A program made the position numbers and the translations under genes. DNA of 36,697 bases from assembly GCA_017617715.1 (NCBI GenBank), contig JAFZVQ010000012.1, positions 1 through 36,697 of the forward strand. The letters are read 5' to 3'. The DNA comes from Bacteroidales bacterium. GTDB lineage: Bacteria; Bacteroidota; Bacteroidia; Bacteroidales; UBA932. Below are positions 1 through 36,697 of the stretch, piece by piece (the first letter of the stretch is position 1; every line of letters starts with the position of its first letter). The notes below the pieces were generated by a model. The model saw only the letters and a list, made by a program, of their open reading frames with translations. It ran no database searches and had not been told where the DNA came from.

Positions 1-1
1 C

Positions 2-151
2 GCCCGCAAGCGTTCCGGCCGCTCCATGGCAGAAAAACTCTGTGCAGAAATCATCGCCGCCTACAACAACGAAGGTGGTGCATTCAAGCGTAAAGAGGAT
101 ATGCACAGGATGGCAGAGGCCAACAAGGCATTTGCCCACTTCCGCTTTTAG
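2..151 (+). CDS. rpsG: 30S ribosomal protein S7, C-terminal end (partial)
   Basis: The window opens inside this gene; 49 residues remain before the TAG stop. The visible end contains the S7 C-terminal pattern [12 protein letters not shown] followed by a basic stretch with [15 protein letters not shown]7 binds the 3' domain of 16S rRNA and nucleates assembly of the 30S head. It lies 13 bp upstream of fusA in the usual str-operon order, which supports the identification. The start lies outside the window. Confidence 0.95.
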
Positions 152-164
152 CCACTGACACAGG

Positions 165-2294
165 ATGGCCAAGAGAGATCTCAGATACACGAGGAACATC
201 GGCATCATGGCCCACATCGATGCCGGCAAGACGACTACGTCCGAGCGTATCCTTTACTACACCGGCAAGACCCACAAGATCGGCGAGGTCCACGAGGGTG
301 CAGCCACCATGGACTGGATGGTCCAGGAGCAGGAGCGTGGTATCACCATCACGTCCGCTGCTACCACGGCCTTCTGGCACTATGGCGGCCAGACCTACCA
401 GATCAACCTGATCGACACTCCCGGTCACGTGGACTTCACGGTGGAGGTGGAGCGCTCCCTGCGTGTGCTCGACGGCACGATCGCCACTTTCTGCGCGGTC
501 GGCCGCGTGCAGCCGCAGAGCGAGACCGTGTGGCGCCAGGCCGACAAGTACGGTGTGCCCAAGATCGCGTACGTCAACAAGATGGACCGCGTCGGCGCCG
601 ACTTCCTCGCCTGCGTTGAAGAGATCAAGACCAAACTTGGCGCGACCGCAGTGCCCGTCTGCCTCCCTATCGGGGCAGAGGAGAATTTCCTGGGCATTGT
701 GGACCTTATCTCGCGCAAAGCCATTTACTACGACACCACCGACGAGCTCGTCAACTACAAATTCGGCGAAGTCCCGGCAGACATGCAGGAAGACGTCGAG
801 GAGTGGAGGTCGAAGCTGGTCGAAAAGGCGGCCGAGTTCGACGACGACCTGATGGAGAAGTATTTCGCTGATCCGGAATCCCCCACCGAGGAGGAAATAA
901 TCGCAGCCCTGCGCAAAGGCACGATCTCGATGCAGATCGTCCCGGCGTGCTGCGGTTCGTCCTTCAAGAACAAGGGCGTCCAGTTCCTTCTGGACACGGT
1001 GATGCGCTATCTGCCTTCCCCTCTGGACATCGGCGACACCAAGGCCACCAACATGGCGAACGGACAGGATGTCATGCTGCCGCCTTCCGAAACGGCCCCG
1101 TTCTGCGGTCTTGTGTTCAAGATCGCCACGGACCCGTTCGTGGGCAGGCTGGCCTACATCCGCGTCTATTCCGGACACCTCGATGCCGGCAGCTACGTGA
1201 TGAACTCACGCTCCGACAAAAAGGAAAGGGTGGCACGGCTCTACCAGATGCACTCCAACCACCAGAACCCCATCGAGTTCGTGGAGGCGGGCGACATCTG
1301 CGCGGCCGTGGGCTTCAAGGATCTCCGCACCGGTGACACCGTGTGCGCCGAGAACCACCGCTACAGCCTCGAATCCATGGAGTTCCCCGATCCCGTGATC
1401 GGTATCGCAGTGGAGCCCAAGACGCAGCAGGACCTCGACAAGCTCGGGATCGCACTGTCCAAGCTGGCGGAAGAAGACCCCACCTTCACCATCAAGTCCG
1501 ACACGGAGACCGGCCAGACCGTGATCAGCGGTATGGGTGAGCTCCACCTCGACATCATCGTGGACCGTCTGCGCCGGGAATTCGGCGTGGAGATCAACCA
1601 GGGCGCGCCCATGGTCAACTACAAAGAAGCCATCACGACCAGCGTACAGCACCGTGAGGTATTCAAGAAGCAGACCGGCGGCCGAGGCAAGTTCGCAGAC
1701 ATAGTCGTGGAGATCGGACCTGCGGATCCGGGCGTGAACGGCCTTCAGTTCGACAATCAGGTCAAGGGCGGCAACGTCCCGAAGGAGTTCGTTCCCAGCG
1801 TACAGAAGGGCTTCGAGTCGGCTATGGCCAACGGTGTCATGGCAGGCTACCAGGTGCAGTCTCTCAAGGTCACCCTCCTGGATGGTTCCTATCATCCGGT
1901 GGATTCTGATCAGTTATCTTTCGAGCTGGCGGCCCGCATGGCTTTTCGCCACGCCTGCCGCAAGTGCTCCCCCGTCCTTCTCGAGCCCATCATGGACCTC
2001 GAGGTGGTCACCCCGGAGGAGTACATGGGAGAAATCGTCGGGGATCTGAACCGCCGTCGCGGCCAGATCACGGCGATGGACTCCTCGGCCAACGGCGCCC
2101 GTATCATCAAGGCGTTCGTCCCGCTGTCCGAGCAGTTCGGCTATGTGACGGTGCTCCGCACCTTGTCGTCGGGTCGTGCCACGAGCACGATGACCTTCGA
2201 CCACTACGCCGAAGTGCCGGCAGCCATGGCCAAGGACATTGTGGAAAAGAGTGGCTACAGCTTCGGTTTCCGCTCAGTCTCGGATGATGAGTAA
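165..2294 (+). CDS. fusA: Elongation factor G (translocation GTPase)
   Basis: EF-G, 709 residues, the normal length for the family. It hydrolyses GTP to move tRNAs and mRNA through the ribosome and helps recycle ribosomes. The GTPase domain shows the P-loop [10 protein letters not shown] at about residues 17-26, switch II DTPGH at about 85-89 and the base-specificity motif NKMD at about 139-142. The rest is colinear with domains II to V, including GRGKFADIV in domain IV and a C-terminal SYGF-like SYSFGFRS. The ATG is 13 bp after rpsG and gives a canonical N-terminus ([21 protein letters not shown]). The gene is probably co-transcribed with rpsG upstream and rpsJ 27 bp downstream. One small oddity is [11 protein letters not shown] where many EF-Gs have AVGGV. 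Confidence 0.98.
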
Positions 2295-2321
2295 ACAAAT
2301 GATTTTAACTAAATTAAGTAT

Positions 2322-2627
2322 ATGAATCAGAAAATTAGAATTAAACTCAAGTCTTTCGATTATATGCTCGTCGACAAGTCGGCAGCTAAGATCGTCGACA
2401 CGGTGAAAGCTACTGGCGCGAAGGTGAATGGACCTATTCCTCTCCCTACCAACAAGAAGATCTTCACCGTCAACCGCTCGACCTTCGTCAACAAGAAGGC
2501 CCGCGAGCAGTTCGAGCTCGATTCTTACCGCAGGCTTCTCGACATCGAGGACTCCAACGCCAAGACCGTTGACGCCCTCATGAAGCTCGAGCTGCCCTCC
2601 GGAGTCGAGGTTGAGATCAAGGTGTGA
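2322..2627 (+). CDS. rpsJ: 30S ribosomal protein S10
   Basis: A protein of 101 residues with the S10 signature: IRIKLKSFD near the N-terminus, GPIPLPT at about 47-53 and a C-terminal [12 protein letters not shown]10 is part of the 30S head and also works as NusE in transcription antitermination. The gene follows fusA by 27 bp. In Bacteroides-type genomes the next genes are usually rplC, rplD and so on (the S10 operon). Here the following DNA is a tRNA and a terminator, so the long ribosomal-protein operon is split at this point. The ATG start gives the expected N-terminus. Confidence 0.97.
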
Positions 2628-2646
2628 CAGATCAGCAAATTTTTGC

Positions 2647-2654
2647 TATCTTTG
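2647..2654 (+). promoter_or_regulatory. Putative Bacteroidota -7 box for the tRNA
   Basis: TATCTTTG matches the TAnnTTTG consensus of the Bacteroidota housekeeping sigma factor. It lies 19 bp after the rpsJ stop and about 50 bp before the tRNA. No clear -33 TTTG is visible at the right distance, so the call is moderate. The box overlaps the right arm of a 6-bp inverted repeat (AGCAAA-TT-TTTGCT). Confidence 0.5.
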
Positions 2655-2661
2655 CATCGCA

Positions 2662-2699
2662 GGTACGACAGTACCGTCATGCCCGACCTGATCGGGCAT
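2662..2699 (+). other. Two small hairpins between the promoter box and the tRNA
   Basis: GGTAC-GACA-GTACC (2662-2675) and ATGCCCGA-CCTGA-TCGGGCAT (2679-2699) are perfect inverted repeats. They lie back to back in the presumed 5' leader of the tRNA transcript. Neither is followed by a T-run, so they do not look like intrinsic terminators. They may guide RNase P or other leader processing, or may be a remnant terminator of the rpsJ transcript. The function is inferred only. Confidence 0.4.
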
Positions 2700-2703
2700 A
2701 TCC

Positions 2704-2777
2704 GGTCCTATAGCTCAGTCGGTTAGAGCAGCTGACTCATAATCAGCGGGTCGGGGGTTCAAGTCCCTCTGGGACCA
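2704..2777 (+). tRNA. tRNA with CAT anticodon (elongator Met, or Ile2 if lysidine-modified)
   Basis: A complete cloverleaf can be folded. The acceptor GGTCCTA pairs with TGGGACC, the D-arm holds AGCTCAGTCGGTTAGAGC, and the anticodon stem GCTGA/TCAGC encloses CTCATAA with anticodon CAT. The T-arm carries GGTTCAAGTCC. The discriminator base is A, and CCA is not encoded. The anticodon stem lacks the three consecutive GC pairs of initiator tRNA, so it is an elongator Met or the AUA-reading Ile2 tRNA. Sequence alone does not separate those two by eye. A terminator follows directly. Confidence 0.93.
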
Positions 2778-2778
2778 C

Positions 2779-2806
2779 AAAAAGCCAGGCGCCTGCCTGG
2801 CTTTTT
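2779..2806 (+). terminator. Rho-independent terminator after the tRNA
   Basis: A 12-bp perfect stem, AAAAAGCCAGGC (2779-2790) with GCCTGGCTTTTT (2795-2806), encloses the loop GCCT and ends in a T-run. It begins 2 bp after the tRNA 3' end and should stop the rpsJ/tRNA transcripts. Confidence 0.9.
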
Positions 2807-2896
2807 GCTGTCCCTTTGGGACTATTATCCCCCTGCACCCCCAGGGGACGGGGGGCGTTCCCCCCGAGACCCCCTGTGCCGTCCCTTTGGATACCC
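2807..2896. other. GC-rich intergenic spacer with C/G runs
   Basis: No gene is visible here. The stretch is rich in C and G runs and contains a 6-bp stem, GGGGGG-CGTT-CCCCCC (2850-2865). GTCCCTTTGG occurs twice (2809-2818 and 2881-2890). The first copy reads on as GTCCCTTTGGGACTA, which resembles the 3' end of the tRNA just upstream (GTCCCTCTGGGACCA). That is weakly suggestive of a decayed integration scar. Confidence 0.35.
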
Positions 2897-2927
2897 TTTG
2901 ATTAATAATCAAAAACTCCTACCTTTG
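2897..2927 (+). promoter_or_regulatory. Bacteroidota-type promoter for the phosphoesterase lipoprotein
   Basis: TTTG (2897-2900) and TACCTTTG (2920-2927) match the -33 TTTG and -7 TAnnTTTG boxes with 19 bp between them. The -7 box ends 23 bp before the ATG at 2951, leaving a short leader. This is one of the clearest promoters in the window. Confidence 0.75.
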
Positions 2928-2950
2928 TGAGGATTGGATAGAAAGACAGA

Positions 2951-5626
2951 ATGAAAGCAATATATGGATTTGGGCTGCTTGCGGCGGCTTTAGGCATCGC
3001 GGCGTGCAGCAACATCCCGGAAGTTGAAGCGCCCGTGGAGCCGCAGGAGATCATCCTGACCGCTTCACGGGAAGGCCTCACCGGCGCCTCGACCGCCGCC
3101 CCCGCCGCCGCTCTCCCCACCCGCTCCCTCCGCATGGACGACGGGTCGGTGTGGTGGCAGCCGGAGGAAGAGGTGAGCGTGTTCTACGGCAGCGGCACGG
3201 ACGGCGGCAGCAAGTTCGTGACCAGGAACACCGCCCTCGACGAAATCACGGACCTTTCCGGCTCCCTGTCCATGACCGGCACCGGCAAGGAATTCTGGGC
3301 CGCCTACCCCTACTCCACCGAGAACGCCTGCGACGGCACCACCATCACCACCGTCATCCCCGACAAGCAGACCGCCGTCGAAGACAACTTCTCCGACAAC
3401 ACCTTCCCCGCCGTCGGCAAATCCAAGAACCTGCACATAGCCTTCCGCAACGTCTGCGGCGGTGTGAAATTCTTCGTGTCCCGCAGCGACATCACCTCCG
3501 TCACCTTCAGGGGCAACGACGGCGAGACCCTCTGCGGCAAAGTGAAGCTCAGCTTCGACGAGGCCGGCATCCCCCGCATGGCCGGCGTGGTCAACGGCAA
3601 ATCCGAAGTCACCCTGAAAGCCCCCGGAGGCGGCACATTCAAGCCGGGCAAGTACTACTACATGACCCTGCTGCCCACCGCCCTCGACGGCGGCTTCACC
3701 ATGACCTTCATCACGCTGCAGAGCATCGGCCACATGGTCTCCGACAAGCCGCAGACCATCAAGCGCTCCGTGTTCGGTGTGCTCAACAGCATCGACAGCA
3801 AGATCGGCAGCTGGACGGAAAGCGTGCCCGCCAAAAGCGTGACGCTGGACAAGACCGAGCTCCTGCTCACCGCCGGGGCGACCGGGAGCCTGAGCGCCAC
3901 CATCACCCCCTCCAACGCCACGCACAAAGAGATACAGTGGACAAGCAGCGACGCCACCGTGGCCAGCGTCAGCGCAGACGGCACCGTGACCGCCCTTAGC
4001 TCCGGCAGCGCCACCATAACCGCCCGTACGCTGGACGGCGTCTCCTCCGAAGGCTGCCACGTCTGCGTGCTCGCTGCCAGCACAACCGTCTATGGCACAG
4101 TCAAATGCGACGGCGCCCCCGTGCCCGGCACCCTCGTCTCCGACGGCGCTGAAATAGTCCGGACCGACGACCACGGCATCTACCAGATAGCGTCCGCCAA
4201 AAAGTGGGAATACGTCTTCGTGACCATCCCCAGCGGCTACATGGTCCCCTGCCAGGGCATACTGCCCAAGCTCCACCAGGCCACCAGCCAGTCCGCCACC
4301 GCCCCGGAGCGCAAGGACTTCGAACTTGTCAAAGTCGACAACGACAAATTCAACCTTTTCGTCTGCGGCGACTTTCATCTCGCCAAGCGCATCGAGGATA
4401 TATCCCAGTTCAACAAGCTCTCCGTGACCCTCAACAGCGCCATCTCCGCATCCGACGGCCCCTGCTACATAATGACCCTCGGCGACATGACTTGGGACCT
4501 TTACTGGTACAGCAACTCCTATCAGTTCCCCCAGTACCTCAGCACCATGAACTCCAGGCTGAGCACGCCGTTCTTCCACACCATGGGCAACCACGACAAC
4601 GACATGAACTCGGTCGGCGACTACTACAAGGCGTTCAAATACACCCGCGACATCGCGCCTACGTTCTACTCTTTCAACCTGGGCAAGATCCACTTCATAG
4701 TGATGGACAACATCGACTACAACAACGTAGGCACCGGGTCCGCGCTCCGCAGCGAATACAAGAAGAATTACACCGCCGAGCAGATGACCTGGCTCGCCAA
4801 GGACCTCTCATTCGTGGACAAGTCCACCCCTGTGTTCATCACTTCACATGCGCCCGTTTCCCATCCCAGCGGCACCTCCTGGAGCAACACCTACATGAAC
4901 GGCGCAGACGAAGCGGGAGAAGCCAATATGTCCGACTTCCTCTCCGCAGTGTCCAGCTACAACGTCCACTTCCTCAGCGGCCACACCCACAACATCTTCA
5001 ACCGCAAGCACTCGGCCAAGTTCTCCGAACACAACAGCGGCGCGATCTGCGGCTCCTGGTGGTGGTCCGGGCACCTGACGAGCGGCATCCACCTCTCGCA
5101 GGACGGCTCTCCCGGCGGATTCGGCATCTGGCGCTTCGACGGCACGTCCTTCACCCAGACCTACCAGGCAGGCGGCCACGACATAGATTACCAGTTCCGG
5201 GCCTACGACATGAACAAGGTCAAGGAGTACATAACCCCGGAACTCGGCGGCAGCCACAAGGACTTCACCAAGTACTCCACCGCGATGGCCGCCTACCCCG
5301 CCAACACCATCCTGGTGAACGTGTGGGACTACGACCCCACGTGGACCATCAAGATCACCGAGGAAGGTAAGTCACTGAGTGTCACGCATGTGACCGCCTA
5401 CGACCCGCTCCACATCGTGGCCCTGTCGGCGCCCCGCTGCAAGAGCGCTTCGGCCAGCTCCACCCCCAGTTTCCTGACCGGCTCCTGGCCCCATTTCTTC
5501 AAGGCCACCGCCTCAAGCGCCACTTCCACCGTCACAATCACCGTCACCGACCGAAACGGCAAGACCTACACCGAGACCATGACAAGGCCCAAGGCCTTCA
5601 ACGTCGCGGACTACAAAAACAACTGA
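2951..5626 (+). CDS. Modular lipoprotein: fimbrillin-like N-domain, Big2 domain and calcineurin-like phosphoesterase
   Basis: 891 residues. A signal peptide ends in LGIAAC (lipid Cys19), so the protein is probably anchored in the outer membrane or surface-exposed. Residues about 30-290 are a fimbrillin-like module shared with the next two lipoproteins (VSVFYGSG, GGSKF, NVCGGVKFF, KYYYMTLLP). Residues about 295-365 are a bacterial Ig-like group 2 domain (ITPSNAT, WTSSD, DGTVTALSSGSATITA). A MetallophosN-like strand domain follows at about 375-450. The catalytic core has all the two-metal motifs: D474-F-H476, GD512, N547-H548-D549, H633 and G-H678-T-H680. The C-terminus looks like MetallophosC. 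Family knowledge predicts hydrolysis of a phosphoester or phosphodiester; the substrate is unknown. It is transcribed from its own promoter. Attachment of the enzyme to a fimbrillin-like module is unusual. Confidence 0.88.
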   Translation: MKAIYGFGLLAAALGIAACSNIPEVEAPVEPQEIILTASREGLTGASTAAPAAALPTRSLRMDDGSVWWQPEEEVSVFYGSGTDGGSKFVTRNTALDEITDLSGSLSMTGTGKEFWAAYPYSTENACDGTTITTVIPDKQTAVEDNFSDNTFPAVGKSKNLHIAFRNVCGGVKFFVSRSDITSVTFRGNDGETLCGKVKLSFDEAGIPRMAGVVNGKSEVTLKAPGGGTFKPGKYYYMTLLPTALDGGFTMTFITLQSIGHMVSDKPQTIKRSVFGVLNSIDSKIGSWTESVPAKSVTLDKTELLLTAGATGSLSATITPSNATHKEIQWTSSDATVASVSADGTVTALSSGSATITARTLDGVSSEGCHVCVLAASTTVYGTVKCDGAPVPGTLVSDGAEIVRTDDHGIYQIASAKKWEYVFVTIPSGYMVPCQGILPKLHQATSQSATAPERKDFELVKVDNDKFNLFVCGDFHLAKRIEDISQFNKLSVTLNSAISASDGPCYIMTLGDMTWDLYWYSNSYQFPQYLSTMNSRLSTPFFHTMGNHDNDMNSVGDYYKAFKYTRDIAPTFYSFNLGKIHFIVMDNIDYNNVGTGSALRSEYKKNYTAEQMTWLAKDLSFVDKSTPVFITSHAPVSHPSGTSWSNTYMNGADEAGEANMSDFLSAVSSYNVHFLSGHTHNIFNRKHSAKFSEHNSGAICGSWWWSGHLTSGIHLSQDGSPGGFGIWRFDGTSFTQTYQAGGHDIDYQFRAYDMNKVKEYITPELGGSHKDFTKYSTAMAAYPANTILVNVWDYDPTWTIKITEEGKSLSVTHVTAYDPLHIVALSAPRCKSASASSTPSFLTGSWPHFFKATASSATSTVTITVTDRNGKTYTETMTRPKAFNVADYKNN

Positions 5627-5630
5627 TTGC

Positions 5631-5661
5631 TTGATATTTAGATTAACAATATTTATATTTG
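5631..5661 (+). promoter_or_regulatory. Promoter for the first peptide-lipoprotein cassette
   Basis: TTG (5631-5633) and TATATTTG (5654-5661) lie 20 bp apart and match the Bacteroidota -33/-7 pattern. The start codon of the small peptide at 5686 is 24 bp downstream of the -7 box. No equivalent box is seen before the second peptide at 8240, so the four genes from 5686 to 10769 probably form one transcript. Confidence 0.7.
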
Positions 5662-5685
5662 TCAAATACAGTAAAAATCTCGCCT

Positions 5686-5814
5686 ATGAAGAAAGAATTT
5701 CTTTACACTGAGCCCCAGAGCGAAGAGTTGTCCGTCCTGGGCCTTGAAATGATGTGTACCAGTCCTGAGGAAGGAGGCCTTGAAGGGGTTGAAGATGAAG
5801 ATTGGGTAGTCTAA
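5686..5814 (+). CDS. Small acidic peptide, copy 1 (42 aa)
   Basis: A 42-codon ORF with the same design as the peptide gene at 8240. Both begin MKKE, then have Y-x-EP, an L-rich stretch, M-x-C-x-SP, and an acidic tail containing EGV and a Trp three residues from the C-terminal end or one further in. In this copy the central motif is MMCTSP and the tail is EGVEDEDWVV. There is no signal peptide or membrane segment. It has its own promoter and ends 15 bp before the lipoprotein ATG, with a Shine-Dalgarno in that gap. Conservation of the protein, codon by codon, between two copies argues that it is translated. Bacteroidales genomes contain many short hypothetical peptides with a Y-x-x-P and Cys-Ser style, whose function I do not know. 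It could be a secreted or modified peptide, a leader peptide, or a partner of the lipoprotein. Confidence 0.72.
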   Translation: MKKEFLYTEPQSEELSVLGLEMMCTSPEEGGLEGVEDEDWVV

Positions 5815-5815
5815 T

Positions 5816-5822
5816 AAGGAGG
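5816..5822 (+). promoter_or_regulatory. Shine-Dalgarno before lipoprotein copy 1
   Basis: AAGGAGG lies 7 bp before the ATG at 5830, inside a longer block AAGGAGGATCCGG that recurs before the second paralogue. Strong Shine-Dalgarno sequences are uncommon in Bacteroidota. The site fixes the start at 5830 and lies immediately after the stop of the small peptide gene. Confidence 0.75.
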
Positions 5823-5829
5823 ATCCGGT

Positions 5830-8220
5830 ATGAAAACATTGTTCAAGATTGCTTTGATAGCGGGTGTGGCGATAGCCTCCGCCGCTTGCAACGACCTGAT
5901 TGAAAAGAGCCAGATCCCCCAGGGAGGTCAGATCACCCTGATCGCCACCCGCGAAGGAGTTTCCCCCGACACCAAGACCGTACGCCTGTCCGACGGCTCC
6001 GTCTGGTGGAACCCGGCGGAAGAAGTGAGCGTCTTCTATGGCTCCGGCCGCGATGGAGGCAGCAAGTTCGTGTCCAAGAACACCGACATCGCAGCCACCG
6101 CTGAACTGACCGGCGACATCTCGATGACAGGCACCGTGGCCAATTTCTGGGCCGTGTATCCCTACGACGCCACCAGCTACTGCGACGGCGAATCCATCAC
6201 AACGACAATTCCCGACCGGCAGGAAGCCGTGGAAGGCAACTTCTCCGGCAACGTGTTCCCCGCAATGGCCACGTCCGAGACCACCACGCTCTCGTTCTAC
6301 AACCTCTGCGGCGGTCTGAAATTCTTCGTGTCCCGCAGCGACATCAAGAGCCTGACCATCAAGAGTGACGGCGGCGAAGCCCTGGCCGGCACCGTGCGGT
6401 TTGCATTCGGTCCCGACGGCGTGCCCGCAATCTCCCAGGTTGTCGACGCAAAGAGCGAAGTCACCCTCACAGCCCCCGGCGGCGGCACCTTCGCAGTGGG
6501 CAAGTACTACTACGTGACCCTGCTGCCCGGCACCGTGAGCGGCCTCTGGCTTACCCTCTCCACCGCATCCGAGGACGGCGTCATCTACATCAACTCTTCC
6601 CGCACCATCAAGCGTTCAGTGTTCGGCGTGCTGAAGAACCTCGACGCCAGCGTGACCGAGTGGAACAGCAACAAGCCCCAGACGTCCCTCAAGGACTTCG
6701 CAGTTGAGTTCGTCAAGGGTCTCGATGTCTGGGAGAGCACAGTGGGCACGGTCGAGTCTGAAAGTCAGCACCTTATCGAGAGGGGTACCGCGTGGCAGAA
6801 CGTCCATTTTATCCCCATCGTTCCCAATCCCAACTGCGAGTATCTGAGCAACGCCGGCAACCAGTATGATCCCCAGTACACCCCCTGGGTACTGAACGTA
6901 GGCGGACAGGAGATCAGCTCCAGCCAGGCATGGGAAATCGCCATCCGCGGCCTCATGAACATGTGCACCGCAGAAGGTGAAGCCTTCCTTGCCGACATGA
7001 CCGACCGCAACAAGCCTTACACCCTCCAGGACGGCCTGTCCCTGACCGCAGCCCCCATCTCCGAGCCCAGCGCATCCAACAAGTGGGGCAAGCATCCTTG
7101 GTATGAGGGCAGCAACGACGAGCGCATAAAATACAACGGTTCCGAGATCGAGAGCGTCGATATCAATTTCATCATCAAGGTGGGTGCATGGCATGTGGTC
7201 CGTTCCTTCATCTCCAACGCCGGCAACAGCCCGCTCGGCATGATTGGCAACTTCCAGCAGTTCGGCACCAGTTCCAGTACCCTCAAGCTTGAAGGTTACG
7301 AGGGCCTCATCGCCCCGATGCGCGAGATGCTCGTGATGATGCGCATCTACAAGTACCTGCTCGACAACAACATCGACAGCAACGTCTACACCGCCATCAA
7401 GGACCAGAAGTTCAGCTTCGACCTCTATGGCGAGCAGCCCGCTCCCCCCGGACCCCAGCCCACGGTCACTCCTTTCAAGACCCAGTGGGATTTCTGCGCC
7501 GCTTCGGCTCTCGACGAGACCACAGGATACGTCAGTACTTTTGGCGGCGCTCCCAAGTATGACGCCACAGGCGCTTTTGACGGCGCCGAATCCATCAGGG
7601 ATAATACCGCCGGCGACGGAGGAAGGTATGTGGATGCCAACAAGCTCGGCTCCGGCAGGATTACGTTTGTCCAGATTGACAAGACGGCAATGGACACCGA
7701 TCCTGAAAGCCCTATAGCCGGAAGGAATGTAGGATCCACCGGACACCCGTACCAGACAGGAACATGGAAAGGTGATTACTGGCTGATCACAGCCACCAAC
7801 GGCAATGAGCAGCCGGCAGGCGCCAAAGCCCACATCAAGTTCATCACTCGTTCTTCCAAGACCGGTGTCAAATATTGGATCGCCGAGTACTTCGACGGAA
7901 ACGACTGGCAGCCGGCACCTCTGGAAGTTCCTGAGGAAGGCTTCACTTATGCCGAGCCCCAGACCAAGACTGTCGAATCGGACGAATTCACCTATAATGT
8001 GGTGATGAAGACTGACGGCAAGAAGAACACGACTGTGGAGAGCACCTTCACGCTGGCCGCCAACCTGACCATACTTCAGTTCCGCTTAAGGGCTGTCGGC
8101 CTGTACAAGGCACAGGATGATGCCGCCATGACGGCACTCAGCGGTTGTACTTCCCGTATCGCCGGATCCACGGAAAAGGATGGCGTCACCACCAGCCCTG
8201 TTTTCGAGGTGATTGAATAG
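5830..8220 (+). CDS. Lipoprotein with fimbrillin-like N-domain, function unknown (paralogue 1)
   Basis: 796 residues. The signal peptide ends in ASAAC with lipid Cys20. Residues about 30-280 form the fimbrillin-like module (VSVFYGSG, GGSKF, NLCGGLKFF, KYYYVTLLP). Residues about 287-545 are a central region starting LKDFAVEFVKGLDVWE. It contains helical stretches such as SSSQAWEIAIRGLMNM and MREMLVMMRIYKYLLDNN that faintly resemble pseudomurein-binding (PMBR) repeats. Residues about 548-795 form a probable beta-rich C-terminal domain starting PFKTQWDF. A Pro-rich linker, APPGPQPTV, separates the two. It is colinear with the gene at 8385 over its whole length. No catalytic motif was recognised. 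A surface binding protein or adhesin is the most natural reading; this is inference. Confidence 0.85.
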   Translation: MKTLFKIALIAGVAIASAACNDLIEKSQIPQGGQITLIATREGVSPDTKTVRLSDGSVWWNPAEEVSVFYGSGRDGGSKFVSKNTDIAATAELTGDISMTGTVANFWAVYPYDATSYCDGESITTTIPDRQEAVEGNFSGNVFPAMATSETTTLSFYNLCGGLKFFVSRSDIKSLTIKSDGGEALAGTVRFAFGPDGVPAISQVVDAKSEVTLTAPGGGTFAVGKYYYVTLLPGTVSGLWLTLSTASEDGVIYINSSRTIKRSVFGVLKNLDASVTEWNSNKPQTSLKDFAVEFVKGLDVWESTVGTVESESQHLIERGTAWQNVHFIPIVPNPNCEYLSNAGNQYDPQYTPWVLNVGGQEISSSQAWEIAIRGLMNMCTAEGEAFLADMTDRNKPYTLQDGLSLTAAPISEPSASNKWGKHPWYEGSNDERIKYNGSEIESVDINFIIKVGAWHVVRSFISNAGNSPLGMIGNFQQFGTSSSTLKLEGYEGLIAPMREMLVMMRIYKYLLDNNIDSNVYTAIKDQKFSFDLYGEQPAPPGPQPTVTPFKTQWDFCAASALDETTGYVSTFGGAPKYDATGAFDGAESIRDNTAGDGGRYVDANKLGSGRITFVQIDKTAMDTDPESPIAGRNVGSTGHPYQTGTWKGDYWLITATNGNEQPAGAKAHIKFITRSSKTGVKYWIAEYFDGNDWQPAPLEVPEEGFTYAEPQTKTVESDEFTYNVVMKTDGKKNTTVESTFTLAANLTILQFRLRAVGLYKAQDDAAMTALSGCTSRIAGSTEKDGVTTSPVFEVIE

Positions 8221-8239
8221 CAAATAGCATTCTTGTCTT

Positions 8240-8371
8240 ATGAAGAAAGAAAGATTTTACATTGAACCCGAGTGCAAGGAAGTCCTCGCACTTGAATTCG
8301 ACATGACTTGCGCAAGCCCCTCTGACGGAAGGAATGAGGGTGTGCAGGAAGAAGAGTGGTTTTTCAGTTAA
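8240..8371 (+). CDS. Small acidic peptide, copy 2 (43 aa)
   Basis: A 43-codon ORF, the second member of the peptide family seen at 5686. Shared features in order are MKKE, an aromatic-rich F-Y-x-EP, an L-rich middle, M-x-C-x-SP (here MTCASP), and the acidic tail EGVQEEEWFFS. It starts 19 bp after the preceding lipoprotein and ends 13 bp before the next lipoprotein ATG, exactly mirroring copy 1. No promoter box was found in the short gap, so it is probably read from the upstream promoter. A longer reading of the next lipoprotein from 8334 would overlap this peptide and is rejected. Confidence 0.72.
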   Translation: MKKERFYIEPECKEVLALEFDMTCASPSDGRNEGVQEEEWFFS

Positions 8372-8377
8372 AGGAGG
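8371..8377 (+). promoter_or_regulatory. Shine-Dalgarno before lipoprotein copy 2
   Basis: AAGGAGG lies 7 bp before the ATG at 8385 and overlaps the last base of the small peptide stop codon. The block AAGGAGGATCCGG is identical to the one before the gene at 5830. It decides the lipoprotein start, which also gives a proper signal peptide. Confidence 0.75.
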
Positions 8378-8384
8378 ATCCGGC

Positions 8385-10769
8385 ATGAAATCATTATTCA
8401 GATTTGCTATGATAGCGTCTGCGGTGATAGCCGCGGCCGCTTGCAACAAGGAGGTTGAAGCGCCCGAATCCCCTGCTTCCCAAGGAGAAAAAATCACTCT
8501 CTCTGCCTGCCGTGAGGATATTGCCTCCGGCACCAAGTCTTTGCTCCGGGACGACCTCTCCGTGTGGTGGAACACAGGCGAGTCCCTGAGCGTATTCTTC
8601 GGCCCCGGCTCCGCCGGCGGCAGCAAGTTCGATTCCCAGAACGCCGACCCAGCCGCCACAGCCAACTTTGACGGCACGGTCGAGACCACCGGTGTGGATC
8701 CCGACTCGGACTACTGGGCCGTGTATCCCTACTCCGCCGACAACACCAGCGACGGATCGTCCGTGACCATAGTCATTCCCGACCAGCAGAATGCAGTGGA
8801 AGGCAACTTCGCGGACAACGCGTTCCCCGCCGTGGCCAAAAGCAAGAGCCTCAGCCTGTCCTTCATGAACGTCTGCGGCGGCTTGAAGTTCAGCGTGACC
8901 CGCGACGACATCACCTCCCTGACCTTCGAAGGCAAAGGCGGCGAGCCTCTGGCCGGCACGGTGAAGGTGGAATTCGACGCCGAAGGAAAACCCACGGCCA
9001 GCGTGATTGACGGCAAGAGCGCCGTCACCCTCACCGCACCTGCAGGCGGTACTTTCGAGTCCGGCAAGTTCTACTACATGAACCTGCTTCCCGCAGCATT
9101 CAGCGCCGGCATCAAGATCACCATGACCACCGCTTCGGCAGAGGGCGTGCTGGAATCCACCCAGAACCTCAGCATCAAGCGCTCCGTGCTTGCGTTGATC
9201 CGCAACGTCGACACCTATGCCACCTGGGCTGCAATTCCTCCCGCAGTGTCCCTCAAGGACTTCGCAGTGGAGTTCGTCAAGGGCCTCCAGGTCTGGGAAT
9301 GGACTGTTGGCAACGTCGATGCCGACGGCGTACGCAACCAGGGCAGCACAAAGGGAGCGTGGCTAAACGTCCACTTCATCCCGATCGTGGGCAACACCAC
9401 CGGCAACTACTACAATTATGGCAACAACCAGTATGATTATTCTAAATACACTCCTTGGGTCCTGAATGTGGCCGGCACCGAGTACAGCTCAAGCCAGGCA
9501 TGGGAAATTGCCATCCGCGGTCTGCTGGAGATGTGCACAGCCGAAGGCCAGGCATTCCTCGACGGAATGACCAACCGCAACAAGGCTTACACGCTCCAGG
9601 ATGGTATGGATATATCCATGATACCCATCCCTGAAACCAGCACTAGCAACAAATGGGGCGCGAATCCCTGGTATGAGTATGGCAACCTGGTGAAAGACGG
9701 AAGCAACGACATCACCGAAGTCGATATCAACTTCATGATCAAGGTAGGCGCATGGCACGTGGTACGTTCCTTCATCAATAACAGCGGCAATACCAGCCCT
9801 CTCGGAGCGATAGGCAACTTCCAGGAATTCGGCACCACATCCAGCACGCTGAACCTTGGCAGTTACAAGGGCTACATTTCTCCTATGCGCGAGCTCCTCG
9901 TGCTCATGAGGATCTACAAGTACATTGTCGACAACGGCATCGACAGCAATGTCTACACTGCCATCAAGGACCAGAAGTTCAGCTTCGACCTCTACGGCGA
10001 CACTCTCCCCATCAAGGCCCAGTGGCTGTTATCTGCAGCTAACGCCCTTGACGATAAGACCGGATACGCCCACACCTTCGGTGGTGCGGACAAGTATAAG
10101 GATACTGGTGAATGGAATGGAACTGAAGGCTACGCGTATACTACAGCCGGCGACGGAGGAAGGTATGTAGACGCAGTCAAATATGGCAAGGGCAGACTCA
10201 CCTATGTACAGGAAGACAAGACCGGAATGGACAACAGCGATCGCGCCGCGCGTTCTGTGGGAGCGACCGGACATCCTATTTCCACCGGCATCTGGTATGG
10301 CGACTACTGGCTGTTCACCTTGACTTCGCCCAGGGAGCTCCCTGCAGGGACACAGATCCACATCAAGTACATCGCCCGTTCATCAACCGCAGGCCCCAAG
10401 TATTGGATGGGAGAATACTATGATGGAGATGAGTGGAAAACGGCCCCTATGGAGGTCATCGAAGACGCATACAACTTCGCCATACCCCAGGAAAAGACAC
10501 TGAAAGACCGGAACGGAGATAATGAAACCTTCTCATACAACATCGCCATGAAGGAAGACGGAGACCACAACACTACCGTTGAAAGCTACTTCACCCTCAC
10601 GGCTCCGACCTCCCTGATCCAGTATCGCCAGAGAGTCACCGGTTTGTATCGAGCAAGCAATAGCAAAGCTATCACCGGTTTGGGCAATGCCACCACCCGT
10701 ATCGCCGGTTCTGCTGGCCTCCAGGACGACGGCACCTACACCAGCCCTCTCATCGAGGTGGTCCCGTAA
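8385..10769 (+). CDS. Lipoprotein with fimbrillin-like N-domain, function unknown (paralogue 2)
   Basis: 794 residues from the ATG at 8385, chosen because it follows the Shine-Dalgarno and begins a clean lipoprotein signal (MKSLFRFAMIASAVIAAAAC, lipid Cys20). The in-frame ATG at 8334 would add 17 residues in front of the signal and overlap the small peptide. The domain order is the same as in the gene at 5830: fimbrillin-like module at about 30-285 (LSVFFGPG, GGSKF, NVCGGLKF, KFYYMNLLP), central LKDFAVEFVKGLQVWEW region at about 290-540, and C-terminal domain from about 542 starting PIKAQWLL. The central part, around residues 460-540, is most alike between the two. There is no Pro-rich linker here. 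The function is unknown. A strong terminator follows, closing the cassette operon. Confidence 0.85.
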   Translation: MKSLFRFAMIASAVIAAAACNKEVEAPESPASQGEKITLSACREDIASGTKSLLRDDLSVWWNTGESLSVFFGPGSAGGSKFDSQNADPAATANFDGTVETTGVDPDSDYWAVYPYSADNTSDGSSVTIVIPDQQNAVEGNFADNAFPAVAKSKSLSLSFMNVCGGLKFSVTRDDITSLTFEGKGGEPLAGTVKVEFDAEGKPTASVIDGKSAVTLTAPAGGTFESGKFYYMNLLPAAFSAGIKITMTTASAEGVLESTQNLSIKRSVLALIRNVDTYATWAAIPPAVSLKDFAVEFVKGLQVWEWTVGNVDADGVRNQGSTKGAWLNVHFIPIVGNTTGNYYNYGNNQYDYSKYTPWVLNVAGTEYSSSQAWEIAIRGLLEMCTAEGQAFLDGMTNRNKAYTLQDGMDISMIPIPETSTSNKWGANPWYEYGNLVKDGSNDITEVDINFMIKVGAWHVVRSFINNSGNTSPLGAIGNFQEFGTTSSTLNLGSYKGYISPMRELLVLMRIYKYIVDNGIDSNVYTAIKDQKFSFDLYGDTLPIKAQWLLSAANALDDKTGYAHTFGGADKYKDTGEWNGTEGYAYTTAGDGGRYVDAVKYGKGRLTYVQEDKTGMDNSDRAARSVGATGHPISTGIWYGDYWLFTLTSPRELPAGTQIHIKYIARSSTAGPKYWMGEYYDGDEWKTAPMEVIEDAYNFAIPQEKTLKDRNGDNETFSYNIAMKEDGDHNTTVESYFTLTAPTSLIQYRQRVTGLYRASNSKAITGLGNATTRIAGSAGLQDDGTYTSPLIEVVP

Positions 10770-10786
10770 CGTTTAGTTCCCGCTTT

Positions 10787-10823
10787 AAAAAAGGAGGTCG
10801 CCGCAGAAGCGACCTCCTTTTTT
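10787..10823 (+). terminator. Rho-independent terminator closing the lipoprotein operon
   Basis: A 15-bp perfect stem, AAAAAAGGAGGTCGC (10787-10801) and GCGACCTCCTTTTTT (10809-10823), with loop CGCAGAA and a T-run. It sits 17 bp after the lipoprotein stop. Because the stem begins with A-runs it could work in both directions, but only plus-strand genes flank it. Confidence 0.92.
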
Positions 10824-10835
10824 ATGAAAAATAGC

Positions 10836-10843
10836 TATATTTG
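10836..10843 (+). promoter_or_regulatory. -7 box for rhaD-fprA
   Basis: TATATTTG matches TAnnTTTG. No convincing -33 box is seen; the expected place lies in the terminator stem. The box ends only 7 bp before the ATG at 10851, so the transcript would have almost no leader. It also makes the upstream in-frame ATG at 10824 unlikely as the start. Confidence 0.55.
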
Positions 10844-10850
10844 TTACGTT

Positions 10851-11675
10851 ATGAAGAAATCTGTACTTGAAGGAAGGAAGGGACTCGGCGAGGTGATCGG
10901 GCAGTGCGCGGAGGTGGCCGGATATCTCTGGGAAAAGGGATGGGCCGAGCGGAACGGCGGCAACATGACCTACGACATCACGGAATTCGTCGACGCCCAG
11001 ATGCGGGCGATGCCGGCGCTGGGCGGAGCGAAGCAGATCGGCGCCGTGCTGCCGAACATCAAGGGCCGCTGGTTCTATGCCAAGGGCACGGGTCGCCGAA
11101 TGCGCGACCTTGCCCGCAGGCCGATGGAAGCCGGCTGCATAATCCGCATCTGCGACGACTGCGCCAGCTACGAAATGGTGGCCGACGCCCCTGTGGCCCC
11201 GACCTCCGAGCTCCCCTCGCACCTTGCCCTGCAGGACTACCTCAAAGGCACCGGCAGCAGCTACAAAGCCACGCTCCACACCCACCCGATCGAGCTCGTG
11301 GCCCTCTCCCACATCCGCAGCTTCTGCTCCTCGGAAATCCTCACCCGGACCCTCTGGTCCATGATTCCAGAGACACTCGCCTTCGCCCCTCTCGGCCTCG
11401 GCTTCATCCCCTTCGCCAACCCCGGCACCCAGGGACTCGCCGACGCAACCCTCAAAGAGATAAGCCGTTACGACGTAGTGCTCTGGGAAAAGCACGGCAC
11501 GATTGCCGTGGGCCGCGACATGATGGACGCCTTCGACCAGACCGACGTCCTCAACAAAGCCGCCTGCATCTACAAAGCCGCCTGCCAGATGGGCACTCCC
11601 CCCGAAGGCATGACCGACGCCCAGATGACCGGCATACAGGAACTCTTCCACCTACCCAAAACAAGAGAAATATGA
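10851..11675 (+). CDS. rhaD: L-rhamnulose-1-phosphate aldolase (class II)
   Basis: 274 residues, the usual length. The enzyme cleaves L-rhamnulose 1-phosphate to dihydroxyacetone phosphate and L-lactaldehyde, the last step of cytosolic rhamnose breakdown. Evidence includes the class II aldolase/adducin fold signatures WAERNGGNMT, KGTGRRMRDLAR, the zinc-ligand region HTHPIEL, and WEKHGTIAVGRD with the third zinc His. It resembles Bacteroides RhaD closely over its full length by memory. The ATG at 10851 is preferred over 10824, which overlaps the terminator and promoter box. No other rhamnose gene is nearby. The stop overlaps the next start (ATGA), so it is translationally coupled to the flavodiiron protein, an unusual partner. 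Confidence 0.93.
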   Translation: MKKSVLEGRKGLGEVIGQCAEVAGYLWEKGWAERNGGNMTYDITEFVDAQMRAMPALGGAKQIGAVLPNIKGRWFYAKGTGRRMRDLARRPMEAGCIIRICDDCASYEMVADAPVAPTSELPSHLALQDYLKGTGSSYKATLHTHPIELVALSHIRSFCSSEILTRTLWSMIPETLAFAPLGLGFIPFANPGTQGLADATLKEISRYDVVLWEKHGTIAVGRDMMDAFDQTDVLNKAACIYKAACQMGTPPEGMTDAQMTGIQELFHLPKTREI

Positions 11676-12859
11676 CAAGAAAACTAAGCGACCACGTGGT
11701 CTACATCGGCTCCGACGACCTCGACATCGACCTCTTCGAGAGCCAGTATATAGTGCCCGAAGGCGTATCCTACAACTCCTACCTCATACTTGACGAAAAG
11801 GTGGCCATCCTGGACACCTCCGACGCCCGCAAAGGCGACGAATGGAAGGAAAGCCTCGCCCGGGCCCTTGCCGGCCGCACCCCCGACTACCTCGTGGTGC
11901 ATCACCTGGAGCCCGACCACTCCGCCCTCGTGGACTGGACGCTCCGCAACTACCCCGGCATCACCCTCGTGGCCAGCGCCCAGGCCCTGCGCATGCTGCC
12001 CCAGTTCTTCGAAGACATCAAGCTGGAAGGCCGCACCCTCACCGTCAAGGAAGGCGACACCCTCGGGCTCGGAGCCCACTGCCTCCAGTTCATAGGCGCC
12101 CCGATGGTGCACTGGCCGGAAGTGCTCATGAGCTTCGACCCTGCCGACGGAGCGCTCTACAGCGCCGACGGATTCGGCAAGTTCGGAGCCCTCTCCAAAT
12201 GCGGATTCTACGGCCGCGACGATGACGACTGGGCCTGCGAAGCCCGCCGCTACTACTTCAACATAGTCGGCAAATACGGCGCCCAGGTGCAGCAGGTCCT
12301 CAAAAAGGCCGCCGGACTCCCCATCAAGACCATACGTCCGCTGCACGGACCCATCCTCGAAGACAATCTCGGCGAATACATCAGCCTCTACGACACCTGG
12401 AGCCGCTATGAACCCGAGACCGACGGCATCTTCATCGCGGTGGCCTCCATCCACGGCGGCACCATGGAAGCGGCGCAAATGCTCGCCCGCATACTCACGG
12501 AGAAGGGCGCGCCCAAGGTGGTGCTCAGCGACCTGTGCCGCAGCGACCTTGCCGAAAACGTGGAAGACGCCTTCCGCTACCCTAAGATCATCCTTGCCGC
12601 AGCATCCTACGACGCCGGCCTCTTCAGCCCCATGTACGACTTCCTGCACCGCCTCCAGATCAAGGGCTGGTCGAAGCGCAAGGCGGGCCTGCTCGAGAAC
12701 GGCTCATGGGCGCCGAGCGCAGGGCGCGTGATGCGGGAAATGCTCTCGCAGATGAAAGACGTGGAGATCACCGGTCCCCTCGTGACCATAAAAAGCCGCA
12801 TGAAGCGGAGCGATTTCGAGGCGCTCGACGCCCTTGCGGACGCAATTCTGGCAGAATAG
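11672..12859 (+). CDS. A-type flavoprotein / flavodiiron protein (FprA-like)
   Basis: 395 residues, typical for a two-domain flavodiiron protein. The N-terminal metallo-beta-lactamase-like domain carries the diiron ligands as H78-x-E80-x-D82-H83 (HLEPDHS), a later His in PMVHWPE, Asp in DGFGKFGA and His in RPLHGPI. The C-terminal flavodoxin-like domain starts near residue 250 (IFIAVASIHGGTMEAA). Known family members reduce O2 to water or NO to N2O in the cytoplasm of anaerobes, taking electrons from rubredoxin or F420H2. The substrate preference cannot be read here. The start is set by the ATGA overlap with rhaD. This fits an oxygen-sensitive anaerobe. Confidence 0.93.
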   Translation: MTRKLSDHVVYIGSDDLDIDLFESQYIVPEGVSYNSYLILDEKVAILDTSDARKGDEWKESLARALAGRTPDYLVVHHLEPDHSALVDWTLRNYPGITLVASAQALRMLPQFFEDIKLEGRTLTVKEGDTLGLGAHCLQFIGAPMVHWPEVLMSFDPADGALYSADGFGKFGALSKCGFYGRDDDDWACEARRYYFNIVGKYGAQVQQVLKKAAGLPIKTIRPLHGPILEDNLGEYISLYDTWSRYEPETDGIFIAVASIHGGTMEAAQMLARILTEKGAPKVVLSDLCRSDLAENVEDAFRYPKIILAAASYDAGLFSPMYDFLHRLQIKGWSKRKAGLLENGSWAPSAGRVMREMLSQMKDVEITGPLVTIKSRMKRSDFEALDALADAILAE

Positions 12860-12861
12860 CA

Positions 12862-12891
12862 TTGATTTTTAAATAGAATTTTCTATTTTTG
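12862..12891 (+). promoter_or_regulatory. Promoter with an overlapping AT-rich inverted repeat
   Basis: TTG (12862-12864) and TATTTTTG (12884-12891) are spaced by 19 bp and fit the Bacteroidota promoter pattern for the TM2 gene at 12916. Between and over the -7 box lies the perfect inverted repeat AAATAGAA-TT-TTCTATTT (12871-12888). The repeat could act as a weak terminator for fprA or as an operator. The choice is not decidable from sequence. Confidence 0.7.
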
Positions 12892-12915
12892 TTCATTAAT
12901 ACATTTTCAACTATT

Positions 12916-13329
12916 ATGAAAAAATTAGTTCTTTCCATTATCGCGGTCATCGCAATTGCGTTCTCCGCAAACGCTGCCAACTACACTGTTGACAACAGCG
13001 CCATCGACAACCTCATCGAGAATGCAGAGGAAGTCTTCACTCTCGACATCGCCGCTCCCGCAGCAGCCAACCTGCCTACCGTGAGCCAGAAAGAGATCAA
13101 CACCACCACCGCATTCCTCCTGAGCTGGCTGCTCGGCGGCTTCGGCGTGCATCGCCACTATTGCGGCACCGCTCCCTGGATGTGGGCAGTCTACACCTTC
13201 ACCGGCGGCGGCCTCGGAATCCTCTGGAGCGTTGACACCCTTCTCATTTTCCTTGACCTCATCAAGGTGGGCGAAGGCAACTACCTCAACAAATTCATCA
13301 ACAACCAGAAGATCATAGTTTGGGTTTAA
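12916..13329 (+). CDS. TM2 domain protein with signal peptide
   Basis: 137 residues. A cleavable signal peptide is likely at residues 1-20 (ending SANA-A). After a soluble acidic stretch, residues about 68-120 match the TM2 domain: two hydrophobic helices separated by a turn, with the GGFGVHRHYCGT motif in the first half and GGGLGILWSVDTLLI in the second. TM2 proteins are small inner-membrane proteins of mostly unknown role. The ATG at 12916 is chosen because it starts the signal peptide and follows the promoter; a TTG at 12889 would lie within the promoter box. It is the first gene of a run of overlapping envelope genes and overlaps the next by 10 bp. Confidence 0.85.
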   Translation: MKKLVLSIIAVIAIAFSANAANYTVDNSAIDNLIENAEEVFTLDIAAPAAANLPTVSQKEINTTTAFLLSWLLGGFGVHRHYCGTAPWMWAVYTFTGGGLGILWSVDTLLIFLDLIKVGEGNYLNKFINNQKIIVWV

Positions 13330-14024
13330 TCCATAAAATCATTTGCCTGACGCTGCTCGCAGCAGCTTTTCTCCCGGCAGGAGCCCAAAGGAAAGTCAGC
13401 GCCGACGTAGAAGTCAAGACGGTAGCGAAAGGCAAACTAAGTACTGTCACCAAGAGCGTCTATTGCACCAGCAATGGACGCTTGGTGACATTATATAAGA
13501 CCCCTCTCAAATATTATTCAATCGCCAACGCCAAAGGCGAGTACCAGCTCTACAACCCGAAGACCAACGAGGTGATGAGCCAGGTGGACAAAGCCCTGAG
13601 TTCCACCACCGATCTTGTGAGCCTCTGCATGAGCGGCCGCATAGACGACCTGGGCCTTGGCTTTTTCGGCTACCAGGTCTCCGGGACGGACCGTGAAGAC
13701 GGCTACGTCCGCAAGACATTCTCGCACGTGGACCCCACATACCACAAGATCCTCATCGTGTACGAGAACTACCTGCCTATCTACTGTGAATACACTTCCC
13801 CCGAGGGCAAGACCGTCAGCCGCAAATACCTGTCCGGCTACAGGCAGTTCGGCCGTATGATGCTCCCCCTCCGCATCACAGACATCTCTTACGGCTCCGA
13901 CCGCGATTCCACGGTGGTCCGCACCATATATTCCGGCGTCAAGACCGACACCGACGACCCCCTTTTCGACTTCTCCGTCCCCGCCGACGCCAAGCCCATG
14001 AAGCTTGAGGCGGAGGCAAAATGA
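13320..14024 (+). CDS. Periplasmic protein with LolA-like features
   Basis: 234 residues, starting at a TTG codon 10 bp inside the end of the TM2 gene. No ATG gives the signal peptide (IICLTLLAAAFLPAGAQ), so the TTG start is well supported. The mature part is mostly predicted beta, with charged turns, and ends with DPLFDFSVPADAKPM, the kind of ending seen in LolA-type lipoprotein carriers and related envelope proteins. That assignment is by general pattern and is weak. The stop overlaps the next start (ATGA), implying coupling. Confidence 0.6.
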   Translation: MGLIHKIICLTLLAAAFLPAGAQRKVSADVEVKTVAKGKLSTVTKSVYCTSNGRLVTLYKTPLKYYSIANAKGEYQLYNPKTNEVMSQVDKALSSTTDLVSLCMSGRIDDLGLGFFGYQVSGTDREDGYVRKTFSHVDPTYHKILIVYENYLPIYCEYTSPEGKTVSRKYLSGYRQFGRMMLPLRITDISYGSDRDSTVVRTIYSGVKTDTDDPLFDFSVPADAKPMKLEAEAK

Positions 14025-14407
14025 GCCCGAAGGCAATCCTTCTCTTCGCACTGCTGCTGGGTGCCCCGGCGGCAGCCCAAAGCATGTCCGACCGCGCCCT
14101 CATATTCAGCAGGGATTTCAGCGACCAGGCCACGGAGAAGCACGCCCCAGATGGCGCCAACTGCTTCGAACGCATGTCGTGGCGCATCAGCCGGCAGCTG
14201 ACCGGACGGGATTTCTACAGCCCGGCAAACTACATGTTCTTCCGGCAGGCCGTAAAGGAAATCGGCTTCATCCCCGCCGTGTTCGCCACCGCGGACAGGA
14301 TACTGCGGGACAGCAAATTAGGCACGTACGACGTGCACATGGACCCGGAGCGCCCCGTGATAGAGGAAGGTCCGGAGGCGTATGCGCCATGGAGGGCCCG
14401 GGAATGA
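14021..14407 (+). CDS. YidD-like membrane-insertion factor variant
   Basis: 128 residues with an N-terminal signal or anchor (ILLFALLLGAPAAAQ). The middle and end resemble the YidD family: SPANYMFFRQAVKEIGFIP corresponds to the conserved helix and turn, followed by ATADRILRDSKLG, like the DR-containing end of YidD. The usual Cys-rich Pro-Ser-Cys-Ser-type motif is not there; only one Cys (NCFERMSW) is present. Canonical YidD assists YidC-dependent insertion of inner-membrane proteins and is about 70-85 residues without a signal peptide. This is therefore an extended or diverged form. It overlaps its neighbours by 4 bp on both sides. Confidence 0.5.
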   Translation: MSPKAILLFALLLGAPAAAQSMSDRALIFSRDFSDQATEKHAPDGANCFERMSWRISRQLTGRDFYSPANYMFFRQAVKEIGFIPAVFATADRILRDSKLGTYDVHMDPERPVIEEGPEAYAPWRARE

Positions 14408-15249
14408 AGCGCGCAGCCGTCTTAGCGGCGCTGGCCCTGATGCTCGCGCCCTCTCTTGTCTCAGCACAATCGGCCTGGATATCAGCCGATTACGATTTCG
14501 TGGAGTACCTTATCGACACGGACCTCAAGCATGACGCATCGGTGCTGCTGGGCCGCGAAGGGTACTTCAAGTCCGACACACTCACCTACCTGCGTGGCTG
14601 GACGGCCTACCAGCTGAAGGAGCTCGAGCCGGCGCTGGAGCTCTTCCGCGCTGTGCCGCAGGACTCCCCCTTCGCCGAAAAATCCTTCTTCTACGGCAAC
14701 GCGGTGTCGGCCCACCTGGGCGAATATGACGCTCCGGCGGCGCTGCTCGACGTCTACGAAGGCCCCTACAGGGAGCTCCGCGCCGTGCAGGCGGCCGGGC
14801 TCGCCCTGCTGCGCGCCGACCCGGAGGCCTACAAGCGCGCCGCCAGCGGCTTCGGCTATTCCGATTTCGCCCTGGTGGAAGCGGAGCGCCAGCTGGACGA
14901 AATCTACGGCTTCCGCTTCGAGCGCCCGCAGAAGAGCCCGCTCCTGGCGGCTGCGGCGTCGGCGGTGGTGCCGGGGCTCGGAAAGGTGTACGCGGGACGT
15001 ATCGGCGAGGGAATCGAAAGCTTCCTGCTCACCGGGGCGATGGGCGCCATCACCGCCGAGCACTGGATCAAGGACGGCCCCGGCAGCTGGAAAACCATAG
15101 TGCCCGGCCTGCTCTGCGCAGCCCTCTACATAGGCAACATCTACGGCAGTTACGTGTCCGTGAGCATATATAACAACAGCGTGAAAGATGCACAGCAAAC
15201 GGCTATTCTGTACAATATTCATATCCCTCTGCGCTCTGTGTTCAAGTAG
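14404..15249 (+). CDS. Helical-repeat protein with C-terminal membrane segments (A)
   Basis: 281 residues. A signal peptide is at 1-22 (LALMLAPSLVSAQ). Residues about 25-170 are Ala- and Leu-rich helical pairs reminiscent of TPR repeats (LRGWTAYQLKELEPALELF, FFYGNAVSAHLGEYDAPAALL). The C-terminal part holds hydrophobic segments beginning VVPGLGKVYAGRIGEGIESFL, close in style to the next protein. The start overlaps the YidD-like stop (ATGA). Its function is unknown. Its place suggests the TM2, LolA-like, YidD-like and two repeat proteins act together at the envelope. Confidence 0.75.
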   Translation: MKRAAVLAALALMLAPSLVSAQSAWISADYDFVEYLIDTDLKHDASVLLGREGYFKSDTLTYLRGWTAYQLKELEPALELFRAVPQDSPFAEKSFFYGNAVSAHLGEYDAPAALLDVYEGPYRELRAVQAAGLALLRADPEAYKRAASGFGYSDFALVEAERQLDEIYGFRFERPQKSPLLAAAASAVVPGLGKVYAGRIGEGIESFLLTGAMGAITAEHWIKDGPGSWKTIVPGLLCAALYIGNIYGSYVSVSIYNNSVKDAQQTAILYNIHIPLRSVFK

Positions 15250-15982
15250 GGCGCAGGACTGGGAGTCGATGGCCGTCAGCTACGAAAGGGCCATCTGGGA
15301 GGGCGCTTCGCTGGAAGAGGCCAACAACGCCCTGCGCGGCAAGGCCGAGTGTTACAAGCAGCTCGGGCGCTACGCCGAAGCATCCGCCACCCTCGGCCGC
15401 GTGCGCATGTTCGCTCTGCTGCCCGAAGAGCGTCAGGAGGTGCTTTACCAGCAGGAGCTCTGCCACTTCCTCGCCGGCGATTTCGCGCAGTCCGCCACCT
15501 TCGTGGGCGAAGTCGAGCCCGCCTCGAAAGACATACTGCTGCTGCACGCCCTCGCGCTCGCCTATGCCGGCAAGTTCGATGAATCCGAAATATTCGCCGC
15601 CCGTTTCATCTCCTGGGACGGGGAAAGCCCTCATCTGCAGGCGCTGCTGGACCTTTACGCAGGGCATCCGGTGCCCCGGGACCACACCACGGCCCTGGTG
15701 CTGTCGTTCCTTCCGCCCGCCGGCCATATCTACAACGGCCGCCCTGCCGAAGGCCTGCTTTCCGCCGGCCTAAACGCCGTTTCCGTGGCCTTCACCGCCG
15801 CCAGCCTGCTTTCCGGCTACTGGGTCACCGGCATCGTGGGCGGCAGCATCGCCCTCAACTACACTTTGATGGGGAGCATCGAGCGCAACGCCGCCCTCGT
15901 GGAGGCGCAGCACAGGGACTCCGTGCTCGAATTCGGCGACCGCGTGCGGGAGTTTCTTGCGCAAACCCTTAAGCCTCTTTAA
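15188..15982 (+). CDS. Helical-repeat protein with C-terminal membrane segments (B)
   Basis: 264 residues. A signal peptide is likely at 1-22 (LFCTIFISLCALCSSRAQ). TPR-like helices follow (RGKAECYKQLGRYAEASATL, LLLHALALAYAGKFDESEIF). The hydrophobic C-terminal part contains FLPPAGHIYNGRPAEGLLSAG, the counterpart of PGLGKVYAGRIGEG in the gene before, so the two look like diverged paralogues. The first 62 bp overlap the end of that gene in another frame, which is long for an operon overlap. The ATG is still the only start that keeps the signal peptide. nth follows after 3 bp. Confidence 0.75.
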   Translation: MHSKRLFCTIFISLCALCSSRAQDWESMAVSYERAIWEGASLEEANNALRGKAECYKQLGRYAEASATLGRVRMFALLPEERQEVLYQQELCHFLAGDFAQSATFVGEVEPASKDILLLHALALAYAGKFDESEIFAARFISWDGESPHLQALLDLYAGHPVPRDHTTALVLSFLPPAGHIYNGRPAEGLLSAGLNAVSVAFTAASLLSGYWVTGIVGGSIALNYTLMGSIERNAALVEAQHRDSVLEFGDRVREFLAQTLKPL

Positions 15983-15985
15983 CTT

Positions 15986-16627
15986 ATGACAAGAAAAGAA
16001 AGATACGAAGGAGTGGTCGGCTGGTTCAGGGAGAACGTGCCGGTGGCGCAGAGCGAGCTGGTGTTCACGGACCCGTTCCAGCTCATCGTGGCCGTGGTGC
16101 TGTCCGCGCAGTGCACCGACAAGCGCGTCAACCTCGTGACGCCGGAGCTTTTCCGCCGCTTCCCCACCCCCGGGAAGATGGCGGCGGCCACGGTGGACGA
16201 GCTGCTGGAGCTGATCGGCAGCGTGTCGTATCCCAACAGCAAGGCAAGGCACCTTAAGGGCTTGGCGCAGAAGCTGTTGGACGATTTCGGAGGCGAGGTG
16301 CCGGCGACTGTGGAAGAGCTGATGACGCTTCCCGGGGTGGGGCGCAAAACCGCAAACGTCGTGGCGTCCATCGTGTACGCCGAACCGGTGATCGCCGTCG
16401 ACACCCATGTCTTCCGGGTGAGCCACCGGCTGGGCCTCTCGCGCGGAAAGACGCCCTTCGACGTGGAGAAGGACCTCGAAACACACATACCGCCGGAGCA
16501 CAGGGCCATCGCCCACCACTGGCTCATACTCCACGGACGTTACACCTGCACCGCCCGCGCCCCGAAATGCGCGGACTGCGGCCTCAAGCCCTGGTGCGCC
16601 TGGTACACGAAAAATGCCAAGAGTTAA
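15986..16627 (+). CDS. nth: Endonuclease III (DNA glycosylase/AP lyase)
   Basis: 213 residues, the normal size. It removes oxidised pyrimidines from DNA and cleaves the abasic site. The helix-hairpin-helix LPGVGRKTANV carries the catalytic Lys. The catalytic Asp is in VDTHVFRVS. The C-terminal [4Fe-4S] cluster ligands follow the family pattern C-x6-C-x2-C-x5-C (CTARAPKCADCGLKPWC). It starts 3 bp after the preceding gene and overlaps miaA by 14 bp, so it is probably read from the same transcript as the envelope genes or from a promoter inside them that I did not find. Confidence 0.96.
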   Translation: MTRKERYEGVVGWFRENVPVAQSELVFTDPFQLIVAVVLSAQCTDKRVNLVTPELFRRFPTPGKMAAATVDELLELIGSVSYPNSKARHLKGLAQKLLDDFGGEVPATVEELMTLPGVGRKTANVVASIVYAEPVIAVDTHVFRVSHRLGLSRGKTPFDVEKDLETHIPPEHRAIAHHWLILHGRYTCTARAPKCADCGLKPWCAWYTKNAKS

Positions 16628-17399
16628 GAACATACTTGCAGCCCTCCCCGAAGCGGAGGCCATCGACCTGGATGCCCTGCGCGGCGAAATTGCCGCCGGA
16701 GCCGTGGAAATGGCCTGCGTGCTGGGGCCCACGGCATCGGGCAAGACCCGCTACGCCGTGCAGCTCGCCCGTGCCCTGGGTAATGCCGAAATAATCTCCG
16801 CCGACTCCCGGCAGGTCTATCGCCGCATGGACATAGGCACGGGCAAGGACCTCTCCGAGTACGGCCCCGTGCCCTACCATCTTATTGATATAGTGGAGCC
16901 CGGCACTCAGTACAACGTGTACCGCTTCCGGGAGGATTTCACCGCCGCCCTCGAAGACATACGTTCACGGGGCGCCTTCCCCATACTCTGCGGCGGCACC
17001 GGCCTCTACATCAGCGCCGTGACCTCCGGCTACGACTTCGCCTCGAAAAAGCCCCTTTCCGCCCGGCTGGAAAGCCGCCCGGACAAGGTGTTTTTCATCG
17101 GCACCCTCGTCTCGCGCGAGGTGCGCAACGCCCGCATCGACGCCCGGCTGGACGCCCGCCTGCAGGAAGGTATGATAGCTGAGATACAGGGCCTGCTGGA
17201 CGAGGGTATCGATCCGCAAGTGCTTATAAGCTATGGGCTTGAATACAAGTTCGTGACCCAGTACCTGCTCGGCGAACTGGACTTCGCCACCATGCGGGAG
17301 CGCCTCGCAATCGCCATCCACCAGTTCGCAAAGCGCCAGATGACCTGGTTCCGTGGAATGGAACGCTCCGGCATCCACATCCACTGGACCGAAGTGTAG
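16614..17399 (+). CDS. miaA: tRNA dimethylallyltransferase, short form
   Basis: 261 residues. MiaA transfers a dimethylallyl group to N6 of A37 in tRNAs reading UNN codons. Visible motifs are the P-loop GPTASGKT at about residues 38-45, SADSRQVYRRMDIGTGK, GGTGLY and the late QFAKRQMTWFRG. The family is usually about 300 residues. Here the stretch after GGTGLYISAV that normally holds the inserted helical domain is much shorter, while the N-terminus carries about 35 extra residues before the P-loop. The ATG at 16614 lies inside nth; a later start would remove only the extension. It may be a second, diverged MiaA, as some Bacteroidota carry two. Confidence 0.88.
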   Translation: MPRVKNILAALPEAEAIDLDALRGEIAAGAVEMACVLGPTASGKTRYAVQLARALGNAEIISADSRQVYRRMDIGTGKDLSEYGPVPYHLIDIVEPGTQYNVYRFREDFTAALEDIRSRGAFPILCGGTGLYISAVTSGYDFASKKPLSARLESRPDKVFFIGTLVSREVRNARIDARLDARLQEGMIAEIQGLLDEGIDPQVLISYGLEYKFVTQYLLGELDFATMRERLAIAIHQFAKRQMTWFRGMERSGIHIHWTEV

Positions 17400-17451
17400 C
17401 TATTTTCCACTTTTTTTATTATATTGTGGCGAAAACGATAACCTCCTCGAT

Positions 17452-17871
17452 ATGACTCCGTTATACGCCCAGGACCACGACTATTCCCAGTACCTTGTGC
17501 TTGCGGTCGACGACATTCCCCTGAACCTTCTGCTTGTCCAGAAGATGCTGGGTCGTTTCAATTTCCGCCTCAACACCGCGGCCAACGGCCAGCAGGCCCT
17601 CGAGTCCGTGGCAAAGGAGAAACCGGACCTTATCCTGCTTGACCTGATGATGCCGGGAATCGACGGATTTGAAGTGATACGCCGCCTGCGTGCCAACCCG
17701 GCCACAGCCGACATCCAGATAGTCATCCTGTCGGCCCTCAACTCCAACGAAGACGTGGTGAAAGGATTCAACGTGGGAGCCAACGACTTCATAATGAAGC
17801 CCATAATCATGGAAAAGCTGCTCAACACCGTGGTCACGCAGCTGCAACTCGTCGAAGCCAGGAAGAAATAG
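17452..17871 (+). CDS. Stand-alone receiver-domain response regulator
   Basis: 139 residues forming a single CheY-like receiver domain with no output domain. Acidic pocket D20-D21 (LAVDDIP), phosphoacceptor D64 (LILLDLMMPG), the conserved S94 (VILSA) and K116 (MKP) are all present. The ATG at 17452 was chosen; upstream in-frame codons run back into miaA and do not resemble the family. No sensor kinase is nearby, so the partner is elsewhere. It converges with the fimbrial operon, whose last stop is 37 bp away. Single-domain receivers act in phosphorelays or by protein-protein contact. Confidence 0.9.
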   Translation: MTPLYAQDHDYSQYLVLAVDDIPLNLLLVQKMLGRFNFRLNTAANGQQALESVAKEKPDLILLDLMMPGIDGFEVIRRLRANPATADIQIVILSALNSNEDVVKGFNVGANDFIMKPIIMEKLLNTVVTQLQLVEARKK

Positions 17872-17908
17872 TTCCGAGCCAGGGCGGCGGCCACATCTGA
17901 GCCCGTCG

Positions 17909-20791
17909 CTACTCCAGCTTGATATACTCTACGTTGATGGTCTTGATGTAGACGTAATTGTTGGTCGTGTTGTTAAACCGTACAGTTTTGGTACTCGTGC
18001 TGGTCGTCCAAGTGGCATTCTGGCCGGAATAAGAGAAAGTACCGGCTGTGACCGAAAGGGTTCTGGCCGAATTATTTGTAAAGCTGAATGTGATGCCGAC
18101 GAGGCTATATCCATCCGGAACGCTTACTTCAAAATAACCCGGAGTCGAAGTATTATATCTCCTGTACCGAATACCATAAGAATTGCTATAATAGGATGCA
18201 TTATAGAACGATACCGTCACATCATCTTGAGTAACCGTGTTCGCAGAAGTGAAGGTGATGCTGGTGGATATCTTGGTGTTGGACTTTTCCTTCTCCCGAT
18301 ATATAGGCACGCCGCCTGCGCCGTCAAGGCTAAGGGTCACCGAATACGATCCGGTGTGCTGGGCCTGGGCGAGAGTCTTGACGGGAAGGGTGACCATCTG
18401 CCCGCCCACGCCGGCGTTGCGGCTATAGGTATAGGTGTAGAGGCCGGAGCCTTCGTCCACCACGGCCCAAGGCGAGTTGGTGTTTTGCGGACGCAAACCT
18501 TCCAGCTGCACCGTTATGGTTCTGGAAGTGGCATCGTCTTCAGAATCAAGATAGAAGGTGAAGTTGAGGTTGGTATTATATGAGGCAGCAAAATTGCTGA
18601 ACCACAGGTTGGTGAAATTATACACCGAGTAGTTCGTGAACGCGGCGGAACCTTTGTTGAAATACTCGTTGGCCACATAGATGGTGCTGGCGCTATCGTC
18701 CATGTTGGTCTTGAAATGGAGCGTAAACGTCTTGCCGCCGCCATTCGCAACATCGGGAAGGAGGTTATAATCCGCGTAGCTTAACGTGTAGTTGTAGTGA
18801 AAAGTCTTTTTCCCGGACTTTCCATCGCAAATGCTGGACCCGCTTTCCACGGGCAGGTTATCGTGGTAATCGGCAGTGATGTTTGGCGTAATGCTCAGTT
18901 TGTCGGATTCGATGACGAAGACAAGAGGAAACATGGATTCCGGCAGCTGGGTGGGAATGTTTATAAAGAGGTTGATTCCCTCGCCGGCCTCGTCCTCCAC
19001 TGCATTTGTAGCAAAGTGGGGATCGGGGTTGTCGGCTTCACACCAAACCGTCATATCCTGATAATCCATAAGATAAAAATTAATATCACGGGATATGGAC
19101 CGGTATTCGTCGATCATTCCGGAGATATGGATGGTCTGGAGTGCAGGGTCGAGCGTGGACGGATTGTTGGTGGTGAACTTTATGGTGCGGTATCCTTCGG
19201 TATCATTACTGTCGTTGCCTGAACCCATCACCTTGATGACTCCTGTGGCGCCGTCTCCGCTCGCCGTTCCCAGCACCACCCCGGTCTCTGAGGCTATAGT
19301 GGAGTCGAGGGTGTTGGCAATGACATTTATAGGAGAAGAACCGGAGGCCGCACCAAAGGTGATTACTACGGGACCGCCCTCGCTCACAAGGCTGTTGTCC
19401 AGGGTCTCGTCGCCTTCTTCCACATCGGGAATAAACTTGTATTTGAGCTCGACCACAGCCTGCCGTTCGACGAATGTACGCTCGACGTAGCTCACGGCTA
19501 TACGGCCATAGCCGTTGGAAATATCAGTCAGGCCCTGGGTCTCCTGGGACGTGGAAATATCACCGCTGCCGCCGGTGGAACCGGCCTCTCCCGGGGTCTC
19601 GGCTCCGGCCTTTGAAACGCCCGTGATACGGAGATGATAGCGGAAATTGCGGAATACCGCATAGTAGCCGTCATCGTCCATCAGGTCTATCTTGTAATAA
19701 CCTTCAACGGCCTGGGCTGCCGGGACGAGCCATGTGTCGACATCGTTGGGATAACGCTTGTCGGCGGCAAGGGAAGTGCTCTTCCAGTCGCTCATTACTT
19801 TGCCTTCCTTAAGGGCGCGATAATAGCCGTGAATAATAATATAAGTAGGCGAATCGCTGGAGCCGGAAGGCTTGGGGCGTTCGTACATATAGATGCCGCC
19901 GTTGACTTGTCCGTTGGTCACGGTGCAAGGATAAAAAGTCACATTGTCGGGGTTGGTGTTGACATACGCCATGCTGTCGGGAGAGTAACCGGGATAGCTG
20001 CTCTTCAATTCAGCGTAGGTCATATCTTTGTAGTCCATCATGAAGAGGCTCCTGGTCGGGTCGTAGGGAGCCACGCTGCCGCGGTCGGGCATGTTGATGA
20101 TGGCCATGGTGTGGGTCGCGTCCAGAGTGAGCTGGGGCGTAGTGGACTCCACGCTCATCTTGGCGAAATTGCGGAGCATGGGGAGGCCCTTGTAGTTGCC
20201 GCTGCCGTCTTTGCCGCCGCAGAAAGCTTCGGTCACAGAGTCGTCGACCTCATAGAAGTTGCCGGTCTTGACATACACCATGGACTGCACTTCCGGATCG
20301 TCGTCATAGACCATCTTGAGGGCTATGCCGTTGGGAAGGATGAAGCGCGCCCAATAGGCGTCCTGATTGCCTGTGGTGTAGGCCGTGCCGCACATGACCA
20401 CGCCCTCATACTTCCATGGAAGCTTGGCGTTGCAGTTGGCGAACACGTTGACCCTGAGGTTCTTGCTGTCGGTGAGCGACAGCTTTACGTCGAAATTGTA
20501 GAGGGTGGAGCTGCCGTTGGTAGAGGCGGCCTGGACATTCTCGGCATCCACGACTTCCTTCAGGAAGCCGCTGCTTCCGAACACGGCCACGCGGATCAGG
20601 CTGATGCTGGGCAGGTCCGCCATCGCCTTCGTGGACGGAGCCACCGGGAAGGATGCGCACATGTGGACGACAGCCTTGCCCTCGGCCGGGTATTCCGGGG
20701 CCTCCCCGCCCGGACGGCAGGGCTCTTCCTTGATGCAGCCGGAGAAAACCGCGAGCATCAGAAGAAATACGTAAAGGATGTTTCTTTTCAT
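17909..20791 (-). CDS. Large fimbrial accessory/tip lipoprotein
   Basis: 960 residues, last gene of the fimbrial operon. The signal peptide ends in FSGC (lipid Cys19). The first 400 residues look like the FimB/fimbrillin-type beta-sandwich domains (SLIRVAVFGSSGFLKEV, FRNFRYHLRITGVSKA), matching the N-terminal part of fimbrial tip proteins. The middle contains several Thr/Ser-rich beta domains. The last about 110 residues (YFEVSVPDGYSLVGITFSF and later VYIKTINVEYI) form a compact beta domain of a sort I associate with Bacteroidota surface proteins. Size, end-of-operon place and architecture suggest the distal adhesin or tip, by analogy with FimC-E/Mfa3-5. No closer assignment is possible by eye. 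It begins 12 bp after the preceding gene. Confidence 0.8.
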   Translation of the reverse strand: MKRNILYVFLLMLAVFSGCIKEEPCRPGGEAPEYPAEGKAVVHMCASFPVAPSTKAMADLPSISLIRVAVFGSSGFLKEVVDAENVQAASTNGSSTLYNFDVKLSLTDSKNLRVNVFANCNAKLPWKYEGVVMCGTAYTTGNQDAYWARFILPNGIALKMVYDDDPEVQSMVYVKTGNFYEVDDSVTEAFCGGKDGSGNYKGLPMLRNFAKMSVESTTPQLTLDATHTMAIINMPDRGSVAPYDPTRSLFMMDYKDMTYAELKSSYPGYSPDSMAYVNTNPDNVTFYPCTVTNGQVNGGIYMYERPKPSGSSDSPTYIIIHGYYRALKEGKVMSDWKSTSLAADKRYPNDVDTWLVPAAQAVEGYYKIDLMDDDGYYAVFRNFRYHLRITGVSKAGAETPGEAGSTGGSGDISTSQETQGLTDISNGYGRIAVSYVERTFVERQAVVELKYKFIPDVEEGDETLDNSLVSEGGPVVITFGAASGSSPINVIANTLDSTIASETGVVLGTASGDGATGVIKVMGSGNDSNDTEGYRTIKFTTNNPSTLDPALQTIHISGMIDEYRSISRDINFYLMDYQDMTVWCEADNPDPHFATNAVEDEAGEGINLFINIPTQLPESMFPLVFVIESDKLSITPNITADYHDNLPVESGSSICDGKSGKKTFHYNYTLSYADYNLLPDVANGGGKTFTLHFKTNMDDSASTIYVANEYFNKGSAAFTNYSVYNFTNLWFSNFAASYNTNLNFTFYLDSEDDATSRTITVQLEGLRPQNTNSPWAVVDEGSGLYTYTYSRNAGVGGQMVTLPVKTLAQAQHTGSYSVTLSLDGAGGVPIYREKEKSNTKISTSITFTSANTVTQDDVTVSFYNASYYSNSYGIRYRRYNTSTPGYFEVSVPDGYSLVGITFSFTNNSARTLSVTAGTFSYSGQNATWTTSTSTKTVRFNNTTNNYVYIKTINVEYIKLE

Positions 20792-20803
20792 ACGCTCTTG
20801 GTT

Positions 20804-23290
20804 TTATCGTTCAATATCTCCCCAGGTAGGGGTGGTTTTAGAAACGGTGGACACGTTGCTACCCTCATATTTCATTCCATCCCAATACCAGTCGTCATAT
20901 ACGCAGCGCACGTATTTATTGCCTGTGGGCGTGGAATAATTCATCTGTGGCGGGTCGCTTGTCGTGTTGGTGACCGTCACATATCCGCTGTTGCACCAAT
21001 AGTCGGTGGTGCCGGAGTTGCCGCCTCCCAGCAGGCGCTCAATCTTGCCGTCGGCGTTCAGTTTTGCGATGTACATAACCTCGGCGACAGTGGGGAGACG
21101 CCATCTGCCCATGGGATAACCGAATTCCTGATATGAAGCACAACGGCGGAAAGCATTTGCATAAGTCATCGGCTGTGTGGCACCACGGGAAGAAGCTATC
21201 CTGAACTTCGGAGCGATAATGTCGTTTGCCTTGTTGGTATGATCCACCGGATAATAATAACTCAAATACCTTGTGGATCCTTGCACGGATGTGGTCCTGG
21301 TACTCCATTCCGATGCCTCGGCGCCCGTGTTCGTATTGTTGGGCCAGTTGGCGTTGAGGTTGTCGATATCCATAACCCTCGGATCGCCGAGCATGTAGGA
21401 CGAGCCGGCAGGGAGAACGGTTGTCTGGATAATAACCATGTTGTAGTTATTATTTGATGAAGTACCGGATCCTGGCGCAGAACCTAAATAATAAGTGTTA
21501 TTATTGTTACTGCTTGCTGTATTCAGACTATTGTTAACATAAGCATTGTACGGAGAAGAAGTCGATGTGTTCCTCTCCAGGTCAATCATAATGGCCGGAT
21601 ACTGGTGTATCGTGATCCTCTTGGCGTAATTGAAGTTGTCTTTCTGCCTTAACACGAAAGTGATGGTGTATGCCGAAGTATCGTAGTTGGTACCGCTGGT
21701 GTCGTTGTTGAGGGTATGCTCGAACTGGATATGGGCACCGCCCACGCTGGAAAGGGAAAGCCACGAGGTGGCATCCACGGTCTGCTGCTGCTTGGTGGAA
21801 CCGCTGAAAGAGTAGTACGTCGCGGTAATGGTGGATTCGCCTTCCTCATTCACAATCTCGCAAGGATCGGAAGTGGTGTAGGGTATGGACAATGTGTTGA
21901 TGTTGAACATCTCATACTCCTGCTTGTTGATGAACAGGTAGCGTGCGCCCTTGATTTCGGCCTCCTTGTCGGAGTCGTTGACACCGGTGCTGGAGCCGGA
22001 GCCGGAGCCGGAGGGCTCTTCCTCGCGCTCCTGCCAGTCGACCACGTAATACTTGCCGTGGATGATGCTCTCGCCGCCGTCGGTGTCGCTTCCGAGCACT
22101 CCCACGTTGAGCACTATCTTATACCAGTTGTTGCGGATGAACTGTGCATGGGAACCGTCGATGGGATCTCCGGGGCAATAAATGCGGTAGTAATAGTTCT
22201 TGGACGCCGTGCCGTAGGAAAGCTCGCTCACTACGCCTGTGTCCGGATCCGTGCTCGTGCTCACTCCGGGATCACGGTCCCAGGGGACCATCAGTTTAAT
22301 GAACGGCTCTTCGCTCGAGCCGTATTCCCAACTGACGGGATTGGTGTAGAACGGAGCCTCACAGGAAACGAACTGGCCGGTATGCGTCCTTTCTGTGTAG
22401 TCGACCACTTCGTTATTGTTGTCAAGGACGGGAGAGAAAGTGCTGTAGCTGTGCGTTTCTGTGTGGCCGGGATCGAATTCCAGGGTCGGATACGTGAACA
22501 GGGCAGGGTCGGCCACGGGCAGACCGCTGGCCTGGCCGGTCAGGGAGCCGTTGACCAGATACACCTGCATCTGCCCCGCACGCGGACGCCAGACCTCGTT
22601 TCTGGTGTAAGTCCTGTTGTTGACGACCACGGTGTTGGGAATGGTGACCGAATCTTCAACACGGACCAGGATCGTGATCTTGGCAGGGACCCTCTCAAGG
22701 GGGATGCGGGCGCTCACCACATTGGTGGCGTGCTTGTCCACGGGGCCGACACGGATGTCGCCGTTGGTGGACATCAGGAAACTGTTCTGGGGTATGAGGA
22801 CCTCGCCGGTGTCGTCGTCGGTGTCGAGGTCGCGCGTCTTGGCCTCCAGGGCGGCTACCGACGTTCCGCTGAGGTTTTCGGTCTGGCCTTCCCCAACTTC
22901 AGGGATGATGCGGGGATGGTTGGCTATTGCATACACACGGAAGTAGCGCGAACTTCCGGGACAGAGAACTTGATTGACAAGGTCGTCGCTCATTGGCACG
23001 GAATACACCCTGGTGGATGCCACCACGTTGACGAGATAGCCGTGCACCACGGCATCGCTTTCTGTGCCGTTGTCGGGATACAGGAAGTATTCCACGGAAT
23101 TCAGGAGGTTCTCGTTGAGCCTGGTGACTCCGGCGGAATCAATCTTTGCCTTCGCCTCGGGGAAGTCTCCGCAGTCGAACCGCAGGGTTATGCCCGTGTG
23201 CTCGCCTTCGAAAGAATCCATCCTTTCGAGGCAGGCGCAGGATAAGGCTGCTGCAAGTGCAAGTGCAAATATTATTCTGTATCTTTTCAT
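20804..23290 (-). CDS. Large fimbrial accessory lipoprotein with FISUMP/DUF1566-like C-terminus
   Basis: 828 residues. The signal peptide is at 1-17 with Cys18 or Cys20 as the lipid site. The N-terminal half resembles fimbrial accessory proteins (repeated beta strands, IPLERVPAKITILVRV). The C-terminal about 90 residues contain ANAFRRCASYQEFGYPMGRW, then RLPTVAEVMYIAKLN and KYVRCVYD. This pattern (Arg-Leu-Pro-Thr with a terminal R-C-V-Y-D) is typical of FISUMP/DUF1566-type domains, which are lectin-like or C-type-lectin related in several surface proteins. A low-complexity GSGSGSS linker lies in the middle (about residue 424). It starts 15 bp after the preceding stop and is followed by the largest lipoprotein after 12 bp. 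The likely role is near the tip of the fibre. Confidence 0.8.
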   Translation of the reverse strand: MKRYRIIFALALAAALSCACLERMDSFEGEHTGITLRFDCGDFPEAKAKIDSAGVTRLNENLLNSVEYFLYPDNGTESDAVVHGYLVNVVASTRVYSVPMSDDLVNQVLCPGSSRYFRVYAIANHPRIIPEVGEGQTENLSGTSVAALEAKTRDLDTDDDTGEVLIPQNSFLMSTNGDIRVGPVDKHATNVVSARIPLERVPAKITILVRVEDSVTIPNTVVVNNRTYTRNEVWRPRAGQMQVYLVNGSLTGQASGLPVADPALFTYPTLEFDPGHTETHSYSTFSPVLDNNNEVVDYTERTHTGQFVSCEAPFYTNPVSWEYGSSEEPFIKLMVPWDRDPGVSTSTDPDTGVVSELSYGTASKNYYYRIYCPGDPIDGSHAQFIRNNWYKIVLNVGVLGSDTDGGESIIHGKYYVVDWQEREEEPSGSGSGSSTGVNDSDKEAEIKGARYLFINKQEYEMFNINTLSIPYTTSDPCEIVNEEGESTITATYYSFSGSTKQQQTVDATSWLSLSSVGGAHIQFEHTLNNDTSGTNYDTSAYTITFVLRQKDNFNYAKRITIHQYPAIMIDLERNTSTSSPYNAYVNNSLNTASSNNNNTYYLGSAPGSGTSSNNNYNMVIIQTTVLPAGSSYMLGDPRVMDIDNLNANWPNNTNTGAEASEWSTRTTSVQGSTRYLSYYYPVDHTNKANDIIAPKFRIASSRGATQPMTYANAFRRCASYQEFGYPMGRWRLPTVAEVMYIAKLNADGKIERLLGGGNSGTTDYWCNSGYVTVTNTTSDPPQMNYSTPTGNKYVRCVYDDWYWDGMKYEGSNVSTVSKTTPTWGDIER

Positions 23291-23305
23291 ACGCGTCTTT
23301 TCTGG

Positions 23306-24928
23306 CTAAGGGAATTCCACTACATAGCCATCCCTGTTGATTTCCGTATCGGCATCGGAATCGCGCCCGTTGTTGCGGACTCCGAAATGGAGGAAGCAGC
23401 GGCTGCCGTGGGCAGGCGTGCCGACGGCCCTGATGGACAGAGTGATCTTTCCGCCGTCGCGGGAAGGATTTATGGTGATGGATTCTGTGCCTCCGTAGGT
23501 GGCATCGCCGCTCTGGAGGCTCACGGCGAAATCGTCCGCATTGCCGCCAAGGCCCACAGAGAGCACGCCGTTGACCGGAGTGAATATCTTGAACGTACCG
23601 GTGGCAATGTACGAACCGGCCTGCGAGGAAGCCGTGAGCTTGATGACGGTGTGCTTGACTCCGTTAATCCACTCAGACTGGCCGCCTGTGTAGGTGTTGA
23701 GGGTGAATTTGAGCTGTGTCGCGGAGATGGCGTCTTCCTCATAGGACATGGGATACTTTTCGAACTGCCAGTCCCTGATCGTGAAGCTGAGGCTTATCTG
23801 CTTGTTGAGGAACTGCAGGCTCAGGTTGGTGATCTTGCCGGCAGTGATGAACGACTGGGTCTCCGTGCTGGTGGGGAACTTGAATTTCAGGGTTTTCCTG
23901 TTTTGCGTTCCGATTTTGCAGTCCACCGCTATGAGAGGAGCGTTGCTTGCATAGACCGGGTTGCCTTCGCCGTCGTAGGTGGTGCCCACAGGCTCGAGGA
24001 CGGACCTGAGCACAGGCCAGGCAAGGCGCGGGCTGGGATCCGAATCGGTGATGTCGGCACCGGTGATGGCGTCGTAGGTCTTATGTGCGTCGGTAGCATG
24101 GTTGCGGTTGCGCAGAATGATGCCCGCACTGGGCAGCTTGTTCGGGAAGAACACTGAGCCGGCCGAATAAGTGGGCTGGGAGTAGTTCAGGTTCATCTCG
24201 CCAGAGAGGTCGCCGTACTCGAGAGCCACAGTGTTGCGGTTGGGGAAGTTCTCGAAGCTGACCCCGTACACTGTGACATCCAGTTCGGAATTGTTGCTCA
24301 CGCTCACTCCAACCGCACCGAAGAGATGGTGCATGGGCAGGTCGACATGGTCCGGAATTCCGTCGACTACCGGCACGCTCACTATGTCGGAATACAGGAA
24401 ATCGTATTGCGGAGAATCTACGGTGAGGCTGGTCCCAAGGTTGACTGTGTGCACGCCCGTGGATTCGTTGAAATTAGTGTTGTAGGTGGAGAAGCAACCG
24501 GAGGTGTTGAGGGTGGATGCGTCATGCCCGTCGGCAAGCATCCATCCGAAGAACTTGTGCGTGCCCGTGCGGGTCCATTTGTAAGAAGTAGGAGAATTGA
24601 CGTTGCCGAAGAGCCATTTCCAGGGAGTGGCGTCCGACTTGTAGGTGAGGGTGTTGGAGAAGTACTGGAACTGCTCTCCGCCCGTGTGGCCGGAGATGGT
24701 GCCGGTGTAACCGGAGAGGTAGTCGTAGGCCTGGAATGACGAGCCGTTTACGGTCAGGTCGTTACGGCCCAGAAGACCCTTGGTGTAGCCGCCGTCTTCA
24801 GACGCACCGAGCGTTATATATTCATCGGCATAGCTGCCGGGGCTGTCCTGCTTGTCGCAGGAGGCCAGCACGACGGCAAGCGCCAGTAAGGCAAGCCGGA
24901 TGGTGTTGTGTTCACTTCTCATACACAT
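23306..24928 (-). CDS. Divergent fimbrillin-like lipoprotein
   Basis: 540 residues (538 if ATG at 24922 is used). The signal peptide ends in LASC (Cys24 in the long form). It is longer and more diverged than the six fimbrillins upstream. LPMHHLFGAVGVSV replaces their GVPT-F-H motif, and WKWLFGNVNSPTSYKWTRT stands where they have YYWPK. It ends in DGYVVEFP without the FDPA-type final strand. It probably represents an accessory subunit between the main shaft and the two large tip-like proteins that follow, by position and domain type. Confidence 0.8.
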   Translation of the reverse strand: MCMRSEHNTIRLALLALAVVLASCDKQDSPGSYADEYITLGASEDGGYTKGLLGRNDLTVNGSSFQAYDYLSGYTGTISGHTGGEQFQYFSNTLTYKSDATPWKWLFGNVNSPTSYKWTRTGTHKFFGWMLADGHDASTLNTSGCFSTYNTNFNESTGVHTVNLGTSLTVDSPQYDFLYSDIVSVPVVDGIPDHVDLPMHHLFGAVGVSVSNNSELDVTVYGVSFENFPNRNTVALEYGDLSGEMNLNYSQPTYSAGSVFFPNKLPSAGIILRNRNHATDAHKTYDAITGADITDSDPSPRLAWPVLRSVLEPVGTTYDGEGNPVYASNAPLIAVDCKIGTQNRKTLKFKFPTSTETQSFITAGKITNLSLQFLNKQISLSFTIRDWQFEKYPMSYEEDAISATQLKFTLNTYTGGQSEWINGVKHTVIKLTASSQAGSYIATGTFKIFTPVNGVLSVGLGGNADDFAVSLQSGDATYGGTESITINPSRDGGKITLSIRAVGTPAHGSRCFLHFGVRNNGRDSDADTEINRDGYVVEFP

Positions 24929-24942
24929 CGTTTGTTTTGGGA

Positions 24943-24970
24943 GCCGGGAAGGGTTTCACCCCCGCCCGGC
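24943..24970 (-). other. Intergenic hairpin 5 of the fimbrillin array
   Basis: GCCGGG (24943-24948) pairs with CCCGGC (24965-24970), with GGG and CCC inside able to extend the stem. It lies 12 bp after the stop of the fimbrillin at 24983 on the transcribed strand. No T-run follows, so it is not a classic terminator. Confidence 0.5.
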
Positions 24971-24982
24971 CAGAGAGCCAGA

Positions 24983-26080
24983 TTAGATCTGGAGCTCGAT
25001 GTTGGTAGCAACGGTCTTGTTGACCCAGTTGTCGATGGCAGGGTCGAAGGTGATCTGCTTGCCGGCAGGACCGATGGTGATGTTGTACACGATGTTGTGG
25101 TTCATCTCCCAGGCGGTGATGGCGTTGAGGTCGGTGGTGTCGATGATGAGGTCGGCGGACACGGCGACATCGTTCTGGGTGAGTGCGAGCACGAAGTCAG
25201 CTGCACCGGGGGCTTTGCGGTAGGTGGTCACGTCGAAGAGCAGGGTGATCTTTTGCTGGCCGGCGGCAAGGGTCTGAGGGAGCATGTAGGTCTCGGGGAT
25301 CACGGTCACACCCTCGTTCTTGACGAGGTTGTGCACCACGACGTCGGTGTAGAGGCTGTTGTCGACGCTGTTGGTGAGGGCGGTGTTGGCTGCCCAGACA
25401 TTGCCGGCGGGCTTTACCCAGGGCACGAGGCCGGTGCTGGGGCTGTCGGCGAGGTTGAGCTCGCAGGAACCCTGGACATAGAGGCCGGAGAGGGTGGTGC
25501 TCTTCAGGGAGACATCCCACTTGGTCACGGTGCCGTCGCCTTCGGTCTTCTCGTTCTCACCGAGGATGACGTTGATCTTCACCTTGCAGCCTGCGTGGCG
25601 GAAGATGGTGGGCACGCCCTCGTAGGCGTTCTGGCCGTCCTCAACCTGGTTGGCGTTGTCGGTGTAAGCGACAGCCTTGTCGGCATACATGATGTCGAGC
25701 TGGGTGGCGGAGAAATCCACGTTGTTGTAGGTGATCTTGGTCTTGGTCACGACAGGGATAGCGCCGGTGGCGTTGTAGGGATAGTAGCAGAAGAAGTCGA
25801 CACTCTGGTTCTTCGGCCAGTAGTAAGGAGTGGCGGTGGTCCACTTGGTGCCGTCGAAGGAGACTTCCTTGTTGTCAATGAAGTACTCGCCGGCGGTGTT
25901 GGCGGTCCATGCATAGGCACCGAAGGTCTCGGTGGTGGGGAACACGGAACCGGTCACCCTTGTGGCGATCTCGGTAGCGGGAGTGAAACCGATAACGTTC
26001 ACGGGAGTGTTGACACTGGTCTTGGTGCAAGAAGCCAATGCGACTACAGCTGCAACTGCGACAAAAATTAATTTTTTCAT
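24983..26080 (-). CDS. Fimbrillin-family lipoprotein 6 (last of the array)
   Basis: 365 residues. The signal peptide ends in LASC (lipid Cys18). Family motifs are PYYWPKNQSVDFFCYYPY, EGVPTIFRHAGCKV and the final ITFDPAIDNWVNKT. The post-signal region reads VIGFTPATEIATRVTG, so the NYxxQTKA-type motif of the other members is replaced. Type V fimbrillins are exported as lipoproteins, trimmed by a protease and polymerised by strand exchange; that mechanism is from family knowledge. Its start context differs from the four array members that share AAAGCATTATG, which suggests an older branch. Confidence 0.87.
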   Translation of the reverse strand: MKKLIFVAVAAVVALASCTKTSVNTPVNVIGFTPATEIATRVTGSVFPTTETFGAYAWTANTAGEYFIDNKEVSFDGTKWTTATPYYWPKNQSVDFFCYYPYNATGAIPVVTKTKITYNNVDFSATQLDIMYADKAVAYTDNANQVEDGQNAYEGVPTIFRHAGCKVKINVILGENEKTEGDGTVTKWDVSLKSTTLSGLYVQGSCELNLADSPSTGLVPWVKPAGNVWAANTALTNSVDNSLYTDVVVHNLVKNEGVTVIPETYMLPQTLAAGQQKITLLFDVTTYRKAPGAADFVLALTQNDVAVSADLIIDTTDLNAITAWEMNHNIVYNITIGPAGKQITFDPAIDNWVNKTVATNIELQI

Positions 26081-26121
26081 AATAAATGGATTGATATTGA
26101 GTTAATAAATTGATTTCGTTT

Positions 26122-26151
26122 GGCCCGAGGCGGCATGCGCCGCCCCAAGCC
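26122..26151 (-). other. Intergenic hairpin 4 of the fimbrillin array
   Basis: A perfect 6-bp stem GGCGGC (26129-26134) with GCCGCC (26139-26144) closes on a 4-base loop, and outer GGC/GCC bases (26122-26124, 26149-26151) can extend it. It lies about 25 bp after the stop of the fimbrillin at 26176 on the transcribed strand, before an AT-rich leader of the next gene. Confidence 0.5.
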
Positions 26152-26175
26152 GGTTTGCATTATGATGAAAGTGTT

Positions 26176-27354
26176 TTAGTTGTTTCCATTAATGACGACA
26201 TCTGTGGAATACACATCGGTCCAAGGCACGATGGCCGGATCGAAGGTGACGGCCCTGGTGTCGTAGGGATTGATGGAGATGCGATAGGTGATGTTCTGGT
26301 TGTCGCGCCATGCGGCGATGCCGCCGTTGTTGAGGCGGACGCTGGTGGCGATATTCTCCTCGAGGGCCCAGTAGGCGGGATCGCTCTCGTCGGCAGGGGC
26401 GCTGGTGTAGTGGATCTTCACGGTGTAGACCACGGTGAGGAGCTGGTCGGTGGTGGTGGCGATTGCATCCGCGCTGTTCAGGAGTTCCTGGGGCATGAGA
26501 ATCCTGCTGACGCCAAGGTCGGTGTAGTTGTCGGTGGCGGCGACGACTGCGGGATCCGTGCCGTCAAGCAGGTTGAGCGTAAGCGCGCTTGCGGGTGCGA
26601 AATCGTAGTCAGTGGTGTTGGCGGCGTGGTTGGTGGCCCACCTGACCGTGTTGTTCTGGGTGAATGTACCCTTGTTGTCGATGCTCTTGATGTCCACGTC
26701 GGAAAGCTCTATGACTATCCTGTCCACGTTGGGGTTCTTCTTGCCGATGGCGCGGAAGGCGAAGTTGAGCTGGCAGAGGGCGTGGTTGAAGATGGTGGGC
26801 ACTCCGGAGAAGCCGGAATCGCCGGCATCAAGCACCTGGCTGCCGTCGATGTTGGTCTGCTGGGTGCAGTTGGCGGCAAGGTCGGCGTACATGAGGTCGA
26901 CGTTGGTGTCGGCCACGATGGAGTAGTTGTTGAACACAAAACCCTTGGTCACGTCGTACGCAGGAATCTCGGAATAACCGTTGTCGGCTCCGGCAGCGGT
27001 GTAGGGGGAGTAGGATGCGAAGGTGATGTAGCCGGACTTGGTCCAGTAGTAGGCGCTTGCGGGAGCCCAGACACCGGCGGCGTAGGCTACCTGCTCGTTG
27101 TTCATGAACACATAGCTCTGGTCGGCAGCGGCGCCGGTCCAGGTGTTCTGTGTCCACCATGCGAAGGTTCCGAAGGGAACGCTTGTGGGGTAGGTCATGC
27201 CCGTGTAAGGCAGGGTCTGCGCTTTGGTCTGCTGCAGGTGGTTGATCACCGAGAAGCGGATTGCAGACTCAGGGGTCTCGTCTTTGACATTGACGCTGGT
27301 GCAAGCGGCCATGGCTGCCATGGCGGCTAATGCAAGGATGAAATACTTTTTCAT
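26176..27354 (-). CDS. Fimbrillin-family lipoprotein 5
   Basis: 392 residues from the ATG at 27354, which begins the signal MKKYFILALAAMAAMAAC (lipid Cys18); in-frame codons further upstream are in the AT-rich leader. Family motifs are ASAYYWTKSGYITFASYSPY, SGVPTIFNHALCQLNF and the C-terminal TFDPAIVPWTDVY. The post-signal motif is INHLQQTKAQTLP, with K-A as a possible protease trimming site. The gene start is identical over 29 bp to that of the next fimbrillin upstream (28711), a sign of recent duplication or recombination of the leader. Confidence 0.88.
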   Translation of the reverse strand: MKKYFILALAAMAAMAACTSVNVKDETPESAIRFSVINHLQQTKAQTLPYTGMTYPTSVPFGTFAWWTQNTWTGAAADQSYVFMNNEQVAYAAGVWAPASAYYWTKSGYITFASYSPYTAAGADNGYSEIPAYDVTKGFVFNNYSIVADTNVDLMYADLAANCTQQTNIDGSQVLDAGDSGFSGVPTIFNHALCQLNFAFRAIGKKNPNVDRIVIELSDVDIKSIDNKGTFTQNNTVRWATNHAANTTDYDFAPASALTLNLLDGTDPAVVAATDNYTDLGVSRILMPQELLNSADAIATTTDQLLTVVYTVKIHYTSAPADESDPAYWALEENIATSVRLNNGGIAAWRDNQNITYRISINPYDTRAVTFDPAIVPWTDVYSTDVVINGNN

Positions 27355-27392
27355 AATGCTTTGTGTTTTATTTTGTTTCTTGTTTCTTGGCA

Positions 27393-27420
27393 CCTTCCGG
27401 CACGGTCAGGCGCCGGAAGG
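27393..27420 (-). other. Intergenic hairpin 3 of the fimbrillin array
   Basis: A perfect 9-bp stem, CCTTCCGGC (27393-27401) and GCCGGAAGG (27412-27420), with a 10-base loop ACGGTCAGGC. It lies 16 bp past the stop of the fimbrillin at 27437 on the transcribed strand. The loop length and its GGTC core are like hairpins 1 and 2. Confidence 0.6.
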
Positions 27421-27436
27421 CAAAAATGCTATGTAA

Positions 27437-28711
27437 TTAAGGGGTAACGATACCGCCCTGGTTGATGTTGATCACGTCGTCAGCATTGGCCTCCACCGGG
27501 TCGTAGTTCTCGACTGCAGGGTCGAAGGTAACCTTCTCGGACACGGGGTCGATGATGATGTGGTAGGTGATCTTCTTGTTGGACTCCCAGCTGGCGATGC
27601 TGCCGGTGAGGTCGTGGATGTCGGCTGCTGCGTCGATGCCCACGGTGCGGATTTCCTCCATGAACACGGTGCTGTCGTGGAGAGCCTGCACCTTGTAGAT
27701 GAGCTTGAAGGCCACGTTGTCGGTGAGCTGGGGCATGACGACACGCCATGCGAGGAGCTGCTCGGTGGCGGTGCTTTCGGTGGCGTTCACAGGCAGGGTG
27801 AGGACGGTGCCCTGGTGGAGCTGGATGAGCTCGGTGGTGTCGCCGGGCTTCCAACCGCTCACGACGTCAGCGTCGGGAGTGCCGGAGGTGGTGTAGTCGG
27901 CCTTGCGGGTCCACTGCTGGGTGGTGGTGTTGAGAGCGGCGTCAGCTGCGAGGGCGTCGGCGTTGGTGAGGGTGAGGGAGCCCTTGTTCACAGGGATGAT
28001 GAGGGACTTCTCGGTGTCGGCGATGGAGGCATCTCCGTCGATGTCGTAGCTGTCAAGTACCTCGACTTTCCAGATGGTGTTGGCGGACTTCTTCTCGGCG
28101 GGAATCTGGATCTTCACATCAATGTAGAGCTTGGAGAGCATGTGGCGGAAGAGGGTGGGAACACCGGTGGTCACATGGCCTGAAGTCTCGGTGCCGTCGA
28201 CAGCATAGGTGCTCTGGTTGGCGTTGAAGCGGAGAGCGGCGTCGGCGACCATGATGTTGGAATCGCTGAGGATGGTCTTGTCGGTGTAGGTGAGGGTAAC
28301 GGTCTTCTTGTCTGCGCTGACGGACTCGACAGGGGCGATGCTGCCGGCGTAGGAGTAGAAGTTGATCCAGCCGGTCTTGGGCCAGAAGTAGTCGTTCTCA
28401 GGAGCCCAGGAGTAGATACCGGTGCCGCTGGTGACCTTTGCAGGCGTGGAAGCGTTGTCCCATGCGAAGATGTCGGTGTTCATGAATTCCACTGCGTCAC
28501 CGAGTTTAGGGAACTGGTAGGCGTAGGTGTGGAACTGGTAGAGGCCGTCCTCATCGTTGGTGAGGGCGACGTTGGCCTTGGTCTGGGCGGCGTAGTTGGC
28601 CACTTCGAAACCAATCTTGGTGTCAGGAGCGACGTTGATGTCGAGTTCGCTCTTGGTGCAGGCGGCCATGGCTGCCACGGCGGCTGCTGCGAGAATGAAA
28701 TACTTTTTCAT
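27437..28711 (-). CDS. Fimbrillin-family lipoprotein 4
   Basis: 424 residues, the longest of the six fimbrillins. The signal peptide MKKYFILAAAAVAAMAAC gives lipid Cys18. Motifs: EVANYAAQTKANV after the signal (candidate K-A trimming site), APENDYFWPKTGWINFYSY, GVPTLFRHMLSKLYIDV and final VTFDPAVENYDPVEAN. An extra acidic stretch near the C-terminus (DPVEANADDVININQ) extends past the final strand. The role is inferred as a shaft or interchangeable major subunit. Confidence 0.88.
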   Translation of the reverse strand: MKKYFILAAAAVAAMAACTKSELDINVAPDTKIGFEVANYAAQTKANVALTNDEDGLYQFHTYAYQFPKLGDAVEFMNTDIFAWDNASTPAKVTSGTGIYSWAPENDYFWPKTGWINFYSYAGSIAPVESVSADKKTVTLTYTDKTILSDSNIMVADAALRFNANQSTYAVDGTETSGHVTTGVPTLFRHMLSKLYIDVKIQIPAEKKSANTIWKVEVLDSYDIDGDASIADTEKSLIIPVNKGSLTLTNADALAADAALNTTTQQWTRKADYTTSGTPDADVVSGWKPGDTTELIQLHQGTVLTLPVNATESTATEQLLAWRVVMPQLTDNVAFKLIYKVQALHDSTVFMEEIRTVGIDAAADIHDLTGSIASWESNKKITYHIIIDPVSEKVTFDPAVENYDPVEANADDVININQGGIVTP

Positions 28712-28758
28712 AATGCTTTGTGTATTAATTTGTTAATTGTTTGTTCATTCATGGGACC

Positions 28759-28782
28759 CTGGGGCAGGGTCAGCCGCCCCGG
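28759..28782 (-). other. Intergenic hairpin 2 of the fimbrillin array
   Basis: CTGGGGC (28759-28765) pairs with GCCCCGG (28776-28782) around the 10-base loop AGGGTCAGCC, with one T-G wobble. The 20-base core at 28761-28780 differs from hairpin 1 by a single loop base. It lies 11 bp after the stop of the fimbrillin at 28794 on the transcribed strand. Confidence 0.6.
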
Positions 28783-28793
28783 GGCAAAAAGTA

Positions 28794-30026
28794 TTAGTCT
28801 GCGTGATAGATTTCGGTGTCTTCGGTTTCAACCGTGTTCCACTCTGCCACTGCAGGGTCGAAGGTGACTTTACGTCCGACGGGATCGATGGTCACGTTGT
28901 AGGTGTACTTGGTGTTCATCTTCCAGTTGTCGATGGAAGACACGAGGGAGAAGAGGTTGGTGGTGTCCTCGATGGTGATGAGCTCTTCACTGAAAGCCGC
29001 GCCGTCCTTGGTGCCGTCACTGTTGGCATCGTGATAGATCTTGATGGTGAAGGTGAGGCCGAAGGTGACCACGCCGCCGTCGATGATCTGAGGCATCACG
29101 GTACGCTCGGCAAGGAGAACCTGCTGGGCAGTCTGGTAAGGAGTGCCGGAGGCTGCGGTGGTGGGCTGGAAGTTCAGGAACTGAAGCTTTGCAAACTCCT
29201 TGGTCACGCTGCTGGCGGTAGAGGTGGTCTCCACGATGGTCTCCAGGGTAGGAGATGTGGGACGGGCCCAACCGATGTTTGCGGAAGTGGCTGCAACACC
29301 GGTGGAATAGGTCGTGCCTACTTTCCAGGCCTTGGTGCCGGTAGTGGTGTTGTCTTCGTTCACAAGTGCGAGATAGCCGTTGTTGCCGACCTTGAGGGTA
29401 GCGGTCTGGACCTCAACGTCCCAGATGGACTTGGTGCTTGCGGTCTCGGTGCTCAGGCGAAGGTTGAACTTAACCTTTGCGAGTGCGTGGTGGAAGAGGG
29501 TGGGAACGCCCTTGGTGACACCGTCGTACAGGTAGGTCTCGGCGTTGTCGGTGTAGCGCCAGGCCTCGTCGGCGAAGAGGAAGTTGTCGTCGGTGGCGAT
29601 GGTCATAGGTGCAGCGGCGGTACCCCATTCCATCACGGTCTCGGAGACGGTGGAAGGAGCTTTGCTGTTGGTTGCGAACCAGGACACGAAGTTGATGTAG
29701 CTGCCGGCTCCCTTGGGCCAGAAGTACTCAAGCTCGGGATCCCATGCATTGGAACCGTTGTAGGTGACAGTCTCAATGTAGGAGTTGTCTGCGGTGCCGA
29801 AGAAATCGGTGCCGGAAGCGGCGGCGTTGGCGTGGAGCCAGGCCTTGGATTTGAAGTTGTCGGTCTCGGCAAGCACCGAACCCGGGTCTTCTGCTGCCTT
29901 GGTCTGGGCGGCGTAGTTGGCGACCTCGAAGGAGATCTTCCTGCTCGTGCTGTTGTCGAGCTCAGTCTTGGTGCAGGCGGCGCTGGCTACCAGAGCTGCA
30001 ACTGCGATGATAAAAAACTTTTTCAT
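28794..30026 (-). CDS. Fimbrillin-family lipoprotein 3
   Basis: 410 residues. The signal peptide MKKFFIIAVAALVASAAC gives lipid Cys18. Motifs: EVANYAAQTKAAED (candidate trimming site), PELEYFWPKGAGSYINFVSW, GVPTLFHHALAKVKFNL and final KVTFDPAVAEWNTVE. It is more like the two fimbrillins upstream (SYINFV-W) than the three downstream. The start region shares AAAGCATTATGAAAAA with three other array members. It is followed by a GC-rich hairpin and an AT-rich gap before the next gene. Confidence 0.88.
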   Translation of the reverse strand: MKKFFIIAVAALVASAACTKTELDNSTSRKISFEVANYAAQTKAAEDPGSVLAETDNFKSKAWLHANAAASGTDFFGTADNSYIETVTYNGSNAWDPELEYFWPKGAGSYINFVSWFATNSKAPSTVSETVMEWGTAAAPMTIATDDNFLFADEAWRYTDNAETYLYDGVTKGVPTLFHHALAKVKFNLRLSTETASTKSIWDVEVQTATLKVGNNGYLALVNEDNTTTGTKAWKVGTTYSTGVAATSANIGWARPTSPTLETIVETTSTASSVTKEFAKLQFLNFQPTTAASGTPYQTAQQVLLAERTVMPQIIDGGVVTFGLTFTIKIYHDANSDGTKDGAAFSEELITIEDTTNLFSLVSSIDNWKMNTKYTYNVTIDPVGRKVTFDPAVAEWNTVETEDTEIYHAD

Positions 30027-30081
30027 AATGCTTTGAATTATTTTTTGTTGTTAATTAATTGTGTCATTGTTGTTTGCGACC

Positions 30082-30103
30082 CGGGGCAGGGTCGGCCGCC
30101 CCG
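30082..30103 (-). other. Intergenic hairpin 1 of the fimbrillin array
   Basis: CGGGGC (30082-30087) pairs with GCCCCG (30098-30103) around a 10-base loop AGGGTCGGCC. It lies 11 bp after the stop of the fimbrillin at 30115 on the transcribed strand. No T-run follows, so transcription is probably not stopped efficiently here. Confidence 0.6.
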
Positions 30104-30114
30104 AGCCAGTAGGA

Positions 30115-31332
30115 TTAGTCGTTGTCGGGGATGACCTGCTCGGTGGTGGTGCCGTCCTGGTAGTCGGACTCGATGGCAGGATCGAAGTAGATCTTCTTCT
30201 GGGCAGGGTTGATCTTCAGATAGTAGGTGTACTTGTAGTTCTGCTCCCATGTGGCGGTGCCGAGGTCGGTGCCGAGGAGAAGGTCGAAGGGGATAAGCTC
30301 AGAGTTGGTGGCATTGGTATAAGTGGTCACAATCCTGACTTTTCCGGTGAGATGGCTCACGCTGCCGCTCTTGGCAAGGTCCTGGGGAAGGACGCAGGTC
30401 TCGGCGATAAGATCGACCGCAGTGCCCTGGGTCACCTTGTCGACGGTGCAGGTGGAAGGGGTGAGGGCGCTGAGGGAGCCTGTGCCGGTCCAGCCGGTGC
30501 CGGTCTTGGTCCAGGCCTGAGGAGTGCTGGCGGTGGCGGGATCGGTGTTGGTCATCTCAAGTGTACCGGCAGTGTAGACATTGGTGAGCTGCACATCCTC
30601 GAGGGTGATGGTCCAGGTGGCGAGGCCGTCAGAAACGGTGCCGGAACCGGCGCTGATGGCAGGATTTGCAGGGGTAGCGGATTCCTCGACAGCATAAGCC
30701 TTGATGTTGATCTTGGCGAGAGCGTGGTGGAAGAGCATGGGGACGCCCTTGTCGACACGGCTGACACTGGTGTAGGTGGCAGGATCGACATTTTCATTGA
30801 AGCGCCATGCCATGTCGGCATAGAGATAGTCGGAAGCGACATTGCCAAGTGCGCCCTGGGTGAATGCCCAGCTCAGGGTAGCTTTGTACTTGCTGGCGGT
30901 GGAGTCCCATGCATAGGTGACGGTGGGGTTTGACGCAGCACCGGCAGAGTCCTTGCCATACCAGCCCACGAAGTTGATGTAGCTGTGGGTGGACTTGGGC
31001 CAGTAGTAATCATGGCTGGGTGTCCAGGTCACGGGCGTACCGGCATGGTAGGTGATGGTCTCGGTGTAGCCGCTGGCTTCGTTTCCGAAGAAATTCTGGA
31101 ATCCGAGAGCCTGGGTGGGCTGATAGGAATCGTTGAGGTTGATGCCCTCAGCGTGCATGTACGCTTTGCAGGGGAAAGCGGTGAAGGTGGGGTCTGCCGC
31201 GATGGCCTTGGTCTGCGGCACGTAGTTGGCGGCCTGGAACTGGATCAGGCTGCCGGGGGTCTCGACGTTGACCTGGGTGCAGGCGGCGCTGGCTGCCAGG
31301 GCCGCAACTGCGATGAACAGATACTTTTTCAT
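30115..31332 (-). CDS. Fimbrillin-family lipoprotein 2
   Basis: 405 residues from the ATG at 31332, which begins the signal MKKYLFIAVAALAASAAC (lipid Cys18). A start at 31398 would overlap the preceding gene and put 22 extra residues before the signal. Motifs: QAANYVPQTKAIAAD after the signal (candidate trimming site), PSHDYYWPKSTHSYINFVGW, GVPMLFHHALAKINI and final KIYFDPAIESDYQ. Close to fimbrillins 1 and 3. It is separated from fimbrillin 1 by 44 bp without a hairpin. Confidence 0.88.
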   Translation of the reverse strand: MKKYLFIAVAALAASAACTQVNVETPGSLIQFQAANYVPQTKAIAADPTFTAFPCKAYMHAEGINLNDSYQPTQALGFQNFFGNEASGYTETITYHAGTPVTWTPSHDYYWPKSTHSYINFVGWYGKDSAGAASNPTVTYAWDSTASKYKATLSWAFTQGALGNVASDYLYADMAWRFNENVDPATYTSVSRVDKGVPMLFHHALAKINIKAYAVEESATPANPAISAGSGTVSDGLATWTITLEDVQLTNVYTAGTLEMTNTDPATASTPQAWTKTGTGWTGTGSLSALTPSTCTVDKVTQGTAVDLIAETCVLPQDLAKSGSVSHLTGKVRIVTTYTNATNSELIPFDLLLGTDLGTATWEQNYKYTYYLKINPAQKKIYFDPAIESDYQDGTTTEQVIPDND

Positions 31333-31376
31333 AATGCTTTGATTTGTTGTTTGTTGTTTCATATTTCTTGTTTCAA

Positions 31377-32486
31377 TTATTCTACCGTTGCCGACCAATC
31401 AGGACCGTAAGTCCAGTCGGATTCGAGCGTAGGATTGAGCAGGATCTCGCGGCTTACGGGATTGATTGATATATTATAGGTATATCTCTTGCCGGGCAGC
31501 CACTGGGTGATGGCGAAGCCGGCGGTGTTGTCTATTGTGTTGAGGACGAGAGTGGCAGGTATGTCGCACTCGCTGTTGGTCACCACTCCGTTGCTCCTGG
31601 CGGTCACGGTGTAGGTGATGTTCAGGATTGCGCCGTCCTCGAGTTCCTGGGGCATGAAGCTGCGCTCGGCAAGGATGTTGGTGGCGGTGGTGCCGAGGGT
31701 CGTGTTGGAAGACACGAGGCTGATGGATGCCGGGCTGGTTGTATCGGGAGTCCAGAGCAGGGACGAATTGCCGTTGCTGCTCCAGGCGCGCGTGCCGCAG
31801 GACATGAGGTCGCTGTTGGAGAGGGAAAGGGAACCGGTGTTGTACACGCCGGTGAGGCTGGCGCTCTGGAGCGTCACCTCATAAGTGTTGGAAGCGTTGT
31901 CGGGATCTGCGGTGAGGGAGGCGCGGAGGTTCACAATCACCCTGCTGAGCAGATGGCGGAACATGGTGGGGACGCCGGTGGTGTAGTAGGTGCCGGGGTC
32001 GTTGTTGGCACTGTAGCGCCATGCCACGTCGGCCAGGAGTATCTCGTCATCGGCCACGATGGTGCGGTTAGAGATGCTGAAGCTGGTTTCGCTGATGGAC
32101 GGGGTGCCGTTCTTGTCGTACCAGGACACGAAGTTGATGTAGCTGTTGCTGCTCTTGGGCCAGTAGTACGGGTGGCTCGGAGCCCACTGGCTCACGGAAC
32201 CGGAAGTGACGATGTTGCCGGAAGCGTTGCGGGCGGAGATGGTTTCACCGGCGGCGCCGAAGAAGTCCTGGGAGGCGTCCATATAGCCTTCGGCGTAGAG
32301 GTAGGCCTTGGAATTGAAGGCATAGACGGAAGCGACCTCGTTGAGGGCGGCGACCTTGGTGGCGGGAGCGTAGTTGCCCACAGAGAAGAGGATTTCCTGA
32401 TCAGGCACCTCCATATACTCGGTCTTGACGCACCCGAAGAGGGCCGTCAAGATGAGTATTGCGAATATGTGCCTGAACTGTTTCAT
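31377..32486 (-). CDS. Fimbrillin-family lipoprotein 1 (first of the array)
   Basis: 369 residues from the ATG at 32486, whose first base pair overlaps the stop of the anchor gene (TAATG), so translation is probably coupled. The signal peptide ends in LFGC (lipid Cys19) and differs from the near-identical signals of fimbrillins 2-5. Motifs: SVGNYAPATKVAAL after the signal, PSHPYYWPKSSNSYINFVSW, GVPTMFRHLLSRVIV and a final EILLNPTLESDWT, where the FDPA motif has become LNPT. By position next to the anchor it could be a specialised basal subunit. Confidence 0.87.
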   Translation of the reverse strand: MKQFRHIFAILILTALFGCVKTEYMEVPDQEILFSVGNYAPATKVAALNEVASVYAFNSKAYLYAEGYMDASQDFFGAAGETISARNASGNIVTSGSVSQWAPSHPYYWPKSSNSYINFVSWYDKNGTPSISETSFSISNRTIVADDEILLADVAWRYSANNDPGTYYTTGVPTMFRHLLSRVIVNLRASLTADPDNASNTYEVTLQSASLTGVYNTGSLSLSNSDLMSCGTRAWSSNGNSSLLWTPDTTSPASISLVSSNTTLGTTATNILAERSFMPQELEDGAILNITYTVTARSNGVVTNSECDIPATLVLNTIDNTAGFAITQWLPGKRYTYNISINPVSREILLNPTLESDWTYGPDWSATVE

Positions 32487-33598
32487 TACAGGGTTATTTC
32501 TCCTATCTGGTTTTCCCATTCATCAACCTTGGGCTGGAAACCGCCGCTTGAGGTGGGTTCGGGACCAGGAGTGGGATCGGGTATGTCAATAAATGTGTCT
32601 TCTATGATGAGCCAGTGGTATTTATGGCAGAGCTCCGAATCGAACACGCTGTCAAGGTTGGCAGTGTACTGCAGCAGGTTGCCCGCGGTGTCGAACACGT
32701 TGAAGGTGACGTAGAGGTTGGATGTGATTTCGTCAATCTTTCCGAAGGTGTTGAACACGGCGCAGAGGACGTCCTTGTTGTCGCCGTCGATCTCCATGTC
32801 CCGGCCCTTCTGCAGCTCGAACACCACTGCGGCGGAAGGATCGACGGTCCTGACGTTGAGTCCGATGTGGTTGGACGGGGAGAGACCGGAAATCACGGCG
32901 GTGGCGGAAGAAGCGAACTGGAGACCTTTGACGCGGATCTGCAGGTAGTATGTGTCGATGACGGTCTGGGCCTCGGTGTGGATGACCACCAGGGAGTCGT
33001 GCGGGGAAATGCGGACATCCCTTTCGTTGGCCACCAGCAGGTGCTCGGGCTCGTAGTGGATGGACACGCCGTTGTAGACGTCGTCGATGTCGGTATCGCC
33101 GGACTCGTTGGACCTTCCGACGCCAAGGTAGGCCTTGCGCAGGCTGGGGGAGATTTCGTTGGTGAAGGCAAGGATGCCGCGCTCGGAGTTCTCGTATGTG
33201 ACCTGGGTGGTGGGCGTGTCGAAGTTGTAGATCAGGAGATTGTAATCGCCGTGGCTGATGCCGAGGGTGCCGCTGAAGACCTTGTCGCCGTTTGCATCGA
33301 CCGTTGCGCTGGAGATGAAGCTCTGGGTGAGCAGGCGGTCGGTGCCGGGATCGTACACAAGCACACGCATCATCTTGGGGTCAAGCTGCTCGAGCTTGGG
33401 CTCCCAGAGAGTGGTGTTGGTGTTGTAGAGGCGGATGCTTTCGCGGATGTTGGTGGTCACGTTGGTGACGGTCTTGACATTCACGTCGACCAGGATCTTC
33501 ACAAGTTCGTTGGGATCGTTGAGGTCGCGGCGGTCGCAGGCGACGCTCATGAGGAGCGCAGCAAGCACGAGAAGGAAGTTGCGTACGGACTTATTCAT
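32486..33598 (-). CDS. FimB/Mfa2-like anchor lipoprotein (DUF5119-type)
   Basis: 370 residues from the ATG at 33598. The signal peptide ends in MSVAC (lipid Cys21) followed by DRRDLNDP. Strands such as MMRVLVYDPGTDRLLTQSF, GDYNLLIYNFDTP and TYYLQIRVKGLQFASSATAVISGL match the two-sandwich plan of FimB/Mfa2-family anchors and the DUF5119 proteins found beside fimbrillin genes. Such proteins end fibre growth at the outer membrane and attach the fibre to the cell. The first four bases of its coding region onwards overlap the preceding DUF3575 gene (8 bp). The exact family is by memory and not tested. Confidence 0.8.
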   Translation of the reverse strand: MNKSVRNFLLVLAALLMSVACDRRDLNDPNELVKILVDVNVKTVTNVTTNIRESIRLYNTNTTLWEPKLEQLDPKMMRVLVYDPGTDRLLTQSFISSATVDANGDKVFSGTLGISHGDYNLLIYNFDTPTTQVTYENSERGILAFTNEISPSLRKAYLGVGRSNESGDTDIDDVYNGVSIHYEPEHLLVANERDVRISPHDSLVVIHTEAQTVIDTYYLQIRVKGLQFASSATAVISGLSPSNHIGLNVRTVDPSAAVVFELQKGRDMEIDGDNKDVLCAVFNTFGKIDEITSNLYVTFNVFDTAGNLLQYTANLDSVFDSELCHKYHWLIIEDTFIDIPDPTPGPEPTSSGGFQPKVDEWENQIGEITL

Positions 33599-34763
33599 GG
33601 CTTGCCTCCTTTCTGCGGACATTGACATTGATGGGAATCACAAGGCTGACCTGCGCCCTGGTGGGGCCCCAGTAATCCACGCTGCCGGTGTTGGCCTTGT
33701 CGCGGATGAGCTTGTCGTAGACATCCGTCGGCAGATAGTGACGCCAGTCGGTGTGGAGATATCCAAGGCCGAGGCTCAGCTCGAGGTTGGCCCACTTCCT
33801 GCGGCCGAGAGTGGTGCTCCAGCCGCCGGTCAGGCCGGCAGACCAGTACTCTCCCTGATAATCCACGGAGTTGAGCCACTGGAAGTCGAACTTCGAGGAC
33901 ATGCCGTAAGCGCCGGCGAAGAAACCGAGGAGCTTGTCGGCACCCTTGGGGTCCCAGGACTTGAACCAATAGCGGACCTCGCCTCCTATCTCCCACATCT
34001 GCAGGCAGTACTTGAAGCTCGTCTCCCACCAGGGGAAAGTGTCTTCCACCACGACTGACAGGCGGTCCCACACCGGGATTTCAAGTGCCAGGTTGTAGAC
34101 CGTCGCCAGATCGTAGAGGAGATTGGTTTTGAGGGCAGCCACAGTCACGGGGCGTTTTTGCTTAGGAAAGTAAATGTTGGTAAAGGGAGGAACCGTGACT
34201 GTGGGCTGCGGCTCAAAGGGTATATTGAGAGCGTCCTCGACAAGATCGAGGGCGTAGATGGGATCTTCGTCGATGATGTAGTCCGGGTCAAGCCCGGGAA
34301 CGGGAATCTCGAGGCTGAACGGGAAGGAGAGGCGGAAGGCAGCATAGCGGAGGCGGACCAGCTCGCTGTTGTCTTCGGGCCATTCCTCTATGCCGGACTC
34401 GACAGCAATCTTGCCTGCAAGGGAAGGATACTTGTTCTCGAGATAACTGCGCATGGATTCAGCGCGCCTGGCTGCAAGGACGAGGTTCTTTTTCTGCGAA
34501 CCGTCGGGAGAGGCGAATGCCACGACCGTCACTTTCTCGACATATTCGATGCCATGGGCGCTGACGGTGCTGTCGAGCCTTGCCAGGGTGGCGGGGTTCT
34601 CGAGATAGTCGGGGCAGAAAGTGTGGACATCCACGGGGAAGTAGATGCGGAAGTCATAATCCTGGGCGCCGAGAGACACACAAAAAAACAGCGCAGCGGT
34701 CAGAGCCAGAATGGGCCTGATAGCTGACGCTATTTGCGGAATATTGACTATTTTAACCAACAT
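33591..34763 (-). CDS. OmpA-like/DUF3575 outer-membrane protein, first gene of the fimbrial operon
   Basis: 390 residues. A signal peptide ends near LGAQ-DYDF. Residues about 55-125 resemble an OmpA-type periplasmic domain (VTVVAFASPDGSQKKNLVLA, RRAESMRSYLENKYP). From about 215 on, the DUF3575 barrel signature is visible: KTNLLYDLATVYNLALEIP, then DTFPWWETSFKYCLQMWEIG, ending in alternating aromatic strands. DUF3575 proteins commonly precede Mfa2-like anchors in Bacteroidales fimbrial loci, where they are thought to help assembly or stability of the fibre base. The ATG gives a start 39 bp from the minus-strand promoter box. Confidence 0.85.
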   Translation of the reverse strand: MLVKIVNIPQIASAIRPILALTAALFFCVSLGAQDYDFRIYFPVDVHTFCPDYLENPATLARLDSTVSAHGIEYVEKVTVVAFASPDGSQKKNLVLAARRAESMRSYLENKYPSLAGKIAVESGIEEWPEDNSELVRLRYAAFRLSFPFSLEIPVPGLDPDYIIDEDPIYALDLVEDALNIPFEPQPTVTVPPFTNIYFPKQKRPVTVAALKTNLLYDLATVYNLALEIPVWDRLSVVVEDTFPWWETSFKYCLQMWEIGGEVRYWFKSWDPKGADKLLGFFAGAYGMSSKFDFQWLNSVDYQGEYWSAGLTGGWSTTLGRRKWANLELSLGLGYLHTDWRHYLPTDVYDKLIRDKANTGSVDYWGPTRAQVSLVIPINVNVRRKEASHE

Positions 34764-34801
34764 TTACTTTGTAAAAGCAAGTCCTCGCACGTGAGAACAT
34801 A

Positions 34802-34833
34802 CAAAATTAAGGAAAAATAATTTATGATTCAAA
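34802..34833 (-). promoter_or_regulatory. Promoter of the fimbrial operon
   Basis: Read on the minus strand, TTTG (34830-34833) and TAATTTTG (34802-34809) are 20 bp apart, matching the Bacteroidota -33 and -7 boxes. The -7 box lies 38 bp before the ATG at 34763. It is divergent from the regulator promoter 40 bp away. Confidence 0.7.
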
Positions 34834-34844
34834 AATTCTTCAAC

Positions 34845-34872
34845 TTTTTTGCATAAAAATTTTCGCAAAAAA
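34845..34872. promoter_or_regulatory. Inverted repeat between the divergent promoters (candidate operator)
   Basis: TTTTTTGC (34845-34852) and GCAAAAAA (34865-34872) form a perfect 8-bp inverted repeat with a 12-bp spacer. It lies between the -33 boxes of the fimbrial operon and the regulator, touching the latter. The place suits binding by the AraC-type regulator encoded next to it. Being AT-rich, it may also be partly chance. Confidence 0.45.
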
Positions 34873-34904
34873 TTTTGGATTTATAAAAAATAGCTGTATT
34901 TTTG
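34873..34904 (+). promoter_or_regulatory. Promoter of the membrane regulator
   Basis: TTTTG (34873-34877) and TATTTTTG (34897-34904) are 19 bp apart and match the Bacteroidota -33/-7 pattern. The -7 box is 41 bp before the mini-ORF at 34946 and 82 bp before the TTG start of the regulator. Confidence 0.72.
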
Positions 34905-34945
34905 TGGTTGGAGCGACGAAATAACGCTCAATTTATTAACAGGTT

Positions 34946-34990
34946 ATGAACAAAACGGGAAACATTTACGAAAATAACGACGACTTTTGA
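34946..34990 (+). CDS. 14-codon mini-ORF before the regulator
   Basis: ATG AAC AAA ACG then ten codons and TGA encode MNKTGNIYENNDDF. Its TGA (34988-34990) overlaps the TTG (34987-34989) at which the regulator ORF can start. This would give stop-start coupling like the ATGA overlaps elsewhere in the window. It is the first ATG after the promoter. It might set the expression level of the regulator by reinitiation. No homology evidence exists for such a short peptide. Confidence 0.4.
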   Translation: MNKTGNIYENNDDF

Positions 34991-36345
34991 TACGCACTCT
35001 TATCATATTCATGCCGCTGTTCGTGTGCCTGTTCTGGATGATAGTCCTTTCGATCATGGCATACAGGACCGAATCTTATGTGGCATTCATGTTCCTGCTT
35101 TTGTTCACGAGCCTGGCCGTGTTTGCAAACAGCGTGTTGAGCGACTTTTCCGCCACTCCCAAGTATCAGATATACGCCATCTTACTTAAACAGGTCACGA
35201 CCACCAGCCTTGTGCCGCTTACAATCCTGTTCATCAGGCGTATACGGCATATCACACGACAGGACCATCCCCTGGACCTTCTCTGGATTGTCATTCCGGT
35301 GATTCTGGGCACATCAGCGATCCTGCTGTATGCACTGAGCGGCGAGGAAGCAATTTCAATGATGCTCGAGGATGTCCACGCCAACGGCTACAATGTATCC
35401 CCCAAGTATCAGGACACTCTTCCCTACTTGTTCTATATATTTACGCACATTATTTACGCTGCGACCGTGATGGGCGAAGTGATCATTCTGTTCTTATATC
35501 TCCTCGTACTGAGCAGAAAAGAGCATTTCAGCCTGGGCCACATCATAAGATTCTATTTCAAAGGGGAAAGAATAAAGACGGTGGAGCTCCAGACCTTCTT
35601 CATCAGCGCGCTGTTCCTCATTTTCGGCATACGGTTCCTGAGCTCACTTGACGTGACGGCTGATTATCCAATGTGGAGCGTGGTCGTTTCGATCCTTATA
35701 TGCTTCTGCATGTTCTACATCTCCTACACGGCAATGTTCGGCAGCAAACCGACCGTTACCCGCAAGGAACAGAGGAACGCATGGCGATACAACTACAGCC
35801 GCAAGAAGAAACAGCATATACTGGACGCCATGATATCAGACCTGCTTGAAGATGCCGACGAAGAGACCATGCTCCGCGTACGGGCCAGGATAAAGGAGAG
35901 CCTCCAGGCAGAAAAAATGGCGGGCAAGGCCCCGGCCGCCGAGCCGGCAAGGGCCGAGCAGCTGATGTCCGGAGTCTCGAAGAACTGGGAAGAAGACGAC
36001 CTGTTCAAGCGCTTCCAGCATCTTATGACGGACGAAAAGATTTTCCTGCAGCCCAAACTGACGCTGGCCGACGTGGCCGACATGCTGGAGACCAACACCA
36101 CCTACCTGTCCAGGATGGTGAACACCGCCTACAACCTCGGATTCCCCGAGCTGATCAACACTCTGCGAATCGATTATGCGGAGCAATACCTCCTCGAAAA
36201 CAGCGATGCCAAGCAGAGCGAAATAGCCACGAAATGCGGTTTCCTCAGCGCATCGTCGTTCAATACCGTATTCAAGCGCATCACGGGCGTGACACCAAAG
36301 ATCTGGGTGGCGTCCGCCGAACTTCAGCAGAAGTTCGGGAATTAA
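34987..36345 (+). CDS. Seven-TM membrane protein fused to an AraC-type DNA-binding domain
   Basis: 452 residues from TTG at 34987, or 444 from ATG at 35011; the start is uncertain. About seven hydrophobic segments fill the first 255 residues (for example FVCLFWMIVLSIMAY, LLWIVIPVILGTSAILLYAL, SVVVSILICFCMFYISYTAM). A charged cytoplasmic linker follows, then a C-terminal AraC-type domain with two helix-turn-helix units: LTLADVADMLETNTTYLSRM and QSEIATKCGFLSASSFNTVF, then FKRITGVTPKIW. There is no receiver or kinase domain, so sensing is presumably through the membrane part directly. It is divergent from the fimbrial operon and is the obvious candidate regulator. Its stop codon overlaps the stop of the convergent U32 gene. 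Confidence 0.9.
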   Translation: MIRTLIIFMPLFVCLFWMIVLSIMAYRTESYVAFMFLLLFTSLAVFANSVLSDFSATPKYQIYAILLKQVTTTSLVPLTILFIRRIRHITRQDHPLDLLWIVIPVILGTSAILLYALSGEEAISMMLEDVHANGYNVSPKYQDTLPYLFYIFTHIIYAATVMGEVIILFLYLLVLSRKEHFSLGHIIRFYFKGERIKTVELQTFFISALFLIFGIRFLSSLDVTADYPMWSVVVSILICFCMFYISYTAMFGSKPTVTRKEQRNAWRYNYSRKKKQHILDAMISDLLEDADEETMLRVRARIKESLQAEKMAGKAPAAEPARAEQLMSGVSKNWEEDDLFKRFQHLMTDEKIFLQPKLTLADVADMLETNTTYLSRMVNTAYNLGFPELINTLRIDYAEQYLLENSDAKQSEIATKCGFLSASSFNTVFKRITGVTPKIWVASAELQQKFGN

Positions 36346-36697
36346 GGCTTTCCCACAGTCATTTCGCAGCGCCCGCAGTCAAACCCCAGCGGGAGGCGGC
36401 GGCCGTTGTTGACAAGGAAGAGCGGCCCTGTGGGCGCGGCGCCCTGATACCGGGGGCAGAGACCGAGCTCGTACTTTATGCAGTAGCGGGAACGCATAAG
36501 CTCCGCCGCCGCAGCGGGCTGCGGGCATATCTGCCCTTCATCGGGCACTGTCCTCGCCGGCCTGTCCAGCGCCACCGGCATATCATCAAGCCGCTGCGCC
36601 ACGGCACGGCGCATGGCGTTGATGGCGGCAGCGCCGAGATGCGGCAGGGGCCCGTCCGCTTCGAAGGAGCGGAGGGCGAAGCGGTAGATGCCGCTGC
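36342..36697 (-). CDS. U32-family peptidase, C-terminal end (partial)
   Basis: The reading frame is open to the window edge; 117 residues are visible, so the start lies beyond 36697. The end shows RYCIKYELGLCPRYQGA, then PLFLVNNGRRLPLGFDC and GRCEMTV, typical of the C-terminal part of U32 collagenase-like peptidases in Bacteroidota. U32 proteins include proteases and tRNA or ubiquinone hydroxylation factors, so the actual reaction is unknown. The Cys residues may be iron-sulfur ligands, as in related U32 proteins. The stop overlaps that of the regulator (TTAA). Confidence 0.8.
   Translation of the reverse strand, partial: SGIYRFALRSFEADGPLPHLGAAAINAMRRAVAQRLDDMPVALDRPARTVPDEGQICPQPAAAAELMRSRYCIKYELGLCPRYQGAAPTGPLFLVNNGRRLPLGFDCGRCEMTVGKP

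Follow-up and report, generated by a model that had tools for sequence, protein, structure and literature searches.

Two short genes ahead of paralogous lipoproteins

The window, which is the whole 36,697-nucleotide stretch of Bacteroidales contig JAFZVQ010000012.1, carries on its forward strand two short ORFs, each placed directly ahead of one of two paralogous lipoprotein genes. Both had been recognised in the original prediction, and their coordinates and shared residues were confirmed: copy 1 (5686-5814) encodes 42 amino acids and copy 2 (8240-8371) 43 amino acids, with 45% identity between them, and the residues common to both include M1, K2, K3, E4, Y7, E9, P10, M22, C24, S26, P27, G34, V35 and W40. 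The distance of 13-15 bp to the lipoprotein gene was likewise measured, with gaps to the ATG of 15 nt for copy 1 and 13 nt for copy 2. Lipoprotein 1 (5830-8220, forward strand, 796 amino acids) has its N-domain at about 5929-6654, and its paralogue lipoprotein 2 (8385-10769, forward strand, 794 amino acids) is 59% identical in the C-terminal half; the start of the latter was placed at 8385 on the basis of the signal peptide and not at 8334, the first ATG of the frame. A duplicated cassette that kept both of its parts, as originally proposed, describes these two copies but not a third paralogue at 2951-5626 (forward strand), a lipoprotein combining the same N-domain with Big_2 and metallophosphoesterase domains, upstream of which the peptide gene is absent, and hence the cassette is not universal. 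The peptide family is also far larger than one duplicated cassette.

At the sequence level, the conservation is beyond chance and the copies are under purifying selection. A comparison of copy 1 with L135, the nearest relative found, gives a dN/dS of 0.13; for the window copies against each other it is about 0.18, at a near-saturated dS of 2.2, and both values are well below 1, bearing out the view of these ORFs as real genes. A match to the Bacteroidetes -7 element TAnnTTTG (TATATTTG, 5654-5661, forward strand) ends 24 nt ahead of the copy 1 ATG; for copy 2, no upstream match of this kind was noted. In the 80 nt ahead of the peptide, the motif occurs in 32 of 101 genus members as compared to 6/100 and 6/101 control windows, and in windows covering the peptide end and the gap it was found only once in 102. 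In copy 1, and likewise in numerous relatives, the peptide gene takes the first place of the transcription unit that includes the lipoprotein.

Assignment of functional parts within the peptides follows the analogy to Linear Polyphosphorylated Peptides (LPP; Popov et al., Nat Commun 2026, PMC13381572). Copy 1 is predicted to be an LppA-like precursor, and copy 2 is a predicted precursor as well. Residues 1-23 constitute the predicted leader of copy 1 (5686-5754) and of copy 2 (8240-8308), with Y7 and P10 (codons 5704-5706 and 5713-5715 in copy 1) as the presumed RRE-binding motif in both. The core predicted for copy 1 from conservation and from A1-Q2-S3 of LPP is CTSPEEGGLEGVEDEDWVV (5755-5811), in which S26 (codon 5761-5763) at core position +3 is the predicted phosphorylation site, and that of copy 2 is CASPSDGRNEGVQEEEWFFS (8309-8368), where S26 would again occupy position +3.

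The peptide family and its lipoprotein partners

The family pattern opens with Y-x-x-P, and after a spacer that usually counts 12 residues there follow a hydrophobic position, [C/A]-x-S and an acidic tail. An aromatic-xxP..[CA]xS arrangement is present in 101 of 102 genus members, with Tyr as the aromatic residue in 100 of these 101 and a Tyr-to-Ser distance of 19 in 90, 20 in 9 and 18 in 2, counts that are partly given by construction because the members were found with profiles holding the motif. Similarly, Y, P, C and S are invariant in 50/50 aligned members that otherwise share 19-49% identity with copy 1, all 50 having been found with profiles of the motif; the test of lipoprotein-start positions and that of 79 upstream places given below are better controls. 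Position -1 before the predicted core is mostly L, I or V, and the core itself has a median of 19 amino acids (range 11-36) and a net charge of -5, with 26% D/E and 1.6% K/R. The Cys followed by Ser-Pro, originally singled out as striking, stands insofar as C/A-x-S is constant; Ser-Pro is not constant and Cys is replaced by Ala in 2/101. By analogy, Cys would correspond to core +1, with the Ser two residues on being the residue that probably matters.

There is no Pfam or NCBIfam entry for the peptide family, library scans with the two window copies gave no match at E up to 1, and those with 50 members returned no convincing family, with matches of single members alone at E of 0.07-0.14. In a sample of the phylum, 3 of 392 genomes including the source genome had a match, where absence is weak evidence because diverged members are poorly captured by these profiles. 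Order-wide counts of MKKxYxxP, with a background of about 1 per genome, reached 16 in G144 and 8 each in G234 and G263, and were at most 5 in the others. In family f104, most of the peptides read follow another ORF and have no lipoprotein behind them. Their partners were considered as T9SS proteins, as the tails resembled sorting domains, yet searches of four proteins against NCBIfam and two against Pfam gave no match to a tail model, and hence they are termed secreted-looking, by eye.

Within the genus, nearly every family copy directly precedes its own lipoprotein. The N-domain profile of lipoprotein 1 matches 79 places in the source genome, two of which belong to one protein, and a peptide lies directly upstream at 47 of these 79, including two (C30 and C78:83378) that look like chance, while several of the places scored as having none nonetheless finish with an acidic sORF. 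At the loci of the source genome, 26 of 73 lipoprotein starts have a strict-motif sORF ahead of them, versus 1 of 120 other genes (24/71 versus 3/122 in the uncorrected output, before two lipoproteins misclassed as other genes were reassigned), which speaks against random positions. The gap between peptide and lipoprotein is most commonly 12 nt and ranges from -17 to +27; outside this range are only the first copies of two tandems, with gaps of 149 and 153.

Such tight gaps, the promoter-like motif located before the peptide and almost never after it, and the SD-like AAGGAGG present in the peptide-lipoprotein gap of both window copies would be accommodated by a regulatory leader ORF, whose translation governs initiation at the downstream lipoprotein, either by coupling or by stalling of the nascent chain, and whose product is inert. 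However, the conserved residues keep their spacing to each other and to the start and not to the stop, with cores varying between 11 and 36 residues, coupling alone needs no amino-acid conservation, the f104 peptides mostly stand behind another ORF without a following lipoprotein, and the linkage and co-occurrence with LPP-type genes described below are left unexplained. A purely regulatory role is therefore considered rather unlikely.

FimA and Mfa are type V pilins, fimbrillin-family lipoproteins, and the N-domain of the partner lipoproteins resembles fimbrillins by eye; a Pfam scan allowing E up to 1 gave nothing for the two window lipoproteins, and the fimbrillin likeness is one of resemblance alone. 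Among close pairs, the core sequence tracks the lipoprotein sequence. In 84 pairs, the Mantel r was 0.70 for core and N-domain versus 0.15 for leader and N-domain, and at N-domain distances below 0.3 the identity amounted to 0.74 in the core and 0.48 in the leader. By rank over all pairs the link is weak (rho 0.26 versus 0.08), at N-domain distances above 0.7 it is absent, and part of it may reflect common ancestry combined with faster drift of the leader. This covariation, together with the usual ratio of one peptide per lipoprotein, would also suit an unmodified cytosolic small protein that chaperones or targets its lipoprotein, a distinctly improbable alternative, since the YxxP/[CA]xS spacing and the linkage to LPP-type genes are then unexplained.

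Candidate maturation genes and their linkage to the peptides

The source genome (G000) contains two clusters, C64 and C27, of an HprK-like kinase, a signal-peptidase-like protease, a PqqD/RRE protein and an ABC exporter, and 20 LPP-type loci were also searched by tblastn. In the protease, Ser35, His73 and the Asp88 of a GD motif are invariant in 19/19 aligned sequences, and its profile matches SPase and SEC11 chains in the PDB (best 1.8e-4); Asp88 follows the His by 15 residues as compared to 25 for D93, the third catalytic acid of LppS, and is thus an uncertain counterpart of it. The RRE has N35 and D73 invariant in 20 aligned sequences (L301 and the PqqDs of L296, L304, L305 and L360 being left out), and these pair with N33 and D70 of LppB, which hold the leader Pro and Tyr (PMC13381572; LppB numbering is chain numbering minus 18 and agrees with the residues named in the paper). 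The RRE gave E=0.043 with chain 9x8z and 5e-7 with TfuB1. An HprK-like kinase was found by tblastn in 18 of the 20 loci (not in L397 and L411) and in both G000 clusters, with a strict P-loop in 11 of 14 checked; L288 reads AKSGTGKST, and the L402 kinase matches HprK_rel_A at 3e-7, below the cut-off. An MsbA-like exporter is present in 16/20 loci and both G000 clusters, matching the MsbA model at 4.5e-69, below its curated cut-off, with CydC slightly better. A tblastn match to the NTP transferase was obtained in 11/20 loci, with PF14907 in L400; the search covered the 20 loci, and none is evident in the two G000 clusters.

Leaders with YxxP, which is the lasso RRE motif, and the match of the C27 RRE to lasso_PqqD models, far below cut-offs, raise the question of lasso peptide precursors served by a PqqD-type B1 protein and subsequently cyclised. 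Nevertheless, an Asn-synthetase-like macrolactam cyclase, the lasso enzyme covered by the search, gave no tblastn match in the 20 LPP-type loci, the protease seen is signal-peptidase-like versus B2 in lasso systems, and the cores are acidic and of varied length, and lasso precursors are considered very improbable. SPASM enzymes, considered as another partner, are spread over 14 of 15 genus genomes irrespective of whether these are peptide-rich, and are thus uninformative. PqqD alone is similarly widespread (14/15 genus genomes, 30/47 in another set), hence its presence is uninformative and only its neighbours are informative.

Genes of the LPP type co-occur with the peptides across the order. 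In a draw of 247 genomes, an LppS-like protease at E<1e-25 was present in 6/6 peptide-positive genomes versus 11/241 others (p=4e-8), a cut-off chosen after the scores were seen, within a gap between 7e-27 and 9e-16; at E<=1e-4 the same draw gave 6/6 versus 25/241 (p=2e-6). G175, whose match holds two stops, is excluded from these six, and its inclusion leads to 6/7 versus 11/240 (p=3e-7). A second set leaves out G722, whose match contains a stop, G270, which lacks a peptide match, and G048, which belongs to the own genus; in this set the protease lies within 1.5 kb of the best PqqD in 6/8 versus 0/36 (p=4e-6), or 7/8 if G092 with a distance of about 3.6 kb is counted outside the equal 1.5 kb rule. 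The 36 negatives, 21 of which have PqqD, were judged at their best PqqD locus, and one of them, G088, carries an LppS-like gene elsewhere. G722 and G048, outside this comparison, have LPP-type loci. G032 with five peptide matches has PqqD without these neighbours, and in G287 with seven no PqqD was found. Within the genus, 12 of 15 genomes carry the protease at the PqqD locus, and here the cluster has no discriminating power (7/8 positive with profile A3, 5/7 negative, p=0.57).

Physical linkage, with the precursor gene within the cluster or next to it, was observed in 4 of the 20 loci, each from a family of the order other than that of the source genome, and in three such families a peptide-lipoprotein pair lies beside LPP-type genes. 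L402 contains in one run peptide, lipoprotein, kinase, protease, RRE, NTP transferase and ABC genes; L405 has peptide, lipoprotein, ABC, protease and RRE followed by kinase; L398 has peptide, kinase, protease, RRE, NTP transferase and ABC; and L397 has peptide, lipoprotein, an OMP-like ORF, protease and ABC, with RRE and kinase not found by tblastn in its 12 kb. Of 14 pattern matches in the 20 loci, only these four lie clear of long ORFs and obtain a positive score with the profiles of the family, a weak one for L405, and the three linked lipoproteins match the N-domain profile at 4e-15, 1e-8 and 4e-5. In the source genome, precursors lie away from the clusters and outnumber them by about 20:1, and a pattern scan recognised no precursor in either cluster locus.

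A predicted LPP-like pathway compared with known systems

Spurious ORFs conserved only through DNA duplication, as flanking DNA common to the window pair (e.g. AAGGAGGATCCGG) might suggest, are refuted in substance by the invariant Y, P, C and S even though members were found with motif profiles, the low dN/dS and the position control, and this explanation retains practically no probability. Both ORFs are probably precursors of an LPP-like RiPP. Among a modified or secreted peptide, a cargo and a regulatory leader, as originally offered, the first is favoured, because the peptides match precursors of a phosphorylated, protease-cleaved and exported RiPP class and because matching genes are present in the genome and linked to such peptides in relatives, features that cis regulation does not explain.

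We infer modification, cleavage, export and partner binding of the peptides. The RRE would bind the YxxP of the leader, the kinase would phosphorylate the conserved Ser26 at core +3, the expected phospho-acceptor by analogy, the protease would remove the leader just before C24, and the ABC protein would export the acidic core of about 19 amino acids. It is possible to read [CA]xS as a small-x-small -3/-1 site of the signal-peptidase-like enzyme, but cleavage before C/A is preferred, and places Ser at +3 as in LPP. For every precursor there would be one co-expressed lipoprotein with a fimbrillin-like N-domain. The final step is the least certain, in which the core most likely acts outside the cytoplasm, either upon this partner or together with it. 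More tentatively, and with somewhat less than even confidence, a genome-wide peptide-adhesin code can be envisaged, in which dozens of different acidic peptides pass through one central LPP-like pathway for phosphorylation, trimming and export. Each would come from the transcription unit of a single adhesin-like lipoprotein, fit the N-domain of that protein and serve there as ligand, assembly factor or surface decoration.

The finding would bring LPP-like chemistry into a phylum that is common in guts and rumen. It suggests that adhesin-like proteins of these gut bacteria are paired with small peptides destined for export, and that a small-peptide export route is tied to such proteins. RiPP mining usually looks near biosynthetic genes, and would miss precursors that lie elsewhere in such excess over the clusters. 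The steady pairing with lipoproteins also leads to a concrete hypothesis for the role of LPP, which is left open in PMC13381572.

Among known systems, uORF leader peptides (e.g. PMC12121999) share a short ORF ahead of the main ORF, but differ from the family described here in its conserved protein-level motif, its core composition and its other gene order in another lineage. Paeninodin-like phosphorylated lasso peptides (as described in PMC13381572) share the RRE, HprK kinase, NTP transferase and exporter, but have a WxxP leader, a B2 protease and a macrolactam cyclase, of which two enzymes the cyclase was searched for here and not found. The closest likeness is to LPP, described in the same paper as restricted to Bacillota with a peptidase cluster predominantly in Bacillota, and having one to three precursors of the type YxxPxVLxHQxIxFET|AQS with phosphorylated Ser3 and variable C-termini. 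Shared are the SpI-like protease, discrete RRE, HprK-like kinase, MsbA-like exporter, the NTP transferase in 11 of the 20 loci, the YxxP leader, Ser at predicted core +3, the variable C-terminus and a cyclase not found. Differences comprise a hydrophobic residue followed by [CA]xS where LPP has FET|AQS, with VL, HQ and FET not encountered, and a usual Tyr-Ser spacing of 19 versus 18. What is new here is the phylum, Bacteroidota instead of Bacillota, the tens of precursors dispersed in a genome instead of a few within the LPP cluster, and the pairing of nearly every genus precursor with one fimbrillin-like lipoprotein.

The peptide genes and their family

Both ORFs originally predicted to share motifs are present in the window (copy 1, 5686-5814, 42 aa; copy 2, 8240-8371, 43 aa), with 45% identity and the noticed motifs in alignment, and they end 15 and 13 nt ahead of the starts of two paralogous lipoprotein genes, in the position claimed for them. 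A strong SD-like sequence, AAGGAGGATCCGG, common to both copies, lies ahead of the lipoprotein start (5812-5829 and 8369-8384); SD sequences are uncommon in Bacteroidota. Both lipoproteins carry a domain of about 250 aa (6682-7461 and 9231-9998), with three matching stretches in locus L136, and a Pfam search with these lipoproteins gave no match. The dN/dS check suggested for the copies also speaks in their favour, with dS of 2.2 and dN of 0.39 between the window copies, a pair picked by position, and dS of 1.10 and dN of 0.15 for copy 1 against the member at locus L135; the listed pairs were selected for their protein identity, a choice that pulls the ratio down.

A profile built from the two copies revealed further family members in the same genome (G000), where an eight-sequence profile gives 16 matches and a fifty-sequence profile 27, and at E up to 0.01 a match is found in 18 of 41 genomes of the genus, G000 counted. 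The proposed record of neighbours upholds the pairing: a lipoprotein gene is next downstream of 69 of 74 distinct peptides by pattern, and of two more by eye. Among the remaining three, one precedes a second peptide, another proves, in a longer locus, to be followed by a lipoprotein after 12 nt, and the third (locus L007) follows such a lipoprotein instead of preceding it. As an observation, the original prediction is right and understated. Where relatives are named (18 loci), they are metagenome genomes assigned to Bacteroidales or Bacteroidia, and several carry the label of a rumen or omasum sample.

Residues Y7, P10, C24 and S26 are invariant across 50 aligned members. The pattern aromatic-xxP..[CA]xS fits 101 of 102 sequences of the genus set, the Tyr-to-Ser spacing is 19 in 90 of 101, and the segment past the hydrophobic residue is acidic and almost devoid of Lys/Arg. 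Unusual arrangements include tandem peptide genes ahead of a single lipoprotein (L123:2409-2699, L077:1132-1423 and L055:4815-5259), a YxxP..[CA]xS peptide in frame with a lipoprotein signal sequence with no stop between, as if fused (L131:1948-3057, genome G263), and a family match with two internal stops, possibly a decayed copy (L175, G288:C24).

The lipoprotein partner

The motif TAnnTTTG, the form of the Bacteroidetes -7 promoter element, is found in the 80 nt ahead of the peptide for 32 of 101 members as compared to 6/100 and 6/101 controls, and in the peptide end plus gap in only 1 of 102; thus, where the motif is seen, the peptide precedes the lipoprotein in one transcription unit. A profile of the N-terminal domain common to these lipoproteins (N-domain) matches 80 of 98 ORFs downstream of peptides and 79 places in G000 (2.3 Mb, 77% complete). 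Scanned with a loose pattern, 47 of the 79 show a motif-bearing sORF immediately ahead, in two cases probably by chance. A third window paralogue, a lipoprotein fused to a metallophosphoesterase (2951-5626), has its own TAnnTTTG-like motif and no peptide ORF upstream, hence the N-domain exists both with and without a peptide. The N-domain looks fimbrillin-like by eye, and Pfam gave no support for this likeness. Behind it, the G000 proteins that were scanned differ greatly in their C-terminal parts (LRR, Big_2, Lcl_C, phosphoesterase).

Splitting the peptides before C24 into predicted leader and core gave, over 84 pairs, a Mantel r of 0.70 for core versus N-domain and 0.15 for leader versus N-domain. 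Below an N-domain distance of 0.65, core identities fall from 0.74 to 0.56 and leader identities from 0.48 to 0.33 and beyond it both are near their baselines; the rank correlation over all pairs is weak (core 0.26 versus leader 0.08). This fits a core that would be constrained by its own lipoprotein, and a faster-drifting leader together with shared descent could account for part of the link.

Gene order outside the genus bears on the role of the peptide. Family f104 gave 43 matches in 4 genomes, and the 30 loci covered yielded 26 readable peptides: 19 come no more than 60 nt behind another ORF, often a secreted-looking one, and 3 stand ahead of a lipoprotein. In family f114, the peptide lies 15-18 nt before a lipoprotein in two genomes. 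What persists across lineages is the association with an exported-looking partner, not the order of the genes, and this argues against the peptide serving purely as a leader ORF for the gene behind it.

Co-occurrence and linkage with LPP-type genes

The YxxP of the peptides suggests recognition by a PqqD-type RRE, and 14 of the 15 tested genomes of the genus have PqqD. In G000 it occurs in two clusters, one at C64 and one at C27, and both also hold genes for an HprK-like kinase, a signal-peptidase-like protease and an ABC exporter; these are two diverged clusters (L288 and L287, respectively) of the type of Linear Polyphosphorylated Peptides (LPP), a RiPP class, with proteins 44-49% identical. 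According to the LPP description (PMC13381572), genes of these four types and one for an NTP transferase make up the core of the class. Elsewhere in the genus, L275 (G013:C1) brings together sulfotransferase-like, PqqD and asparagine-synthetase-like genes, named by eye, as a possible lasso-type cluster.

In a draw of 247 genomes from the order, a protease like LppS, the LPP SpI-like protease, is found at E below 1e-25 in 6/6 peptide-positive genomes (G000, G048, G092, G144, G234 and G263, with G175 set aside for stops) versus 11/241 others (p=4e-8), and at a looser cut of E up to 1e-4 in 25/241 others (p=2e-6); two pairs among the six share a genus, leaving four genera. In a second set, outside the genus, the protease lies within 1.5 kb of PqqD in 6/8 peptide-positive genomes versus 0/36 others, scored by their best PqqD locus (p=4e-6); in G092 the distance is 3.6 kb, and in peptide-positive G287 no PqqD was seen. 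Within the genus the protease locus is widespread and does not tell peptide-positive genomes (7/8) from negative ones (5/7).

Twenty loci were scanned, 11 from protease-positive, profile-negative genomes and nine others, six being mapped gene by gene; all five enzyme types occur in 10 of them. Among 14 pattern matches, only those in L402, L405, L397 and L398 avoid long ORFs and score positive (L405 weakly). L402 has peptide, lipoprotein, kinase, protease, RRE, NTP transferase and ABC genes in a single run; in L405 peptide and lipoprotein are followed by ABC, protease, RRE and kinase; in L397 they are followed by an OMP-like ORF, protease and ABC, with RRE and kinase not seen within 12 kb; and in L398 the peptide is immediately ahead of the kinase. 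The lipoproteins of L402, L405 and L397 all match the N-domain profile. No single argument is stronger than this occurrence, in three families, of a peptide-lipoprotein pair beside genes of LPP type.

Comparison with LPP precursors

In the LPP description (PMC13381572), the precursors carry YxxP, the RRE-guided SpI-like protease cuts before A1-Q2-S3, phosphorylation on S3 is lost in S3A and does not take place on S3T, and N33 and D70 of the RRE LppB hold the leader Pro and Tyr. In the Bacteroidota proteins, N35 and D73 of the RRE, invariant in 20 aligned sequences, pair with N33 and D70, and the protease Ser and His are invariant (19/19), as is one Asp (19/19) whose catalytic role is less sure. 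The accessible open-licence literature yielded no account of these peptides or of LPP-like genes in Bacteroidota. The family Ser and its C/A-x-S pattern match the A1-Q2-S3 cleavage and phosphorylation site, and the peptides are most likely a dispersed, lipoprotein-paired Bacteroidota variant of LPP-like RiPP precursors, whose chemistry, site of cleavage, export and binding to a partner are predicted.
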